A DNA stretch of 64,000 nt from Streptomyces xanthophaeus (GTDB taxonomy: Bacteria > Actinomycetota > Actinomycetes > Streptomycetales > Streptomycetaceae). Positions 1-64,000 of the stretch are shown here, in pieces (positions within the stretch are counted from its first letter, which is position 1; every line of letters starts with the position of its first letter). The notes below the pieces were generated by a model that was given only the letters and a program-made list of their open reading frames with translations, was not told the DNA's origin and did not search any database. The position numbers and the translations under genes are program-made. Location of the stretch: contig NZ_JOFT01000027.1 in NCBI RefSeq assembly GCF_000725805.1, forward strand, positions 62,001 to 126,000, in the 5' to 3' direction.

Positions 1-1586
1 CCGGGGCGCAGCGGCGGGAAGACCCGGGAGGTGTTGCCCGCGACGGGGAAGCCGGTGAGCAGCATGTCGGTCATGGCGATGTGGAAGTCGGCGCCGCCCA
101 TGGAGTGGTACTGGTTGTCGAGGCCCATGATCGGGCCCGAGTTGTAGTCCTGGACGTGGAGCAGGGTGAGGTCGTCGCGCAGGGCGTGGATGACCGGGAG
201 GTAGGCGCCCGCGCGCGGGTCCTGGCCGCCCCAGGGGCCGGAGCCGTAGTACTGGTAGCCGAGCTGGACGAAGAAGGTCTCCGGGGCCATGGTCAGGACG
301 AAGTCCGGGCCGTACTTGGCCTTCAGGGTCTTCACGGCCGAGATCAGGTTGACGATCACCGGCGTGGTGGGGGCGCGGAAGTCGGTGTCGCCGGTGGCCA
401 GGGACAGGGAGTGGCCCTCGAAGTCGATGTCGAGGCCGTCGAGCCCGTACTCGTCGATGATCTTGCTGACGGAGGAGACGAAGGTGTCGCGGGCCGCCGT
501 GGTGCCGAGCTGGACCTGGCCGTTCTGGCCGCCGATCGAGATCAGCACCTTCTTGCCGGCGGCCTGCTTGGCCTTGACGGCCGCCTTGAACTCTGCGGGC
601 GACTCGACGTTCGGGCATTCGGCGACCGGGCAGAGCTGGAAGCGGATGTCGCCGGAGGTCACGGAAGTCGGTTCGCCGAAGGCGAGGTTGATGACGTCCC
701 AGGAGGCGGGTACGTCGGCCATCCGGACGTAACCCGAGCCGTTGGCGAAGCTGGCGTGCAGGTAGCCGACCAGGGCGTGGGCCGGGAGGCCGCTGCCGGG
801 GTCGCCGGGGTCGACCGGGCCGCTCGTCGTGGCGGCGGAGACGGTCGCGCTCCGCGGGGACTCGCCCGCCGCGTTCACGGCGCTGACCTGGAAGGCGTAC
901 GTGGTGGCGGCGGCGAGGCCGGTCACGGTGGCCGAGGTGCCGGTGACGGCCAGGGGCGCGGCGCCGTCGCGGTGGACCTTGTACGAGGTGGCACCCGGGA
1001 CCGCCGTCCAGGACAGGTTCAGGCTGCTCGGTGTGGCGCCGGAGGCGGTCAGGCCGGTGGGGGCGGCCGGGGGCTGGGGCTGGCCGGGGCCGCCGGGGTC
1101 GGGGCCGACGAGGGTCAGGTCGTCGGTGAGGTGGGCGGGCTGGCCGTACCAGCCGTGGGTGTAGACGGTCACGGAGGTGGTGGCCGGGCCGGTGCGGAAG
1201 CTGGTGGTCAGCTGCTTCCAGGCGCCGGGGGTCTGCGTCCAGGTGGACACGTCGGTGGTGCCGGTCCCGGTCGCGCCGAGGTAGACGTAGGCGCCCTGGA
1301 CCCAGGCGCCGAGGGTGTAGGTGGAGTCGGGCTTGACCGTGACGGCCTGGGAGCAGCGGGCGTTGTCCTGGCCGGCCGGGGTGGCCTTGAGGGCGGAACT
1401 GCCGCCGTGGACCGGTGTGGTGACGGTGGCTCCGCTGCCCGCCGAGCAGCTCCAGCCGTCGAGGCCGGCCTCGAAGCCTCCGTTGCGTACGAGGTCGGCG
1501 TCGGCTGCGGCGGCGGGTGGTCCCGCGGCGAGGAAACCGGCCGCGGCCAGGGCGGCGGCGGTGAGGACGGACCAGGTTCTGCGCAC
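1..1586 (-). CDS. Secreted GH18 chitinase, 3' end outside the window
   Basis: This is a secreted glycoside hydrolase family 18 enzyme that would cleave chitin outside the cell. The GTG start at 1586 has GGAGG five bases upstream. Residues 1 to about 28 form a signal peptide (VRRTW, an Ala/Leu core, then AAAA-DAD). A jelly-roll carbohydrate-binding-like module (about 30-160) and a fibronectin type III module (about 175-260) precede the GH18 barrel. The catalytic motif DGLDIDFEG lies at about residues 383-391, with the proton-donor Glu at about 390. About 528 residues are visible and the C-terminus runs off the left edge. A DasR-like palindrome upstream suggests induction by chitin-derived amino sugars. 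Family assignment is firm; the substrate is inferred from the family. Confidence 0.93.
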   Translation of the reverse strand, partial: MRRTWSVLTAAALAAAGFLAAGPPAAAADADLVRNGGFEAGLDGWSCSAGSGATVTTPVHGGSSALKATPAGQDNARCSQAVTVKPDSTYTLGAWVQGAYVYLGATGTGTTDVSTWTQTPGAWKQLTTSFRTGPATTSVTVYTHGWYGQPAHLTDDLTLVGPDPGGPGQPQPPAAPTGLTASGATPSSLNLSWTAVPGATSYKVHRDGAAPLAVTGTSATVTGLAAATTYAFQVSAVNAAGESPRSATVSAATTSGPVDPGDPGSGLPAHALVGYLHASFANGSGYVRMADVPASWDVINLAFGEPTSVTSGDIRFQLCPVAECPNVESPAEFKAAVKAKQAAGKKVLISIGGQNGQVQLGTTAARDTFVSSVSKIIDEYGLDGLDIDFEGHSLSLATGDTDFRAPTTPVIVNLISAVKTLKAKYGPDFVLTMAPETFFVQLGYQYYGSGPWGGQDPRAGAYLPVIHALRDDLTLLHVQDYNSGPIMGLDNQYHSMGGADFHIAMTDMLLTGFPVAGNTSRVFPPLRP

Positions 1587-1657
1587 AACTGCCTCCGGGG
1601 CATGGGGGGATGGAGGGCGTCAGGAGCGCCTCCCAGCGGTGACTGGGAGAGGCGCCC

Positions 1658-1686
1658 AACATGGTCCAGACCAATGCCCTTGTCAA
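1658..1686 (-). promoter_or_regulatory. Chitinase promoter with DasR-type (dre) operator
   Basis: The palindrome TGGTCCAGACCA occupies 1662-1673 and closely matches the dre consensus bound by the GntR-family regulator DasR in Streptomyces chitinase promoters. On the minus strand a TTGACA -35 box (1686-1681) is followed by 17 bases and a weak CATGTT -10 box (1663-1658), so the operator fills the core promoter. A direct repeat of GTCAAGAC (1682-1689 and 1695-1702) lies just upstream. The sequence match is direct; repression by DasR is inferred from known family members. Confidence 0.75.
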
Positions 1687-1695
1687 GACCTCTGG

Positions 1696-2160
1696 TCAAG
1701 ACTTCGGGCCCTCCTGCGCCAGTACGCGCGCGGCCGCCTCGTGCATCGCGAGCTCCAGTACGGCCGGGTCGGTGAGCGTCCCCGACCCGTCGGGGAGCAC
1801 CACCCAGCGCACCCCGCCGGTCGCCCGGCCCGGGTACGGGACCACGACCCAGGCGCCGCGCCCCGCGCCCCGCACCCCCGTCCCGACCCAGCGGGACGCC
1901 GTGCCCGCGGGCACGAAGAAGCCCAGCCGGGAGTCGCCGAAGTCGGCGAGCACCGGGCCGGGCCGGTCGAGGAGCAGGTACAGCACGTCGAGGGTGGCCT
2001 GCCCCAGCTCCCCCGGCAGGACCAGCACGTCCCAGCGCCGGCCGGCGGGCAGCAGGGCGACCCCGAGGGGGTTGCGCTCCCACTCCCACCGGCAGGCTTC
2101 GGGGTCCGGCGCCGCCGATACGAGCCATTCCACTGCCGTCTTGGCCTCCGGGTCGGTCAT
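1696..2160 (-). CDS. Uncharacterised 154-residue actinobacterial protein
   Basis: I do not recognise a named family with certainty. The acidic soluble protein begins MTDPEAKTAVEWL, has no signal peptide or membrane segment, and contains a central WDVLVLPGELGQATLDVLY stretch, a glycine-rich GTGVRGAGRGAWVVVPYPG and a GGVRWVVLPDGSG segment, followed by a C-terminal helix. It lies between the chitinase and the polyamine operon on the same strand, with its own 198-base upstream gap, so it is probably transcribed separately. Codon use looks native. No function is proposed. Confidence 0.75.
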   Translation of the reverse strand: MTDPEAKTAVEWLVSAAPDPEACRWEWERNPLGVALLPAGRRWDVLVLPGELGQATLDVLYLLLDRPGPVLADFGDSRLGFFVPAGTASRWVGTGVRGAGRGAWVVVPYPGRATGGVRWVVLPDGSGTLTDPAVLELAMHEAAARVLAQEGPKS

Positions 2161-2358
2161 CGCCCGGCCTCCGTTCGTCTCGTGCGCGGTGAGGGTCTCA
2201 CCGGGAGAGAGCGGGGCCGGGGGCGACTATGACGCGGGTTCCGTTACTCCGTAGTAGTGAACCGGGTCACACGGAGAGAGGCGGGGTGCGCCGGGCGTGC
2301 GGCCCTCGATCAGCAGATGAACCGATCGGCTGCCTTTCGGCTGTCGGTCTGCGGCCGG

Positions 2359-3777
2359 TCAGCTGTCGAAGCCGAGGCCGAGGCGGTCCATCGTCTTGAG
2401 CCACAGGTTGCGGTGCCCGCCGTGGGTGTCGGCGCGGGCCAGCGACCACTTGGTGAGGGTGATCCCGGTCCAGGCGAACGGCTCGGGCGGGAAGGGCAGC
2501 GGCTTCGTGCGGACCATCTCCAACTCGGTGCGCTCGGTGCGCTCCCCCGCCAGCAGGTCCAGCATCACGTCGGCGCCGAACCGGGTGGCTCCGACGCCGA
2601 GGCCGGTGAAGCCCGCCGCGTAGGCGACCTTCCCGGAGTGCGCGGTGCCGAAGAAGGCCGAGAAGCGCGAGCAGGTGTCGATCGCCCCGCCCCAGGCGTG
2701 GCTGAAGCGCACCCCCGCCAGCTGCGGGAAGCAGGTGAAGAACTGCTCCGCGAGCTTGAGGTAGGTCTCGGGCCGGTGGTCGTGGGCGGGGTCGAGCTTG
2801 CCGCCGTAGGGGTAGATCGCGTCGTAGCCGCCCCACAGGATCCGGCGCTCGGGGGTGATCCGGAAGTAGTGGAACTGGTTGGCGCTGTCCCCGAGCCCCT
2901 GCCGGTTGTGCCAGCCGACCGAGTCCAGCTGGGCCTCGGTGAGCGGTTCCGTCATCAGGGCGTAGTCGTAGACCGGCACGGTGAGCGGGCGGATCCGCTT
3001 GACCAGCGAGGGGAAGACGTTCGTGCCCAGCGCCACGCGCCGGGCGAAGACACGGCCGTACGGGGTGCGTACGGCCGTGCCCGCCCCGGAGGAGACCAGG
3101 TCGAGGCCGCGGGTGTTCTCGTAGATCCGCACCCCGAGGCCGAGGCAGGCCTGCTTGAGGCCCCAGGCCAGCTTCGCCGGGTTGAGCATCGCCACGCCGT
3201 CGCGGTCCCAGACCCCGCCGAGGAAGGTCGGGGAGTCGACCTCTGCGCGCAGCGCGTCGCGGTCCAGCCACTGGGACCCGCCGGCCAGGCCCAGGCGCTC
3301 CGCCTCCTGGTGGAGTTCGCGCAGCTCCTCGACCTGGTGCGGCTCGGTGGCCACGTCGATCTCGCCGCTGCGCTCGAAGTCGCAGTCGATGCCGTACCGG
3401 GCCACGGCAGCCTCGATGGCGTCGAGGTTGCGCGCGCCCAGCTCCTCCAGCTGCGCCAGTTCGTCCGGCCAGCGGGCCAGGCCGTTGCCCAGGCCGTGGG
3501 TGAGGGAGGCGGCGCAGAAGCCGCCGTTGCGGCCCGAGGCGGCCCAGCCCACCTCGTGGCCCTCGATCAGTACGACGTCCCGGGCGGGGTCGCGCTCCTT
3601 GGCGAGCAGCGCGGTCCACAGGCCGCTGTAGCCGCCGCCGATCACCAGCAGGTCGCAGTGCTCGTCCTGGGTGAGGGCGGGCTGCGGTGCGGGCTTGCCG
3701 GGGTCGTCCAGCCAGTACGAGACCGGCAGTGCTTCGGAAAGGGATCGTGCAGCGGTGCGCATGGCGTCTGGGGCCAT
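2359..3777 (-). CDS. puuB: FAD-dependent amine oxidase, PuuB-like
   Basis: This flavoenzyme of the DAO family (472 residues) would oxidise putrescine or a gamma-glutamylated polyamine to the aldehyde with release of ammonia and peroxide. The dinucleotide-binding motif VIGGGYSGLWTA sits near residue 45, followed by the GWAASGRNGGF segment typical of gamma-glutamylputrescine oxidase relatives, and GFTGLGVGATRF near the C-terminus closes the FAD site. The start at 3777 has GGGAG nine bases upstream; ATG at 3762 is an in-frame alternative. It is the last gene of the potDABC operon, which supports a polyamine substrate. The exact substrate is inferred. Confidence 0.85.
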   Translation of the reverse strand: MAPDAMRTAARSLSEALPVSYWLDDPGKPAPQPALTQDEHCDLLVIGGGYSGLWTALLAKERDPARDVVLIEGHEVGWAASGRNGGFCAASLTHGLGNGLARWPDELAQLEELGARNLDAIEAAVARYGIDCDFERSGEIDVATEPHQVEELRELHQEAERLGLAGGSQWLDRDALRAEVDSPTFLGGVWDRDGVAMLNPAKLAWGLKQACLGLGVRIYENTRGLDLVSSGAGTAVRTPYGRVFARRVALGTNVFPSLVKRIRPLTVPVYDYALMTEPLTEAQLDSVGWHNRQGLGDSANQFHYFRITPERRILWGGYDAIYPYGGKLDPAHDHRPETYLKLAEQFFTCFPQLAGVRFSHAWGGAIDTCSRFSAFFGTAHSGKVAYAAGFTGLGVGATRFGADVMLDLLAGERTERTELEMVRTKPLPFPPEPFAWTGITLTKWSLARADTHGGHRNLWLKTMDRLGLGFDS

Positions 3778-3817
3778 GTCTTCCAACTCCCTACGGAACT
3801 GTCGGCGCGCCCTCGGG

Positions 3818-4624
3818 CTACTTGGGCTGCGCCTTCTTGCGGCGGTTGCCGACCATCTGGCCGGCGAGGACCACCAGCACCGCGATGACGAACATCGCCG
3901 TGCCGATGACGTTGATCTGCACGGGCGTACCGCGCTGGGCCGATCCCCACACGAACATGGGGAAGGTGACGGTGTTGCCCGAGTTGAAGTTGGTGATGAT
4001 GAAGTCGTCGAAGGAGAGCGCGAAGGAGAGCAGCGCTCCCGCCGCGATACCGGGCGCCGCGATCGGCAGGGTGACGCGCAGGAAGGTCTGCACGGGCCCC
4101 GCGTAGAGATCGCGGGCGGCCTCCTCCAGCCGCGGGTCCATGGACAGGACACGCGCCTTGACGGCGGCGACGACGAAGCTGAGGCAGAACATGATGTGGG
4201 CGATCAGGATCGTCCAGAAGCCCAGCTGGATGCCCATGTTGAGGAAGAGCGCCAGCAGCGAGGCGGCCATCACGATCTCGGGCATCGCCATGGGCAGGAA
4301 GATCAGCGAGTTGACCGGGCCGCGCGCCCGGAACCGGTAGCGCACGAGCGCGAAGGCTATGGCGGTGCCCAGGGCGGTGGCGGCGAGCGTGGACCACAGG
4401 GCGATCTGGAGCGAGAGGGAGAGCGAGCCGCACAGGTCGGCGACCCCGCAGGGGTCCTTCCAGGCGTCGAGCGAGAACTCCTGCCAGGCGTAGTTGAACC
4501 GCCCGGTGGGGTTGTTGAAGGAGAAGACGGTGACGACGACGTTCGGCAGGATCATGTACGCGAGCGTGCCGAGGCCCGCGATGACGACCAGATTGCGCCG
4601 GAGCCACGTGATGGGTGTGCGCAT
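3818..4624 (-). CDS. potC: Polyamine ABC transporter permease PotC-type
   Basis: This inner-membrane permease (268 residues) has the six-helix BPD_transp_1 fold. The cytoplasmic EAA-like loop reads EEAARDLYAGPVQTFLRVTLPIAAPG and contacts the ATPase. The FDDFIITNFNSG segment is typical of the spermidine/putrescine PotC branch. Its ATG at 4624 overlaps the potB stop by one base in TGATG, showing translational coupling. It would pair with the preceding PotB permease to form the channel fed by the Tat-exported binding protein upstream in the operon. Confidence 0.92.
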   Translation of the reverse strand: MRTPITWLRRNLVVIAGLGTLAYMILPNVVVTVFSFNNPTGRFNYAWQEFSLDAWKDPCGVADLCGSLSLSLQIALWSTLAATALGTAIAFALVRYRFRARGPVNSLIFLPMAMPEIVMAASLLALFLNMGIQLGFWTILIAHIMFCLSFVVAAVKARVLSMDPRLEEAARDLYAGPVQTFLRVTLPIAAPGIAAGALLSFALSFDDFIITNFNSGNTVTFPMFVWGSAQRGTPVQINVIGTAMFVIAVLVVLAGQMVGNRRKKAQPK

Positions 4625-5562
4625 CAGACCAGGTCCTCCGTCCCCGCTCGGCGGATGTAGATGGTGACCATGATCAGCACGATGGCCATGAGGATGAAGG
4701 ACAGCGCGGCCGCCGTCGGGTAGTCGAGGATCCGCAGGTACTGCGACTGGATGACGTTTCCGATCATCCGGGTGTCCGTGGAGCCGAGCAGTTCGGCGTT
4801 GACGTAGTCGCCGCTCGCCGGGATGAAGGTGAGCAGGGTCCCGGAGACCACGCCCGGCATGGACAGCGGGAAGGTGACCTTCCGGAAGACCGTGGCGGGA
4901 CGGGCGTACAGGTCTCCGGCCGCCTCGTGGAGACGGGTGTCGATGCGCTCCAGCGAGGAGTACAGCGGCAGGATCATGAACGGCAGGAAGTTGTACGTCA
5001 GACCGCAGACGACCGCGAGCGGCGTGGCCAGCACCCGGTCCCCCTGGGTCATGCCGAGCCAGCTGGTGACGTCGAGGAAGCCGATGCTGTTGAGCACCGC
5101 GACCACCGGGCCGCCGTCCGCCAGGATCGTCTTCCAGGCGAGCGTGCGGATCAGGAAGCTGGTGAAGAAGGGGGCGATGACCAGCACCAGCAGCAGGTTG
5201 CGCCAGCGGCCGGCCTTGAAGGCGATCAGGTAGGCCAGCGGGTACCCCAGGAGCAGGCACAGGGCCGTGGCGGTGCCCGCGTAGAGCAGGGAGCGCAGGA
5301 ACTGCGGGTAGTACTCGGTGAAGGCGTCCCAGTAGGTCTGGAAGTGCCAGGTGACCTGGAAGCCCTCTTCCAGGGAGCCGGTCTGCACCGAGGTGGAGGC
5401 CTGGTAGACCATGGGCAGGACGAAGAAGACCAGCAGCCACAGGATGCCGGGCAGCAGCAGCCAGTACGGGACCAGCCGCTTGCGCAGGGCCGGCCGGTGC
5501 ACCGGGGGGTCGGCGGGGGCGGGCGCCTTCAGCGGCGCTGTCTGTACGGCGGGCCCGCTCAC
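4624..5562 (-). CDS. potB: Polyamine ABC transporter permease PotB-type
   Basis: This 312-residue membrane permease is the first of the two channel subunits. A Pro/Ala-rich cytoplasmic tail of about 30 residues leads into LVPYWLLLPGILWLLVFFVLP, the first helix. The EAA loop HEAAGDLYARPATVFRKVTFPL and the conserved FIPASGDYVNAELLG segment mark the PotB branch. The GTG start at 5562 overlaps the potA stop as GTGA. Family and operon position agree on polyamine import. Confidence 0.92.
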   Translation of the reverse strand: MSGPAVQTAPLKAPAPADPPVHRPALRKRLVPYWLLLPGILWLLVFFVLPMVYQASTSVQTGSLEEGFQVTWHFQTYWDAFTEYYPQFLRSLLYAGTATALCLLLGYPLAYLIAFKAGRWRNLLLVLVIAPFFTSFLIRTLAWKTILADGGPVVAVLNSIGFLDVTSWLGMTQGDRVLATPLAVVCGLTYNFLPFMILPLYSSLERIDTRLHEAAGDLYARPATVFRKVTFPLSMPGVVSGTLLTFIPASGDYVNAELLGSTDTRMIGNVIQSQYLRILDYPTAAALSFILMAIVLIMVTIYIRRAGTEDLV

Positions 5563-6707
5563 GCGCTCTCCTCGACCGTCTCGACACCGGCGTCGATGTC
5601 CTGGGAGGCGTCCAGGCCGAAGGTGTGCTCCGGGTTCCAGTGCAGGATCACCTCGGCGCCCGGGACGAGGCGGGCGTCCCGCTCGATGTTCTGCGCGTAC
5701 ACCTCCAGCTCGGGGCAGACCGGGCTGTCTATGACGTACTGGGTGGAGACGCCGATGAAGGAGGAGGCGGCGATGCGTCCCGGGACCTTGTTGCGGCCCG
5801 CCGCGACCATGTGCTCCTCGTCGGCGTGGACCAGGGAGATCTTCTCCGGGCGCACTCCGACCAGCAGCTTTCCGCCGGTGGAGGGGGTGGTCGCGCACCG
5901 GGCCGCGGGCAGCCGCAGCTTCGTGCCGGAGGCGGAGACGACGACCTCGGAGCCGGCGGACTCCACGGCGGCCTCGATGAGGTTCGAGGTGCCGAGGAAG
6001 TTGGCGACGAAGGTGGTGCCCGGGTTCTCGTACAGCTCGGCGGGGGCGCCCAGTTGTTCGACGCGGCCGCCGTTCATCACGGCGACGGTGTCGGCCATGG
6101 TCATGGCCTCCTCCTGGTCGTGCGTGACGTGCACGAAGGTGATGCCGACCTCGGTCTGGATGCGCTTGAGCTCCAGCTGCATCTGACGGCGCAGCTTGAG
6201 GTCGAGGGCGCCGAGGGGCTCGTCGAGGAGGAGCACCTGGGGGTGGTTGATCAGGGCGCGGGCGACGGCGACGCGCTGCTGCTGGCCACCGGAGAGCTGG
6301 TGCGGCTTGCGCTGGGCGAACTGGCCGAGCTGGACCAGCTCCAGCATGTCGTCGACCTGCTTCTTGACGGACTTGATGCCGCGGCGGCGCAGCCCGAAGG
6401 CGACGTTCTCGTAGATGTTCAGGTGCGGGAAGAGCGCGTAGCTCTGGAAGACGGTGTTGACCGGGCGCTTGTACGGCGGCAGGTCGGTGACCTCGCGGTC
6501 GCCGAGGTGCACCGTGCCGGTGGAGGGCTCCTCCAGGCCGGCGATCATGCGCAGGGTGGTGGTCTTCCCGCAGCCCGAGGCGCCGAGCAGGGCGAAGAAG
6601 GAGCCCTGGGGAATGGTCAGGTCCAGCGGGTGCACGGCGGTGAAGGTGCCGTAGTGCTTGCTGATCCCGGTGAGGCGGACATCGCCGCCCGCGGTCTTGT
6701 CAGTCAT
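5559..6707 (-). CDS. potA: Polyamine ABC transporter ATPase PotA-type
   Basis: This 382-residue ATPase energises the PotB/PotC channel. Walker [10 protein letters not shown] (about residue 43), Q-loop FQSYALFPH, signature [15 protein letters not shown] (about 138), Walker [13 protein letters not shown] and the switch histidine in VTHDQEEA are all intact. The C-terminal part from about residue 245 is a regulatory TOBE-like domain, as in PotA. It ends in a GTGA overlap with potB and follows the binding protein gene by 85 bases. Confidence 0.94.
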
Positions 6708-6792
6708 GGGTGGGTCCCGGGGTTTGGGTTGGGGAAGGGTCGAGGAGCGCGGGGCACTGGCGCCGGATGCCGACGCCGGGCCCTGGGCGCTG

Positions 6793-8040
6793 CTAGGCGC
6801 CGATGAGCTTGGCGAACTTCTCTTCGTACGCCGTCTCTTCCTCGCTGCTCAGCGAGCGGAAGGCGCGGGCCTTGGCGGACATCGCCTTGTCCGGGACGAT
6901 CAGCGGGTTGTCCGCGAGGGCGGGGTCGATCTTGGCCAGCTCTTCCTTGACGCCTTCGACCGGGCACACGTAGCTGATGAAGGCGGCCAGCTGGGCGGCG
7001 ACCGGGGGCTCGTAGTAGTAGTCGATGAGCTTCTCCGCGTTGGCCTTGTGCCGGGCCTTGACCGGCACCAGCAGGTTGTCGCTGGAGGTGATGTAGCCGG
7101 GCGCCGGGATCGCGTACTGGATGTCCGGGTTGCCGGCCTGGAGCTGGATGACGTCGCCCGCCCAGGCGAGGCACGCGGCGAGGTCGCCCTTGTCCAGGTC
7201 CGCCGTGTAGTCGTTGCCGGTGAAGCGGCGGATCTGCTTGGTGTCCACGCCCTTCTGGAGCCGCCCTATCGCCCCGTCGAAGTCGGCGGTGGTGAAGTTC
7301 CCCGGGTCCTTGCCCTGGTCCAGCAGGGTCATGCCGACGCTGTCGCGCATCTCGGTGAGGAAACCGACCCGGCCCTTGAGGGTGGGGTCGTCGAGCATCT
7401 GCGTGACGGAGTCGACCTTCTTCCCGCCGGTGGCCTTGGTGTTGTAGGCGATGACGGTGTCGATGCCCGTCCAGGGGTAGCTGTAGGAGCGGCCCGGGTC
7501 CCAGTCGGGGGTGCGGAACTGCGGGATCAGGTTGGCGTAGGCGTGCGGCAGGTGGGAGGGGTCCAGTTTCTGCGCCCAGCCGAGGCGGATGATGCGGGCG
7601 GCGAGCCAGTCGGTGACGACGATCAGGTCGCGGCCGGTGTCCTGGCCGGCCGCGAGCTGCGGGCGGATCTTGCCGAAGAACTCGACGTTGTCGTTGATGT
7701 CCTCGGTGTACTTGACCTTGATGCCGGTCCGCTGCGTGAACTCCTCCAGCGTGGGCCGGGACTTCTCGTCCTCGCTGGTGTCCATGTACTCGGTCCAGTT
7801 GGAGAAGTTGATCTCCTTCTCCTGTTCCGAGTGGTCGTCGGAGGCCACGGCCTCCCCCTCGCGCTTGGCGGGCGGGATCCCGCAGGCGGTGAGGGAGGAC
7901 AGGCCTGCGACGGTGAGCGCTCCGACTCCGGAGGCGCGCAGCAGCGAGCGGCGGGTGAGGGCGCCGCGCCCGCTGGTGAGGCTGCGCCGCATCGCGGCGA
8001 GTTGCGCCGCCGAGAGGCGGTCGGGCTCGAACTGCTCCAT
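6793..8040 (-). CDS. potD: Polyamine-binding lipoprotein, Tat-exported
   Basis: This 415-residue extracellular solute-binding protein should capture putrescine or spermidine. A long N-terminus carries a twin-arginine motif (TRRSLLRAS, Arg30-Arg31) and a lipobox LTAC with Cys53, so it is predicted to be Tat-exported and lipid-anchored. The mature part opens with INFSNWTEYMDTSEDEK, contains EDINDNVEFFGK and YVCPVEGVKEEL, all typical of PotD-type proteins. It lies 52 bases after the aldehyde dehydrogenase and before potA. A second relative lies at 18889-20067. Confidence 0.92.
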   Translation of the reverse strand: MEQFEPDRLSAAQLAAMRRSLTSGRGALTRRSLLRASGVGALTVAGLSSLTACGIPPAKREGEAVASDDHSEQEKEINFSNWTEYMDTSEDEKSRPTLEEFTQRTGIKVKYTEDINDNVEFFGKIRPQLAAGQDTGRDLIVVTDWLAARIIRLGWAQKLDPSHLPHAYANLIPQFRTPDWDPGRSYSYPWTGIDTVIAYNTKATGGKKVDSVTQMLDDPTLKGRVGFLTEMRDSVGMTLLDQGKDPGNFTTADFDGAIGRLQKGVDTKQIRRFTGNDYTADLDKGDLAACLAWAGDVIQLQAGNPDIQYAIPAPGYITSSDNLLVPVKARHKANAEKLIDYYYEPPVAAQLAAFISYVCPVEGVKEELAKIDPALADNPLIVPDKAMSAKARAFRSLSSEEETAYEEKFAKLIGA

Positions 8041-8092
8041 GCGCGTTGCCCTTTCGGGATGGGTGCGTGGCCGCTGGTCCGGCGGCAGGTGG

Positions 8093-9610
8093 CTATCTGT
8101 CCCCGAAGACGGTGCGGTGCCAGTCCTTCGCGGCGACCGCGGTGTTGTCGTACATCACGTGCTTGACCTGCGTGTACTCCTCGAAGGAGTAGGAGCTCAT
8201 GTCCTTTCCGAAGCCGCTCGCCTTGTAGCCGCCGTGGGGCATCTCGCTGATGATCGGAATGTGGTCGTTGACCCAGACGCAGCCCGCCTTGATCTCGCGG
8301 GTGGCCCGGTTCGCCCGGTAGAGGTCGCGGCTCCAGGCGGAGGCGGCGAGTCCGTACGGGGTGTCGTTGGCCAGCGCGATGCCCTCGTCGTCGGTGTCGA
8401 ACGGCAGGACCACGAGGACCGGGCCGAAGATCTCGGACTGGACCACCTCGCTGTCCTGCGCGGCGCCCGCGATGAGGGTCGGCCGGTAGTAGGCGCCCCC
8501 GGCGAGTTCGCCCCCCGGGATCTCGCCGCCGGTCACCACGGTCGCGTAGGCGCGGGCGCGCTCGACGAAGCCGGCGACCCGGTCGCGCTGGGCGTGGGAG
8601 ACCAGCGGGCCCAGGTCCGTGGTCGCGGCGAAGGGGTCGCCCAGGCGGACGGTCTCCATCAGCTCGGCGACGCGGGCGACGAAGGCGTCGTGCAGCGGGC
8701 GCTGGACGTAGGCGCGGGTGGCGGCGGTGCAGTCCTGGCCGGTGTTGATGAGGGAGGCGGCGACGGCGCCGTGCGCGGCGGCCTCCAGGTCCGCGTCGTC
8801 GAAGACGAGGAAGGGGGCCTTGCCGCCGAGTTCCAGGTGCAGCCGCTTGACGGTGGCGGTGGCGATCTCGGCGACGCGCTTGCCGACGGCGGTGGAGCCG
8901 GTGAAGGAGGTCATGACCACGTCGGGGTGGCCGACCAGGTGCTCGCCGGCCTCCCGGCCCGCGCCGGTGACGATGTTGATCACTCCGTCGGGCAGGCCCG
9001 CGTCCTTGGCCGCCTGCGCGAACATCAGGGAGGTCAGCGGGGTCAGCTCGGCGGGCTTGAGGACGACGGTGTTGCCCGCGGCGATCGCCGGGAGGATCTT
9101 CCACGCCGCCATCTGGAGGGGGTAGTTCCAGGGTGCGATGGAGCCGACGACCCCGATGGCCTCGCGGCGCACGTAGGAGGTGTGGTCCCCGGAGTACTCG
9201 GCGGCCGCCTGCCCCTGGAGGTGGCGTGCCGCCCCCGCGAAGAAGGCGGTGTTGTCGATGGTCCCCGGTACGTCGAACTCCGTGGACAGCTTGACCGGCT
9301 TCCCGCACTGGAGGGACTCGGCGTACGCGAAGTCCGCCGCCTGCTCGCTCAGCACGGCGGCCAGCCGGTGCAGGGCGTCGGAGCGCTCGCCGGGGGTGGC
9401 GCCGGACCATCCGGGGAAGGCCCGGACCGCGGCGGCCACGGCCTCGTCGACGTCCGCGGTGCTCGCGAGTTCGTAGGTGAGGACCTCGTCACCCGTGGCC
9501 GGGTCGACCACGGTGTGTGACTGCCCGGAGGTGCCGGACCTCAGCCGTCCGTCGATGTACTGCGCGCCGTCCGCGAAGCGGTCCTTGACCTGGAAGCGAT
9601 TGCCCATCAC
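8093..9610 (-). CDS. Aldehyde dehydrogenase, gamma-aminobutyraldehyde type
   Basis: This NAD(P)-dependent aldehyde dehydrogenase (about 505 residues) would oxidise the aldehyde produced by amine oxidation or transamination of polyamines, giving GABA or its gamma-glutamyl derivative. The glycine motif FTGSTAVGKRV, the active-site Glu in LELGGKAP, the catalytic Cys in NTGQDCTAA and the cofactor-binding APWNYPL are intact. GTG at 9610 and ATG at 9607 are both possible starts; GGAGAG lies nine bases before the GTG. It is the promoter-proximal gene of the polyamine operon, with a palindromic operator candidate just upstream. Confidence 0.92.
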   Translation of the reverse strand: MMGNRFQVKDRFADGAQYIDGRLRSGTSGQSHTVVDPATGDEVLTYELASTADVDEAVAAAVRAFPGWSGATPGERSDALHRLAAVLSEQAADFAYAESLQCGKPVKLSTEFDVPGTIDNTAFFAGAARHLQGQAAAEYSGDHTSYVRREAIGVVGSIAPWNYPLQMAAWKILPAIAAGNTVVLKPAELTPLTSLMFAQAAKDAGLPDGVINIVTGAGREAGEHLVGHPDVVMTSFTGSTAVGKRVAEIATATVKRLHLELGGKAPFLVFDDADLEAAAHGAVAASLINTGQDCTAATRAYVQRPLHDAFVARVAELMETVRLGDPFAATTDLGPLVSHAQRDRVAGFVERARAYATVVTGGEIPGGELAGGAYYRPTLIAGAAQDSEVVQSEIFGPVLVVLPFDTDDEGIALANDTPYGLAASAWSRDLYRANRATREIKAGCVWVNDHIPIISEMPHGGYKASGFGKDMSSYSFEEYTQVKHVMYDNTAVAAKDWHRTVFGDR

Positions 9611-9629
9611 GCTCTCACGCTCTCCGTAG

Positions 9630-9653
9630 CTACAGTTCGAGCTACAGCTCGAA
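9630..9653 (-). promoter_or_regulatory. Palindrome and tandem repeat ahead of the polyamine operon
   Basis: A perfect inverted repeat TTCGAGC-TACA-GCTCGAA spans 9636-9653. It is also a tandem 12-base repeat (CTACAGTTCGAG at 9630-9641, CTACAGCTCGAA at 9642-9653). It lies 20 to 43 bases upstream of the GTG at 9610, where a repressor of the operon would bind. No known consensus is claimed. Confidence 0.5.
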
Positions 9654-9801
9654 TTGAGTGCCGATCCTGGCAGAGGCGGTGCCCTCGGCCAAGTGATTCC
9701 GTTGTTGCCTTTTGATTACGCGACGGAATCGGTCGACCATGTGTCGAGGCGCGCCCGAAATCCCGTACGAAGTGTCCGTGGCTACTGCCACACTCGCGTG
9801 C

Positions 9802-10380
9802 ATGGAGAAGATCGACGAACTGATCAAGCAGGTCAGCAGTGGTGGGCGGGTGAAGTTCCTGCCGTTCTGGGGCCACCGCCCCCGGCCCGACGGGACGCTC
9901 GGACCGAGCTGCCTCAGCCAGTGGTGGCCGTCGGAATTCACTGTGGGTGACGTCCGCTACGCCACGGCGGAGCACTGGATGATGGCCGGGAAGGCCCGGC
10001 TGTTCGGGGACGAGCAGGCCGTACGCGCCGCCCTGGAGGCGAAGACTCCGGCGGAGGCCAAGAACGCCGGGCGCCTCGTGCGCGGCTTCGACGACGCGGT
10101 GTGGCAGCGGGAGCGCTTCGCCCTGGTCGTGGAGGGCAGCGTGCACAAGTTCGGCTCCGACCCGGCCCTGAGCTCGTACCTGCTGGCCACCGGGGACCGG
10201 GTGCTCGTCGAGGCCAGTCCGATGGACCGGATCTGGGGCATCGGGCTCGCGGCCGACGACGAGCGCGCCCTGGACCCGGCGCGCTGGCGCGGGCTGAACC
10301 TGCTGGGCTTCGCCCTGATGGAGGCGCGCGGGCGGCTGCGCGCAGAGCTCCGCGGGGAGCTGAGCGCAGACGGCGCCTGA
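9802..10380 (+). CDS. NADAR-domain (YbiA/RibX-like) N-glycosidase
   Basis: The 192-residue protein belongs to the NADAR/YbiA family. Conserved pieces are VKFLPFWGH, EFTVGDVRYATAEHWMMAGKARLFGD, PMDRIWGIGL and WRGLNLLGFALMEAR. Members cleave N-glycosidic bonds, acting on riboflavin-pathway intermediates (RibX) or removing ADP-ribose from guanine bases. The ATG at 9802 gives a protein of normal family length; in-frame upstream starts such as GTG 9772 exist and none has a clear ribosome binding site. It is divergent from the polyamine operon and only 47 bases before the Y-RNA-like array and Ro60 gene, hinting at a nucleic-acid role. The substrate is unknown. Confidence 0.85.
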   Translation: MEKIDELIKQVSSGGRVKFLPFWGHRPRPDGTLGPSCLSQWWPSEFTVGDVRYATAEHWMMAGKARLFGDEQAVRAALEAKTPAEAKNAGRLVRGFDDAVWQRERFALVVEGSVHKFGSDPALSSYLLATGDRVLVEASPMDRIWGIGLAADDERALDPARWRGLNLLGFALMEARGRLRAELRGELSADGA

Positions 10381-10427
10381 CGGTAAATGCGTGGCGGCGG
10401 CCGGTGCCCCCGGCCTAACGTGATCCT

Positions 10428-10563
10428 TGTCCAGGTGCGCAGGTGAGACCTACTTCCACTGTTAATGGGGCGGCCGCGGGTTCGAGTCCCGTCACCGGCT
10501 TCGGGCCGGTGTAGCTCAGTCGGTAGAGCACCACGTGGTTTCGCCGCACTCGATCTCTGGACA
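10428..10563 (+). ncRNA. yrlA: Y-RNA-like RNA 1 (YrlA type) with permuted tRNA module
   Basis: The ends pair as TGTCCAG (10428-10434) with CTGGACA (10557-10563). Inside, GTGC pairs with GCAC and GGTGAGACC (10442-10450) with GGTTTCGCC (10537-10545), leaving TCGATCT (10550-10556) as a bulge; TACTTC follows the inner stem. The distal part is a tRNA rearranged end to end: T-arm GCGGG-TTCGAGT-CCCGT (10476-10492), acceptor stem CACCGGC/GCCGGTG (10493-10499 with 10505-10511) capped by a UUCG-type loop, then UA and a D-arm GCTC-AGTCGGTA-GAGC (10514-10529). There is no anticodon arm. This is the layout of bacterial YrlA RNAs that bind Ro60. Ends are estimated from the stem. Confidence 0.85.
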
Positions 10564-10572
10564 CTGCATCAC

Positions 10573-10647
10573 GCACCTCCCGGTGCGCGGGCTGCGGCTA
10601 CTTCTTCCACGAAACCATGCCGCCGCCACCTTGATCTCGGGAGGCGC
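10573..10647 (+). ncRNA. Y-RNA-like RNA 2, minimal, no tRNA module
   Basis: This unit repeats the conserved blocks of its neighbours: GTGCGCGGG, then TACTTC (10599-10604), and the 3' bulge TTGATCT (10631-10637). Its outer stem CCTCCCG (10576-10582) pairs with CGGGAGG (10638-10644), and its inner stem GGC-T-GCGGC pairs with GCCGC-C-GCC. Both stems differ in sequence from units 1 and 3 yet keep pairing. Only about 14 bases (10605-10618) separate TACTTC from the 3' strand of the inner stem, so the tRNA-like module is absent. It could bind Ro60 without an effector arm. Whether it is expressed is unknown. Confidence 0.65.
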
Positions 10648-10799
10648 ACGTGCGGGAGGCCCGGTGCGCAGGCAACGGTTACTTCTCGGGATCAGCAGGT
10701 GGCGGGTTCGAGTCCCGCCCGGCTCCGGCCGGTAGCTCAGACGCGTAGAGCAGCTGACACAAGTCCGTCGCCGACTTCGATCTCGGGCCTCCCGCACGT
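10648..10799 (+). ncRNA. yrlA: Y-RNA-like RNA 3 (YrlA type) with permuted tRNA module
   Basis: A perfect 16-base outer stem joins ACGTGCGGGAGGCCCG (10648-10663) to CGGGCCTCCCGCACGT (10784-10799). The inner stem GGCAACGG (10671-10678) pairs with CCGTCGCC (10765-10772) with one mismatch. TTACTTC (10679-10685) and the TCGATCT bulge (10777-10783) match units 1 and 2. The permuted tRNA module has T-arm GCGGG-TTCGAGT-CCCGC (10702-10718), acceptor CCGGC-TCCG-GCCGG (10719-10732), UA, and D-arm GCTC/GAGC (10735-10751) whose loop lacks the usual GG. TCAGC (10692-10696) pairs with GCTGA (10753-10757) to join module and body. It ends 40 bases before the Ro60 gene. Confidence 0.83.
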
Positions 10800-10839
10800 C
10801 ACGCCTCCCCCTGCTTCCTTTGAATTCGGGGGGATTCAC

Positions 10840-12447
10840 ATGGCTCGTTTCAACCTGCTCCGCTCCAAGGCGGCGCCCGCATCGCCCACTTCGCCGACCT
10901 CGCCCGTCCGCTCCACCGGCGCCCGTGCGGCCAACCACCACGGCAGCCGGGGACACCTGCGCGATCCGCGCTCCGAGCTGTTCCTGCTCGCCGTCGCCAA
11001 CTTCGTGACGCAGCGGACCGCCTACGAGAGCGGCGAGGCCCGCGACGGCCGCTTCGCGGCGCTCGTGCGCACCCTCGCCGTCGAGGACCCGCAGTGGACC
11101 GCCGGCCTGCTGGGCTGGCTGCGCGGGGAGGGCAACATGCGCACCGCCTCGCTGGTCGGAGCCGCCGAGTACGTCAAGGCGCGCCTCGACGCGGGTGCCA
11201 CCGACGGGCCCTCGAACCGCCAGGTCGTGGACTCGGTGCTGCGGCGCGCGGACGAGCCCGGTGAACTGCTCGCCTACTGGACGGCCGCGTACGGGCGCAA
11301 CGTGCCCAAGCCCGTCAAGCGCGGCATCGCCGACGCCGTGCGCAGGCTCTACAACGGGGCCTCGCTGCTGAAGTACGACTCCCCCTCGGGCCGGCAGGCG
11401 TACCGCTTCGGTGACGTCCTCAACCTCGTGCACGCCTCCCCCGACCCGGCCAAGGCCTGGCAGGGCGAGCTGTTCCGGTACGCCCTCGACCGGCGGCACC
11501 ACCCGGAGGCCGCGCGGGTCCCGGAGGGCAACCGCACCCTGGTCGCCCACCGGGCGCTGATGGACCTGCCGGTGGAGGAACGCCGGGCCGTGGTCGTCTC
11601 CCCCGAGGGCGCGGAGCGGTTCGCCGCGGCGGGCATGACCTGGGAGGCGCTGGCCGGATGGCTGCAGGGCCCGATGGACGCGGCCGCCTGGGAGGCGGTC
11701 ATCCCGTCCATGGGCCCGATGGCGCTGCTGCGGAACCTGCGCAACTTCGACCAGGCCGGGGTCTCGGACGAGGTCGCGGCCGAGGTGGCGGCGAAGGTCT
11801 GCGACCCGGAGGTCGTGGCCCGGTCCCGGCAGTTCCCCTTCCGCTACCTGGCCGCCTACCAGCACGCGCCCTCGCTGCGCTGGGCGTACCCGCTGGAGCA
11901 GGCGCTCGGCCACTCGCTGGGCAACGTCCCGGCGCTGGCCGGGCGGACGCTGATCCTCGTCGACCGGTCGGGGTCCATGTGGAGCCCGCTCTCGGACCGC
12001 TCCCAGCTCAACCGGGCGGACGCGGCGGCGGTCTTCGGTGCGGCGCTGGCCCAGCGGGCCGAGCGCGCGGACCTCGTGCAGTTCGGTACGAAGAGCCACG
12101 CGGTCGCGTACCGGCGGGGCGAGTCCGTGCTGAAGGTGCTGGAGCGGTTCGGGGACCTCGGCGGCACGAACACCTCCGAGGCCGTCCGGCAGCACTACAA
12201 GGGGCACGACCGGGTCCTGATCGTCACCGACGAGCAGGGCGACCACCGCTACTACGGCGGCGACCCGACGGAGCTGGTCCCGGACACCGTCCCGGTCTAC
12301 ACCTGGAACCTGGCGGGCTACCGGGTGGGCCACGCGCCTTCCGGTTCGGCGAACCGGCACACCTTCGGCGGGCTCACCGATGCGGCCTTCCGCATGGTGT
12401 CCCTGATCGAGGGCGGCCAGGACGCCGACTGGCCCTGGGCCGCGTAG
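10840..12447 (+). CDS. rsr: TROVE-domain Ro60 / Rsr RNA-binding protein
   Basis: This 535-residue protein is a bacterial Ro60 ortholog. The TROVE domain (about 30-340) is a HEAT-like ring that holds misfolded RNA ends and binds Y RNA on its surface. The C-terminal von Willebrand A domain has an intact MIDAS motif D375-x-S-x-S (LVDRSGSMWS) with GTNTSEA and VTDEQ further on. The start at 10840 follows a GGGGGG ribosome binding site seven bases upstream. Three Y-RNA-like units lie directly upstream on the same strand, as expected for an rsr locus. In other bacteria the Ro60-Y RNA complex tethers polynucleotide phosphorylase; that role here is inferred. Confidence 0.94.
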   Translation: MARFNLLRSKAAPASPTSPTSPVRSTGARAANHHGSRGHLRDPRSELFLLAVANFVTQRTAYESGEARDGRFAALVRTLAVEDPQWTAGLLGWLRGEGNMRTASLVGAAEYVKARLDAGATDGPSNRQVVDSVLRRADEPGELLAYWTAAYGRNVPKPVKRGIADAVRRLYNGASLLKYDSPSGRQAYRFGDVLNLVHASPDPAKAWQGELFRYALDRRHHPEAARVPEGNRTLVAHRALMDLPVEERRAVVVSPEGAERFAAAGMTWEALAGWLQGPMDAAAWEAVIPSMGPMALLRNLRNFDQAGVSDEVAAEVAAKVCDPEVVARSRQFPFRYLAAYQHAPSLRWAYPLEQALGHSLGNVPALAGRTLILVDRSGSMWSPLSDRSQLNRADAAAVFGAALAQRAERADLVQFGTKSHAVAYRRGESVLKVLERFGDLGGTNTSEAVRQHYKGHDRVLIVTDEQGDHRYYGGDPTELVPDTVPVYTWNLAGYRVGHAPSGSANRHTFGGLTDAAFRMVSLIEGGQDADWPWAA

Positions 12448-12463
12448 GCCGCGGGCCCTACGC

Positions 12464-12504
12464 CCCGCACCCCGCACCCGTTGCCATCGGGTGCGGGGTG
12501 CGGG
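12464..12504. terminator. 16-bp hairpin between convergent genes
   Basis: CCCGCACCCCGCACCC (12464-12479) pairs perfectly with 12489-12504 around a nine-base loop. It sits between the stops of the Ro60 gene and the convergent DUF4190 gene and can serve both strands. There is no T-run, which is usual in Streptomyces. Confidence 0.8.
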
Positions 12505-12513
12505 TGCGAGCCG

Positions 12514-13203
12514 TCAGGCCTTCTCGCGGACCTGGGAGTTCGAGTACGGGCTCCGGTCGTCGAACTCCGGGTCGTCGTCCCAGCTGTCCAGCCAGAACCC
12601 GGAGAACATGAGTGTGGTGATCAGGGCGCCCAGGCCGATGCCCACCGACCCCGTGATCAGGCCGGCCAGCGCCATGCCCCCGTTGTCCGCCTCACCGCGG
12701 GCGGCCTTGCCCCTGCCGAGCACTCCGTAGACGACGGCCCCGATGCCGATCGGGACCGCCAGGAACGCGGTGATGCAGCCGAAGGCCGCGACCACGGCGA
12801 GGATGCCGAGGACCAGGGCGGTGATGCCGAAGCCGTTGCTCAGCTGCCGGCCGCCGTACGGGTACCCCCCGTAGGCCTGCTGCCCCGGGTACCCGGGCGG
12901 GCCCGGGTAGCCCGCGTCGCCCGGGAAGCCGTACCCCGTCTGGGCGGGGGGCGGTCCGGGGTAGCCGTAACCGCCGGGGTCCGGCTGGGCCGGGTAACCG
13001 TACGCGGCCGAGGCCGGCCCGGGTATCTGCTGCGGGGCGGCCGGAGGCGGCCCGGCCAGGTCTTCCCCACCGGCGAGCGTCGGCTGGTCGTGCACGGACG
13101 GCGGCCCCGACACGCCCGGCGTGCCCTGCGGCTTGCCCAGGTCCGTAGCGGGACGCTCGGGCGGTGCCCACGGGTCTCGCTGCCCAGGACTGTTCTCGGT
13201 CAT
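12514..13203 (-). CDS. DUF4190 membrane protein with proline-rich tail
   Basis: The 229-residue protein has a disordered N-terminal half rich in Pro, Gly and Tyr (repeated GYPGPP and GYGYPG pieces, about residues 60-115) and then two closely spaced hydrophobic segments. The first, GITALVLGILAVVAAFGCITAF, and the glycine-rich GGMALAGLITGSVGIGLGALIT match the DUF4190 pattern found in many actinobacterial membrane proteins. The C-terminus is acidic (DSWDDDPEFDD). Function is unknown. It is divergent from the deaminase gene. Confidence 0.85.
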   Translation of the reverse strand: MTENSPGQRDPWAPPERPATDLGKPQGTPGVSGPPSVHDQPTLAGGEDLAGPPPAAPQQIPGPASAAYGYPAQPDPGGYGYPGPPPAQTGYGFPGDAGYPGPPGYPGQQAYGGYPYGGRQLSNGFGITALVLGILAVVAAFGCITAFLAVPIGIGAVVYGVLGRGKAARGEADNGGMALAGLITGSVGIGLGALITTLMFSGFWLDSWDDDPEFDDRSPYSNSQVREKA

Positions 13204-13310
13204 GCGGCCCCCTCTCGTCCAGCCATGCTAAGCGCTGGCGCCGACACTCCCGGGCCTGCCTACGATGAAGCCGGAACACCCGCACCTGCGCCATCCCGGA
13301 GGCATCCCCC

Positions 13311-14336
13311 ATGACCGACCTGCACCCCTTCATCGCGGGGCTGCCCAAGGCCGAACTGCACGTCCACCACGTCGGCTCCGCCTCCCCCCGCATCGTCGCC
13401 GAACTCGCCTCCCGGCACCCCGACTCGAAGGTGCCCACCGACCCCGAGGCCCTCGCCGACTACTTCACCTTCACCGACTTCGCCCACTTCATCGAGCTCT
13501 ACCTCTCGGTCGTGGACCTGGTCCGTACCCCCGAGGACGTCCGCGACCTGACCTTCGAGGTCGCCCGTGACATGGCCCGGCAGAACATCCGCTACGCGGA
13601 ACTGACCGTCACCCCGTACTCCTCCACCCGCCGCGGCATCGACGAGAACGCCTTCATGGAGGCCATCGAGGACGCCCGCAAGGCCGCGGAGAGCGAATTC
13701 GGCGTCATCCTGCGCTGGTGCTTCGACATCCCCGGCGAGGCCGGCCTGGCAGCCGCCGAGGAGACCTGCCGGCTCGCCGTCGAGCTGCGCCCCGAGGGCC
13801 TGGTCTCCTTCGGCCTCGGCGGCCCCGAGATCGGCGTCCCCCGCCCGCAGTTCAAGCCGTACTTCGACCGGGCCCGCGCCGCCGGACTGCACAGCGTGCC
13901 GCACGCCGGCGAGACCACCGGCCCGGAGACCGTCTGGGATTCCATCCGCGAGCTGGGCGCCGAGCGCATCGGCCACGGCACCAGCTCCACCCAGGACCCG
14001 GAACTGCTCGCCTACCTCGCCGAGCACCGCATCGCGCTGGAGGTCTGCCCGACCTCCAACATCGCCACGCGCGCGGTGGCCGACCTCGACCAGCACCCGG
14101 TCAGGGAGATGGTCGAGGCGGGCGTGCTCGTCACCATCAACAGCGACGACCCGCCGATGTTCGGCTCCGACCTCAACAACGAGTACGCGGTGGCCGCCCG
14201 GCTCCTCGGCCTGGACGAACTCGGTCTCGCCCGGCTCGCCAAGAACGCCGTCGAGGCCTCCTTCCTGGACGAGACGGGCAAGGCGAAGCTCAGCGCGGAG
14301 ATCGACACGTACACGGCGCAATGGCTCGCGCGCTGA
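13311..14336 (+). CDS. add: Adenosine deaminase-family enzyme
   Basis: This 341-residue metal-dependent deaminase of the amidohydrolase superfamily shows the metal ligands H17 and H19 in KAELHVHHVG, PHAGE, the catalytic RIGHG and the metal Asp in NSDDPP. Substrates in the family include adenosine, adenine and 6-aminodeoxyfutalosine. From memory, a Streptomyces avermitilis protein at the equivalent locus deaminates 6-aminodeoxyfutalosine in the futalosine route to menaquinone, so that role is plausible. The residue after HVH is His rather than the Leu common in adenosine deaminases. It is followed after 21 bases by the glycerophosphodiesterase gene. Confidence 0.9.
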   Translation: MTDLHPFIAGLPKAELHVHHVGSASPRIVAELASRHPDSKVPTDPEALADYFTFTDFAHFIELYLSVVDLVRTPEDVRDLTFEVARDMARQNIRYAELTVTPYSSTRRGIDENAFMEAIEDARKAAESEFGVILRWCFDIPGEAGLAAAEETCRLAVELRPEGLVSFGLGGPEIGVPRPQFKPYFDRARAAGLHSVPHAGETTGPETVWDSIRELGAERIGHGTSSTQDPELLAYLAEHRIALEVCPTSNIATRAVADLDQHPVREMVEAGVLVTINSDDPPMFGSDLNNEYAVAARLLGLDELGLARLAKNAVEASFLDETGKAKLSAEIDTYTAQWLAR

Positions 14337-14357
14337 AGTCCCCCTGAGAATGGGGCC

Positions 14358-15047
14358 ATGCGCACCCTGACTGCCGTCGGCCACCGCGGCGATCCCTACC
14401 GTGTCCGTGAGAACACCCTGTCCTCGATCCGCTCCGCGTTCGCGCGCGGGGCGGACGCGGTCGAGATCGACGTACGGCTGACCCGTGACGGGGTACCGGT
14501 CCTGCTCCATGACGATTCGCTCCAGCGGCTGTGGGGCCACGACGTCCGGCTCGACGAGGTGTCGGCCGCGCAGCTCAAGGAGATGACGCAGGGCGGGGTC
14601 CCGACCCTGCGCGACGCCCTGATGGAGGCGGGCGCCGGCCGGCTGATGCTCGACCTGCCCGGCGCCTCGCCCGGGACGGCACGGACCGTGGTCGGCCTGG
14701 TCCGCGAGTGCGGGGCGCGCGAGCGGACGTACTACTGCGCCGGCCCGCGCACGATGCTGGCGGTGCGCGCAGCCGATCCGGCGGCGGAGATCGCGCTGAC
14801 CTGGACCACGCTGTCGCCGCCGCGCCGGGTGCTGATCGACGCCGTGGCGCCGCGCTGGCTCAACTACCGCTTCGGGCTGGTCGACCGGGAGCTGACGGAC
14901 GCCCTGCACCGGGACGGGCTGCTGGTGTCCGCCTGGACGGCCGACACCCGGCGCACCATGCGGGGGCTGGTGCGGGCCGGGGTGGACTCGGTCACCACGA
15001 ACCGCCTGGACGCACTGACCGCCGTACGGGCCGAGCTCGGACGGTGA
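14358..15047 (+). CDS. Glycerophosphodiester phosphodiesterase
   Basis: This 229-residue GDPD-family protein would hydrolyse deacylated phospholipids to glycerol-3-phosphate and an alcohol. The catalytic HRGD near residue 9, the ENT that follows, and EIDVRLTRDGVPVLLHDD with the metal-binding Glu and Asp are intact; the barrel ends with SAWTADT and GVDSVTTNRLD. No signal peptide is seen, so it acts in the cytoplasm. Its stop overlaps the next start as GTGA, coupling it to the histidine kinase. Confidence 0.9.
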   Translation: MRTLTAVGHRGDPYRVRENTLSSIRSAFARGADAVEIDVRLTRDGVPVLLHDDSLQRLWGHDVRLDEVSAAQLKEMTQGGVPTLRDALMEAGAGRLMLDLPGASPGTARTVVGLVRECGARERTYYCAGPRTMLAVRAADPAAEIALTWTTLSPPRRVLIDAVAPRWLNYRFGLVDRELTDALHRDGLLVSAWTADTRRTMRGLVRAGVDSVTTNRLDALTAVRAELGR

Positions 15048-16258
15048 TACCGAACCCCGCCGCGCTGCTGCGCCGGGCCCGGCCGTGGCTCGTGGACCTG
15101 GGCCTGGCCGTGCTGGTGCAGCTGGCCGTCTCGATGCCGTTCGTGCTGCCGCGGGAGGCCCCGCTGCCGCCCGCGACCTGGACCTCGTACGCGATGACCA
15201 CCCTGGCCGTGGTGCCGCTGGTGTGGCGGCGCCGGTGGCCGGTGACCGTGCTGGTGCTGAACCTGCTGGCCGGCGGGGTCTACCGGGTGGCGTTCGAAGG
15301 GCCGGGGCAGCCGCTGCCGTACGCCGGGCTGATCGCCTTCTACACGGTCGCCCTGCTGTGTCCCGCGCGGGTTCGGGCCGCCGTCGGGGGGCTCGCGGTG
15401 CTGACGGTGGCCGTGTCCGCGGGGCTGCGGACGGGGACGGCCAGGGAGCTGTCCTTCACCCTGTTCTGCGCGGGCGCCGCGTACGTGCTCGGCCGGCTCC
15501 AGCACACGCGGCAGGCCTACACCGCGGCCGTGGAGGACCGCGCGGCGCAGCTGGAGCGGGCCAACCGGATCGAGTCGGAGCAGGCCGTGGCGCGCGAACG
15601 GGCCAGGATCGCGCGGGAGATGCACGACATCCTCTCGCACGCCGTCAGCATCATGATCGTGCAGGCGGAGGCCGGGCCGGTGGCGGTGCGGCGGGCGCCG
15701 GAGCGGGCCGAGGCGGCTTTCGAGGCCATCTCGGAGACGGGCCGGGACGCGATGGTGCAGCTGCGCGCGATGCTCGGGCTGCTCAGGGAGGACGGTCCCG
15801 CGCCCCGCGAGCCGCAGCCGGGGGTGGCCGCGCTGCCGCGGCTGCTGGACCGGGTGCGCCAGGGCGGGCCGCAGATCGCGTACGAGGAGACGGGCGAGGT
15901 CCGGGCGCTGGCCCCGGCGGTGGACACGGCCGTGTACCGGATCGTGCAGGAGGCCCTGACGAACGTGGTCAAGCACGCGGCGGCGGACCGGGTGTCGGTA
16001 CGGCTCCACCACACGGCCAGGGACCTGACGGTCACGGTGGCGGACGACGGCCGGGGCCCCGCGCGGGCCAGGGGCGGTGGGGGTACGGCCGGCGGGGACG
16101 CGGCCGGCGGGCACGGGAGTGGCGGGCACGGGCTGATCGGCATCCGGGAGCGGGCGGCCGCGCACGGCGGGACGGCCACGGCGGGTCCGGGACCGGACGG
16201 CCGCGGGTTCCGCCTCAGCGCCGTGCTTGTAACCTCGCGCCAGGAGGTGGGGAGTTGA
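15044..16258 (+). CDS. NarL-type sensor histidine kinase
   Basis: The 404-residue sensor has about four to five N-terminal membrane helices (residues 15-150) with no large external domain, a coiled linker, then a HisKA_3 dimerisation helix with the phospho-accepting His194 in REMHDILSHAVS. The HATPase domain has VQEALTNVVKHA and VADDGRGP; a glycine-rich insert follows before GHGLIGIRERAAAHGG. The GTG at 15044 overlaps the upstream gene by four bases. Its partner is the response regulator that overlaps its stop. The signal is unknown. Confidence 0.92.
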   Translation: MIPNPAALLRRARPWLVDLGLAVLVQLAVSMPFVLPREAPLPPATWTSYAMTTLAVVPLVWRRRWPVTVLVLNLLAGGVYRVAFEGPGQPLPYAGLIAFYTVALLCPARVRAAVGGLAVLTVAVSAGLRTGTARELSFTLFCAGAAYVLGRLQHTRQAYTAAVEDRAAQLERANRIESEQAVARERARIAREMHDILSHAVSIMIVQAEAGPVAVRRAPERAEAAFEAISETGRDAMVQLRAMLGLLREDGPAPREPQPGVAALPRLLDRVRQGGPQIAYEETGEVRALAPAVDTAVYRIVQEALTNVVKHAAADRVSVRLHHTARDLTVTVADDGRGPARARGGGGTAGGDAAGGHGSGGHGLIGIRERAAAHGGTATAGPGPDGRGFRLSAVLVTSRQEVGS

Positions 16259-16929
16259 CGATCCGCGTGGTGGTGGCCGACGACCAGGAGCTGGTGCGCA
16301 GCGGTTTCGCGATGATCCTCGACGTCCAGGAGGACATCGAGGTCGTGGCGGAGGTCGGCGACGGCGCGGCGGCCGTGGAGGCGGTGGACCGGCTGTCCCC
16401 GGACGTGGCCCTGCTCGACATCCGGATGCCGGTGCTGGACGGGATCGAGGCCTGCCGGACGATCTCGGGGCGCGGCGCCTGCCGGACGGTGATGCTGACG
16501 ACCTTCGACTCGGACGAGTACGTGTACGAGGCCCTGCACGCGGGGGCGAGCGGGTTCCTGCTCAAGGACGTGCGGCGGGACGACCTGGTGCACGCGGTAC
16601 GGGTGGTGGCGGCGGGCGAGTCCCTGCTGGCGCCTTCGGTGGCGCGGCGGCTGATCGAGGAGTACACGGCGGCCACGGCGTCGGCGCGGCCCGCCCTGGC
16701 GGCGGACCGGCTGGAGGTGCTGACGGCGCGGGAGCGGCAGACGCTGCTGCACCTGGGGCGGGGGCTGTCGAACGCGGAGATCGCGGCGGCGCTGGTGGTG
16801 AGCGAGCACACGGTGAAGTCGCACGTGGGGAACGTGCTGGCGAAGCTGGGGCTGCGGGACCGGATCCAGGCGGTGATCTGCGCGTACGAGACGGGCCTGA
16901 TCGCGGCGGGTACTCCCGCTGGGGAGTGA
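16255..16929 (+). CDS. NarL/LuxR-type response regulator
   Basis: The 224-residue protein has a receiver domain (VVVADDQELVRSG, phosphorylated Asp55 in LLDIRMP, MLTTF, Lys in LLKDVRR) and a LuxR-type helix-turn-helix (LTARERQTLLHLGRGLSNAEIAAALVVSEHTVKSHVGNVLAKLGL). I place the start at TTG 16255 because it overlaps the kinase stop as TTGA and lies seven bases after GGAGG. It probably controls genes near it, such as the secreted peptidase downstream; that is an inference. Confidence 0.92.
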   Translation: MTIRVVVADDQELVRSGFAMILDVQEDIEVVAEVGDGAAAVEAVDRLSPDVALLDIRMPVLDGIEACRTISGRGACRTVMLTTFDSDEYVYEALHAGASGFLLKDVRRDDLVHAVRVVAAGESLLAPSVARRLIEEYTAATASARPALAADRLEVLTARERQTLLHLGRGLSNAEIAAALVVSEHTVKSHVGNVLAKLGLRDRIQAVICAYETGLIAAGTPAGE

Positions 16930-17076
16930 GGTGACGGCGTGCCGGCTCCCTCGCGCGGGGGACTTGTCGTACCGGTGAAGACGGCTCTCACGGGTGATCC
17001 GCGCATACCCCTGTGACCAGCAGCATTGAGGTCATCGGGGCAGCACGGCCCCGGGACTTCACAGGGGGAAGACACC

Positions 17077-18285
17077 ATGAACGCGAAGACCCGCACGCTG
17101 ATCGCCGCCGCTCTGGTCCTGGGCATCGCCGCCGGTCCGGCCGTGGCCCACGCGGCGCCGGCCGCGCGCACGGGACCGGCCCCGGCGGCCCCGGCGCCGA
17201 CGGCGCCCTCGGTAGCGACGCCGCCGAATGCGAAGGCCCTGGAGAAGGCGATCGCCGGGCTGGGTGCGCAGCACCCGGACGCGACCGCCGCCCTGGTCCG
17301 GGTGGGCGGTACGAGCGGGAGCTGGAGGGGGAGTTCGGGTGTCGCGGACATCCGCACGGGGCGCGAGGCGATCGCGGAGGGCCACTTCCGGGCGGGTTCG
17401 GTGACCAAGACCTTCACCTCCGCGGTCGTCCTGCAACTGGTGGCCGAGGGGCGGGTGGAGCTGGACCGCCCGGTGGAGGACTACCTGCCGGGCCTGTTCC
17501 CCGACAGCTTCGAAAAGCCCGTCACGGTGCGCCAGTTGCTGAACTACACGAGCGGCATCCGGCCGGCGGACGGGCCGGATTCCTTCGAGGAGGAGTGGGA
17601 GCAGCGCTTCGATGTCACCGATCCGCGTGAGCAGATCGCGGGTGCCCTGGCCAAGGGGCCGGAGTCCACCGCCGGCACGGCCCAGCACTACCTGAACATC
17701 AACTACACGATCCTGGGCGTGCTGATCGAGAAGCTGACGGGCACGACGTACGAGCGGGCGGTCTCGGAGCGCATCCTGCGGCCGCTGGGCCTGCGGGACA
17801 CCTCGCTCCCGGGCCGTTTCCAGACGCGGATACCGGGTCCTCACAACCACGGCTACCAGGCGCTCACCCGGCCCGACGGGTCGCGGGAGCTGCGCGACGT
17901 GAGCGTGTGGAACTCTTCGGACCGCTGGGCGGCGGGCGATCTGATCTCGACGACGGCCGACCTGGAGCGTTTCACCGTGGCTCTGTTCGCCGGGCGGATC
18001 GTGCCGAAGGCCCTGCTCAAGGAGACGATGTTCGCGCTTCCGGCGGTGGCCGACTTCGAGAGCGGCAAGCCCGCCCAGCTCTCCGCCGGCTTCTCCCGGG
18101 TGGTCCTGCCGGACGGCACGGAGGCCTGGGGCAAGACGGGCGGACGGCACGGCTACAACACGGCGATAGGCGGGACGCTCGACGGGTCGCGGACGCTGGT
18201 CTATTCGGTGAACTCCACCGATGCCAAGGGCAAGGACATGAATCCGGTGGCCCTCGCGGTCTTCGGGGCGGCGTTCGCCAAGTAG
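17077..18285 (+). CDS. Secreted serine beta-lactamase-fold D,D-peptidase
   Basis: The 402-residue protein has a signal peptide (MNAKTRTLIAAALVLGIAAG, cleavage near AHA-AP) and an Ala/Pro linker, then a class C beta-lactamase/DD-carboxypeptidase fold. The three active-site motifs are present: S108-V-T-K111, Y205-L-N207 and K353-T-G355. This pattern fits the secreted D-alanyl-D-alanine carboxypeptidases of Streptomyces (R61 type) and related esterases. The start at 17077 has AGGGGGA upstream. It stands alone behind a 147-base intergenic region. Confidence 0.9.
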   Translation: MNAKTRTLIAAALVLGIAAGPAVAHAAPAARTGPAPAAPAPTAPSVATPPNAKALEKAIAGLGAQHPDATAALVRVGGTSGSWRGSSGVADIRTGREAIAEGHFRAGSVTKTFTSAVVLQLVAEGRVELDRPVEDYLPGLFPDSFEKPVTVRQLLNYTSGIRPADGPDSFEEEWEQRFDVTDPREQIAGALAKGPESTAGTAQHYLNINYTILGVLIEKLTGTTYERAVSERILRPLGLRDTSLPGRFQTRIPGPHNHGYQALTRPDGSRELRDVSVWNSSDRWAAGDLISTTADLERFTVALFAGRIVPKALLKETMFALPAVADFESGKPAQLSAGFSRVVLPDGTEAWGKTGGRHGYNTAIGGTLDGSRTLVYSVNSTDAKGKDMNPVALAVFGAAFAK

Positions 18286-18288
18286 CGG

Positions 18289-18804
18289 TCAGGCGGCGAC
18301 CGCGGACCGGGGCCCGGTCCCGGCCTCGGCCTCGGCCTCCGGCTCGGGCATGGCCTCCAGGCGCTTGATCATGCGGCGCAGGATCAGCAGCGGGATCACT
18401 CCGAAGACGCCGAACGCCATGTCGATGAGGCTCCAGGCGAAGGGGATCCCGCGGATGGGGCCGCAGATCAGGGCCAGCGGGATGATGCCCGCACAGGCGA
18501 TCATGCCGGCTTCGACGACCCAGATGTTGCGGACGGGGTCGCGGTGGACCCCGTAGAAGAAGACGGCGATGCAGAGGTGGGCGAAGGCGAGCCAGTCGGT
18601 GCCGTAGAGGAGGAAGGGGTATTCGGCGTCGGCCTGGTCCAGCCCGTCGCCGACCCGGCGCAGCCACTCGTTGTCCACCAGGGCGTTGCCCCAGCGGACT
18701 TCGCTGACCAGGGGGAAGGCGGTGAGTCCGCTGATCACCAGGCAGACGAGGAACAGGACCAGCCAGGCACGGATCCGCCGCTGAAGGGCGCTTCTCTCGC
18801 TCAT
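18289..18804 (-). CDS. Small four-helix membrane protein, unknown function
   Basis: The 171-residue protein begins MSERSALQRRIRAW and has about four membrane helices (LVLFLVCLVISGLTAFPL, LAFAHLCIAVFFYGV, AGMIACAGIIPLALICG, LIDMAFGVFGVIPLLIL) with an acidic tail repeating EAEAEA. I chose ATG 18804; a TTG at 18861 would add 19 residues but would lie inside the palindromic region. Two TGAAC-type palindromes directly upstream suggest control by a TetR-like repressor. It converges with the secreted peptidase gene, three bases apart. Confidence 0.75.
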   Translation of the reverse strand: MSERSALQRRIRAWLVLFLVCLVISGLTAFPLVSEVRWGNALVDNEWLRRVGDGLDQADAEYPFLLYGTDWLAFAHLCIAVFFYGVHRDPVRNIWVVEAGMIACAGIIPLALICGPIRGIPFAWSLIDMAFGVFGVIPLLILRRMIKRLEAMPEPEAEAEAGTGPRSAVAA

Positions 18805-18825
18805 GGCAGCAGCGTACGCCCATTT

Positions 18826-18860
18826 CTGAACACGTTCAGCCAAATTCCTGAAGGAGTTCA
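18826..18860 (-). promoter_or_regulatory. Twin palindromic operators
   Basis: CTGAAC-AC-GTTCAG (18826-18839) is an inverted repeat and TGAA-GGA-GTTCA (18849-18860) is a weaker copy nine bases away. They lie 22 to 56 bases upstream of the membrane protein start. The size and spacing resemble TetR-family operators. The regulator is not identifiable in this window. Confidence 0.55.
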
Positions 18861-18888
18861 ACTCTGGCGGGTGGCGTCTGGGGTGCGG

Positions 18889-20067
18889 TCAGAGTCCGAC
18901 GATGGCGTTCCAGCGGAGGGCGAGGGAGCGGCGTTCGGCGGAGGAGATGTCCCGGGCCACGACGAGCCGTCGGCGCATGTCCTCGTCGGGGAAGATGAGC
19001 GGGTTCTCGGCCAGTTCGGCCGTCTCCCTGTCCTCGGATCCGGCCAGGACCTCGCGGGCGGCCGGGACCGGGCAGACGTAGTTGACGGAGGCCGCGAGCT
19101 CGGCCGCCACCTCCGGGTCGTAGTAGTGGTCGATCAGGGCCTCGGCATTGGCCTTGTGCCGGGCGAGGTTGGGCACGAGCAGGCTCTCCGCCCAGAGTTC
19201 GGCCCCTTCCTCGGGGACCACGAACTCGATGTCGGGGTTGTCCGCCTGCAACTGGATGGCGTCGCCCGAGTAGGCCTGACAGGCCAGCACGTCGCCCTTG
19301 CTGAGGTCGGAGGTGTAGTCGTTGCCGGTGAAGCGGCGGATGTGCTTCTTCTTCACCATGCTCTCGACGTGGTCGCACATCCGGTGGAAGTCGGACTCCG
19401 TCCAGCGGGTGACGTCCACGCCGTTGCCCTGCATCAGCAGGGCGAAGGACTCGTCGAGCCCGGAGAAGAGGGTGATCTTGCCGGCGAGTTCGGGCCGCCA
19501 CAGGTCCTGGACCGACTTGATCTCCCGGCCGAGGGCCTTGCGGTTGTACGCGATGCCGGTGATCCCCGACTGCCAGGGGACGGTGTGCAGCCGGCCTTCG
19601 TCGAAGGCGGGGGAACGGAGCTGCGGGTCCAGGTAGCGGGTCACGTTGGACTGGGCCGAGCGGTCCATCTTCTGCGCCCAGCCGAGGTGGACGAAGCGCG
19701 CGGCCATCCAGTCGCTGACCACGACCAGGTCGTGCCCCGTCTCCTGGCGGTTCATCAGGGCCGGGCTGACCTTGCCGAAGAACTCGTCGTTGTCGTTGAT
19801 CTCCTCGGTGTAGCGGACCTCGATGCCGGTCTGCTCCGAGAAGGCCTCCAGGGTCGGACGCCGCTCCTCGTCCTCCTCGTCGGTGTCGATGTACAGCGGC
19901 CAGTTGGAGAAGGAGACGGTGCGGTCCCGCTCGGACCTGTCGAGTCCTTCCCGCCGGCCCTCGGGGACGTAGGCGGCGGGCACCCCGCAGCCGGTCAGGG
20001 CGGCCAGCAGGCCCGTGGCACCGAGGCCGCGCAGCGCGGCGCGGCGGGAGAAGGCGAGTTCAGGCAT
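18889..20067 (-). CDS. Second polyamine-type binding lipoprotein, Tat-exported
   Basis: This 392-residue solute-binding protein resembles the PotD at 6793-8040 throughout (VSFSNWPLYIDTDEEDEE, EEINDNDEFFGK, FTGNDYTSDLSKGD, NYVCPVPAAREVL). The start at 20067 gives a compact Tat lipoprotein signal with Arg8-Arg9 in FSRRAALRG and lipobox LTGC (Cys27). ATG 20109 is an alternative but falls within a strong hairpin. No permease or ATPase accompanies it, so it may feed the PotABC system at 3818-6707 or act as a sensor. It follows the second aldehyde dehydrogenase. Confidence 0.88.
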   Translation of the reverse strand: MPELAFSRRAALRGLGATGLLAALTGCGVPAAYVPEGRREGLDRSERDRTVSFSNWPLYIDTDEEDEERRPTLEAFSEQTGIEVRYTEEINDNDEFFGKVSPALMNRQETGHDLVVVSDWMAARFVHLGWAQKMDRSAQSNVTRYLDPQLRSPAFDEGRLHTVPWQSGITGIAYNRKALGREIKSVQDLWRPELAGKITLFSGLDESFALLMQGNGVDVTRWTESDFHRMCDHVESMVKKKHIRRFTGNDYTSDLSKGDVLACQAYSGDAIQLQADNPDIEFVVPEEGAELWAESLLVPNLARHKANAEALIDHYYDPEVAAELAASVNYVCPVPAAREVLAGSEDRETAELAENPLIFPDEDMRRRLVVARDISSAERRSLALRWNAIVGL

Positions 20068-20091
20068 GGCCACAGCCTCGGGGAACGCGAA

Positions 20092-20128
20092 GGGGCGGGC
20101 AATAGACATGTTGTCTACTGCCCGCCCC
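20092..20128 (-). terminator. 16-bp hairpin between aldehyde dehydrogenase and binding protein
   Basis: GGGGCGGGCAATAGAC (20092-20107) and GTCTACTGCCCGCCCC (20113-20128) pair along their full length with one G-U pair in the minus-strand RNA and a five-base loop. It lies 32 bases after the aldehyde dehydrogenase stop and 25 bases before the chosen binding-protein start. It may terminate or attenuate transcription between them. Confidence 0.65.
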
Positions 20129-20159
20129 TGCGACACCGTGCTGTGGTCGGTGCGGTCGG

Positions 20160-21599
20160 TCAGCCGTCGAGCGAGGTCATCACGTGCTTGATGCGCGTGT
20201 AGTCCTCGAAGCCGTAGGCGGAGAGGTCCTTGCCGTAGCCGGACTTCTTGAAGCCGCCGTGCGGCATCTCGGCGACGAGCGGGATGTGGGTGTTGATCCA
20301 CACGCAGCCGAAGTCGAGGTTCTTGGACATCCGCATCGCGCGGCCGTGATCCTTGGTCCACACGGAGGAGGCGAGGGCGAACTCGACGCCGTTCGCGTAC
20401 TCCAGCGCCTGGGCCTCGTCCGCGAAGGACTGGACGGTGATGACGGGGCCGAAGACCTCGTTCTGGATGATCTCGTCGTCCTGCTTGAGGCCGGAGACCA
20501 CGGTCGGGGCGTAGAAGTAGCCCTTCTCGCCGACCTGGTGGCCGCCCGCCTCGACCTTGGCGTGGGCGGGGAGGCGCTCGATGAAGCCCGCGACCTGCTT
20601 GAGCTGGTTCGGGTTGTTCAGCGGACCGTAGAGCACGTCCTCGTCGTCCGGCTGGCCGGTCTTCGTGTCGGCGGCGGCCTTGGCCAGCGCGGAGACGAAC
20701 TCGTCGTGGATCGACTCGTGCACCAGCACACGGGTGGCGGCCGTACAGTCCTGGCCCGCGTTGAAGTAGCCCGCGACCGCGATGTCCTCGACGGCCTTGG
20801 CGATGTCGGCGTCCTGGAAGACCACGACCGGGGCCTTGCCGCCGAGCTCCAGGTGGACGCGCTTGACGTCCTTCGAGGCGCTCTCGGCGACCTGCATGCC
20901 CGCGCGCACCGAGCCGGTGATGGAGGCCATCGCCGGGGTGGAGTGCTCCACCATGGCCTTGCCGGTCTCGCGGTCACCGCAGATGACGTTGAAGACGCCC
21001 TTGGGCAGCACCGAGTCGATGATCTCCGCCATCAGGACGGTGGAGGCCGGGGTGGTGTCCGAGGGCTTGAGCACCACGGTGTTGCCCGCGGCGATGGCCG
21101 GGGCGAACTTCCACACGGCCATCATCATCGGGTAGTTCCACGGCGCGACCTGGGCACAGACGCCGACCGGCTCACGGCGGATGATCGAGGTCATCCCCTC
21201 CATGTACTCGCCGGCCGAGCGGCCCTCCAGCAGACGGGCGGCGCCCGCGAAGAAGCGGATCTGGTCCACCATCGGCGGCAGCTCCTCGCTGGCCGTGAGG
21301 CCCAGCGGCTTGCCGGTGTTCTCCGACTCGGCGGCGACCAGCTCGTCCGCGCGCGCCTCGAAGGCGTCCGCGATCTTCAGCAGGGCCTTCTGGCGGTCCG
21401 AGGGCGTGGTGTCGCGCCAGCCCGGGAAGGCGGCCGCGGCGGCGGCCATGGCGGCGTCGACATCGGCCTGGCCCGAGAGCGGGGCAGTGGCGTACGCCTC
21501 GCCGGTGGCGGGGTTGACCACCTCGGTGGTCCGCCCGTCGGCGGCGTCCTTGAACTCCCCGCCGATGTAGTTGCGCAGACGACGCAGTTCGGTGGTCAC
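20160..21599 (-). CDS. Aldehyde dehydrogenase of polyamine/GABA breakdown
   Basis: The 479-residue enzyme is a second gamma-aminobutyraldehyde or betaine-aldehyde type dehydrogenase. It has APWNYPMMM, ITGSVRAGMQVA, LELGGKAPVVV, the catalytic Cys in NAGQDCTAATR and a C-terminal MPHGGFKKSGYGKDLS. I chose GTG 21599 because AGGAG precedes it and the protein then starts with TTELRRLRNYIGGEF, normal for the family; earlier in-frame GTG codons exist. It is divergent from the Lrp-type gene. A role for gamma-glutamyl-aminobutyraldehyde (PuuC-like) is inferred from context. Confidence 0.9.
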   Translation of the reverse strand: MTTELRRLRNYIGGEFKDAADGRTTEVVNPATGEAYATAPLSGQADVDAAMAAAAAAFPGWRDTTPSDRQKALLKIADAFEARADELVAAESENTGKPLGLTASEELPPMVDQIRFFAGAARLLEGRSAGEYMEGMTSIIRREPVGVCAQVAPWNYPMMMAVWKFAPAIAAGNTVVLKPSDTTPASTVLMAEIIDSVLPKGVFNVICGDRETGKAMVEHSTPAMASITGSVRAGMQVAESASKDVKRVHLELGGKAPVVVFQDADIAKAVEDIAVAGYFNAGQDCTAATRVLVHESIHDEFVSALAKAAADTKTGQPDDEDVLYGPLNNPNQLKQVAGFIERLPAHAKVEAGGHQVGEKGYFYAPTVVSGLKQDDEIIQNEVFGPVITVQSFADEAQALEYANGVEFALASSVWTKDHGRAMRMSKNLDFGCVWINTHIPLVAEMPHGGFKKSGYGKDLSAYGFEDYTRIKHVMTSLDG

Positions 21600-21783
21600 T
21601 CCAGCCACACTCCTGATCACATGTCCAACGGTTGAGACAACTCCCAAGCCTAGCCCCTATGCCGACGCTTTCGACAGGGCCGGACGCCACGAACTACGAA
21701 ATCAGTGAGATTCAAGCTCCCAAACAACGGATTTCATCGATTCCGTCTTGCGGAACAGACGACTCCTCGTGCACAGTGAGGTC
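21600..21783. promoter_or_regulatory. Divergent promoter region with GTTG-AGA-CAAC palindrome
   Basis: The 184 bases between the aldehyde dehydrogenase and the Lrp-type gene contain a short inverted repeat GTTG-AGA-CAAC (21631-21641) and AT-richer stretches (about 21691-21740). Divergent Lrp/AsnC genes commonly control both directions from such a region. No firm -10/-35 pair is assigned. Confidence 0.4.
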
Positions 21784-22272
21784 GTGGTCAGTCGAAGCGC
21801 AGATTCCAGGAACAGACAACCGTCCCCTTCGGTCGATGCTGTGTCCCTGGCGATCATCGAGCAACTGCAGGAGGACGGTCGCCGTCCCTACGCAGCGATC
21901 GGCAAGGCAGTCGGTCTGTCGGAAGCGGCGGTGCGCCAGCGCGTACAGAAGCTCCTCGACCAGGGCGTCATGCAGATCGTCGCCGTCACCGACCCGCTCA
22001 CCGTGGGCCTGCGACGCCAGGCCATGGTCGGGATCAACGTCGAGGGAGACCTCGACCCGGTGGCCGACGCACTCACCGCAATGGCCGAGTGCGAGTACGT
22101 GGTGATGACCGCCGGATCGTTCGACCTGATGGTGGAGATCGTCTGCGAGGACGACGACCACCTGCTCGAGACGATCAACAAGAAGATCCGCACGCTCCCC
22201 GGCGTGCGATCAACCGAAAGCTTCGTTTACCTGAAGCTGAAGAAGCAGACCTACATGTGGGGAACCCGATAA
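21784..22272 (+). CDS. Lrp/AsnC-family transcriptional regulator
   Basis: The 162-residue regulator has an N-terminal helix-turn-helix (IIEQLQEDGRRPYAAIGKAVGLSEAAVRQRVQKL) and a C-terminal ligand-binding RAM domain (AMVGINVEGDL, YVVMTAGSFDLMVEIVCED). The start is taken at GTG 21784 from similarity to Streptomyces relatives beginning SRSADSRN; GTG 21769 and TTG 21748 are in frame. It lies two bases before the aminotransferase gene and is divergent from the aldehyde dehydrogenase, so it probably controls both. I recall the S. coelicolor equivalent being reported as a polyamine-utilisation regulator, but this is from memory. Confidence 0.88.
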   Translation: MVSRSADSRNRQPSPSVDAVSLAIIEQLQEDGRRPYAAIGKAVGLSEAAVRQRVQKLLDQGVMQIVAVTDPLTVGLRRQAMVGINVEGDLDPVADALTAMAECEYVVMTAGSFDLMVEIVCEDDDHLLETINKKIRTLPGVRSTESFVYLKLKKQTYMWGTR

Positions 22273-22274
22273 CC

Positions 22275-23636
22275 GTGAGCCAGGACCTCTCCAAAACCGC
22301 GTACGACCACCTGTGGATGCACTTCACCCGCATGTCGTCCTACGAGAACTCCCCCGTCCCCACGATCGTCCGGGGCGAGGGCACCTACATCTGGGACGAC
22401 AAGGGCAAGCGCTACCTGGACGGTCTCGCCGGACTGTTCGTGGTCAACGCCGGTCACGGCCGCAAGGAACTGGCCGAGGTCGCCTACAAGCAGGCCCAGG
22501 AACTCGCGTTCTTCCCCATCTGGTCGTACGCGCACCCCAAGGCCGTGGAGCTCGCCGAGCGCCTCGCCCACTACGCCCCGGGCGACCTGAACAAGGTCTT
22601 CTTCACCACCGGTGGCGGCGAGGCCGTCGAGACCGCCTGGAAGCTCGCGAAGCAGTACTTCAAGCTCCAGGGCAAGCACACCAAGTACAAGGTCATCTCG
22701 CGTGCGGTCGCCTACCACGGCACCCCGCAGGGCGCCCTGTCCATCACCGGCCTGCCGGCCCTGAAGGCCCCCTTCGAGCCGCTGGTCCCCGGCGCGCACA
22801 AGGTGCCGAACACCAACATCTACCGCGCCCCGATCTTCGGCGACGACCCCGAGGCCTACGGCCGCTGGTGCGCCGACCAGATCGAGCAGGAGATCCTCTT
22901 CGAGGGCGCCGACACCGTCGCGGCCGTCTTCCTGGAGCCGGTGCAGAACGCCGGCGGCTGCTTCCCGCCGCCGCCCGGGTACTTCCAGCGGGTCCGCGAG
23001 ATCTGCGACGAGTACGACGTGCTGCTCGTCTCCGACGAGACGATCTGCGCCTTCGGCCGCCTCGGCACGATGTTCGCCTGTGACAAGTTCGACTACGTGC
23101 CGGACATGATCACCTGCGCCAAGGGCATGACCTCGGGCTACTCCCCGATCGGCGCCTGCATCATCTCGGACCGCCTCGCGGAGCCCTTCTACAAGGGCGA
23201 CAACACCTTCCTGCACGGCTACACCTTCGGCGGTCACCCGGTGTCCTCCGCGGTGGCGCTGGCCAACCTCGACATCTTCGACAAGGAAGGCCTGAACCAG
23301 CACGTGCTGGACCAGGAGGGCAACTTCTTCAACACCCTGAAGAAGCTGCACGACCTCCCGATCGTCGGCGACGTCCGCGGCAACGGCTTCTTCTACGGCA
23401 TCGAGCTCGTCAAGGACAAGGTCACCAAGGAGTCCTTCACGGACGAGGAGACGGAGCGCGTGCTCTACGGCTTCCTCTCCAAGGCGCTCTTCGAGAACGG
23501 CCTGTACTGCCGCGCCGACGACCGTGGCGACCCGGTCATCCAGCTCGCGCCGCCGCTGATCGCCGACCAGGGCACCTTCGACGAGATCGAGGGCATCCTG
23601 CGGAGCGTGCTCACCGAGGCGTGGACCAAGCTCTAA
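22275..23636 (+). CDS. Class III aminotransferase (polyamine/GABA type)
   Basis: This 453-residue PLP enzyme of fold type I, class III, would transfer the amino group of putrescine, cadaverine, GABA or a related omega-amine to pyruvate or 2-oxoglutarate. The PLP-binding Lys283 is in TCAKGMTSGYSP; FFTTGGGEAVETAWKLAKQY, VAYHGTPQGALS, FLEPVQNAGGCFPPP and LLVSDETICAFGR are all present. The GTG start lies two bases after the Lrp-type gene, so the two are co-transcribed. It has the length and motifs of SpuC-like pyruvate transaminases. A strong hairpin follows its stop. Confidence 0.9.
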   Translation: MSQDLSKTAYDHLWMHFTRMSSYENSPVPTIVRGEGTYIWDDKGKRYLDGLAGLFVVNAGHGRKELAEVAYKQAQELAFFPIWSYAHPKAVELAERLAHYAPGDLNKVFFTTGGGEAVETAWKLAKQYFKLQGKHTKYKVISRAVAYHGTPQGALSITGLPALKAPFEPLVPGAHKVPNTNIYRAPIFGDDPEAYGRWCADQIEQEILFEGADTVAAVFLEPVQNAGGCFPPPPGYFQRVREICDEYDVLLVSDETICAFGRLGTMFACDKFDYVPDMITCAKGMTSGYSPIGACIISDRLAEPFYKGDNTFLHGYTFGGHPVSSAVALANLDIFDKEGLNQHVLDQEGNFFNTLKKLHDLPIVGDVRGNGFFYGIELVKDKVTKESFTDEETERVLYGFLSKALFENGLYCRADDRGDPVIQLAPPLIADQGTFDEIEGILRSVLTEAWTKL

Positions 23637-23668
23637 AAGCCTCCGGACCAGGCTTCAAATCGTCCGAC

Positions 23669-23721
23669 CACACGGCCCGGATCCTCCGTTCGAGTGAGAA
23701 CGCGGGGGTCCGGGCCGTGTG
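23669..23721 (+). terminator. Terminator after the aminotransferase gene
   Basis: CACACGGCCCGGA (23669-23681) pairs perfectly with TCCGGGCCGTGTG (23709-23721). The loop contains a second small CCTCC/GGGGG pairing. It lies 32 bases after the stop codon. Confidence 0.8.
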
Positions 23722-23816
23722 CTGTCACCATCCAAGCGGTTCATCTCTTTACATCGCAGTGCGGCGCCAGTGACCGAACCGGTTCCGCTTCGTTCCCCCG
23801 GACGGAGGTGTACGCC

Positions 23817-24581
23817 ATGGTGGCTCCCCCTGACAGTGCCCCGCCCGACAACGATGTGCTGTGGGCCCGGTCCCTTCACTACTCCCACAGCGGTTCCCCC
23901 GGCCTCATCGGGGTCTCGGTCGGAGTCCGCCAGGGCGAGATCCTGGCCCTGACCGGCCCGCGCGGCAGCGGGAAGACCACCCTGCTGCGCTGCCTGTCCG
24001 GACAGCTCCGCCCCGAGCAGGGCGAGGTCTGGTTCAACAGCGTCCCCGTCCACACCATGGGCGCCCTCGCCCGCGAACGGCTGCGCCGCGACCGGTTCGG
24101 CTGGATCGGCCCCGAGCCCCAGCTGCTGCCCGAGCTGAAGGTCTGGGAGAACGCCGCGCTCCCGCTGCTGATCTCCGGCGCCTCCCACCGCGCCGCCAAG
24201 CACGCCGCCTGCGAATGGCTGGAGCGCCTCGACATCGGCGCCTTCGCCCGCAAGCGGCCCACCGCCCTGAACCGGGCCGAATCCCAGCGCGTGGCCCTGG
24301 CCCGGGCTCTGGTCAACGTGCCCGCGGTGATCTTCGCGGACGAGCCCACGGCCCCGCTGCACCGGGCCGAGCGCGCCCAGCTGCTCCGCACGCTGACCAC
24401 CGCGGCCCGCTCCCACTCCATCACCGTGGTGCTGGCCACCCATGACGAGGAGAGCGCCGCCGCGGCCGACCGCCGCCTGGCCCTGCTCGACGGCCGGCCC
24501 GCCTCAGCGGCCGCCGCGTACCCGGGGCCCACCACCCCCGAGACCACGGAGGACCAGGACGCGTGCTCGCTCTCCGCCTAG
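23817..24581 (+). CDS. ABC transporter ATPase with degenerate signature
   Basis: The 254-residue ATPase has Walker A GPRGSGKTT, Walker B VIFADEPT and a switch histidine in LATHDEES, resembling LolD/MacB-type exporters. The signature motif normally LSGGQ reads LNRAESQRVALARAL, so the conserved Ser-Gly-Gly is lost. Such change weakens or abolishes ATP sandwiching in known ABC proteins, so activity may be low or depend on a partner. GGAGG lies nine bases before the ATG. It overlaps the next gene, its likely permease, by 19 bases. Confidence 0.88.
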   Translation: MVAPPDSAPPDNDVLWARSLHYSHSGSPGLIGVSVGVRQGEILALTGPRGSGKTTLLRCLSGQLRPEQGEVWFNSVPVHTMGALARERLRRDRFGWIGPEPQLLPELKVWENAALPLLISGASHRAAKHAACEWLERLDIGAFARKRPTALNRAESQRVALARALVNVPAVIFADEPTAPLHRAERAQLLRTLTTAARSHSITVVLATHDEESAAAADRRLALLDGRPASAAAAYPGPTTPETTEDQDACSLSA

Positions 24582-25642
24582 CCCGCGGCTCCCGGCCGCT
24601 GGTCCAGCTGCGCAGGCTGCTGGTCGCCGTGGCCTCGGCCGGCACCGGATTCCTCCTGCTCTACGTGCTCGCAGGAGCCCTGGACCGGCCCGCCGGATCG
24701 TTCCCTCGGCTGCTGTGGGCCCTGGTCCCGCTGGCCGCCACCGTCCAGTTCGCGGTCGCCGTGGCCCGGACGGACCCCTCGACCCGGCCCCGGGAGGGCC
24801 TGGACGCCGTCGGGCTGGGCCCCGTACGCCTCACCCTGGTCGCGGCGATCTCCACCGCCGTGGCCTGCACCCTGGGCAGCGCCCTGGCCCTGGCCGCCTT
24901 CCTGCACCTGCGCGGGGACCTGGCCGGGCTGCCCTTCGACGGAGCGGGGGCCGCGCTGCTGCACGCCGACCGGCCGCTGCCCGTGGCCGCCGCCCTCACC
25001 CTCCTGGCCCTGGTCCCGCTGAGCGCCTCGGCCGCCGCGGGCCTCGCCCTGCGCCCGGGCACCCGCCGCCCGCTCGCCCCGCAGACCGCCCTGCCCTGGG
25101 GCATCGCCCTCACCGCGTGCGGGCTGGCCGTCGAGGCGTACGCGGGACGCGGCGGGGCGGGGATGCTGACCGGCTGGTCCCTGACCGCGGTCGGACTCGC
25201 CCTCGCCGGACCGGGTCTCGCCTACGCCTGCGGGACGCTGGTGCAGGCCGTGCGCCCCGGCGCGCTGCGGCTGCTCGCCGGGCGGGCCCTCCAGCAGGAG
25301 GCGTCCCGGCTGGGCCCGCCGCTGGGGGTGCTCTGTGCGATCGGCGCCGGAGCGCTCAGCGCCCTGGCCCTGCGTGACCGGGGCGGGCTGCTCCTGCCGC
25401 TGGGTCCGCTGTCCGGACCGGCCGCCGTGCTGGTCGCCCTGTGCGCCGCCGCGACCCTTCTCACATCCGCGGCGGAGGCCCACCAGTCCCGCGCCGCCGC
25501 GCAGGGCGCCCTGTTGGATCTCGGCGCCCCGGCCAAGGTCCTGCGCTCGGCAGCGAGTTTGCGGGCCTCGGCGCTGATCGTCGTGTGCGCACCGGTCAGC
25601 TGGGGTGTGGCGCAGCTGACGTCCATGGCCCTGACCCGCTGA
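24563..25642 (+). CDS. Probable ABC transporter permease
   Basis: The 359-residue protein is almost entirely Ala/Leu-rich membrane helices (about eight to ten), with positively charged loops such as RLARGSRPLVQLRR and GRALQQEASRLGPP. It lacks the large external domain of FtsX/MacB permeases. Its GTG start lies inside the end of the ATPase gene, so the two products are translated together. No substrate can be inferred; the family is assigned from context more than from motifs. Confidence 0.75.
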   Translation: MLALRLARGSRPLVQLRRLLVAVASAGTGFLLLYVLAGALDRPAGSFPRLLWALVPLAATVQFAVAVARTDPSTRPREGLDAVGLGPVRLTLVAAISTAVACTLGSALALAAFLHLRGDLAGLPFDGAGAALLHADRPLPVAAALTLLALVPLSASAAAGLALRPGTRRPLAPQTALPWGIALTACGLAVEAYAGRGGAGMLTGWSLTAVGLALAGPGLAYACGTLVQAVRPGALRLLAGRALQQEASRLGPPLGVLCAIGAGALSALALRDRGGLLLPLGPLSGPAAVLVALCAAATLLTSAAEAHQSRAAAQGALLDLGAPAKVLRSAASLRASALIVVCAPVSWGVAQLTSMALTR

Positions 25643-25668
25643 CCCGGGCAGCCCTTAGGGTGGGCCGA

Positions 25669-26766
25669 ATGGTCAACGGACACATCGACACCGAGATCGA
25701 GACGCTCGCGGAATTCGACCGGGTCGCGGCGCTGGGCTCCCTCAGCGGCTACCGGATCCAGTCGGTCAACCTGCTGGAGCGGACCTTCGCGCTGCTCTCC
25801 GCCGACACCTCGGCAGCCGTGTTCCTGGGCTGCCCGATGGAGCCCGACGCCTCGGTGAAGGTGCGCGCGGACGGCGCCCTGGTCTTCCCGCCGGTGCCGG
25901 ACCTGCCCTTCAACCCGTACCGGGGGCTGCTCTACAGCCCCGAGGAGCTCTTCTCGGGGCTGCCGAACGGGTACGAGGCCACCCCGGACGCCCTGGCGTA
26001 CGCCTGGTTCCAGGAGACCAAGTCCGACGGGGACGTCTTCTCCTCGATGCTGCGCTCCGTGCACGACGACGCCGTCTCCGACGCCCTCGACGAGCACCTG
26101 GCCGGTGCCCGGGTCGTGGGCGTGATGGGCGGCCACGCCATGTCCCGCGGCGGCACGGAGTACCGCGGCGCGGCCGAGCTGGGCCGGGCCCTGACCCGGT
26201 CCGGGCTGACGGTCGCCACCGGCGGCGGCCCTGGCGCCATGGAGGCGGCGAACCTCGGCGCGTACCTGGCCCCCGCCCCGGACGAGGCCCTCCCGGAGGC
26301 TCTGGAGATGCTCGCCAAGGCCCCCTCCTTCACCCCGTCGGTGTCCGACTGGGCCCGCGCGGCCTTCGCCGTACGGGAGCGCTGGCCCTCCGGGGGCGAC
26401 TCGGTGGGCATCCCGACCTGGTTCTACGGGCACGAGCCGCCGAACGCCTTCGCGGCCCACATCGCGAAGTACTTCGCGAACGCCACCCGTGAGGACGGGC
26501 TGCTGGCCCGTTCCACCGCCGGCGTGGTCTTCCTGCCGGGCGCGGCGGGCACGGTCCAGGAGGTCTTCGACAACGCCACGCCCAATTACTACGAGTCCCG
26601 CGGTCCGGCGACGCCGATGGTCCTGGTCGACCGGGCCCACTGGACCGAGCACCTCCCGGTGTGGCCGCTGCTCCAGGCCTTGGCCCGCGGCCGGGCGATG
26701 GAGTCCCGGATCGCGCTCGTCGACTCGGTTGACGAGGTCCCGGAGGTACTCGCCGGAATGCGTTGA
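25669..26766 (+). CDS. LOG-family Rossmann-fold nucleotide-binding protein
   Basis: The 365-residue protein has an N-terminal extension (about 1-135) and a LOG/lysine-decarboxylase-like Rossmann domain. GVMGGHAMSRG, TGGGPGAMEAAN and VVFLPGAAGTVQEVFD correspond to the nucleotide-binding loops of cytokinin-nucleoside phosphoribohydrolases, but the usual PGGxGT is PGAAGT here. Family members cleave nucleoside 5'-monophosphates; whether this one does is unknown. It follows the permease by 26 bases with a start at ATG 25669. Confidence 0.8.
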   Translation: MVNGHIDTEIETLAEFDRVAALGSLSGYRIQSVNLLERTFALLSADTSAAVFLGCPMEPDASVKVRADGALVFPPVPDLPFNPYRGLLYSPEELFSGLPNGYEATPDALAYAWFQETKSDGDVFSSMLRSVHDDAVSDALDEHLAGARVVGVMGGHAMSRGGTEYRGAAELGRALTRSGLTVATGGGPGAMEAANLGAYLAPAPDEALPEALEMLAKAPSFTPSVSDWARAAFAVRERWPSGGDSVGIPTWFYGHEPPNAFAAHIAKYFANATREDGLLARSTAGVVFLPGAAGTVQEVFDNATPNYYESRGPATPMVLVDRAHWTEHLPVWPLLQALARGRAMESRIALVDSVDEVPEVLAGMR

Positions 26767-26795
26767 CCCGGCGAGGCAACTTCGGGGCCCGATCC

Positions 26796-26833
26796 CACGT
26801 CTGGCAGAGGTACCGCAAAACCTGCCAGACGTG
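26796..26833 (+). terminator. 12-bp hairpin between LOG-like and transporter genes
   Basis: CACGTCTGGCAG (26796-26807) pairs perfectly with CTGCCAGACGTG (26822-26833) around a 14-base loop. It ends 13 bases before the next start and three bases before its GGAG ribosome binding site, so it could terminate the upstream message or act as an operator or translational control element. Confidence 0.65.
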
Positions 26834-26846
26834 AACGGAGCCCTTG

Positions 26847-27752
26847 GTGCTCATAGGCCTGCTGACCGCTGTCGCGGCGTCCATCTGTTACGGAACGGGA
26901 TCCGTCCTGCAAGCCGTCGGATCGCGCCGCGCCGCCCGGATGTCCCCGACGGCCGCCGGGGTGACCGCGCACGGCGGCCCCAACCTGTCGTCCACCGCCA
27001 AGGCCGCGATGACCTGGGAATTCATCGTCGGGACGATCCTGGACTTCGTGGGCTTCGGGCTGGGTGCGCTCGCCGCCCGGATGCTCCCGCTGTTCCTCTC
27101 CCAGACCGTGATCAGCGCCAACCTGGTGATCACGGCCGTGCTGAGCGTGAAGATGCTCGGCATCCGCCTCACCCGCAAGGAATGGGCCTCGATCGGCGTC
27201 GTCTGCACCGCGCTGGTGCTGCTGGCGACCGCCGCGGGCCACGAGGGCGGCCACCACGCGCCGATGTCCACCCACTGGTGGCTGCTCGCCGTGACCCTGC
27301 TGATCATCGTGGGCGGCACCGTCGCCGTACGCTTCCTCGGCGGCCGGGCCGCGATCCTGGCGGGTCTGCTGTCGGGCCTGGCCTTCGGCGCGCTGGGCGT
27401 CGGGGTCCGGATCCTGAACGGCGTCGACCCGTTCGACCTGGGCTCCTTCCTCTCCGACCCGGCCCTGTACGCCATCTTGATCGCGGGCTTCGGCGGGATG
27501 TACCTGCACACGGTCGCCCTCCAGATCGGCTCGGTGAACGGGGCCACCGCGGCCCTCGTCGTCGGCGAGACCGTGCTCCCGGGGGCGATCGGCGTCCTGT
27601 GGCTGGGCGACGCCTCCCGCCCGGGCCTGGCCTGGCTCGCGGTGCTCGGCTTCGTGCTGGCGGTGGCCGGTGCGGTCGCCGTGGCCTGGTTCGGCAACCA
27701 CGAGGGCGCCGAGGAGGAGACCGAGGCCCCGGTCCCGGCTCCGGTCGGCTGA
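26847..27752 (+). CDS. DMT-superfamily membrane protein
   Basis: The 301-residue protein has about nine to ten membrane helices in the EamA/DMT arrangement, with the two-fold repeat visible as LIGLLTAVAASICYGTGSVL and LAGLLSGLAFGALGVGVRIL. The conserved tail GATAALVVGETVLPGAIGVL with WLAVLGFVLAVAGAVAVA closes the second half. GTG 26847 is chosen over TTG 26844 because GGAG lies six bases upstream. The substrate is unknown; drug/metabolite or magnesium (NIPA-like) transport is possible. Confidence 0.8.
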   Translation: MLIGLLTAVAASICYGTGSVLQAVGSRRAARMSPTAAGVTAHGGPNLSSTAKAAMTWEFIVGTILDFVGFGLGALAARMLPLFLSQTVISANLVITAVLSVKMLGIRLTRKEWASIGVVCTALVLLATAAGHEGGHHAPMSTHWWLLAVTLLIIVGGTVAVRFLGGRAAILAGLLSGLAFGALGVGVRILNGVDPFDLGSFLSDPALYAILIAGFGGMYLHTVALQIGSVNGATAALVVGETVLPGAIGVLWLGDASRPGLAWLAVLGFVLAVAGAVAVAWFGNHEGAEEETEAPVPAPVG

Positions 27753-27851
27753 CCTCGCGGCCGGCCGGGCAGGTCACCCGGTCGGCCGTCCCCGGTGGTG
27801 GCGCGGCGGCGGCTGCCGCTTGCTGGACCCGGGGGAGAGAGCGAGGGGCCC

Positions 27852-28508
27852 ATGGAGCCCACGACCGACCGGATGAAGACGCCGCGGGCCGCCGGGATGG
27901 CCGGAATCGCCTTCGCCCTGCTCCTGGCGGCGGCGATCGTCCTGATGCGGCTCGCCGTCCCGTCCGGGGACGCCGCCACCGGCCCCATCGACCCCGACCG
28001 GCGCTGGGCGATCCGGGTGGCCCTGGAGATCGTGCCCTTCGCCGGCATCTTCTTCCTGTGGTTCATGGGCGCCCTGCGCGCCCACACCGGTGAGGCCGAG
28101 GACCGGTTCGTCGCCACCGTGTTCCTCGGCAGCGGCTTCGTCTTCGCGGCCACCCTGTTCGGCGCCGCCGCCGCTGCGGGCACCGTGCTGAACGAGGACA
28201 CGCCCTCCGACTTCGGCCGGAGCTACGCCTACACCCTGCTGGCGACCTACGCTCTGCGCATGGCGGCCGTCTTCGTCCTCGCGACCTCGACCATCGGACG
28301 GCGGCTCGGTGTCTTCCCCCGGCCGCTGGCCCTGCTGGGCACCGTGGTCGGCCTGGTGCTGATCGTGGTGGGGTCCGGCATGCCCTGGTCCGAGCTGGTG
28401 TTCCCGGCCTGGGCCCTGATCGTCAGCGTGTACATCCTGCGGGTCCGGCGCGGCAGCCCCGATGCGGAACCGGCCGGACCGGGCCCGGCCCCGTCCGCCC
28501 CTTCCTGA
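27852..28508 (+). CDS. Uncharacterised membrane protein, about five helices
   Basis: The 218-residue protein begins MEPTTDRMKTPRAAG and has about five to six hydrophobic helices (IAFALLLAAAIVLMRLAV, VALEIVPFAGIFFLWFMGAL, FVATVFLGSGFVFAATLFGAA, LATYALRMAAVFVLAT, LALLGTVVGLVLIVVG) and an Ala/Pro-rich tail. The pattern recalls small actinobacterial integral membrane proteins without assigned function. A purine-rich AGAGAGCGAGG precedes the ATG. It stands between the transporter gene and the ferredoxin operon. Confidence 0.75.
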   Translation: MEPTTDRMKTPRAAGMAGIAFALLLAAAIVLMRLAVPSGDAATGPIDPDRRWAIRVALEIVPFAGIFFLWFMGALRAHTGEAEDRFVATVFLGSGFVFAATLFGAAAAAGTVLNEDTPSDFGRSYAYTLLATYALRMAAVFVLATSTIGRRLGVFPRPLALLGTVVGLVLIVVGSGMPWSELVFPAWALIVSVYILRVRRGSPDAEPAGPGPAPSAPS

Positions 28509-28629
28509 ACTGGCCGTATCCGCTCCAGCAGGCGCTCCCCCGGTCCCGCGCGCATGCTGGTGGAAAGGAAGGGGACGGGGGTCCCGGGGGGTGACGGGGA
28601 TGACCAGGCCAGCGAAAGGCAGATCCGTC

Positions 28630-28890
28630 ATGAGGCTTGTCGTCGACCTCAACCGCTGCCAGGGATACGCCCAGTGCGCGTTCCTCGCTCCCGACGTGTT
28701 CGCCATGCACGGCGACGAGTCGCTGCTGTACAACCCGGAGGCCGCTGCCGAGCACCGCGAGGACGTGCTGCGCGCCGTGGCCGCCTGTCCGGTCGGTGCG
28801 ATCCTCCTCGAACTCACCGACGAGGACATGGCATCGGTCACCCAGGAGTCCGCTGCCGGGGCGGGTGCCCCCTCCGGAGGCGCGCGGTGA
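28630..28890 (+). CDS. [3Fe-4S] ferredoxin of P450 type
   Basis: The 86-residue ferredoxin has CQGYAQC near residue 10 and AACPVGAI near residue 53. The spacing C-x5-C ... C-P fits single-cluster [3Fe-4S] ferredoxins that deliver electrons to cytochromes P450. The start at 28630 gives MRLVVDLNRCQGYAQC, normal for the group; ATG 28600 is an alternative. The gene overlaps the reductase as GTGA, and a P450 gene follows, so the three form one electron-transfer chain. Confidence 0.92.
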   Translation: MRLVVDLNRCQGYAQCAFLAPDVFAMHGDESLLYNPEAAAEHREDVLRAVAACPVGAILLELTDEDMASVTQESAAGAGAPSGGAR

Positions 28891-30293
28891 GCGGTCAAGG
28901 AGCACACGACGGAGCCCTGGAGCGGCTCAAGCAGGACGGCCGCATCGTCGTCGTCGGCGCTTCGCTCGCCGGTCTGCGGGCCGCCGAGACCATGCGCGAG
29001 AAGGGCTTCGCCGGTTCGCTGACGATGATCGGCGACGAACCGTACGAGCCGTACGACCGGCCTCCGCTGTCCAAGCAGGTCCTGCTGGGCCATGCCGTCG
29101 CGGACCACACCGCGCTCCCCCGCCGCCGGGCGATCGACGCCGACTGGCGCCTCGGGGTCCCCGCCACCGGCCTGGACATGGCCGCGCGCCGGGTCCGGCT
29201 CGGCAACGGCGACGAGGTCGAGTACGACCGGCTGCTGATCGCGACCGGTGTACGGGCACGGCCGTGGCCCAACGAGGACGAGGGCGCGCTCGACGGGGTC
29301 TTCGTCCTGCGCACCCGGGACGACGCCGAGGGGCTGCAACGGGCCCTGGCAGCCGGCCCGCGCCGGGTCCTCGTCATCGGAGCCGGGTTCACCGGGTCCG
29401 AGATCGCCTCCGCCTGCCGGGAACGCGATCTGCCCGTGACCGTCGCCGAACGGGGCGCGGCCCCGCTGGTCGGCGCGCTCGGCGGGGTGATCGGCGAGGT
29501 CGCGGCCGAGATGCACCGCGAGCACGGGGTGGATCTGCGTACCGGGGTCATGGTGACCGCCCTGGAGGGCGACCCCGCGGGCCGGGTCCGCGCCGCCCAC
29601 CTCTCCGACGGGTCCACCGTCGAGGCCGATGTGGTGGTGGTCTCGCTGGGCGCGCAGCGCAACACCGAATGGCTCGCCGGTTCCGGGCTCGGTTCGGGTC
29701 CCCGGGGCATCGCATGTGACGCGGGCTGCCGGGCCTTCGACATCCGGGGCATCGTCACCGACGACATCTATGTGGCGGGTGACGTGGCACGTTCGCCGCA
29801 CGCCCTGTTCGGCTACCAGTTCCTTTCGCTGGAGCACTGGGGCAACGCCGTCGCCCAGGCCGACACGGCGGCGCACAACATGCTCAGCGAGAGCGCGGAC
29901 CGCCGCCCGCACCTGTGGGTCCCGGCGTTCTGGTCCTCCCAGTTCGGCGTGAACATCAAGTCGGTCGGAGTGCCGCCGATGGGGACGGAGATCCTCATCA
30001 CGCAGGGTTCGCGCGCCGAGCGCCGGTTCGCGGCCGTGTACGGCTACCAGGGACGCGTGATCGCCGCCGTGACCTTCGACCAGTGCCGGTGGCTCCAGTT
30101 CTACGAGCAGCAGATCGAGACGACCGCGCCCTTCCCGCCGCCCTTCTCGACGGTGGACCGCAGGCCGGAGGGGAACAAGCCGATGCCGGCGGACTTCCCC
30201 GACCCGTCGGTGCCGACCCACGGACCGACCATCACCCTCAGCGGCTACTCCCCGGCCGACCGGAAGATGACCTTCACTCCGGCGCACCACTGA
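28887..30293 (+). CDS. FAD-dependent ferredoxin reductase
   Basis: The 468-residue flavoprotein resembles putidaredoxin-reductase-type enzymes. An FAD motif IVVVGASLAGLRAAETM (about residue 20), YEPYDRPPLSK, an NAD(P)H motif VLVIGAGFTGSEIA, and the second FAD motif DDIYVAGDVARSPH are present, with a C-terminal reductase domain. The GTG at 28887 overlaps the ferredoxin stop and has GGAGG six bases upstream. The C-terminal 60 residues (PPFSTVDRRPEG to the end) form an extra, probably flexible tail. It should reduce the adjacent ferredoxin. Confidence 0.92.
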   Translation: MSGQGAHDGALERLKQDGRIVVVGASLAGLRAAETMREKGFAGSLTMIGDEPYEPYDRPPLSKQVLLGHAVADHTALPRRRAIDADWRLGVPATGLDMAARRVRLGNGDEVEYDRLLIATGVRARPWPNEDEGALDGVFVLRTRDDAEGLQRALAAGPRRVLVIGAGFTGSEIASACRERDLPVTVAERGAAPLVGALGGVIGEVAAEMHREHGVDLRTGVMVTALEGDPAGRVRAAHLSDGSTVEADVVVVSLGAQRNTEWLAGSGLGSGPRGIACDAGCRAFDIRGIVTDDIYVAGDVARSPHALFGYQFLSLEHWGNAVAQADTAAHNMLSESADRRPHLWVPAFWSSQFGVNIKSVGVPPMGTEILITQGSRAERRFAAVYGYQGRVIAAVTFDQCRWLQFYEQQIETTAPFPPPFSTVDRRPEGNKPMPADFPDPSVPTHGPTITLSGYSPADRKMTFTPAHH

Positions 30294-30315
30294 CGACCGC
30301 ACCGCGCCCTCCCCT

Positions 30316-30338
30316 GAGGATCACGAGGATCACGAGGA
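30316..30338 (+). repeat. Triple GAGGATCAC repeat at the P450 ribosome binding site
   Basis: The nine-base unit GAGGATCAC occurs at 30316-30324 and 30325-30333, and a third GAGGA begins at 30334. Each copy holds a Shine-Dalgarno core GAGG; only the last is correctly spaced (seven bases) from the ATG at 30345. Confidence 0.7.
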
Positions 30339-30344
30339 CCCGCC

Positions 30345-31589
30345 ATGACACAAGCCCTCCTGCGGGAGATCATCGACTACGCGAACCGCGCCGACCCGTA
30401 CCCGCTGTACGAGGAGCTCCGCAAGACGCCGGTCTCCCAGGACGGGGACGGCCCGTACGTCATCAGCACGTACTACGAGATCCAGAGCCTCCTGCACGAC
30501 CCCCGGATCAGCTCCGACGCCCGGAACCTGAAGTCGACCGGTGACGACCCGCTGGGCCAGGCCGAGGACGAGGGGACGACCCTGCCCCCGTCCTTCCTCA
30601 AGCTCGACCCGCCGGACCACGACCGCCTGCGGCGGATGACGAACCGGCCGTTCGGGCCGCCGACCGCCCCGCACCGGGTGCACGACATGCGCGAGGAGCT
30701 CGGCGGCCTCGTCTCCGAGCTGATCGACGCCATCGTCGACACCGGGAACCTCGACCGGATCGACCTGGTGGACCAGTTCGCCTACCCCTTCCCGGTCACG
30801 GTCATCTGCCGGCTGCTCGGGGTGCCGCGCGAGGACGAACCGCGCTTCCACGTCTGGGCCGAGACCCTCGCCGCCAGCCTGGACCCCGACCCGGACGCGG
30901 ACCCGGCCCAGCACGGCAAGGGCGCCATGGACGCCCGGATGGAACTGGGCATGTACCTCGCCGGACTGATCGAGGAGCGCCGCAAGAACCCCGGCGACGA
31001 CATGCTGTCCCAGCTGGCGACGGCGGACGGCCCGGACGGGTCGATGACCACCATGGAGGTGCTGAGCACCTCGGCGCTGCTGCTGATCGCCGGCCACGAG
31101 ACCACCGTCAACCTGATCACCAACGGCATGCTGACGCTGCTGCGCCACCCGGACGTCCTGGCGCGGCTGCGCGAGGACCCGCAGCTGTCCGTGCAGATCG
31201 TCGAGGAACTGCTGCGCTACGAGCCGCCCGTGCAGCTGCTGCCCCAGCGCAGCACCCTCTCCGACATCGAGGTGGCCGGTGTCACCATCCCCAAGGGCGC
31301 CTCGCTGTGGCTGATGCTGGCGTCGGGGAACCGGGACCCGAAGCGCTTCGAGAACGCGGACCGCTTCGACCCGGACCGGGGGGACATCCAGCACCTCGGC
31401 CTCGGCAGCGGCATCCACAGCTGCTTCGGTGCCCCGCTGGCCCGCCAGGAGGCCCAGCTGGCGCTGAGCGAGCTGGCCCGGCGGCTGGAGAACCCGCAGC
31501 TGCTGGAGGACCCGCCGCAGTACCGCCAGAACGCGGTCCTGCGCGGCCCCCGCCACCTGCAGGTCTCCTGCACCGGCATCCGCTCCTGA
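30345..31589 (+). CDS. Cytochrome P450
   Basis: The 414-residue soluble P450 has the I-helix motif A249-G-H-E-T253, the ExxR motif in EELLRYEPP, and the heme-binding GLGSGIHSCFGAPLAR with the thiolate ligand Cys360. It follows a ferredoxin and a ferredoxin reductase on the same strand, so a full redox chain is encoded together. Substrate and CYP subfamily are not determined; there is no biosynthetic cluster alongside. The ribosome binding site region contains a tandem repeat. Confidence 0.94.
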   Translation: MTQALLREIIDYANRADPYPLYEELRKTPVSQDGDGPYVISTYYEIQSLLHDPRISSDARNLKSTGDDPLGQAEDEGTTLPPSFLKLDPPDHDRLRRMTNRPFGPPTAPHRVHDMREELGGLVSELIDAIVDTGNLDRIDLVDQFAYPFPVTVICRLLGVPREDEPRFHVWAETLAASLDPDPDADPAQHGKGAMDARMELGMYLAGLIEERRKNPGDDMLSQLATADGPDGSMTTMEVLSTSALLLIAGHETTVNLITNGMLTLLRHPDVLARLREDPQLSVQIVEELLRYEPPVQLLPQRSTLSDIEVAGVTIPKGASLWLMLASGNRDPKRFENADRFDPDRGDIQHLGLGSGIHSCFGAPLARQEAQLALSELARRLENPQLLEDPPQYRQNAVLRGPRHLQVSCTGIRS

Positions 31590-31610
31590 GCGGCGCCCGC
31601 ACCGGCCGGC

Positions 31611-32648
31611 CTAAGCCGGGTCGCCGGTCTCCGCGGGCAGTACGACCACCTCGGCCGGGGCGAAGGTCACCGCGACCCGGTCTCCCGGGGACGGCGCCCC
31701 GGCGAGCCCGCACTCCGCCTCCAGCAGCGGTCCCGCCTCGGGCCGCAGCAGCAGCGCCACGTGCGTGCCCCGGAAGGTGCGCGACTGGACGACGCACCGC
31801 AGCCCGTCCTGCGCGAGGAGCACCCCGGCGGGCCTGACCAGCAGCTTGCGTTCGCCCTCCGCGGCCCCCTGGGGCACCGCCACCTTGCCCCACGGGGTGT
31901 CGGCGGCGCCGCCCGACACCGTCGCCGGGACCACGTTCTCGAAGCCCAGGAACCGGGCCACGAACTCCGAAGCCGGCTGCTGCCACACCTCCAGCGGGGT
32001 CCCGGCCTGCGCGATCCGGCCGTCCCGCATCACCACCACCCGGTCGGCCAGCGCGAAGGCCTCCCCCTGGTCGTGGGTGACGGCCAGCACCGTCGTGCCG
32101 AGCCGGGAGAACAGCCCCCGCAACTCCACCACGAGCCTCTCCCGCAGCCCCCGGTCCAGCTGGCCCAGCGGCTCGTCCAGCATCAGCAGCCGCGGCGAGG
32201 GCGCCAGGGCCCGGGCCAGTGCGACCCGCTGCTGTTCGCCGCCCGACAGGGAGGCCACCGCCCGGCCCTGCGCCCCCGGCAGCCCGACCAGTTCGAGCAG
32301 CTCCGCGACCCGGGCCTCGTAGGAGGCCCGGCCCGCGCCCCGCATCCGCAGCCCGAAGGAGACGTTCGCCCCGACGTCCCGGTGCGGGAACAGCTGGTGG
32401 TCCTGGAACATCAGGCCGAGGCCCCGCCGGTGCACGGGGACCCCGGCCTGGTCGGCGCCGCCCAGCAGAACCCGGCCGCCGGACACCGGCTGGAGCCCGG
32501 CGACGACCCTCAGCAGGGTGGACTTCCCGCTCCCGCTCGGCCCCAGTACGCAGACGGTCTCGTGCTCGGCGACCGCCAGGTCGACGCAGTCCACGACCGC
32601 ACGCTCACCGAAGCGGACCGACACCCCTTCCAGCTGAAGCAGGGTCAT
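31611..32648 (-). CDS. Thiamine-type ABC transporter ATPase
   Basis: The 345-residue ATPase has GPSGSGKST, LSGGEQQRVALARAL, LMLDEPLGQLD and VTHDQGEA, all intact, and a C-terminal TOBE-like domain. It resembles FbpC/ThiQ importers. The ATG overlaps the permease stop by one base (TGATG). It is the last gene of an operon headed by a TPP riboswitch and a thiamine-binding-like lipoprotein, so thiamine or its phosphate is the likely cargo. Confidence 0.9.
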   Translation of the reverse strand: MTLLQLEGVSVRFGERAVVDCVDLAVAEHETVCVLGPSGSGKSTLLRVVAGLQPVSGGRVLLGGADQAGVPVHRRGLGLMFQDHQLFPHRDVGANVSFGLRMRGAGRASYEARVAELLELVGLPGAQGRAVASLSGGEQQRVALARALAPSPRLLMLDEPLGQLDRGLRERLVVELRGLFSRLGTTVLAVTHDQGEAFALADRVVVMRDGRIAQAGTPLEVWQQPASEFVARFLGFENVVPATVSGGAADTPWGKVAVPQGAAEGERKLLVRPAGVLLAQDGLRCVVQSRTFRGTHVALLLRPEAGPLLEAECGLAGAPSPGDRVAVTFAPAEVVVLPAETGDPA

Positions 32649-34327
32649 CAGAACTCTCCGGAGGTCTTGTCGGGACGCAGCCGCTCCAGCGCCAGCAAGG
32701 ACACCGCGCACACCAGCATCAGGATCGTGCTCAGGGCCATCGCCTGCCCGTAGTTCAGCTCGCCGGCCCGTCCCAGCAGCCGGGCCACCGCCACCGGCAG
32801 CGTCGGCTGGTCCGGCCGGGCGATGAAGACGGTCGCACCGAACTCGCCGAGCGAGACCGCGAAGGCGAAGCCCGCGGCGATCAGCAGGGCCCGCCGCACC
32901 AGCGGCAGGTCCACCTCCCGCCAGGCCCTCAGCGGGGACGCGCCGAGCACGGCGGCCGCCTCCCGCAGCCGCCCGTCCACGGCGCGCAGGACAGGCAGCA
33001 TGGTCCGTACGACGAACGGCACGCCCACCAGCGCCTGCGCCAGCGGCACCAGGATCCACGAGGTCCGCAGGTCCAGGGGCGGCTCGTCCAGGGTGATCAG
33101 GAACCCGAAGCCCACCGTCACGGCGGACACCCCGAGCGGCAGCATCAGCAGCGCGTCGAAGCCGCGTACGAAGCTGCCGCCGCGCCGGGTCAGGGCCGCG
33201 GCGGCGAGCCCGCCGATGAGCAGGGCGATGGCGGTCGCGGCGAGCGCGTACCGCAAGGAGTTCCAGATGGCCTCCAGCGGCGGCACCAGGAAGGTCCCGC
33301 CCCCTGCGGCGACGTCCTGCAGCGCCCGGTAGAAGCCGAGGCCGTACCCGCCCGGGGCGTCGAAGGACCGCTCCACGAGGACGGCCAGCGGCGCCACGAT
33401 CAGCAGGAGCACCGTCAGCAGCACCCCGCCCAGCAGGGCGCGCTGGGCCCAGCCGGACGGCCGGTGCGCGGTGCGGCCCGGGTCCACCAGCCGCAGCGCC
33501 GTCTCCCGCTTGCGCACGGTCCAGGCGTGCACGGCGAGGATCCCCCCGACGGCCGCGAACTGCACCATCGTGAGCACGGCGGCGGTGGGCAGGTCCAGGA
33601 GCTGCGCCGTCTGCCGGTAGACCTCCACCTCCAGGGTGGAGTACGAGGGTCCGCCCAGGATCTGCACGACGCCGAAAGAGGTGAAGGTGAAGAGGAACAC
33701 CATCAGCGAGGCGGCAGCCACCGCCGGGCCCAGCGCGGGCAGCGTCACCCGCCGCCAGGCGGCGAAGCGGCCCGCGCCCAGCACCCGGGCGGCCTCCTCC
33801 TGGCGCGGGTCCAGCTGCGCCCAGAGCCCGCCGACGGTCCGTACGACGACGGCGTAGTTGAAGAAGACGTGCGCGAGCAGAATCGCCCAGACGGTGGTGT
33901 CCAGGCGCACGCCCCACAGTTCGTCCAGCAGTCCGCCGCGGCCGACGAGCGCGAGGAAGGCCGTACCGACGACCACGGTCGGCAGCACGAAGGGAACGGT
34001 CACCACGGCGCGCAGCAGCTGCTTGCCGCGGAACTCGAAGCGCGCGAAGACGTAGGCGCCGGGGAGTGCGACCAGCAGGGTGAGCGCCGTGGAGGCGAAG
34101 GCCTGCCAGGTGGTGAACCACAGCACGTCGGCGATGTCGGGCCGGGCCAGCACCTCGCCGATGCGGCCGAACTGCCAGCCGTCGTCGGTCTTGAGTCCGC
34201 GGCCGACGATCGCGGCGACCGGGTAGGCGAAGAACAGCCCGAAGAAGACCATGGGCAGGGCCATCAGGGCGAGGCGCACCGCTGTCGCCCGCCCGCCCCC
34301 GCGGGGGCGGGGTCCGGGGCCCGGCAC
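32648..34327 (-). CDS. Fused two-domain ABC permease, thiamine/iron type
   Basis: The 559-residue permease has two BPD_transp_1 domains in one chain (about residues 20-270 and 295-550), as in ThiP and FbpB, with two EAA loops: EEAARVLGAGRFAAWRRVTLPAL and REAAAVLGASPLRAWREVDLPLV. About twelve membrane helices are expected. The start is GTG 34327, 37 bases after the binding-protein gene. Operon context and the riboswitch point to thiamine. Confidence 0.9.
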   Translation of the reverse strand: MPGPGPRPRGGGRATAVRLALMALPMVFFGLFFAYPVAAIVGRGLKTDDGWQFGRIGEVLARPDIADVLWFTTWQAFASTALTLLVALPGAYVFARFEFRGKQLLRAVVTVPFVLPTVVVGTAFLALVGRGGLLDELWGVRLDTTVWAILLAHVFFNYAVVVRTVGGLWAQLDPRQEEAARVLGAGRFAAWRRVTLPALGPAVAAASLMVFLFTFTSFGVVQILGGPSYSTLEVEVYRQTAQLLDLPTAAVLTMVQFAAVGGILAVHAWTVRKRETALRLVDPGRTAHRPSGWAQRALLGGVLLTVLLLIVAPLAVLVERSFDAPGGYGLGFYRALQDVAAGGGTFLVPPLEAIWNSLRYALAATAIALLIGGLAAAALTRRGGSFVRGFDALLMLPLGVSAVTVGFGFLITLDEPPLDLRTSWILVPLAQALVGVPFVVRTMLPVLRAVDGRLREAAAVLGASPLRAWREVDLPLVRRALLIAAGFAFAVSLGEFGATVFIARPDQPTLPVAVARLLGRAGELNYGQAMALSTILMLVCAVSLLALERLRPDKTSGEF

Positions 34328-34364
34328 GGCGCCCCCCGCGCCGTGCCCGACTCCTTCGTGCCGC

Positions 34365-35462
34365 CTACTTCACGACGGTCGAGGTCCATGCCTTGACCCA
34401 CTGCTCACGGTTCTTGGCGATGGCGTCCGGGGTGACGGCCTCCGGCTTCTCGATCACCACACCGTGCTTCGTGAACAGCTCCGGCAGGGCAGCGTCCTTG
34501 GTCACCGGGTTCACGAACATCTGGAGCGGCATGTCCTCCTGGAACTTCTTGCTGATCAGGAAGTCCAGGAGCGCCTTGCCGCCCTCCTCGTTCTTCGCTC
34601 CCTTGAGCAGACCGGCGAACTCGGTCTGGCGGAAGCAGGTGCCGGTGGAGACGCCCGTCGGGGCATCGGCCGGCTGCGGGTCGGCGTACAGGACCTCGAC
34701 CGGCGGGCTGGAGGCGTAGGAGACGACCAGCGGGCGGTCGCCCTTGGCCTTCTTGCCGCCCGCGGAGCCGGAGAAGCGCTCGTTGTAGGCCTGCTCCCAG
34801 CCGTCGACGACCTCGACGCCGTTGGCCTTGAGCTTGCTCCAGTAGTCCTTCCAGCCCTCCTCGCCGTACTTGCCGACGGAGGCGAGCAGGAAGCCGAGGC
34901 CGGGCGAGGAGGTCGCGGCGTTCTCGGTGACCAGCAGGTTCTTGTACTCGGGCTTGATCAGGTCGTCCAGCGTCTGCGGCGGGGCGAGCTTCTTGTCCGC
35001 GAAGTACTGCTTGTCGTAGTTGACGCAGATGTCACCGGAGTCGATGGGGGTGACCCGGTGCTCCTTGTCGAGATGGAACTCCGGCTTCACCTCGCCCAGG
35101 CCCTTGGCCTCGTACGGCGTGAAGATGCCGTTGTCGAGGGCGCGCGAGAGGAGCGTGTTGTCGACGCCGAAGAAGACGTCGCCGCGCGGGGAGCCCTTGG
35201 TGAGGATCTCCTGGTTCAGGGCCGCTCCCGCGTCCCCGGACTTGAGCACCTTGACGGTGTAGCCGCTCTGCTGCTCGAACTCCTTGAGGACCGTGTCGGT
35301 CACGTTGAAGGAGTCGTGGGAGACGAGCGTGACGTTCTTGGACTTGGGGGCGTCGCTCGCGCCCGCGGACTTGTCCTCGGCGTCGCCGCCGCAGGCGGCG
35401 AGCGTGGTGACGCCCAGCGCCGCCGCGAGCGCGGCGCCCGCGATCTTCTTGGTGGTGCTCAC
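34365..35462 (-). CDS. Thiamine-binding lipoprotein of an ABC importer
   Basis: The 365-residue solute-binding protein has a Sec lipoprotein signal ending in LAAC (Cys24). It carries pieces typical of the ThiB/TbpA family: VTLVSHDSFNVTD near the mature N-terminus, GDVFFGVDNTLLSRAL, DSGDICVNYDK and YASSPPVEVLY. The GTG at 35462 has AGGAGG nine bases upstream, buried in a hairpin. It is the first gene after the TPP riboswitch, so it should be repressed when thiamine pyrophosphate is plentiful. Confidence 0.92.
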   Translation of the reverse strand: MSTTKKIAGAALAAALGVTTLAACGGDAEDKSAGASDAPKSKNVTLVSHDSFNVTDTVLKEFEQQSGYTVKVLKSGDAGAALNQEILTKGSPRGDVFFGVDNTLLSRALDNGIFTPYEAKGLGEVKPEFHLDKEHRVTPIDSGDICVNYDKQYFADKKLAPPQTLDDLIKPEYKNLLVTENAATSSPGLGFLLASVGKYGEEGWKDYWSKLKANGVEVVDGWEQAYNERFSGSAGGKKAKGDRPLVVSYASSPPVEVLYADPQPADAPTGVSTGTCFRQTEFAGLLKGAKNEEGGKALLDFLISKKFQEDMPLQMFVNPVTKDAALPELFTKHGVVIEKPEAVTPDAIAKNREQWVKAWTSTVVK

Positions 35463-35472
35463 TGGTGAATTC

Positions 35473-35491
35473 CTCCTGGGATGACCAGGAG
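35473..35491 (-). promoter_or_regulatory. Hairpin sequestering the ribosome binding site
   Basis: In the minus-strand RNA, CTCCTGG (35491-35485) pairs with CCAGGAG (35479-35473) around a five-base loop. The second strand contains most of the AGGAGG Shine-Dalgarno (35477-35472) of the thiamine-binding protein gene. It lies between the riboswitch and the start codon and could give translational control. Confidence 0.6.
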
Positions 35492-35500
35492 AAGACGCGG

Positions 35501-35540
35501 CCCTGCCCGGCGCTCTGTGAGGAGCGGACGCCGGGCAGGG
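35501..35540 (-). terminator. 12-bp hairpin downstream of the TPP riboswitch
   Basis: CCCTGCCCGGCG (35501-35512) pairs with CGCCGGGCAGGG (35529-35540), with CTC/GAG continuing the stem inward after a bulge. It lies 20 bases after the riboswitch aptamer, where a regulated terminator or anti-structure would be. No T-run follows. Confidence 0.6.
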
Positions 35541-35560
35541 CGCAACAGCTTGAGTGATGA

Positions 35561-35650
35561 CCGAACTTCCTACCCCGAATGACCGGGGCGAGGTTCAGAG
35601 GGTCTGCGGATGACGGTCCCGCACTCTCAGCGCTGTGGCGCTCCCCTGTC
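35561..35650 (-). promoter_or_regulatory. TPP riboswitch (THI element)
   Basis: Read on the minus strand, the leader holds the conserved THI-box pieces in order: AGGGGAGC, GCTGAGAGTG, a variable P3a hairpin closed by TGCGG/CCGCA, ACCCTCTGAACCT, and a CCCCGG-TCAT-TCGGGG stem leading to GTAGGAAG. This matches the thiamine pyrophosphate aptamer, with GAACCTC where GAACCTG is most common and TCAT where TAAT is most common. It precedes the thiamine-type ABC operon, whose identity it supports. Confidence 0.92.
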
Positions 35651-35715
35651 GGAATATGAAATTGGTTCGGCCACAGGGTACCCCGCGGCCGAATCTGTTC
35701 GGCCAAAAGCGGAAG

Positions 35716-36828
35716 TTAGCGCTCCGAAGCGGCCAGCTGACCGCATGCGCCGTCGATCTCCTGGCCGCGGGTGTCCCGTACGGTCACGGGCACGCCGTGC
35801 CGGGCGATCGCCTCCACGAAGGCCTTCTCGTCCTCGGGCCGCGACGCGGTCCACTTCGAGCCCGGCGTCGGGTTCAGCGGAATCAGGTTGACGTGCACGC
35901 GCTTGCCCTTGAGCAGCTTGCCGAGCAGGTCACCGCGCCAGGCCTGGTCGTTGATGTCGCGGATCAGCGCGTACTCGATGGAGATCCGGCGGCCGGACTT
36001 CTCCGCGTACTCCCACGCCGCGTCCAGCACCTCGCGGACGTTCCACCGCGTGTTCACGGGGACGAGGGTGTCGCGCAGCTCGTCATCGGGCGCGTGCAGC
36101 GAGACCGCGAGGCGGCACTTGAAGCCCTCGTCGGCGAAGCGCAGCATGGCCGGGACCAGGCCGACGGTGGACACGGTGATGCCGCGCTGCGACAGCCCCA
36201 GGCCGTCGGGCTCCGGGTCGGTGAGGCGGCGGATGGCGCCGACGACGCGCTTGTAGTTGGCCAGCGGCTCGCCCATGCCCATGAAGACGATGTTCGACAG
36301 CCGGGCCGGGCCGCCGGGCACCTCGCCGTCGCGCAGGGCGCGCATGCCGTCGACGATCTGGTGGACGATCTCGGCGGTGGACAGGTTCCGGTCCAGGCCC
36401 GCCTGGCCGGTCGCGCAGAACGGGCAGTTCATGCCGCAGCCGGCCTGCGAGGAGATGCACATGGTGACGCGGTCGGGATAGCGCATCAGCACGGACTCGA
36501 CGAGCGTGCCGTCGTGCAGCTTCCACAGGGTCTTGCGGGTGGTGTCGTCGTCGCAGCTGATGTGCCGGATGACGTTCATCAGGTCCGGCAGGAGCTCCTG
36601 CTGGAGCTTCTCGCGGGACCCGGCGGGGATGTCCGTCCACTGCGCCGGGTCGTGCGCGTAGCGGGCGAAGTAGTGCTGGGAGAGCTGCTTGGCCCGGAAC
36701 GGCTTCTCGCCGATCGCTGCGACCGCCTCGCGGCGCTCCTCCGGAGTGAGGTCGGCGAGGTGCCGGGGAGGCTTCTTGGCTCCGCGGGGGGCGACGAAGG
36801 TGAGCTCTCCCGGAACAGGGCGGGCCAT
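35716..36828 (-). CDS. rlmN: 23S rRNA/tRNA adenine C2-methyltransferase RlmN
   Basis: The 370-residue radical SAM enzyme methylates C2 of A2503 in 23S rRNA and A37 in some tRNAs. The [4Fe-4S] motif CGMNCPFC is followed by [15 protein letters not shown] and [11 protein letters not shown] are characteristic, and a second reactive Cys lies in DGACGQLAA near the C-terminus. It follows cdsA after a terminator hairpin and is probably transcribed alone. Confidence 0.95.
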
Positions 36829-36853
36829 GGCAGGTACTCCTCGTAAGACGAAA

Positions 36854-36877
36854 GGCGCGCCGCAGAAGCAGCGCGCC
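36854..36877 (-). terminator. Terminator after cdsA
   Basis: GGCGCGC (36854-36860) and GCGCGCC (36871-36877) pair around a ten-base loop; in the minus direction TTTCGTCTT follows. It separates cdsA from rlmN. Confidence 0.7.
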
Positions 36878-36929
36878 CTCCAAGAGTAACCGCCCGGCGT
36901 ATCACGCCGCCTTCTCGCAGGTCAACGGG

Positions 36930-38006
36930 TCAGCCGGTACCGACGAACGCGGCCAGCAGCAGCCACACCACCGGAGCGGTCGGCAGCAGGGAGTCCAGCC
37001 GGTCCATGATGCCGCCGTGACCGGGCAGCAGGGTGCCCATGTCCTTGATGCCCAGGTCCCGCTTGATCATCGACTCGCCGAGGTCGCCCAGAGTGGCGCT
37101 GACCGCGACCGCGAGCCCCAGCAGGAGGCCCTGCCACCAGGCACCGCCCTCGATGAGGAACTCCATGCACAGCGCGCCGGCGGCCATCGCGAAGCCCACC
37201 GCGCCGAGCAGGCCCTCGCGGGTCTTCCCGGGGCTGATCCGCGGCGCGAGCTTGTGCTTGCCGAAGCGCCAGCCCACCGCGTAGGCCCCGGTGTCGCTGA
37301 CCACGGTCAGGACCAGGAAGGTGACCACGCGCTGCGGCCCGTCGTCGGCGGTGAGCAGCATCGCCACGAAGGTCGCCAGGAAGGGCACGTAGAACGCCGC
37401 GAACACGCCGGCGGTGACGTCCTTGAGGTAGTCCTCGGGCGGTTCGGTCATCCGCCAGACCAGGACCGCCAGCGCGGTCAGGGCCATGGCCACCCAGGCG
37501 CCCTCGGCCCCGCGGACGTATCCGGCGATGACCATGGCCGCGCCGCCGACCGCGAGCGGCACGAGCGGGGCCTTGATGCCCTTCTGCTCGTGGAGCCGGG
37601 AGGTGAGCTCCCACAGGCCCACGACGACCGCGACGACGACGACGCCGACGAAGACGGCCTTGACGATGAACAGCGAGGCGAAGATCACCGCGCCGAGGCC
37701 GACACCCACCCCTATGGCGGCACGCAGGTCCCGCCCGGCGCGCTTCTTCGGCGGCGGGGGCGAGGCGTCCTGCGGCTGCGGGGCATGCGGAGGCGGGGGG
37801 CTGGGCATGGGCTCCTGCGGCGGCGTCTCGGCGCGGAAGAGGGGGCCGCGGTCTGCGGCGGCCCCCCGATCGCGTGCTTCCCGGTCGTCGAAGTCACGGC
37901 CGGCGGCATCGGGCACGATGGGCATGGGCCGAGTGTGCGGGCCCACCTGCGCATCGTATGCGGGACCCGCCGGAACCGGCTCCGGCTGCCAGGAAGAGTC
38001 GTTCAT
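36930..38006 (-). CDS. cdsA: Phosphatidate cytidylyltransferase
   Basis: This 358-residue membrane enzyme makes CDP-diacylglycerol from phosphatidate and CTP. The family signature is complete at the C-terminus: SMIKRDLGIKDMG then LPGHGGIMDRLDS. A proline-rich cytoplasmic N-terminus of about 95 residues (PPQEPMPSPPPPH) precedes about eight membrane helices; this extension is longer than in most bacteria. Its ATG overlaps the frr stop as TGATG, so translation is coupled. Confidence 0.95.
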   Translation of the reverse strand: MNDSSWQPEPVPAGPAYDAQVGPHTRPMPIVPDAAGRDFDDREARDRGAAADRGPLFRAETPPQEPMPSPPPPHAPQPQDASPPPPKKRAGRDLRAAIGVGVGLGAVIFASLFIVKAVFVGVVVVAVVVGLWELTSRLHEQKGIKAPLVPLAVGGAAMVIAGYVRGAEGAWVAMALTALAVLVWRMTEPPEDYLKDVTAGVFAAFYVPFLATFVAMLLTADDGPQRVVTFLVLTVVSDTGAYAVGWRFGKHKLAPRISPGKTREGLLGAVGFAMAAGALCMEFLIEGGAWWQGLLLGLAVAVSATLGDLGESMIKRDLGIKDMGTLLPGHGGIMDRLDSLLPTAPVVWLLLAAFVGTG

Positions 38007-38563
38007 CAGACTTCGAGGAGCTCGGCTTCCTTGTGCTTGAGCAGCTCGTCCACCTGCGCGACGTACTTCGCGGTGGTGTCGTCGAGCTCCTTCTCGGCGC
38101 GGCGCACCTCGTCCTCGCCGGCTTCCTTGTCCTTGACGAGCTTGTCGAGGGCGTCCTTGGCCTTGCGGCGGACGGCGCGGATCGAGACCTTGGAGTCCTC
38201 GGCCTTGGTGCGCGCGACCTTGATGTACTCCTTGCGGCGGTCCTGCGTCAGCTCGGGGAAGGTCACCCGGATGATGCTGCCGTCGTTGCTCGGGTTGACA
38301 CCGAGGTCGGAGTCGCGGATGGCCTGCTCGATGTTGCGCAGGGCGCTCTTGTCGAACGGGGTCACGATCGCCATGCGCGGCTCGGGAACCGAGAAGGAGG
38401 CGAGCTGGTTGATGGGCGTGATGGCGCCGTAGTAGTCCGCCACGATCTTGTTGAACATCGCCGGGTGCGCACGGCCGGTGCGAATCGCGGCGAAGTCTTC
38501 CTTGGCGACGACGACGGCCTTTTCCATCTTCTCCTCGGCCTCGAGGAGGATCTCTTCGGTCAC
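38006..38563 (-). CDS. frr: Ribosome recycling factor
   Basis: The 185-residue factor splits post-termination ribosomes with EF-G. Conserved pieces are [31 protein letters not shown] and the long helical domain [33 protein letters not shown] 38563 is chosen because GGAG lies six bases upstream and the protein then has the usual length; ATG 38578 is in frame. It is coupled to cdsA and separated from pyrH by a hairpin. Confidence 0.95.
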
Positions 38564-38608
38564 CACGTGCTCCTGCATGTCTTGAATGGATGGTTCGGGC
38601 GGACGGGA

Positions 38609-38636
38609 CGGGCCGAGCCGGGCAGGGCTCGGCCCG
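38609..38636 (-). terminator. Hairpin between pyrH and frr
   Basis: CGGGCCGAGCC (38609-38619) pairs with GGCTCGGCCCG (38626-38636) around a six-base loop. It lies 12 bases after the pyrH stop and may terminate or attenuate. Confidence 0.65.
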
Positions 38637-38648
38637 GCAGCGGACTGC

Positions 38649-39428
38649 TCAGGCCCGGGTTCCCTGATCGCTGACGAGCGTGCCGATCTTCTCACCCTTG
38701 ACGGCGCGGGCGATATTGCCCTCGGCGAGCAGCTCGAAGACCAGGATCGGCAGCTTGTTGTCGCGGCACAGGGTGATGGCGGTGGCGTCGGCGACCTTGA
38801 GGTCGCGCGAGAGGACCTCGCCGTACTCCAGCGCGTCGAACTTCACCGCGTCGGGGTTCTTCTTCGGGTCGGAGTCGTAGACCCCGTCGACCCCGTTCTT
38901 GCCCATGAGCAGGGCCTCGGCGTCGATCTCCAGGGCGCGCTGGGCGGCCGTGGTGTCGGTGGAGAAGTAGGGCATGCCCATGCCGGCGCCGAAGATGACG
39001 ACGCGGCCCTTCTCCAGGTGCCGTACGGCACGCAGTGGGATGTACGGCTCCGCGACCTGGCCCATGGTGATGGCGGTCTGCACGCGGGAGTCGATGCCCT
39101 CCTTCTCCAGGAAGTCCTGGAGGGCGAGGCAGTTCATCACGGTGCCGAGCATGCCCATGTAGTCGGACCGGGCCCGGTCCATGCCGCGCTGCTGGAGCTC
39201 GGCGCCGCGGAAGAAGTTGCCGCCGCCGATCACGACGGCGATCTCCGCGCCGTCGCGGACCACCGCGGCGATCTCGCGCGCGATGGCGTGGACGACGTCG
39301 GGATCGACGCCGAGCCCTCCGCCACCGGAGAAGGCCTCGCCCGACAGCTTCAGCATGAAGCGGCGGCCCTTCTTGTGCTGGTCGCTCTTGTCGTCGGAAG
39401 CGGTGTGGGGGTCCACGCCCTGATTCAT
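38649..39428 (-). CDS. pyrH: UMP kinase
   Basis: The 259-residue amino acid kinase-family enzyme phosphorylates UMP to UDP. It has [44 protein letters not shown]-like [16 protein letters not shown] and [16 protein letters not shown]. The ATG at 39428 has GAGGAG upstream. It follows tsf after a terminator and precedes frr, the usual order in bacteria. Confidence 0.95.
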
Positions 39429-39455
39429 GGAGATCTCCTCGTGCACATACGAAGA

Positions 39456-39502
39456 AGGCCATTGCCGGTGGGTCCTTGCGGTTCCCTCTACGGCAATGGC
39501 CT
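39456..39502 (-). terminator. Terminator after tsf
   Basis: AGGCCATTGCCG (39456-39467) pairs with CGGCAATGGCCT (39491-39502), and in the minus direction TCTTCG follows. It lies between tsf and pyrH. Confidence 0.8.
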
Positions 39503-39590
39503 CCTCGTCAGATCTGCGGTCGCCTCGCGCAAGCGCGGACGACTGCTTCAGACCCTACCGGGGTCCGGTGTCCGTCGCGTACGGACGGAC

Positions 39591-40427
39591 TCAGATGCCG
39601 ACCTTGATGCGCGAGAAGCGCACCAGGGTGACACCGGCCTCGTCCAGAACCTTCTGGACCGACTTCTTGTTGTCCAGCGCGTAGGCCTGGCCGAGCAGCG
39701 TGGCGTCCTTGAAGAAGCCGTTGACGCGACCCTCGACGATCTTCGCGATGGCAGCCTCGGGCTTGCCCTCCGCGCGGGTGACCTCTTCGGCGATGCGACG
39801 CTCGGACTCGACCTTCTCGGCCGGGACGTCCTCGGCGGACAGCCACTGCGGGGCGAACGCGGCGATGTGCTGCGCGACGCCGCGGGCGACCTCCGCGTTC
39901 TCCTTGTCGAGCTCGACCAGGACGCCGATCTGGAACGGCAGGTCGGGCATCGTGCGGTGCATGTACGAAGTCACGTAACCGCCGGTGAACTGCGCGAAGC
40001 GGTCCAGGACGATCTTCTCGCCGAGGTTGGCGTTGGCCTCGTCGACGAAAGCGGTGACGGTCTTGCCGGGCTCGATCTCGGACGCGAGGAGCGCCTCGAT
40101 GTCGGCCGGGGAGGTGGCGGCCACGTGGGCGGCCAGCTGGTTGGCGACGGCCAGGAACTTCTCGCCCTTGGCGACGAAGTCGGTCTCGCACTTCAGCTCG
40201 ACGAGGACACCGGAGGTGTTGTCGTCGGCGATGAGGGAGACGACCGCACCGTTCTCGGCAGAACGGCCCTCGCGCTTGGCGACGCCCTTCTGGCCCTTGA
40301 TGCGGAGCGCTTCCTGGGCCTTGTCGACGTCACCGTCGGCGTCCACGAGCGCGTTCTTGCAGTCCAGCATGCCGGCGCCGGTGAGCTCGCGGAGCTTCTT
40401 GACGTCAGCGGCGGTGTAGTTCGCCAT
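39591..40427 (-). CDS. tsf: Elongation factor Ts
   Basis: The 278-residue nucleotide exchange factor recycles EF-Tu. The N-terminal UBA-like domain (MANYTAADVKKLRELTGAGMLDCKNAL) and the TDFVAK core motif (CETDFVAKGEKF) are intact, followed by a dimerisation core. It lies 135 bases after rpsB on the same strand, the normal order. Confidence 0.97.
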   Translation of the reverse strand: MANYTAADVKKLRELTGAGMLDCKNALVDADGDVDKAQEALRIKGQKGVAKREGRSAENGAVVSLIADDNTSGVLVELKCETDFVAKGEKFLAVANQLAAHVAATSPADIEALLASEIEPGKTVTAFVDEANANLGEKIVLDRFAQFTGGYVTSYMHRTMPDLPFQIGVLVELDKENAEVARGVAQHIAAFAPQWLSAEDVPAEKVESERRIAEEVTRAEGKPEAAIAKIVEGRVNGFFKDATLLGQAYALDNKKSVQKVLDEAGVTLVRFSRIKVGI

Positions 40428-40528
40428 GAGTCTGTGATTCTCTCTCGAAGTCGTAGATCTACGGGTGAACGGCGGAGGTGCCGCGCTCGTGGCGCGGCTC
40501 CCCCGCCGTCATCGTCCGTACTGCGAGT

Positions 40529-40550
40529 GCCCGGCGGGTGAACGCCGGGC
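40529..40550 (-). terminator. Hairpin between rpsB and tsf
   Basis: GCCCGGCG (40529-40536) pairs with CGCCGGGC (40543-40550) around a six-base loop, 12 bases after the rpsB stop. It probably attenuates rather than fully ends rpsB-tsf transcription. Confidence 0.6.
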
Positions 40551-40562
40551 CCCCTCAGAGGG

Positions 40563-41501
40563 TCAGGCCTGCTCGGCGTCGGCGGCCGGGGCCTCGACAG
40601 CCTCGGCGGCCGGGGCCTCGGTGGCGTCGGCGGCCGGGGCCTCGGTGGCGTCGGCGGCCGGGGCCTCGACGGTCTCGGCGGCAGCCTCGGCCGGAGCGGC
40701 CTCAGCGGCGTCGTCGGCCTTCTTGTCGCCCTCGAGCAGGTCGCGCTCCCACTCGGCGAGCGGCTCGGCGGCGGCCTTCTCGCCCGGCTTCGAGTCGCCG
40801 GTCGCAGCGCCGGAGCGGGCGATGAGGCCCTCGGCGACGGCGTCGGCGATCACGCGGGTGAGCAGGGTGACGGAGCGGATCGCGTCGTCGTTGCCCGGGA
40901 TCTTGTAGTCGACCTCGTCGGGGTCGCAGTTGGTGTCGAGGATCGCGACGACCGGGATGTGGAGCTTGCGCGCCTCACCGACGGCGATGTGCTCCTTCTT
41001 GGTGTCGACGATCCAGACGGCGCTGGGGACCTTCGACATCTCGCGGATACCACCGAGGGTCTTCTCCAGCTTGGTCTTCTCGCGGGAGAGGACCAGGAGC
41101 TCCTTCTTGGTGAGACCCGAGGCGGCGACGTCCTCGAAGTCGATCGCCTCAAGCTCCTTCAGACGCTGAAGGCGCTTGTAGACGGTGGAGAAGTTGGTGA
41201 GCATGCCACCCAGCCACCGCTGGTTGACGTACGGCATACCAACGCGCGTCGCCTGCTCGGCGATGGCCTCCTGGGCCTGCTTCTTGGTACCGACGAACAT
41301 GATGGAGCCACCGTGCGCGACGGTCTCCTTCACGAACTCGTAGGCGCGGTCGATGTACGACAGCGACTGCAGCAGGTCGATGATGTAGATGCCGTTGCGC
41401 TCCGTGAAGATGAAGCGCTTCATCTTCGGGTTCCAACGGCGGGTCTGGTGACCGAAGTGGACGCCGCTTTCCAGCAGCTCCCGCATCGTGACGACGGCCA
41501 T
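40563..41501 (-). CDS. rpsB: 30S ribosomal protein S2
   Basis: The 312-residue protein has the S2 core ([77 protein letters not shown]). The start at 41501 has AAGGAG six bases upstream; ATG 41507 would abut the ribosome binding site. The C-terminus beyond about residue 255 is an acidic, Ala-rich tail with tandem EAPAADAT octapeptides, longer than in Escherichia coli. It heads the rpsB-tsf unit. Confidence 0.97.
40581..40676 (-). repeat. Four tandem 24-bp repeats in the rpsB tail
   Basis: The 24-base unit beginning GGCGGCCGGGGCCTCG occurs at 40581, 40605, 40629 and 40653 with six to eight variable bases per unit. In frame it encodes repeated [12 protein letters not shown] octapeptides. Copy number could vary between strains by slippage. 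Confidence 0.9.
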
Positions 41502-41752
41502 GGCCATCTCCTTGTTTCTCGGTTTGGTTCCTGACGCCCCGCCGCGCCCTGCCCCCATGAAGGGGACCGAGAGACGCTGTCACCTGGCTCTTTCGGGCTG
41601 GTGCTGGGGCGTGCGAAGTCGACCCGGTGACCCGGATCGCCACAAGAAGTGTACGGGACCCGGTGGTATGCCGGGTGACGCACTTGTCCACACCCGGCGG
41701 GCCGTCCACAGGCCCGCACGCCGCGTCCCGCGCGCGGACCACGCTGTGGAGC

Positions 41753-42229
41753 ATGACGACACTGCTGATCAGCCTGCTGATGGTGCTGGCCCAGGCGGCC
41801 CTGCCGGGGGTCCGCCCGCTGCCCGCGCCCCTGACCGTGGCCCGCTGGTGGGACCCGCCCCCGACGCCGTACGCGGCCGGGCACCGCGGGGTGGACCTGT
41901 CCGCGCCGGTGGGCACCGAGGTACGTGCCGTGGCGGCCGGACGGGTCCACCACGCGGGCCCCGTCGCCGGGCGCGGGGTCCTCTCCCTGGCGCATCCCGG
42001 CGGCCTGCGCACGACCTACGAGCCGGTCCGCCCGCTGGTCGCGGAGGGCGAGGAGGTCACGGCCGGGCAGGTGGTGGCGGTCCTCGCCGAGGGTGGCCAC
42101 TGCCCGGCCCCGTGCCTCCACTGGGGCCTGCTGGCGGGCGAGGCCTACCTCAACCCGCTCGGGCTCCTGCCACCCCCGGCTCCGCGCCTGCTGCCCGTAC
42201 CGGCCCGGGCCGGTACGGGAGGAGGCTGA
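41753..42229 (+). CDS. Small exported M23 (LytM) peptidase
   Basis: The 158-residue protein has an N-terminal signal or anchor helix (TLLISLLMVLAQAALPG) and a compact LytM domain. The first metal ligands are in GHRGVDLSAPVG (H44, D48). The second motif, normally HxH, reads C121-L-H123 in CPAPCLHWGL, so one His is a Cys; the pair of Cys (C117, C121) may form a disulfide. Small actinobacterial M23 proteins share this CLHWG form, as far as I recall. It is divergent from rpsB and converges with the TetR gene. Confidence 0.85.
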   Translation: MTTLLISLLMVLAQAALPGVRPLPAPLTVARWWDPPPTPYAAGHRGVDLSAPVGTEVRAVAAGRVHHAGPVAGRGVLSLAHPGGLRTTYEPVRPLVAEGEEVTAGQVVAVLAEGGHCPAPCLHWGLLAGEAYLNPLGLLPPPAPRLLPVPARAGTGGG

Positions 42230-42247
42230 GCCGTGTGCGGCCGGGGC

Positions 42248-42829
42248 TCAGCCCCGTACGCCGCGCAGGGCCATCGCCACGGCGGCCTCGGTCACCACGG
42301 ACGGGTCCTCGGCCGCGCCGAGCTCGATCCGCCGGACGGCCGCGTCGACGACCCCCTGGAGCAGCATCGCGGCCAGCTTCGGCTCCGCCTGCCCCAGCGC
42401 GCCCAGCGCCTCGACGATCATCGCCACCAGGCCGCCGTGGGCCGCGCGGATCTTCTCCCGCGCCCCGGCATCGAGCTCGCTGGCCGAGATCGCCACCACC
42501 GCCCGGTGGCGCCGGTCCCCGACCAGGCCCAGCTGGCTCCGCACATAGGCCTCGATCTTGGCCTCGGGCGACGGGGCCTCTTCCATGGCCGCCTCGATCT
42601 CGGCGGCCCACACGGGGAAGTCCACCGCGCACAGCTCTTCGACCACGGCCGCGCGGGAACGGAAGTACTCGTAGACGGAGGACCGGGCCAGCCCGGTCCG
42701 CTCCGCCAGAGCGGGGAAGGTCAGCGCCTCCGTCCCGCCTTCGGACAGCAGGGAACGCGCAGCGTCCAAGAGGGCGCCGCGCTGCATCGACCGGTGCTCG
42801 GCCACGGAGGCCGCTCGAATCCTGGGCAC
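42248..42829 (-). CDS. TetR-family transcriptional regulator
   Basis: The 193-residue repressor has an N-terminal helix-turn-helix (LLDAARSLLSEGGTEALTFPALAERTGLARSSVYEYFRSRAAVVEELC) and a helical ligand-binding domain. It lies 28 bases after whiG on the same strand. The ligand and target are unknown; an alternative start at Met15 (MQRGALLD) is in frame. Confidence 0.9.
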   Translation of the reverse strand: MPRIRAASVAEHRSMQRGALLDAARSLLSEGGTEALTFPALAERTGLARSSVYEYFRSRAAVVEELCAVDFPVWAAEIEAAMEEAPSPEAKIEAYVRSQLGLVGDRRHRAVVAISASELDAGAREKIRAAHGGLVAMIVEALGALGQAEPKLAAMLLQGVVDAAVRRIELGAAEDPSVVTEAAVAMALRGVRG

Positions 42830-42857
42830 ATCTCCACTCTACGGAGGTACCGCAAGC

Positions 42858-43694
42858 TCACCGCCCGACATCCGCCAGCTTGGCCCGCAGTTGGAGCACC
42901 GACTTGGTGTGGATCTGGCTGACCCGGCTCTCGGTGACGCCGAGCACGTTGCCGATCTCGGCGAGCGTGAGCCCCTCGTAGTAGTAGAGGGTCACCACCG
43001 TCTTCTCCCGCTCGGGCAGCGTGTTGATCGCCCGTGCCAGCAGGCGCCTCAGCTCCCGGTCCTCCGCCACCTCGACGGGGTTGTCGGCGGCGGTGTCCTC
43101 CAGGGTGTCCATCAGCGAGAGACGGTCGCCGCCCTCGCCTCCGACGTGCAGCAGCTCTTCGAGGGCGACCACGTTGGCGAGCGACAACTGGCTGAAAACG
43201 GCGTGGAGATCGTCCACGCCGATCCCCATCTCACCGGCGACCTCGCCCTCCGTCGGGGTGCGCCGCAGTTGCGCCTCCAGCGTGGCGTAGGCCCGCTCCA
43301 CGGCCCGCGCCTTCTGCCGGACCGAGCGCGGGATCCAGTCCAGCGCCCGCAGCTCGTCGATCATCGCGCCGCGGATCCGGGTGATGGCGTACGTCTCGAA
43401 CTTGATCGACCGCTCGATGTCGAACTTCTCGATGGCGTCGATCAGCCCGAACACCCCGGAGGAGACGAAGTCGGCCTGCTCCACATTGGGCGGCAGGCCC
43501 ACACTGACCCGGCCGGCCACGTACTTCACCAGCGGCGAGTAGTGCAGGATCAGCTGCTCCCGCAGCCGCTCGTCACCCGAGTCCTTGTACGAGCGCCACA
43601 GCACCTCCAGGGACGAGGGTGCGGTCGACCGCACGCTGCCACGGGCAGCGGGGGGCACCGCAGCGCGGTCAGACCCTGAGGTGTGCTGGGGCAT
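42858..43694 (-). CDS. whiG: Sporulation sigma factor WhiG (FliA-like)
   Basis: This 278-residue sigma-28-family factor starts sporulation of aerial hyphae in Streptomyces and is held by the anti-sigma factor RsiG with c-di-GMP. Region 2 ([78 protein letters not shown]), region 3 and region 4 ([45 protein letters not shown]) are complete. It lies 209 bases downstream of dprA with its own promoter region. Confidence 0.97.
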
Positions 43695-43903
43695 GCTTCG
43701 CCTTTGCCGGAGCCGGATTCGTTGGGAGCGTAGCGTGACGGAACTGTCGCGGTGCGCGAAGAGTACGGGATCGCGCGGGGGCCCAGGCGCGTCCCGGCTC
43801 GCGCGGGCGACCCGGGACCGGCGCCTGGCGCTCGGTCCCGTCGACTGCCACCGGGAAGACCGCGTCTCTCATCGGTTTCACTCTTTCACCGGAACGCCCC
43901 AGG

Positions 43904-45184
43904 TCAACCACCGCCTCGCCGGGGAGCTCCGGTTTGCGTGCCCTCGGCAGCCGTTCCCCTGCTCAACTCCCAGCCGTCGCCCTGCCGTTCGACGAACCCC
44001 AGAGAGTGAAGTTCGTACAGTCTGCCGATGACTTCATCGGTGCCGATGCCCGCGGCAAGTGCCAACTGCTCGGGCTGCGCGGGCCGCCCGGCAGGCAGCG
44101 CTTCGAGCACACGGGCGGCCGCCGGCCGGAGCAGGTCCCGGGCGAGTACCGGCCCGCGCCGCTCGGGGGCCAGCTCGCCCATGCCGCCGACCAGTTCGAC
44201 CACCTCGGCCGCATCGGTGACCAGGACGGCCTCGCCCCGCAGCAGTTCGTGCACCCCGGCGGAGAGCGCGCTGGTCGCGGGGCCGGGGACGCCCATGGTG
44301 AACCGCCCGAGGTCCTGGGCCCGCCGGGCGGTGACCAGGGCCCCGCTGCGCAGGGCCGCCTCCACCACGACCGTGCCCCGGGTCAGGGCGGCGATGACCC
44401 GGTTGCGCAGGAGGAACCGGCTCCGGGTGGGATGGCTCCCGGGCGGCAGTTCACCGAGGACCAGCCCCTGCCCCGCGATCCGGCCGAGCATCCCGGCGTG
44501 TCCCCGCGGGTAGGCGACGTCCACCCCGCAGGCCAGCACCGCGACCGTGGCCCCGCCCGAGGCCAGGGCTCCCCGGTGGGCGGCGCCGTCGATCCCGTAC
44601 GCCGCGCCCGAGACGACGACCCAGCCCCGCTCGGCCAGCCCGGCGGCCAGGCCCTGGGCCATGTGCGCGCCGTACGGGGTGCAGGCCCGGGCCCCTACGA
44701 GCGCCACCGAACGCAGCGCCCAGGCGCGCAGGTCCGGCATGCCCCGCACCCACAGCCCGACCGGACGGGCGTCGCCGAGGTCGTCGAGCTGGGTGGGCCA
44801 CTCCGGCGAGCCGGGCACGACGAACCGCACGCCCGCCTCGGCGGCCGCCGCCAGGTCCCGCCCGGGGTCGGCCCGCGCAGCCCGTCCGCGGTACCCGGCG
44901 AGCCGCTCCGGCCCCACCCCGGACAGCAGCCCCGCCTCCGCCTCGGGCCCGCTCAGCAGCCGCATCAACTCCACGGCCCCGAACTCCCGCAGCCACCGCC
45001 CCCCGCACGCGTCCCCAGGCTCGACGACCCGCGTCAACGCCACCCGCGCCAGCAGGGCTTGCTCCTCGGCCCGGCACCCGCTGCCGGCCTCCCGGCCCTC
45101 GGCCGCCTGCGCCGAAGGACCGGGCCGAGGCTCCGTCAGCGGCACTGGCAGCAGCCGCGGTTCCGGCTGCTCGGCCCCGGTCAT
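43904..45184 (-). CDS. dprA: DNA processing protein DprA
   Basis: The 426-residue protein loads RecA on incoming single-stranded DNA in transformable bacteria. The Rossmann core has VALVGARACTPYG, VVVSGAAYGIDGAAHRGAL, VAVLACGVDVAYPRGH, FLLRNRVIAALTRGTVVVEAA, and GVPGP. A C-terminal winged-helix domain (LAAGIGTDEVIGRLYELHSLGFVERQG) follows, and an N-terminal extension of about 50 residues is specific to this lineage. ATG 45184 overlaps the upstream gene as ATGA. Streptomyces are not known to be naturally transformable. Confidence 0.93.
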   Translation of the reverse strand: MTGAEQPEPRLLPVPLTEPRPGPSAQAAEGREAGSGCRAEEQALLARVALTRVVEPGDACGGRWLREFGAVELMRLLSGPEAEAGLLSGVGPERLAGYRGRAARADPGRDLAAAAEAGVRFVVPGSPEWPTQLDDLGDARPVGLWVRGMPDLRAWALRSVALVGARACTPYGAHMAQGLAAGLAERGWVVVSGAAYGIDGAAHRGALASGGATVAVLACGVDVAYPRGHAGMLGRIAGQGLVLGELPPGSHPTRSRFLLRNRVIAALTRGTVVVEAALRSGALVTARRAQDLGRFTMGVPGPATSALSAGVHELLRGEAVLVTDAAEVVELVGGMGELAPERRGPVLARDLLRPAAARVLEALPAGRPAQPEQLALAAGIGTDEVIGRLYELHSLGFVERQGDGWELSRGTAAEGTQTGAPRRGGG

Positions 45185-46815
45185 GACCGGGCCTGCTCGG
45201 ACACCGTCGCCCCGCGGGCGATCCCCGTGCGCAGCTCCAGGGCCACGGCCATGTCCATCGCCTCGGGGCGGTCCCTCCCCCGCAGGTCCGCCACGGTCCA
45301 CGCCACACGTAGCACCCGGTCCAGCCCACGGGCGGTGAGCAGCCCGCGCTCCAGATCCCGCTCGGCCTGCGCCATCGCCCCCGCGGCCGCATGCCAGCGG
45401 GTGCGCAGTTCCTGTCCCGGCACCTCCGAGTTGAGCCGCCAGGGAGTGGTGGCGAGCCGCGCCTCGGCCCGCTCCCTGGCCTCGCGGACCCGGTCGGCGA
45501 CCACCGCCGTGGATTCGCCCCGGCCGCCCTGCCCCAGCAGATCGGACCGGGTCACGGGCTCCACCTCCACCCTCAGGTCCACCCGGTCGAGCAGCGGGCC
45601 GGACACTCTCGCCTGATAGCGGCGGATCACCGAGGGCGGGCACTCGCACCCGGCCCCGAGCAGCGTGTGCCGCCCGCACGGGCACGGGTTCGCCGCGAGG
45701 ACCATCAGGAACCGGGCCGGCAGCCGGACCACCCCTGCGGCTCGGGCGATGACCACGTGCCCCGATTCGAGCGGCTGCCGCAGCGCGTCCAGCGTCCGGC
45801 TGTGGAACTCGGCGGCCTCGTCGAGGAACAGCACGCCGCGGTGGGCCAGGGAGACGGCCCCCGGCCTCGGGATCCCGTTGCCTCCGCCCACCAGGGACTG
45901 CAGGGTCGCCGAATGGTGCGGCGCGCAGTAGGGCGGCCTCGTGATCAGCGGCTGGCCGGGCGGGAGGATTCCCGCGACCGAATGGACGGCGGTGACCTCC
46001 ACGGAATCCCGGCGGGTGAGATCGGGCAGCAGGCCCGGCAACCGCTCGGCCAGCATCGTCTTGCCGGCCCCGGGCGGGCCGCTCAGGAAGAGGTGGTGTC
46101 CGCCTGCTGCCGCCACCTCCAGCGCCCGGCGGGCGCAGTGCTGCCCGGCCACGTCGGCAAGGTCGGGGCCGTCCGCACCGTCACCCTGGCCGGAGCGCCC
46201 GCCCGCCAGCCCCGCGCTCAGACCCGTGCCCGGGAGGAGGAGACCGGCCAGTATCGGGTCCGGGCGGCCGGGTGGGTCCGGCGGGAGGTCCTCGGGGACG
46301 ACTGCGTCCGTCAGGACCGCGATCAGCTGGCGCAGGCTGCGCACGCCGAGCACGGAGACCTCCGGCACGAGCACGGCCTCCGCCGCGCACTGCTGCGGCA
46401 CCACCACCTGCCGGTACCCGGCCTCCGCCGCGGCGAGCACCGCCGGGAGGATCCCCCGCACGGGACGTACCCGCCCGTCGAGCCCCAGTTCCCCGATGAG
46501 CACGAGGTCGGCGATCGCCGCCGGGTCGACCACCTCGGCGGCGCCCAGCACGGCCGCCGCGACGGCCAGGTCGAATCCCGAGCCCCCCTTGGGCACCGAG
46601 GCGGGGCTGAGGCCGACCGTGAGCTTCTTCTGCGGCCACGCCGCGCCCGAGTTCACCACCGCGGCCCGCACCCGGTCCCGGCTCTCGACCAGGGTCTTGT
46701 CCGGCAGTCCCACCAGGGTGAAGGCCGCGACCCCCGGTTCGAGATCGGCCTGGACCTCCACGACCACCCCCTCGACGCCCACCAGGGCCACCGAGCAGGC
46801 GCGCGCGAACCCCAT
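45181..46815 (-). CDS. YifB-family Mg-chelatase-like AAA ATPase
   Basis: The 544-residue protein has an N-terminal Lon-protease-like S5 fold ([54 protein letters not shown]) and an AAA ATPase domain with Walker A SGPPGAGKTMLAERLP, Walker B GVLFLDEAAEF, and a zinc-like CPCGR...CEC motif. Family members are linked to competence (ComM) in some bacteria. It overlaps yraN (TGATG) and dprA (ATGA), forming a tightly coupled three-gene set. Confidence 0.92.
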   Translation of the reverse strand: MGFARACSVALVGVEGVVVEVQADLEPGVAAFTLVGLPDKTLVESRDRVRAAVVNSGAAWPQKKLTVGLSPASVPKGGSGFDLAVAAAVLGAAEVVDPAAIADLVLIGELGLDGRVRPVRGILPAVLAAAEAGYRQVVVPQQCAAEAVLVPEVSVLGVRSLRQLIAVLTDAVVPEDLPPDPPGRPDPILAGLLLPGTGLSAGLAGGRSGQGDGADGPDLADVAGQHCARRALEVAAAGGHHLFLSGPPGAGKTMLAERLPGLLPDLTRRDSVEVTAVHSVAGILPPGQPLITRPPYCAPHHSATLQSLVGGGNGIPRPGAVSLAHRGVLFLDEAAEFHSRTLDALRQPLESGHVVIARAAGVVRLPARFLMVLAANPCPCGRHTLLGAGCECPPSVIRRYQARVSGPLLDRVDLRVEVEPVTRSDLLGQGGRGESTAVVADRVREARERAEARLATTPWRLNSEVPGQELRTRWHAAAGAMAQAERDLERGLLTARGLDRVLRVAWTVADLRGRDRPEAMDMAVALELRTGIARGATVSEQARS

Positions 46816-47186
46816 CAGGCCACGCCCCTGGCGTGTTCCACCACGGGCGCACCGCGCCGGGGCAGCAGGACGCCGACGAGGTCGATGCGCACCCCGCCCG
46901 TCGGCGGTCCGCCGTGGTCGGCGAGCCAGCGCCCGGCCAGCCTGCGCAAGCGCTCGGCCTTGCCGGGCCGCACGGCGGCCATGGGGTGCTCGAAGGGGCC
47001 CTCCCGCCGGGTCTTGACCTCGCACACGACGAGGGCGTCACCGTCCCGCGCGACGATGTCGATCTCGCCGCTGCGGCACCGCCAGTTCCTGGCGATCACG
47101 GTCATCCCGGCCTCGGTCAGCCGTCGGACCGCCAGCTCTTCGCCGTACCGCCCCAATGCCTGCTGTGCCACGCCCTTCGCGTTCAT
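46815..47186 (-). CDS. yraN: YraN-family endonuclease-fold protein
   Basis: The 123-residue UPF0102 protein has a Holliday-junction-resolvase-like fold: [50 protein letters not shown], in which the E, D, and ExK residues form the putative nuclease site. Activity is unproven for most members. ATG 47186 is chosen because GGAGG lies nine bases upstream. It is followed by an overlapping YifB-type gene. Confidence 0.93.
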
Positions 47187-47294
47187 CCGGCACCACCTCC
47201 GGCACCGACGGTCGCGCACCCCCGCCCACCCTGTGGATCTTGGTGGACAACCCCTGCGTTGTGGACAACCCCGTCACCCTCACGGGGTCGGACC

Positions 47295-47603
47295 TCAGCT
47301 GCCGGGCAGTTCGAGATCGCTCTTGTTGAGCTCCTCGATGTTCACGTCCTTGAAGGTCAGCACGCGGACCTGCTTGACGAACCGGGCCGGCCGGTACATG
47401 TCCCAGACCCAGGCGTCGGCCATCGAGACCTCGAAGAAGACCTCCCCCTGGACCGAGTGCACCTGCATCTCGTAGTCGTTGGTGAGGTAGAAACGACGTT
47501 CGGTCTCGATCACGTACTTGAACAGCCCGACGACGTCGCGGTACTCCCGATAGAGCTTCAGCTCCATCTCGGTCTCGTACTTTTCGAGGTCCTCGGCACT
47601 CAT
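47295..47603 (-). CDS. DUF2469 conserved actinobacterial protein
   Basis: The 102-residue acidic protein (MSAEDLEKYETEMELKLYREYRDVVGLFKYVIETERRFYLTNDYE) is conserved across actinobacteria beside yraN and lepB, including in Mycobacterium. It has no signal peptide or membrane segment and its function is unknown. It lies 55 bases after the NUDIX gene and 108 bases before yraN on the same strand. Confidence 0.9.
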   Translation of the reverse strand: MSAEDLEKYETEMELKLYREYRDVVGLFKYVIETERRFYLTNDYEMQVHSVQGEVFFEVSMADAWVWDMYRPARFVKQVRVLTFKDVNIEELNKSDLELPGS

Positions 47604-47658
47604 GGCATGTTCCCCTTCAGCCGTGCGTCCCCCTATTGTGCGCCAGGCCCCTTCGCCC

Positions 47659-48204
47659 CTAAACGATTTCCGGGGCCAGGACCACCGGCGTACACGGAGG
47701 GCCGTCGTCGAGCAGCGTCCGCAGCAGCTCGGCGAGTCTGGTCGGGTACACCGTCTCATGGGCCGCGAGAAGTTCCTCGGAGGTCCACCACCTTGCTCCG
47801 GTGACGCTGCGCCGCTCCAGCTCGGTGAGGCCGCTCATCTCGGTCGCGGTCTGGGCGGTACGGGCGAGGAAGTACCACTCGTCCTGCTCCCAGCGCCGCC
47901 CGTCGAACGGGAACGAGCAGTAGCGGTGCCAGAGCACCGGACCCAGCGCGACGTCTGTGATCCCCGTCTCCTCGGCGAGCTCCCGCAGCGCGGCCTGCTC
48001 CCGGCTCTCGGCGCCCTCCAGGCCTCCGCCCGGGGTGAACCACCAGTCCTCCGCCGGGTCCGCCGGTTCGAAGCCGTGCAGCAGCAGGATCCGGTCCGCG
48101 GGGTCCAGCAGGATCACCCGTGACACCTTCCGTGCCCCGGCCCCACCCACGGGTCCGGGTCCGGGCCCGGCCGACGCCGTACCTGCGGGCCCGTCAGCGG
48201 GCAC
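47659..48204 (-). CDS. NUDIX hydrolase
   Basis: The 181-residue protein has a full Nudix box: GGGLEGAESREQAALRELAEETGI (G-x5-E-x7-R-E-U-x-E-E-x-G-U). A glycine/proline-rich tail of about 25 residues begins the protein; the domain itself starts at RKVSRVILLDPADRILLL. The substrate could be a nucleotide or nucleotide sugar. Its GTG start overlaps the last signal peptidase gene by 11 bases. Mycobacterial loci have rnhB at about this position; none is seen here. Confidence 0.9.
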   Translation of the reverse strand: MPADGPAGTASAGPGPGPVGGAGARKVSRVILLDPADRILLLHGFEPADPAEDWWFTPGGGLEGAESREQAALRELAEETGITDVALGPVLWHRYCSFPFDGRRWEQDEWYFLARTAQTATEMSGLTELERRSVTGARWWTSEELLAAHETVYPTRLAELLRTLLDDGPPCTPVVLAPEIV

Positions 48205-48976
48205 CGGACCGCTCCCTGCGCCTGCCGCGCCCCAGAACCCGTACGAGCGGCCCGTACGCGGCCCCGAGCACCACGAGGACCGCTCCGGCCGCCACCATCA
48301 CGACCTGGAGCCGCAGCGGCCCCGGCTGCGAGATCCCGCCGGGCAGTGCCGCGTAGGTCTGCGGCCGCTCCAGCATCCGCATGGACGGCCACGCCAAGGC
48401 GTCGACGCGGGCGCTGACGGCCGACCGGGCCACGGTCCCCTGCCCGGCCTCCTGGAGGTGGGCACGGGAGTCCAGCGAGGCGCCGCGCCGGTCGCCCAGC
48501 AGGAAGAGGTTCCCCTCGGGCACGGTCACCTCGAAGGGCGTCCCGGGCGCCGGGGGCTCCCCGGCCGGGACGGCCAGACCCGATTCCGGCTGGGTGGCGT
48601 CGATGAAGGGCTCGTCGAGCGGGACGCCGTTCACGGTCAGCGCGCCGCCCGCGCCGGTGCTCTTCACGGTGTCGCCGCCGATGCCGACGACCCGCTTGAC
48701 CATGGGCGAATCGCTCCACATGGAATCAGTAAAGATGACCACGTCCCCGCGGCGCACCTCGTCGCCGTCGATGCGCTGCGCCAGCACCCGGTCGCCGGGA
48801 CGCACGGAGGGCATCATCGAGTCGGTCGGCACCGTGTAGGGCTGGTAGAGCAGCGCCCCCCAGAGGAAGCCGCCGAGGAAGAGGGCAAAACCAATGGCCA
48901 CGGCGATTCCCGACAGCACGTTGCCGAGACCGCCGTGGCCGTCCCTGCCACTGCGTATTGCTTGTGTCCCGCCCAT
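48194..48976 (-). CDS. sipZ: Type I signal peptidase 4 of 4
   Basis: The 260-residue membrane protease cleaves signal peptides outside the membrane. The catalytic Ser lies in VPTDSMMPSV and the Lys in MVKRVVGIGGD; LGDRR is in the last conserved box. There is an N-terminal helix (AIGFALFLGGFLWGALL) and a C-terminal hydrophobic helix (VVMVAAGAVLVVLGAAYG) before a basic tail. It is the last of four tandem paralogues. The sip name follows gene order in S. lividans. Confidence 0.92.
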   Translation of the reverse strand: MGGTQAIRSGRDGHGGLGNVLSGIAVAIGFALFLGGFLWGALLYQPYTVPTDSMMPSVRPGDRVLAQRIDGDEVRRGDVVIFTDSMWSDSPMVKRVVGIGGDTVKSTGAGGALTVNGVPLDEPFIDATQPESGLAVPAGEPPAPGTPFEVTVPEGNLFLLGDRRGASLDSRAHLQEAGQGTVARSAVSARVDALAWPSMRMLERPQTYAALPGGISQPGPLRLQVVMVAAGAVLVVLGAAYGPLVRVLGRGRRRERSGAR

Positions 48977-49020
48977 TCCAGCGCCCCCACACCTCGGAGA
49001 TCGTCGACCTGGGCGGCACC

Positions 49021-49938
49021 CTACCCGGCGGTACGCCCCCGGGTCAGCCTCCGCCGCCGCCACATCACGAGCGGAACCGCGCCGGTGAGCCCCAGCGCGG
49101 CCGGGCCGAGCCCGACCGGCGCCAGTCCGGAGGCCCCGAGGCCGAGCGCGGCGGCCTCGGCCTGCTTGCCGATGCCCGGCTGGTCGAAGGTGTCCGGGAT
49201 GGGCAGGGTGGACCAGCGGGTGACCGGCCACGCGACGACGACGGCGCGGCCGACGACCTTGTCGACCGGTACGAAGCCCTGGGTGGAGTCCTGCATGTGG
49301 TAGCGGGAGTCCTGGGAGTTCTGCCGGTGGTCGCCCATGACCCAGATCTTGCCCTCGGGCACCTTGATCGGACCGAAGGGGGCGTCGTCGCACGGGGTGT
49401 TGCCGGGGAAGATGTACGGCTCGTCCAGCTCCTTGCCGTTGACGACGACCGGTCCCCCCTTCTTGCACTCGACCGTGTCCCCGCCGATCGCGATGGTCCG
49501 CTTGATCAGGTCCTTCTCGTCCGCGGACGGCATCAGGCCGATCTTGCTGAGGATCTGCTGCATGAAGTTCGGCTCGGGGGTGGGCTCCCCGGACAGCCAG
49601 TTGGCCGGGTCGTGGAAGACGACGACCTCGCCCCGCTCGGGCTCGGAGCCGAACCACGGGGTCAGCTTGTCCACCAGCACCCGGTCGCCCCGCTGCAGGG
49701 TGTTCTGCATCGAGTCGGACGGGATCGAGAACGCCTGCACCAGGAAGGTCTTGATCAGCAGGGCCAGCAGCAGGGCGATGCCGATGAGGAGCGGCAGCTC
49801 CTTCCAGAAGGACCGGTGCGCATGTGCCTTGGCACCGCCGTCCTCCTCGGCCTCGCGCTCAACGGCGTCGTCGTCCGGCCGCTCCTCGCCCTCGTCGCGT
49901 CCGGATCGAGCGCCTACCGCCACATCCCCCACATCCAC
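49021..49938 (-). CDS. sipY: Type I signal peptidase 3 of 4
   Basis: The 305-residue paralogue has an acidic cytoplasmic N-terminus (about 40 residues), a membrane helix (LLIGIALLLALLIKTFLVQAF), catalytic Ser in IPSDSMQNTL and Lys in LIKRTIAIGGD, and the WVMGDHRQNSQDSR box. A C-terminal Gly/Ala/Leu-rich hydrophobic stretch ending in RRRR may be a second anchor. It lies 97 bases from the preceding sip gene. Confidence 0.92.
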   Translation of the reverse strand: MDVGDVAVGARSGRDEGEERPDDDAVEREAEEDGGAKAHAHRSFWKELPLLIGIALLLALLIKTFLVQAFSIPSDSMQNTLQRGDRVLVDKLTPWFGSEPERGEVVVFHDPANWLSGEPTPEPNFMQQILSKIGLMPSADEKDLIKRTIAIGGDTVECKKGGPVVVNGKELDEPYIFPGNTPCDDAPFGPIKVPEGKIWVMGDHRQNSQDSRYHMQDSTQGFVPVDKVVGRAVVVAWPVTRWSTLPIPDTFDQPGIGKQAEAAALGLGASGLAPVGLGPAALGLTGAVPLVMWRRRRLTRGRTAG

Positions 49939-50035
49939 TCCTCAATCGAGATCGCTGCCCGCGCCGATTCGGACACGGGCCCTCCCCTCCCTTAACGAGC
50001 GGGAGTTCCCTAAGGCGCGGGAGACCCAGGACACA

Positions 50036-50917
50036 CTATGCGAACGGCGAGCCCCGACCGCGCCGACGCCGCCCGCGCGCCTCGGGTCCTGCGGCGCGCC
50101 GCGCCTCGCGCCGTGCCTGGTCGGGGACCATGCGGAAGGTCTCGGGGGTCTCCAGCCGGCGCCAGTGCCCGAAGGGCCAGGCGATCACCACGGCCTCGCC
50201 CACGACCCCGTCCTCGTCGATCGTGCCCTCGAAGGCCTCGTCGAGGTGGTAACGGGAGTCCGCCGAGTTCGCCCGGTGGTCGCCCATCACGAAGAGCCGC
50301 CCGGCGGGCACCGTCACCTCGAAGCGGATCTCCGAGGGCGCGTTGCCCGGGTTCACGTACGGCTCATCGAGCGGCGCGCCGTTGACGGTGACCCGGCCCT
50401 TGGCGTCGCAGCACTTGACCGTGTCCCCGCCGACCCCGATGACGCGCTTGATCAGGTCCTGCTCGTCCGCCGAGGGCAGCAGGCCGATGAAGGTCAGCGT
50501 CTGCTTGACCTGCTTGACCCCGACGGGGTCCGGGGCGGGCCGGGCCTCCTCGCCCTTGAGCCAGCCGCCGGGGTCCTTGAACACGACGACGTCCCCGCGC
50601 TCGATCGGGGAGCCGAACCACGGGGTCAGTTTGTCGACCAGGACGCGGTCGCCGATGCGGATCGTCTGCTCCATCGAGCCCGACGGGATGAAGAAGGCCT
50701 GGACGAGGAAGGTCTTCAGGACCAGGGCGATGCACAGCGCCACGACCACCAGCAGCGGGATCTCGCCCGCCCGCCGGGTGCGGCGGCGCCGTCGTACCCG
50801 GCGGGCGGTCCGGCGCCGCTCGGCCCGGCCGCCCTCCGCCACGGGGGCCCGCTCCGGCTCCGGCTCGGGTTCCGGCTCCGGCTCGCGTGCGCCCCTCGGC
50901 CTGCCCCGGCTACCCAT
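50036..50917 (-). CDS. sipX: Type I signal peptidase 2 of 4
   Basis: The 293-residue paralogue has an N-terminal tail with an EPEPEPEPE repeat and an arginine-rich block (RRVRRRRRTRR), one membrane helix (LLVVVALCIALVLKTFLVQAFF), catalytic Ser in IPSGSMEQTI, Lys in LIKRVIGVGGD, and FVMGDHRANSADSR. No clear C-terminal helix is visible; the tail is basic. Its start lies inside the end of the first sip gene (eight-base overlap). Confidence 0.92.
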   Translation of the reverse strand: MGSRGRPRGAREPEPEPEPEPERAPVAEGGRAERRRTARRVRRRRRTRRAGEIPLLVVVALCIALVLKTFLVQAFFIPSGSMEQTIRIGDRVLVDKLTPWFGSPIERGDVVVFKDPGGWLKGEEARPAPDPVGVKQVKQTLTFIGLLPSADEQDLIKRVIGVGGDTVKCCDAKGRVTVNGAPLDEPYVNPGNAPSEIRFEVTVPAGRLFVMGDHRANSADSRYHLDEAFEGTIDEDGVVGEAVVIAWPFGHWRRLETPETFRMVPDQARREARRAAGPEARGRRRRGRGSPFA

Positions 50918-51641
50918 GTCCGCCGCCGGCCGAACCCCAGCGCGAGACGGGCCAGCCGATCCAGTCGGCCCGTCCGATCACCTTCTCCACCGGCACCATC
51001 CCCCCGCCCGGCTCTCCCAGGTGGTCCCGGGAGTCCCGGGACTGGGAACGATGATCACCCATGACCCAAAGGGTCCCAAGGGGTACGACGACACGGAAGG
51101 GCACCTTCGAGGGCGCATCCCCGGGATACAGGTACGGCTCGTCCAGCGGGACACCGTTGACCTCGATGCGGCCCCGCGCGTCGCAGCACACCACGTCGTC
51201 GCCGCCCACGCCCACGACCCGCTTCACGAAGTCGGTGTCCGAGGGCTCCGCGAGTCCCAGCGCCGAGGCCGCCCCGTGCAGGGCGTCGCCGACCGCGCTG
51301 CCGCCCGCGCGCTCCCGTACGAAGGAACCGGTGCCGTCGAAGACCACCAGGTCACCGCGGGCCGGCCGGTCGCCGAAACGGTACGCCAGCTTGTTGACCA
51401 GGACCCGGTCCCCGACCTGGAGCGTCGGCTCCATCGAGCGGCTGGGGATCAGGAAGGGCTGCACCACGAAATTGCTGAGCAGCAGCAGGAAGACGGTGCA
51501 GAGCAGACCGATCACGCCGGCCCGCCGCAGGGTCAGCGGCCGCCGGTCCGCGCGGCGCCGGGAGAACGCAGAACGCGGCCGCTCCTCCCCCTTTTCGGGA
51601 GAGGAGTGACCGCGCTGCGTGTGAGGTGCTTCGGTGTCCAT
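50910..51641 (-). CDS. sipW: Type I signal peptidase 1 of 4
   Basis: The 243-residue paralogue directly follows rplS (44 bases). An arginine-rich N-terminus leads into one helix (VIGLLCTVFLLLLSNFVVQPF); the catalytic Ser is in IPSRSMEPTL and Lys in FVKRVVGVGGD, followed by WVMGDHRSQSRDSR. There is no C-terminal membrane helix. It may set the basal secretion capacity with its three paralogues. Confidence 0.92.
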   Translation of the reverse strand: MDTEAPHTQRGHSSPEKGEERPRSAFSRRRADRRPLTLRRAGVIGLLCTVFLLLLSNFVVQPFLIPSRSMEPTLQVGDRVLVNKLAYRFGDRPARGDLVVFDGTGSFVRERAGGSAVGDALHGAASALGLAEPSDTDFVKRVVGVGGDDVVCCDARGRIEVNGVPLDEPYLYPGDAPSKVPFRVVVPLGTLWVMGDHRSQSRDSRDHLGEPGGGMVPVEKVIGRADWIGWPVSRWGSAGGGHG

Positions 51642-51685
51642 CGGGGGCGAGCCTATCCGGCCACCCCCGGACCCCGAAGGGGACC

Positions 51686-52036
51686 TCAGTTGTCGCGCTT
51701 CTCCTTGATCTTCGCGGCCTTGCCGCGGAGCTCACGGAGGTAGTACAGCTTGGCGCGGCGCACGTCACCACGGGTGACGAGCTCGATCTTCTCGAAGATC
51801 GGGGAGTGGACCGGGAAGGTACGCTCCACGCCGACGCTGAAGGAGACCTTGCGGACCGTGAAGGTCTCGGAGACACCGGCGCCCTGGCGACGGATGACGA
51901 CGCCCTTGAACTGCTGGATACGGGAGCGGTTGCCCTCGATCACGCGGACGTGGACGTTGACGGTGTCACCCGGGCGGAAGGCCGGGACGTCCGAGCGGAG
52001 CGCGGCGGCGTTGACGCCATCGAGCAGGTGAGACAT
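51686..52036 (-). CDS. rplS: 50S ribosomal protein L19
   Basis: The 116-residue protein ([48 protein letters not shown], ending [11 protein letters not shown]) sits at the 30S-50S interface. It lies between trmD and the signal peptidase genes. ATG 52036 gives the usual length. Confidence 0.97.
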
Positions 52037-52169
52037 GTTCTTCGTCTGCTTTCTTCGCACGACGCCACAGGTCGCCGGTGCGGGTTTCCGTAGAGAATTC
52101 GGGAGCTGTGGGACCCGGCGGACGACGGTCCCCCTGTGGCAGGGGCGCCCGCGAGCACACAGCAGCCGC

Positions 52170-52991
52170 CTATTCTTCCACGGCCTGCGGCCTGCGCCAA
52201 AATCGGCCGTCCTCGGACGGCTTCCAGCCCAGGATGGAGAGGATCTCGCGGTCCTTCTTGTCGAAGGCCGCGGCCTCGCAGCGCTCGATCAGGTCCGGGC
52301 GGTTGCGCGCGGTCCGCCGGAAGGCCTCGTCGCGGCGCCAGCGGGCGATCTTCCCGTGGTGCCCGCTGAGCAGCACCTCCGGGATGTCCCGGCCGCGCCA
52401 GAGCGGGGGCTTCGTGTAGACCGGGCCCTCCAGCAGGTTCGCCATCTCGCCGGGGGCGAAGGAGTCGTCGCGGTGCGACTCGGCGTTCCCCAGCACCCCG
52501 GGCAGCAGCCGGGCCACGGCCTCGGTCACGACCAGGACGGCCGCCTCGCCGCCCGCCAGGACGTAGTCGCCGATGGAGACCTCGTAGACCGGCATCCGTG
52601 TGGCGTACTCGTCCATGACGCGGCGGTCGATGCCCTCGTACCGGGCCGGGGTGAAGATCAGCCACGGGCGCTCGGAGAGCTCGACGGCCAGCTCCTGCGT
52701 GAACGGGCGGCCGCTGGGCGTGGGCACGACCATGACGGGACCGCGCGCGCCCGCTTCGTATCCGTCGGCGAGCGCGGAGTCCAGGGCCTCGCCCCACGGC
52801 TCGGTCTTCATGACCATGCCGGGACCGCCGCCGTAGGGGGTGTCGTCGACCGTGTTGTGCCGGTCGTACGTCCATTCCCGCAGGTCGTGGACGTGCACGT
52901 CGAGCTGGCCGCGGGCGCGGGCCTTGCCGACGAGGGAGACGTTCAGCGGTTCCAGGTACTCGGGGAAGATCGTGACGACGTCGAGACGCAT
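52170..52991 (-). CDS. trmD: tRNA (guanine-N1)-methyltransferase
   Basis: The 273-residue SPOUT-class enzyme makes m1G37 in tRNA, which prevents frameshifting. [27 protein letters not shown] and the trefoil-knot [16 protein letters not shown] are intact. Its ATG overlaps the rimM stop as TGATG. It has the normal neighbours rimM and rplS. Confidence 0.96.
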
Positions 52992-53551
52992 CAGGCGTCG
53001 TCCCCGGCTGCCTCGTCACGGGTCGAGTCGATGACCGCGTCGCGCTCGTCGATCAGCCCGGGCGGCGGGGTGATGACGCAGCGCTGCTCCTCGAGGTCGA
53101 TCTCGGCGACGATCTCCTCCACGAAGGGGATCATCACCTCGGAGCCGTCGGGCCGCTCGACGATGAAGAGGTCCTGCGAGGGCAGGTGGGAGATCTCGGT
53201 GATCCGGCCGATCTCGGTGCCGTCGGCGAGGACCACGTCGAGGTCCATCAGCTGGTGGTCGTAGTACTCGTCCTCCTCCTCCGGCAGCTCGGAGGGGTCC
53301 ACCTCGGCGATCAGGAGGGTGTTGCGCAGCGCCTCGGCGCCGGTGCGGTCCTTGACGCCGGCGAAGCGGAGCATGAGCTTCCCGCTGTGCACGCGGCCGG
53401 TCTCGATCGTCAGCGGCCCCACCGTCGCGGGCTCCGTCTTGAGCACGGCGCCGGGACTGAGCCGCAGCTCGGGCTCGTCCGTGCGCACCTCGACGGTGAC
53501 CTCACCCTTGATGCCGTGGGCGCGGCCGATCCGCGCGACTACCAACTCCAC
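52991..53551 (-). CDS. rimM: 16S rRNA processing protein RimM
   Basis: The 186-residue assembly factor has an N-terminal RimM barrel ([30 protein letters not shown]) and a PRC-barrel C-terminal domain ([36 protein letters not shown]). It helps mature the 30S head with S19. It is coupled to trmD and follows the KH gene after a hairpin. Confidence 0.95.
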
Positions 53552-53621
53552 TGTGCTCTTCCCTTACTGCGGCGTGGTTGCTCAGATCAATGGTCGCTCC
53601 CGCCCGGGGGCGGAAACGACT

Positions 53622-53658
53622 CGGGCCGGGGCGGGCGACGAACGCCCTCCCCGGCCCG
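53622..53658 (-). terminator. Hairpin between the KH gene and rimM
   Basis: CGGGCCGGGG (53622-53631) pairs with CCCCGGCCCG (53649-53658), with GGGCG/CGCCC continuing the stem inside. It lies 18 bases after the KH gene stop and may attenuate expression of rimM-trmD relative to rpsP. Confidence 0.7.
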
Positions 53659-53676
53659 TGCCGGTGTTTCAACTTC

Positions 53677-53916
53677 TCAGCGGACCTGGTCCACGTCGAC
53701 GAGGTCGACGCGGATCCCGCGGCCGCCGATGGCGCCCACGACGGTACGCAGAGCACGTGCGGTGCGGCCGTTGCGGCCGATCACCTTGCCGAGGTCGTCG
53801 GGGTGGACCCGGACCTCGAGCACCTGCCCGCGGCGCAGGTTGCGCGAGGCGACCTGCACATCGTCGGGGTTGTCCACAATGCCCTTCACGAGGTGCTCAA
53901 GAGCCTCCTCGAGCAT
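53677..53916 (-). CDS. KH-domain RNA-binding protein (KhpA-like)
   Basis: The 79-residue protein is a single KH domain with the GxxG loop in DLGKVIGRNGRTARALRTVV. Its placement after rpsP (two bases) and before rimM is conserved in many Gram-positive bacteria, where KhpA forms a pair with KhpB/Jag and affects cell elongation. Confidence 0.94.
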   Translation of the reverse strand: MLEEALEHLVKGIVDNPDDVQVASRNLRRGQVLEVRVHPDDLGKVIGRNGRTARALRTVVGAIGGRGIRVDLVDVDQVR

Positions 53917-53918
53917 GC

Positions 53919-54356
53919 TCAGGCCTCGGTCGACTCGGCGGCGGCCTCAGCCTCGTCCGCCTTCTTGTCGGCCTTCTTCGCCTTCTGCGTGATGGCCTCG
54001 CCCTTGGCGTCGCCACCCTCGAGGGCCTTGGCGAACTCGTCGAAGGAGCGACGCTTGCTCTCCTTCGTCTCCGGCTGCAGGAGCGGCGCGGGGGCGGGGA
54101 GGCCCTTGTGGGCCTGCCAGTCACCGGTCAGCTTCAGGATGGCGAGCACAGCCTCGGTGGGCTGGGCGCCGACGGACAGCCAGTACTGCGCACGCTCGGC
54201 GTTGACCTCGATGCGCGACGGGTTGTACGTCGGGTGGTAGATACCGATCTCTTCGATCGCGCGACCGTCCCGGCGGGTGCGGGCGTCGGCGACGACGATG
54301 CGGTAGTGCGGCTGGCGAATCTTGCCGAGGCGCTTGAGCTTGATCTTGACTGCCAC
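53919..54356 (-). CDS. rpsP: 30S ribosomal protein S16
   Basis: The 145-residue protein ([42 protein letters not shown]) carries a C-terminal acidic/lysine-rich tail ([20 protein letters not shown]) that makes it longer than the roughly 82 residues in Escherichia coli. GTG 54356 is the start; AGGAG lies 13 bases upstream. It heads the rpsP-KH-rimM-trmD-rplS series. Confidence 0.96.
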
Positions 54357-54604
54357 TGGAGTGGTGTCTCCTGAACTTGACGTGGTTGGGCACATGAGAT
54401 GCCACGTGGGGTTGCGGTACTCGGGTGCCCGATGGACGCGTCAGCCGGAGGAGAGAGGGGTCCTATGCGACTGTCGAGTACAGCTGTCCATTGTGCCATA
54501 CGCCCGCGCCGGACCCAGCCGGGCGGGTCGGCCCGCGGTGCACCGCCCCGGCGCCCCGCCCCTCGGCCGCAGCGGCCGTCCGGGAGGGGGGTCCGGGGCC
54601 GGGG

Positions 54605-55201
54605 TCAGGAGGCCGCCGCGATGGCCACCTCGGGGATGCGGAAGGGCTTCATGCAGCCCCCGCACACGATCGGCGCCTGGGCGAGTACGGACGGGACCAC
54701 CCGCACGTTGCGCCCGCAGTCGCAGACCGCCTTGACGCGGACGCCGCCACCGGAGGAGCCGTGCCGTGCGGCCGGTCCTCGGAAGCTGCGCTTGGTGTCG
54801 GCCGCGGTGGCGGCGGTGTGCGCCTTCAGGGCGCGCTGGAGCCGCTCCATCGTCGGGCGGTAGCGCTTCTTCGCCTCGGGATTGAGCGTGACCAGGGAGA
54901 AGCCGCTGCTCGCGTGCGGTTCCTCCGAGTGGTCCAGCCCCATCTCCTCGGCGATCGCGAGGAATCTGCGGTTGTGGTAGCGGCCGGCGCGCGAGGTGTC
55001 TCGGACCCCGCGTGCGGCGGCGATGCCGTGGACTGCCTCGTGCAGCAGTCGCTCGAAGGAGAGCTCGGCGCCGCAGGCGGACGAGGACTCTCCGATCAGG
55101 GACTCGGGCGCGGCAAGGTCAGGCAGCTCGGGGTGGTACCGCTGAATATCGGCCCACGCCTGCGCCAGCTCTGCGGCGAGAACAGGTGGTGTCGTGCTCA
55201 C
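54605..55201 (-). CDS. Zinc metallopeptidase-like protein with zinc ribbon
   Basis: The 198-residue protein has an HExxH motif (HEAVH at residues 54-58 in SFERLLHEAVHGIAAARGV) followed by a helical region and a C-terminal zinc ribbon (CDCGRNVRV ... CGGCMKPF). This order matches SprT-like proteins. No signal peptide is seen, so it acts in the cytoplasm. SprT relatives include DNA-protein crosslink proteases; a similar role is only a guess. The GTG at 55201 is the start. Confidence 0.78.
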   Translation of the reverse strand: MSTTPPVLAAELAQAWADIQRYHPELPDLAAPESLIGESSSACGAELSFERLLHEAVHGIAAARGVRDTSRAGRYHNRRFLAIAEEMGLDHSEEPHASSGFSLVTLNPEAKKRYRPTMERLQRALKAHTAATAADTKRSFRGPAARHGSSGGGVRVKAVCDCGRNVRVVPSVLAQAPIVCGGCMKPFRIPEVAIAAAS

Positions 55202-55411
55202 GTCGTGACAACGAGCCGAGGTGCCCCGGTGTTCCGATTCCGGGCCATTCCAAATTTTTTGCACGTACCAGTCAGTTCAGTCTCATGCGTCCGGACGAGG
55301 ACGGGTGCGCCGAACTCAGGAGGAGTCGGTACGTAACGTCGACCGGGACGCATCAGCCCCGGCGTGCGGAACGGGCCGCGCGCCGGGGCGTGGGTACTGC
55401 TCGGGTACCGC

Positions 55412-56824
55412 TCAGTAGGAGCGCGCGACGATCGCGAGCGTACCGGGGGCGTCGTCCGCCTCCGGAACCGACCCGTCCTCGGCGATCAGGCAGCGTACGG
55501 AGACGGCCTGTTCGGCCAGCTTCGCCTCGCCCGCCGGACCGAGGTCCGCCCACGGGATCCGGGCCCAGCCACCGGCGACGGCGGCCTCGGCCGCCTCCTC
55601 GATGGTCGACACGTCGGAGGTGCGGGCCTCGCGGCGCTCGCGGGACTCGCGCAGCAGCTGCGCCTGGTCCTCGTCGAGCACCTTGGGCAGCAGGTCGGCG
55701 AGGGCGTCGATCTGCACCGGCGTCTTCCCGCCCGGGATCCGGCGGGCCAGCATCGCGGTGCCGGCCTCCAGGTCGCGGGGGCCGATCTCGATGCGGACCG
55801 GTACGCCCTTGAGCTCCCAGTCCACGGCGCGGCGGCCGAACGGGGTGTCGACGCGGTCGTCGACCTGGACGCGCAGGCCGGCGGCCTTGAGCTGGGCGCC
55901 CAGCTCGCGGACCTTGGCGACGGCCTCGTCGCCCTTGATCGCCATGACGACGACCTGGACGTGCGCGAGGCGCGGCGGGACGCGCAGGCCGTTGTCGTCG
56001 CCGTGCGACATGATCAGGCCGCCGACCATGCGGGTCGAGACGCCCCACGAGGTCTGCCAGACGAGCTCCTGCTTGCCTTCCTTCGACAGGTACTGCGTGT
56101 TGAAGGCCTTGGCGAAGTTGGTGCCGAGCTCGTGGCTCGTGCCCAGCTGGAGGGCCTTGCCGTCGCCCATCATGCCCTCGAGGGTGAGGGTGTTGATGGC
56201 GCCCGCGAAGCGCTCCTTGGCGGTCTTGCGGCCGAGCACGACGTCGATGCCGAGCACGTTCGTCATGAAGTCGCCGTAGACGTCGCGGTGGATGCGCGCG
56301 GCGTACTCGCGGGCCTCCTCGTACGTGGCGTGGGCCGTGTGGCCCTCCTGCCACAGGAACTCGCTCGTACGGAGGAACACGCGCGGACGCATCTCCCAGC
56401 GGACCACGTTGGCCCACTGGTTGATGAGCAGGGGCAGGTCGCGGTAGCTCTGGACCCACTTGGAGAAGTAGTCGTTGATGATCGTCTCGGAGGTGGGCCG
56501 GACGACGACCGGCTCCTCCAGCTCCTTGCCGCCGCCGTGCGTGACGACCGCGAGCTCGGGGGCGAAGCCCTCGACGTGCTCAGCTTCCTTCGTCAGGTAC
56601 GACTGCGGGATGAACAGCGGGAAGTACGCGTTCTGGGCGCCCGCGTCCTTGATGCGTGCGTCCATCTCCTGCTGCATCCGCTCCCACAGGCCGTATCCGT
56701 ACGGCCGGATGACCATGGTGCCGCGCACGGGGCCGTTGTCGGCCAGCTCGGCCTTGTTGATCAGATCCTGGTACCAGCGGGGGAAATCCTCCGCCTGGGG
56801 GGTGAGAACGGGAGCCTTTGCCAT
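55412..56824 (-). CDS. proS: Prolyl-tRNA synthetase, short archaeal/eukaryotic type
   Basis: The 470-residue class II synthetase charges tRNA-Pro. Motif 2 (FLRTSEFLWQEGHTAHAT) and motif 3 (GRRAVDWELKGVPVRIEIGPRDL with the anticodon-binding domain) are present, and the C-terminus ends in Tyr (IVARSY), as in archaeal-type enzymes. The roughly 180-residue editing insertion of the common bacterial enzyme is absent. ATG 56824 (MAKAPVLTPQAEDFPRWY) is chosen. Whether a bacterial-type proS also exists in this genome cannot be seen here. Confidence 0.9.
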   Translation of the reverse strand: MAKAPVLTPQAEDFPRWYQDLINKAELADNGPVRGTMVIRPYGYGLWERMQQEMDARIKDAGAQNAYFPLFIPQSYLTKEAEHVEGFAPELAVVTHGGGKELEEPVVVRPTSETIINDYFSKWVQSYRDLPLLINQWANVVRWEMRPRVFLRTSEFLWQEGHTAHATYEEAREYAARIHRDVYGDFMTNVLGIDVVLGRKTAKERFAGAINTLTLEGMMGDGKALQLGTSHELGTNFAKAFNTQYLSKEGKQELVWQTSWGVSTRMVGGLIMSHGDDNGLRVPPRLAHVQVVVMAIKGDEAVAKVRELGAQLKAAGLRVQVDDRVDTPFGRRAVDWELKGVPVRIEIGPRDLEAGTAMLARRIPGGKTPVQIDALADLLPKVLDEDQAQLLRESRERREARTSDVSTIEEAAEAAVAGGWARIPWADLGPAGEAKLAEQAVSVRCLIAEDGSVPEADDAPGTLAIVARSY

Positions 56825-56955
56825 GGCGCGAATGGTACGGCGCCGGGCGCATCGAGCGTGAATCGGGTGGCGCGCTCCTCTGGACGCGGGGGCGAATGGG
56901 GAGTTCTCTGGCAACGGGGGCAAGGGGGCGACACGGAATCAGGAGCGCTCTTTCG

Positions 56956-57690
56956 ATGACACCGACGCCGACGGCGACGCTCGTCGCCCGGGACTGGGCT
57001 GAGATCCAGGAACGGATGCTGGTACCGCTCTACGAAGCGGTCTACGACCGGCTGGAGGTCGGGCCGGGTGACCGGCTTCTCGGCCTCGGCTGCGGGGCCG
57101 GCCTGGCCCTGCTGCTGGCGGCCGGGCGGGGAGCCGTGGCCACGGGCGTGGAGGCGGATCCGGCCAGGCGGGCGCTGGCCCGCGAGCGGCTGCTGGAGGT
57201 ACGGGCGGCCCCGCCGTCCGCGCCCGGCGGCCACGACGCCCTGTTCGCCTTCGCCCCGCCCGCCGCGGCCCTGGACGCGGCCCTGCCCGCGGTCCGGCGC
57301 GGCGGGGCCGTGGTGCTGGCGGGCTGGGGCCCCGCGGAGCGCTGCACCGTCCCGGCGGTCCTGGGCGGCGGGCCGGTGCCCGAGGACCTGGACGCGGCCG
57401 TGGAGCGGGCGGGTCTGCGGCCGGACGGCTCGGGCCGGGTCTTCTGCCCGTTCGGGTACGCGGACGTGGACAGCGCGGTGCGCGGGCTGCTGTCGACGGG
57501 GCTCTACCCGGGGGCGGGTACGGGTGCGGGCGCCGGCTCCGCCGCGGCCTCCGGGGCGGCGCCCTTCGGGATGTCCGATCCGGCGCTGGCGGAGAAGGAA
57601 CTCGCGGAGGCACTTCACCCGTACGAGCGGTCCGACGGCGCCGTGTGGCTGCCGAACATCTTCCGGTACGTGATCGCCCGGGTGCCGTGA
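56956..57690 (+). CDS. SAM-dependent methyltransferase-like protein
   Basis: The 244-residue protein has a Rossmann motif near residue 38 (DRLLGLGCGAGLALLLAAG) and an acidic residue at the end of the second strand (ATGVEADPARRALA), the pattern of class I methyltransferases. The canonical DxGxGxG is degenerate (GLGCGAG), and a Gly/Ala-rich low-complexity loop (PGAGTGAGAGSAAASGAAP) interrupts the C-terminal part. AGGAG lies ten bases before ATG 56956. The substrate is unknown. It is on the opposite strand to its neighbours. Confidence 0.75.
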   Translation: MTPTPTATLVARDWAEIQERMLVPLYEAVYDRLEVGPGDRLLGLGCGAGLALLLAAGRGAVATGVEADPARRALARERLLEVRAAPPSAPGGHDALFAFAPPAAALDAALPAVRRGGAVVLAGWGPAERCTVPAVLGGGPVPEDLDAAVERAGLRPDGSGRVFCPFGYADVDSAVRGLLSTGLYPGAGTGAGAGSAAASGAAPFGMSDPALAEKELAEALHPYERSDGAVWLPNIFRYVIARVP

Positions 57691-57709
57691 GCGCCGGGCG
57701 GCGGCCCGG

Positions 57710-59650
57710 TCAGTCCGCTCCGTGGCCCTTCGTCAGGCGCGGGATCCCGGCGGCGGCGTAGGCGGCCGCCTCGTCGAGGGTCTCGGCGGCGAGGAGGGCC
57801 TCGGCCAGGGCGTCGAGCTGCGGCCGGTGCTCGCGCAGGAGGCGGCAGGCGTCCTCGTAGCACTCGTCCACCACCCGGCGCATCTCGTGGTCCACGGCGT
57901 CGAGGGTGGCGGGGGCGGCGGACAGGCCGTACGGGCTCTGTCCGTCGGACGGGATGGCCGTGAGGCGGCCGACGCGGGCGCTCATGCCCCAGCGGCCGAC
58001 CATGCCGCGGGCGAGGCCGGTGACCTGTTCGAGGTCGCTCTCCGAGCCGGTGGTGATGACGTCGTAGACCACGTGCTCGGCGGCCATGCCGCCGAGGGCT
58101 CCGATGATGCGCCCGCGCAGGTACTCCTCGGTGTAGGCGTACCGGTCCGCGTCGGGGGTCGAGAGGGTGACGCCGAGGGCCCGGCCGCGGGGCACGATCG
58201 TGATCTTGCGGACCGGGTCGGCGCCCGGCTGGAGCATGCCCAGCAGGGCGTGTCCGCTCTCGTGGTAGGCCGTGCGGCGGCGCTCCTCCTCCGGCATGAC
58301 CAGTGACCTCTCCGCGCCGAGCTGGACCTTCTCCAGAGCGTCGGACAGGTCGGCCCGGGTGACCGCCTGCTGCCCGCGCTTGACGGCGAGCAGCGCGCCC
58401 TCGTTGGCCAGGTTGGCCAGTTCGGCGCCGGTCATGCCGGGGGTGCTGCGGGCCACCTGGGCCAGGTCCACGTCCTCGGCCAGGGGGATCTCGCGGGTGT
58501 GGATGCGCAGGATCGCCTCGCGGCCCCTGCGGTCGGGCGGGGAGACGACCACGGTCCGGTCGAAACGGCCGGGGCGGGTCAGGGCCGGGTCGAGGACGTC
58601 GGCCCGGTTGGTGGCGGCGAGGACGACCACGCCCTCCGAGCCGGTGAAGCCGTCCATCTCGGTGAGGATCTGGTTGAGGGTCTGTTCGCGCTCGTCGTGG
58701 CCGCCCATGCCGGCGCCTGCGCCGCGGGCCCTGCCGATGGTGTCGATCTCGTCGATGAAGATGATCGCGGGGGCCACCTTGCGTGCCTCGGTGAAGAGTT
58801 CGCGCACCCGGGAGGCGCCGACGCCGACGATCATCTCGATGAACTCGGAGGCGGAGGCGGAGAAGAAGGGCACCCCGGCCTCGCCCGCGACCGCCCGGGC
58901 GAGCAGGGTCTTGCCGGTGCCGGGCGGTCCGGACAGCAGGACGCCCCGGGGCATGCGGGCGCCCATGCGCCGGTACTGCTGGGGGTTCCTGAGGAAGTCG
59001 ACGACGTCGTTGAGCTCGCCCTCGACCTCGTCGATGCCCGCCACGTCCTCGAAGGTGGTGCGCGAGGTGCCTTCCTGGAGTTCCACCGGCTTGGGCGGGG
59101 CCTTGCGGCCCAGTCCGCCCATGCCGCCGCCCATCCCGCCGGCCATCCGGCGGGCGATGAACACCCACAGGAGGATCAGCAGCAGCATCGGGGCGAGGGA
59201 GAGCAGGAGGTTGGCCAGGAAGCTGCGCTGCTCGACGACCGGGGAGGCGGTCACGGTCACGTTCTGCTTGGTGAGGTCGGCCCACAGCGCGTCGTCGGCG
59301 AAGGCCGGGCGCTGGGTGACGAATTTGGTGTAGTCGCCCTTGTCCCCGTCGGGCAGCGGCTGCTTCGCCTTCAGCTGGCCCTGGATGGCGTCGCCCTTGG
59401 AGTAGATCTTCGAGACGTTGCCGCTCGCGACCTGCTTGCTGAACTCGGTGTACGAGATGGTCGGCTCGTCGCCCTCGTTGAAGAAGGACAGCACGACGTT
59501 GGCCACCAGGTAGACGATCAGCGCGGTGAGGATCAGTCCCCGCCAGCCGCCCGGCATCCGCTTCTTCGGGGCGGGGGCGGGCGGCGCCCCCTCCGAGCGC
59601 CAGGGTGTGTCGGCCCGGTCGCGGGGCGGTACGGGGGTGGGACTGGGCAC
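57710..59650 (-). CDS. ftsH: FtsH-family AAA membrane protease
   Basis: The 646-residue protease has two membrane helices (about 36-57 and 143-167) flanking an external domain, an AAA domain (Walker A GPPGTGKT at 241-248, [11 protein letters not shown], second region of homology [20 protein letters not shown]) and a zinc site HESGH (463-467). GTG 59650 is chosen because AAGGAGG lies seven bases upstream; ATG 59686 is in frame. It degrades unassembled membrane proteins in other bacteria. The C-terminus lacks a long tail. Confidence 0.92.
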
Positions 59651-59734
59651 GGGGCGCCTCCTTCTGCCGTCCTCCCGGCCGACCATAAGCGACAAACCCA
59701 CCCATTGCTCCCGCAGGGGCCGTACGCACGACAA

Positions 59735-59779
59735 GGCCCCGGCCGGGTGACGTCGCTGGTCACCGCCCCGGCCGGGGCC
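59735..59779 (-). terminator. Terminator after ffh
   Basis: GGCCCCGGCCGGG (59735-59747) pairs with CCCGGCCGGGGCC (59767-59779), and TGAC/GTCA extends the stem. It lies 34 bases after the ffh stop. Confidence 0.8.
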
Positions 59780-59813
59780 CCGTACGCGCGGGTGCGCGCA
59801 CCTGTCGCTCGCC

Positions 59814-61388
59814 TTACTTCATGAACTTCTTGAACTCGTCGGGAAGGTCGAAGTCCTGCCCCTGGGCCCCGCCGCCGGCCGGGAGGCCGAAGGGGTTGCT
59901 GCCCGGCGCGGGCTCGATCGCCTGGGGGCCCTGCTCCCGGCGCGCGGCGGCTGCCGCCTCTTCTTCCTTGCGCTTCATCGGGTTGCCGCTCTTGCGCTTG
60001 CCCTTGGCCTGCTTGACCTGCTTCTTCTGCCGGCCGGGGCCGCCGCCCATCCCGGGGATGCCGGGCATCCCGGGCATGCCGCCGCCCTGGGCCATGCGGG
60101 ACATCATCTTGCGGGCGTCGAAGAACCGCTCGACCAGCGACTTGACGGCGCTGACCTCGGTGCCGGAGCCCTTGGCGATACGGGCACGGCGCGAGCCGTT
60201 GATGATCGTGGGGTCCTGGCGCTCGGCCGGGGTCATCGACTTGATGATCGCGGCGGTGCGGTCCACGTCGCGCTCGTCGATGTTGTTGATCTGGTCCTTG
60301 ATCTGACCCATGCCCGGGAGCATGCCGAGGAGCTTGGAGATGGAGCCCATCTTGCGGACCTGCTCCATCTGGGCCAGGAAGTCGTCGAGCGTGAACTCCT
60401 TCGGGCCCTTCTGCAGCTTGGCCGCCATCTTCTCGGCTTCGGCCTGGCTGAAGGTCTTCTCGGCCTGCTCGATGAGGGTGAGCATGTCACCCATGTCGAG
60501 GATCCGGCCCGCCATGCGGTCCGGGTGGAAGGCGTCGAACTCGTCGAGCTTCTCGCCGTTCGAGGCGAACATGATCTGCTTGCCGGTGACGTGCGCGATC
60601 GAGAGCGCGGCACCACCGCGGGCGTCGCCGTCGAGCTTGGAGAGCACGACGCCGTCGAAGCCGACGCCGTCGCGGAAGGCCTCGGCGGTGTTGACCGCGT
60701 CCTGGCCGATCATGGCGTCGACGACGAAGAGGATCTCGTCGGGGCTGACGGCGTCGCGGATGTCCGCGGCCTGCTGCATCAGCTCCTGGTCGATACCGAG
60801 GCGGCCGGCGGTGTCGACGATCACGATGTCGTACTGCTTGGTGCGCGCGTACTCGATCGAGTCCTTGGCGACCTGGACCGGGTCACCGACGCCGTTGCCG
60901 GGCTGGGGCGCGTAGACCGCGACGCCCGCGCGCTCGGCGACGACGGAGAGCTGGTTGACCGCGTTGGGGCGCTGGAGGTCGCACGCGACGAGGAGCGGGG
61001 CGTGGCCCTGCCCCTTCAGCCAGAGGCCGAGCTTTCCGGCGAGGGTGGTCTTACCGGCACCCTGGAGGCCGGCCAGCATGATCACGGTGGGCGCGGTCTT
61101 GGCGAAGCGCAGCCGGCGGGTCTCGCCGCCGAGGATCGTGACGAGCTCGTCATTGACGATCTTGAGGACCTGCTGGCCCGGGTTCAGGGCCTTGCTGACC
61201 TCTTCGCCGCGCGCGCGTTCCTTGACGTTCGCGATGAAGGAGCGGACTACCGGCAGGGCGACGTCGGCCTCGAGGAGGGCGATACGGATTTCCCGGGCCG
61301 CTGCGTCGATGTCAGCCTCGGACAGCCGGCCTTTGCCGCGCAGGCCCTTGAAGGTATTCGCCAAGCGGTCGGAGAGCGTATCGAACAC
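59814..61388 (-). CDS. ffh: Signal recognition particle GTPase Ffh
   Basis: The 524-residue SRP54 protein targets membrane and secreted proteins co-translationally. The N domain, G domain (GLQGAGKTT at 107-115, DTAGRLGIDQEL, SKLDGDARGG) and methionine-rich M domain (GMLPGMGQIKDQ, RMAQGGGMPGMPGIPGMGGGPG) are complete, with a long basic/acidic C-terminal tail. The start is GTG 61388 (VFDTLSDRLANTFKGLRG). Confidence 0.96.
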   Translation of the reverse strand: MFDTLSDRLANTFKGLRGKGRLSEADIDAAAREIRIALLEADVALPVVRSFIANVKERARGEEVSKALNPGQQVLKIVNDELVTILGGETRRLRFAKTAPTVIMLAGLQGAGKTTLAGKLGLWLKGQGHAPLLVACDLQRPNAVNQLSVVAERAGVAVYAPQPGNGVGDPVQVAKDSIEYARTKQYDIVIVDTAGRLGIDQELMQQAADIRDAVSPDEILFVVDAMIGQDAVNTAEAFRDGVGFDGVVLSKLDGDARGGAALSIAHVTGKQIMFASNGEKLDEFDAFHPDRMAGRILDMGDMLTLIEQAEKTFSQAEAEKMAAKLQKGPKEFTLDDFLAQMEQVRKMGSISKLLGMLPGMGQIKDQINNIDERDVDRTAAIIKSMTPAERQDPTIINGSRRARIAKGSGTEVSAVKSLVERFFDARKMMSRMAQGGGMPGMPGIPGMGGGPGRQKKQVKQAKGKRKSGNPMKRKEEEAAAAARREQGPQAIEPAPGSNPFGLPAGGGAQGQDFDLPDEFKKFMK

Positions 61389-61488
61389 GGTGGTCGCGAT
61401 TCCTCGGGTCGGGGGCGTGATGGTCGTCCCCCAGGGTATCGGGCCGCGCCGCCGGCCTGGCCCTGCGGGCGGCATTGCGTCCCGCACC

Positions 61489-61524
61489 CGCCCCGTCGCC
61501 GGTGCGGAACCCGGCGACGGGGCG
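61489..61524 (-). terminator. Terminator after glnD
   Basis: CGCCCCGTCGCCGG (61489-61502) pairs perfectly with CCGGCGACGGGGCG (61511-61524) around an eight-base loop, 26 bases after the glnD stop. Confidence 0.82.
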
Positions 61525-61550
61525 GAGGGGCCGGGGAGGTGAGGGGCCCG

Positions 61551-63980
61551 TCACACCAGGGCCGCCTCCACCGCGGCGGCCAGGGCGGCCGCGCCAGGTC
61601 CGGTCAGCGGCTTGCCGTCCGCGTCGACCACGTACAGCGAGTCCACGGCATTGGCCCCGAGCGTCGAGACGTGCGCGCTGCGGACCCGGACTCCCCCGGC
61701 CTCCAGGGCCCGCCCGATGCGGTGCAGCAGCCCGACCGCGTCCGGGGCGCGCACCTCCAGGACCGTGGCGAGGGAGGACACCGCCGGGACCACCGTGACC
61801 CGGGGCGGCGGCGGGACCACCCCGCGACGGCGCGGATAGGCGGCCTCGCGGTCCGCCAGCTTGGCCGGGACGTCCAGCGAGCCGTCCAGGGCGCGCACCA
61901 GATCGGTGCGCAGCCGCGCCGCCTCGGGCAGCGAGCCGTATTCCGCGGCCACCCGCCAGCGGAGCACCAGGACCTCTCCGAGCCGGTCCGGGAGCTCCAG
62001 GGAGCGCAGTTCCGCCGCCCGGACGGTGAGCCGGTGCAGGGCCAGCACCCCCGACACCGCCGGGAGGACCCCCGGCTGGTCCGGGACGGCCACGACGAGT
62101 TCCACCCCGACCGCGTCCTCGTCCTCCTGGCGGGCGTGCAGGGCGAGCACCGGCTCGCCCGTGCGCAGGGCCTCCACCGCCAGGCGTTCCTCCTCGGTCG
62201 AGGGGATCTCCGGTTCGGTGGGCTCGGGGGCCGCGCCCCGCAGGACGGCGGCGACGCGTGCGACGAGGTCCTTGACCAGGGAGGCCCGCCAGGCGCTCCA
62301 CGCCGCGGGGCCGGTGGCCAGGGCGTCCGCCTCCGTCAGCGCGTGCAGTATCTCCAGCGTGCCGACGGACCCCACGGCCCCGGCGACCGCGCGGACCGTC
62401 GCGGGGTCGTCCAGGTCGCGGCGGGTCGCGGTGTCGATCAGCAGCAGGTGGTGGCGTACGAGGGTCCCCAGGACGGCGACGTCCTGTGCGTCGAAGCCGA
62501 CCCGGGCGGCCATGTCGCGCGCGATGGTCTCGCCGGCCACCGAGTGGTCCCCCGGCCAGCCCTTGCCGATGTCGTGCAGGAGCGCGGACATCAGCAGCAG
62601 GTCGGGGCGGCCGACCCGGCGGGTGAGGGCCGAGGCCCGCACCGCCGTCTCGATGAGGTGGCGGTCCACGGTCCAGGTGTGGACGGGGTTGCGCTGGGGG
62701 CGGCACCGTACGCGTTCCCAGTCGGGCAGCAGCCGTGTGATCAGGCCCTCGGCCTCCAGGGCCTCCCACACGGCGACCGTCGGCTCCCCCGCGCCCAGCA
62801 GCGTCAGCAGCTGTTCGCGGGCCTCGGCCGGCCAGGGCACGGGCAGCGGCCTGGCCTGGGCCGCGAGCCTGCGCAGGGCGTGCAGCGACACGGGCAGGCC
62901 CGCCTGCGCGGCGGCGGCGCCGAGCCGCAGCGCCAGGACGGGGTCGCGTTCCGGCCGGGCGGCGAGCGCCAGGACGGCCTCGCCGTCGGACTCCACCACG
63001 CCTTCGGCCAGCGGCGCCCGCTCCACCGCCGGAGCGCCCCGGGTGCCGAGCAGTCCGCGCAGCCTCGGCCGGGCCGCGCGCGCCCGCACCACCCGGCCGA
63101 CCTCCCGCCAGGTCACGTCCCCGGCGTACGCGACCACCCGCGCGGCCTCGTACACCTCGCGCAGCAGGGCGTCCGCGTCGAGCAGCCCGAGCTGCTCCGC
63201 GACCTGGGCCTGTTCCTGGAGGGCGAGCCGGTCGGTGGCCCGGCCGGTCACCAGGTGCAGGGCGTCCCGCGCGTCCAGCAGCCGCCGCCGGGCCTCGGCC
63301 AGCCCCTCGCGCGGGGCGTCGGCGAGCCAGGACGCGGCGACGGCCCGCAGCGCGGTGGCGTCCCGGAGCCCGCCGCGGGCCTCCTTGAGGTCGGGTTCCA
63401 GCAGGAAGCGCAGCTCCCCGGACCGCTCGGCCCGCTCCCGGCACAGGGCGTGCAGCTGCGGGAGCCGTTTGACGGCCTGGTTGCGCCAGTCGGCCAGGAC
63501 GGAGGTGCGCAGTCCGGCGAGCAGGCCGGCGTCCCCGGCGACGGCCCGCGCGTCCAGCAGGCCGAGGTGCACCTTGAGGTCCTCGGCGGCGGTCCTGCGG
63601 GCCTCGGCGGGGGTGCGCACCGAGTGGTCCAGGGCCAGGCCGAGGTCCCAGACGGGGTACCAGAGCCGGTCGGCCAGGGCACTCAGGGCCCCGGGTTCGG
63701 CCTTGCCGTCGTGCAGCAGGACCAGGTCGAGGTCGCTGCGCGGGGAGAGTTCGCCCCGGCCGTAGCCGCCGACGGCCACCAGGGCGGCGCCCCGTACGCC
63801 GGTCTCGCGTGCGGCGGTCCGGAACAGGGCGTTCAGCCAGTCGTCGGTCAGCCCGGACAGGGCGGAACGGCGCGAAGGCCCGGACCGCGACTCCTCCTGG
63901 AGGAGTCGCAGCCGGGCCGCGGCGTATCCGCTGGGTCCCGAGTCGGCCGTGTGGTCCGTGGTCTCTTCGACGCTCGTCAC
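61551..63980 (-). CDS. glnD: PII nucleotidyltransferase GlnD
   Basis: The 809-residue bifunctional enzyme modifies the PII signal protein; in S. coelicolor GlnD adenylylates GlnK. The nucleotidyltransferase site is G71-GYGRGELSPRSDLDLV (D83, D85), the HD hydrolase motif is MSALLHDIGKGWPGDH near residue 470, and two ACT domains close the chain. The start is GTG 63980 with GGGAG eight bases upstream. By synteny the PII gene should lie just right of the window edge, but this is not visible. Confidence 0.94.
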   Translation of the reverse strand: MTSVEETTDHTADSGPSGYAAARLRLLQEESRSGPSRRSALSGLTDDWLNALFRTAARETGVRGAALVAVGGYGRGELSPRSDLDLVLLHDGKAEPGALSALADRLWYPVWDLGLALDHSVRTPAEARRTAAEDLKVHLGLLDARAVAGDAGLLAGLRTSVLADWRNQAVKRLPQLHALCRERAERSGELRFLLEPDLKEARGGLRDATALRAVAASWLADAPREGLAEARRRLLDARDALHLVTGRATDRLALQEQAQVAEQLGLLDADALLREVYEAARVVAYAGDVTWREVGRVVRARAARPRLRGLLGTRGAPAVERAPLAEGVVESDGEAVLALAARPERDPVLALRLGAAAAQAGLPVSLHALRRLAAQARPLPVPWPAEAREQLLTLLGAGEPTVAVWEALEAEGLITRLLPDWERVRCRPQRNPVHTWTVDRHLIETAVRASALTRRVGRPDLLLMSALLHDIGKGWPGDHSVAGETIARDMAARVGFDAQDVAVLGTLVRHHLLLIDTATRRDLDDPATVRAVAGAVGSVGTLEILHALTEADALATGPAAWSAWRASLVKDLVARVAAVLRGAAPEPTEPEIPSTEEERLAVEALRTGEPVLALHARQEDEDAVGVELVVAVPDQPGVLPAVSGVLALHRLTVRAAELRSLELPDRLGEVLVLRWRVAAEYGSLPEAARLRTDLVRALDGSLDVPAKLADREAAYPRRRGVVPPPPRVTVVPAVSSLATVLEVRAPDAVGLLHRIGRALEAGGVRVRSAHVSTLGANAVDSLYVVDADGKPLTGPGAAALAAAVEAALV

Positions 63981-64000
63981 CCAGGAGCTCCCGTCACCTA

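Follow-up and report, generated by a model that had tools for sequence, protein, structure and literature searches.

The closest described relatives of this locus are the YrlA-type Y RNAs (Rfam RF02553) of Deinococcus, Salmonella and Mycobacterium smegmatis, which likewise adjoin rsr, have a basal stem and carry a head of permuted T, acceptor and D arms. The tRNA-like domain of YrlA is not known to include an anticodon arm. Passages of PMC8394870 describe YrlA as an RNA of 90-150 nt with a domain resembling the D, T and acceptor arms, and introduce RYPER, i.e., Rsr-Y RNA-PNPase. The alignment of a bacterial Y RNA to tRNA by circular permutation is reported in part of PMC11472068. According to sections of PMC8394870, PMC9879122 and PMC4726728, the Y RNA head contacts PNPase in Deinococcus and Salmonella. 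Y RNAs are described as separate RNAs that tether Rsr to PNPase (PMC8394870, PMC4726728), with Ro60 sitting on the lower stem (PMC4726728). The Salmonella operon rsr-yrlBA-rtcBA has two Y RNAs, yrlB and yrlA (extracts of PMC7790460 and PMC9879122). It resembles the array described here in having more than one Y RNA per rsr operon, but its units number two, lie downstream of rsr and are accompanied by rtcBA.

In the window, i.e., the whole 64,000-nt stretch of Streptomyces xanthophaeus DNA that was analysed, three Y RNA-type units are found directly upstream of a Ro60-like rsr gene (10428-10799). The features of the locus are as follows.

10383..10396, + strand: candidate upstream promoter element (gtaaatgcgtggcg), a putative -35 position or activator site, noted by eye and unscored
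10416..10421, + strand: predicted -10 element TAACGT, from TANNNT spacing; transcription is predicted to begin at the 5' end of unit 1
10428..10563, + strand: unit 1, a Y RNA whose head is a nearly whole permuted tRNA, anticodon arm included (covariance models, alignment)
10576..10644, + strand: unit 2, a module-less Y RNA (fold over 10572-10648, alignment, covariance model R1)
10650..10797, + strand: unit 3, a YrlA-type Y RNA whose stem can be extended to 10648-10799 (fold, Rfam YrlA, covariation)
10822..10837, + strand: palindrome GAATTC-GGGGG-GATTC around the likely rsr ribosome-binding site, of putative function
10840..12447, + strand: rsr, a Ro60-like protein with TROVE and VWA domains (Pfam and solved-structure matches)

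This layout bears out the sequence-only reading, which had proposed three units with shared blocks and different, paired outer stems in front of Ro60. The blocks GTGCGC, TACTTC and T(C/T)GATCT are common to the three units at equivalent positions, and each unit has its own outer stem (TGTCCAG/CTGGACA in unit 1, CCTCCCG/CGGGAGG in unit 2 and a 16-bp stem in unit 3). The product of the downstream gene matches Pfam TROVE at 51.5 bits (cut-off 23), with a best stretch of residues 280-340 only, and the solved TROVE proteins 9l5y and 9kop at 97.3 bits; its score against VWA_2 (22.0 bits) is below the cut-off of 27. In adjoining rsr, the units are placed as bacterial Y RNAs in the broad sense are. 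At the gathering cut-off no Rfam family matches within the window, and YrlA is matched at relaxed E-values only; ARAGORN finds no tRNA within the window. The YrlA model does match units 1 and 3, as had been predicted, but at 35.8 and 52.3 bits both are under its cut-off of 69. Two neighbouring genes were considered as partners of the system, a NADAR gene upstream and an adenosine deaminase gene downstream, and set aside, each being present in only 15 of 80 loci by tblastn.

Loci for comparison came from a contig scan (best 80 of 178 rsr loci) and from 150 Streptomyces genomes, 88 of which have rsr matches; 29 of these matches became loci besides that of the window. After removal of six duplicates there were 104 distinct loci, the window included. 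The outer stem assigns most units to three classes: GTCCAG/CTGGAC in class 1, CACCTCCCG/CGGGAGG without a module in class 2, and CCCG/CGGG or TCCG/CGGA with a longer extension in class 3. In the class alignments a basal stem, putatively of the Ro60-binding kind, and the sequence blocks are common to all three. For class 2 we used 88 of 89 units, dropping the second unit of one locus (L059), and for class 3 84 of 86, dropping the two middle units of another (L073, from Peterkaempfera). Covariance models were built from class 2 (R1) and class 1 (R2); their E-values are rough. These models corrected the initial typing by regular expression, which had overlooked some degenerate units.

The array is real and widespread in the genus. 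We took a census of 100 Streptomycetaceae rsr loci, out of 103 distinct ones besides that of the window (all but L108-L110), at E up to 1e-8 and with R2 matches divided into classes 1 and 3 at 100 bits. All 100 have at least one unit class and 56 have all three; the other combinations are classes 2 and 3 (22 loci), 1 and 2 (nine), 1 and 3 (six), class 1 alone (four) and class 2 alone (three). Class 2 is present in 90 loci, that of L073 being a longer form with a reduced module, class 3 in 84 and class 1 in 75. Genome-wide, R1 matches 78 of the 150 Streptomyces genomes under stricter filters, which lose weak matches, and every one of the 78 belongs to the 88 genomes with rsr matches: 76 of the 81 with a full or nearly full rsr and two of the seven with remnants, against none of the 62 without rsr. 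The absence from these 62 is the stronger half of the result, because many of the genomes supplied training rows. Among 17 non-training Streptomyces loci (L179-L195), 14 have full-length R1 matches (76.6-92.7 bits), none of them at a training locus, though the class 2 sequence of one (L187) is identical to a training row; L180, L186 and L192 score 26.6-42.5 bits. When presence is mapped onto a quick Rsr tree, about 16 changes are counted for unit 1, 13 for unit 2 and 15 for unit 3; these counts are rough, use the regular-expression sets and omit L059 for class 2. It therefore seems that none of the units is essential by itself. Five-unit Y arrays occur in other actinomycete genera (L206, L209).

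The covariation claimed inside this one locus compares three different RNAs, and the true test lies in the orthologues. That test is positive, with two-sided changes in 19 of 40 pairs in class 1, 3 of 18 in class 2 and 21 of 39 in class 3. Folding each unit separately gives a divided answer, as units 2 and 3 each beat 200 of 200 shuffles and unit 1 alone does not.

Unit 3 is the best fit to the YrlA-type head, with the following parts.

10692..10696, + strand: 3' strand of the anticodon stem, partner 10753-10757 (132 two-sided cells in the helix)
10702..10718, + strand: T arm (Rfam YrlA match, covariation)
10719..10732, + strand: acceptor stem of 5 bp with its loop (covariation)
10735..10751, + strand: D arm (Rfam YrlA match, covariation)

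Its YrlA match has an E-value of 5e-11 in a 491-base search, and its fold has a z-score of -4.13. The class 3 alignment (84 rows) has 292 two-sided cells, and 0 of 500 shuffles are as good. The T arm, the closed acceptor stem and the D arm have 96-100% of cells paired, with two-sided changes in each, so that unit 3 has the permuted tRNA-like domain of YrlA. It had been described as having no anticodon arm. This needs amending, since the anticodon stem is present and it is the loop that is opened into the Y stem; the pattern of a full anticodon arm is found in two of 86 class 3 units, one of them a middle unit of L073. Judged by their D arms, the heads of unit 3 appear to switch tRNA identity. 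A D arm of the GTAGCTC type is found in 61 of the 86 class 3 units, a Leu-like arm in 13, an initiator-Met/Asp-like arm in 10 and another kind in two. The Leu-like and initiator-Met/Asp-like forms are a difference from YrlA, as is the presence of three units per array. Several of the Leu-like units have, in the alignment, an extra stem where the variable arm of a class II tRNA sits, and the D arm of L071 includes a 21-nt stretch of tRNA-Leu(gag) of the window genome, compared by eye. The D-arm type changes about 19 times on the quick tree, L073 being omitted from the count.

Unit 1 departs further from YrlA.

10456..10470, + strand: anticodon arm CCA-CTGTTAA-TGGGG, with the loop CTGTTAA at 10459-10465 and the triplet GTT (covariation, loop variation)
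10476..10492, + strand: T arm (Rfam YrlA match, covariation)
10493..10511, + strand: acceptor stem of 7 bp with a small closing loop (covariation)
10514..10529, + strand: D arm (Rfam YrlA match, covariation)
10531-10532, + strand: lower anticodon stem, paired with 10469-10470 (covariation)

Its match to Rfam YrlA (E 3e-6) covers model positions 24-84 only. All three arms of the YrlA domain are present, and an anticodon arm is added to them. The sequence-only reading had denied unit 1 such an arm. That claim is overturned by the covarying arm at 10456-10470, whose region is kept in 74 of 77 class 1 rows (it is absent from L013, L029 and L032). In class 1, TACTT is followed by a 3-bp hairpin with a 7-nt loop, CU-NNN-(A/C)A, in which 99.5% of cells are paired and 23 are two-sided; two extra pairs with the strand 3' of the D arm are 100% paired, with four two-sided cells. 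Three pairs and a 7-nt loop are found in 72 of the 77 units, while in L079 one pair is mismatched and in L064 the loop has 6 nt. Over the whole class (77 rows, 76 distinct), 96.0% of cells are paired, and 0 of 500 shuffles reach any of five measures. Unit 1 folded alone has a z-score of -1.05, and 35 of 200 shuffles fold as well. The support for unit 1 is comparative.

In the loop of this arm, C32, U33 and A38 are almost invariant over 73 loops, positions 34 and 35 are the most variable (1.13 and 1.50 bits), U36 is found in 72 of the 73 and C37 in 13. Two spurious loops (GTCGCGG and TTATGGG) were taken off the pattern-based arm count, and the count on the tree used the 73 loci with the loop pattern. 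Parsimony on the quick Rsr tree gives 37 changes of the triplet over these 73 loci and 14 of the arm stem, counts that tree error may have inflated. U36-A37 in an anticodon loop is a t6A signature; reading the loop of unit 1 in this way is weakened by C37 in those 13 loops and by units elsewhere with C36. In another locus (L207, unit 1154-1289), a Glu-like D arm is found together with a CUC loop triplet, and both fit one tRNA identity. Thus, unit 1 is a nearly whole tRNA whose permutation point lies in the anticodon stem, at the place of insertion of the Y stem. The anticodon arm therefore gives the set of units three grades instead of two. The outer stems of classes 1 and 2 hardly vary within each class, which suggests constraints beyond pairing.

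Unit 2 is the module-less member that had been proposed. Its 7-bp outer helix gives way to blocks that are unpaired in part, and only 14 bases lie between TACTTC and the 3' strand of the inner stem. No Rfam family is matched on its strand at E up to 10, and there is no tRNA-like domain in its short loop. Its fold, over 10572-10648, has a z-score of -3.34. R1 scores it at 84.2 bits, with the window being one of the model's 88 training rows. In class 2 (88 rows, 86 distinct), pairing holds in 99.4% of cells, and the 21 two-sided cells all lie in the inner stem, the outer stem being almost invariant. With so little variation in the outer stem, the two measures based on counts of pairs or of pair types are not clearly above shuffles (22/500 and 486/500). 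Unit 2 does not belong to YrlA but may function in the manner of a Y RNA. Animal Y RNAs (hY1-hY5) are alike in plan, having a Ro60-type lower stem and a simple loop; no sequence homology with them is claimed. GTGCGC and CTTGAT presumably resemble human Y3.

Reduced heads are found among the relatives of unit 2. On the same stem (CACCTCCCG), a unit of L073 bears a T arm and part of a module, divergent Streptomyces loci have heads shortened to a T arm with a hairpin (L245, L246) or to a T arm alone (L224), and some Streptomyces units (L025) retain a T-loop-like TTCGAAT in the loop. These heads suggest that unit 2 lost a former module, and it looks like a reduced form that has persisted. In L023, L071, L081 and L105, class 2 has shrunk to about 32 nt. 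L080 and L045 have, by eye, a mini remnant of unit 1 upstream of unit 2.

Some Rsr lineages have a module-less (headless) unit only. Twelve divergent Streptomyces rsr loci, chosen after they had first shown no headed unit, have one module-less unit each upstream of rsr. R1 gives one match in each (41.2-52.9 bits). R2 finds no headed unit in these twelve loci, its sole weak match lying on the module-less unit of L232, and in the downstream flanks neither R1 nor R2 matches in eight of eight. In a tree of 39 Rsr proteins, nine of the headless-only proteins group together (100/100), and so do the other three (100/100), which lie next to the protein of L296, a locus that does have headed units. A single clade for all twelve is not rejected (p-AU 0.138). 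Thus, the headless-only state arose once or twice. Four genomes of the nine-member clade (G038, G041, G143 and G147; completeness 99-100%) have a single rsr and one R1 match each. R2 and YrlA searches of these four find only a cross-match to tandem tRNA-Asn genes; a divergent headed RNA could escape them. In nine of the twelve loci (L225, L230-L234 and L236-L238), rsr begins, by eye, with CTG where the main rsr has ATG.

The array is predicted to be transcribed as one unit. A TANNNT motif precedes GTGCG by 14-30 nt in 76 of 77 class-1-first arrays (by exactly 19 nt in 70 of them), against 8.5% of mononucleotide shuffles. Class-2-first arrays have a promoter-like pattern in only 15 of 26, mostly at 25 nt. 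Blocks like TAAA/AAAA..C.TGGC can be seen by eye in many of 40 class-1-first and 26 class-2-first loci. A sigma-70 consensus scan of the window finds no promoter, and a scan of 10200-10900 finds no terminator-like site. The linkers between the units are short. Taken with the promoter-like element, these short linkers and the lack of a sigma-70-type promoter or a terminator in the consensus scans point to one predicted transcript across the array, probably running into rsr.

Folding of the whole leader is less tidy. In the minimum-energy fold from 10426 to the rsr start codon, units 1 and 2 cross-pair, and the outer stem probability is 0.004 for unit 2 and about 0.22-0.28 for unit 1. Without the rsr leader it is 0.73 for each of the two, and of 51 species, 34 reach 0.5 for the outer stem of unit 1, 39 for that of unit 2 and 36 for that of unit 3. 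As modelled, the cross-pairing would count against tidy separate folding. Just before rsr, the palindrome (GAATTC-GGGGG-GATTC/GAATTC) encloses the likely ribosome-binding site, with the pattern in 88 of 104 loci, and translational control through it is possible.

Related elements are also found away from rsr. Y RNA-like units with a class-2-like stem lie elsewhere in 11 of the 150 Streptomyces genomes (L257-L267), followed in L257, L258, L259, L260 and L266 by a module-bearing unit. Such units suit trans-acting RNAs. Two strong R2 matches (G016:C3:297842-297979, 119.9 bits, and G101:C1:118531-118670, 103.6 bits) do not adjoin a listed rsr. In the genome of the window, R2 matches units 1 and 3, one further tRNA-like locus (L276) and, in part, tandem tRNA-Asn genes. 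The further locus (L276:2150-2426) has two adjacent permuted tRNA-like elements that are without the Y RNA blocks and lie directly downstream of a DUF7873 gene (402.8 bits). Between the first gene's anticodon arm and the second gene's D arm, both included, the tandem tRNA-Asn genes match R2 positions 29-104 at 56.2 bits, with all pairs standard. Matches of tandem tRNA-Asn genes to the permuted-head model, across a spacer of a few nucleotides, are found in L277:366-441 and L278-L281. Read across the spacer, such a pair is like the R2 head, but these are ordinary tRNAs without a basal Y stem, and are related to the units only as a possible origin. This suggests that the permuted head may have arisen from tandem tRNA genes read across their spacer.

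We think it probable that the rsr leader is a polycistronic Y RNA gene, whose processed headed and headless Y RNAs compete for one Rsr ring. One promoter would drive a transcript from the start of unit 1, and the three Y RNAs would be co-transcribed, probably into rsr. The basal stem of each would bind Rsr, by homology. After processing, the Y RNAs would compete for the single ring. The headed ones would tether Rsr to a partner that recognises tRNA, e.g., PNPase, as in Deinococcus and Salmonella, and the headless one would occupy and protect Rsr with no recruitment of a partner. The ratio of headed to headless RNA would then set the amount of tethered Rsr. More speculatively, the anticodon arm of unit 1 might also engage proteins that read anticodon arms. 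We infer that one Ro60 may choose among Y RNAs, as the earlier reading had it.

The units could instead act in cis, their stems being a site at which Rsr controls its own mRNA and not being excised as RNAs. The short linkers, the lack of a terminator and the palindrome spanning the likely ribosome-binding site would suit such a leader. We nevertheless hold it to be unlikely, since related units are found away from rsr in those 11 genomes, the heads retain full tRNA-like structure, and Y RNAs elsewhere are separate RNAs (as stated in parts of PMC8394870 and PMC4726728). Equally improbable, in our estimate, is that unit 2 is a functionless decaying YrlA-type RNA or a processing stem, and that only the headed units matter. 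Reduced intermediates do exist, and the class is down to about 32 nt in some loci, yet of the three classes it is class 2 that is retained in most loci, with a nearly constant outer stem and a covarying inner one, and a module-less RNA of this kind is all that precedes rsr in the twelve divergent loci and the only Y RNA found in four genomes. The notion that all of this is chance, i.e., fragments of tRNA genes folding by accident, has a ready basis in the matches of the YrlA model and R2 to tandem tRNA-Asn genes. It is rejected by the conservation tests as extremely improbable, given the covariation, the co-occurrence with rsr, the fixed distance of the promoter-like element and the basal blocks that tRNAs lack.

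A further alternative concerns unit 1, which might mainly be a decoy or sensor for enzymes of the anticodon arm (nucleases or modification enzymes), with Rsr stabilising it. The arm is indeed kept while its triplet changes, and the near-invariant C32, U33 and A38 and the nearly constant U36 speak for this reading. Outside class 1 of Streptomyces, however, position 36 can be C, and together with C37 in 13 of the 73 loops this means that no single modification signature is kept. In addition, a portion of PMC7790460 reports that YrlA fragments were not detected in Salmonella under conditions in which tRNAs are cut, although YrlA is another type of RNA. We regard the decoy as conceivable but doubtful, and for the locus as a whole favor the polycistronic Y RNA gene.

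The kind of RNA found here is that of the known bacterial Y RNAs. New here are the anticodon arm, the grading of the three units and the Rsr loci with a headless unit only. The suggestion that a three-member array may not have been described holds only in part. Chen et al. in 2014 reportedly found at least one Y RNA per species with a tRNA-like domain, which implies others without one. There is also the operon with two Y RNAs in Salmonella (in the extract of PMC9879122). Among the matches listed in our literature search, titles and the starts of abstracts hold nothing on Streptomyces Y RNA arrays or on a Y RNA anticodon arm, which is weak evidence of novelty. More tentatively than the polycistronic gene, we propose a wider picture, in which one Ro60 is served by Y RNAs of three grades, some lineages are headless only, and the head is an optional adaptor whose tRNA identities have been exchanged, perhaps via tandem tRNA genes.

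If this is true, the tRNA head would be an optional adaptor and not the defining part of bacterial Y RNAs. The locus offers a natural comparison, in which the same protein meets the same kind of basal stem with three grades of head, and to which the headless-only Rsr lineages can be added. The role of the stem in gating or protecting Rsr would thus be separable from the role of the head in recruiting partners. Should unit 1 truly mimic a tRNA with its anticodon arm, the tRNA enzymes or nucleases that recognise it could come to light as well. With the array kept in much of the genus, Streptomyces would provide a way to test what purpose tRNA imitation serves beyond the tethering of PNPase.
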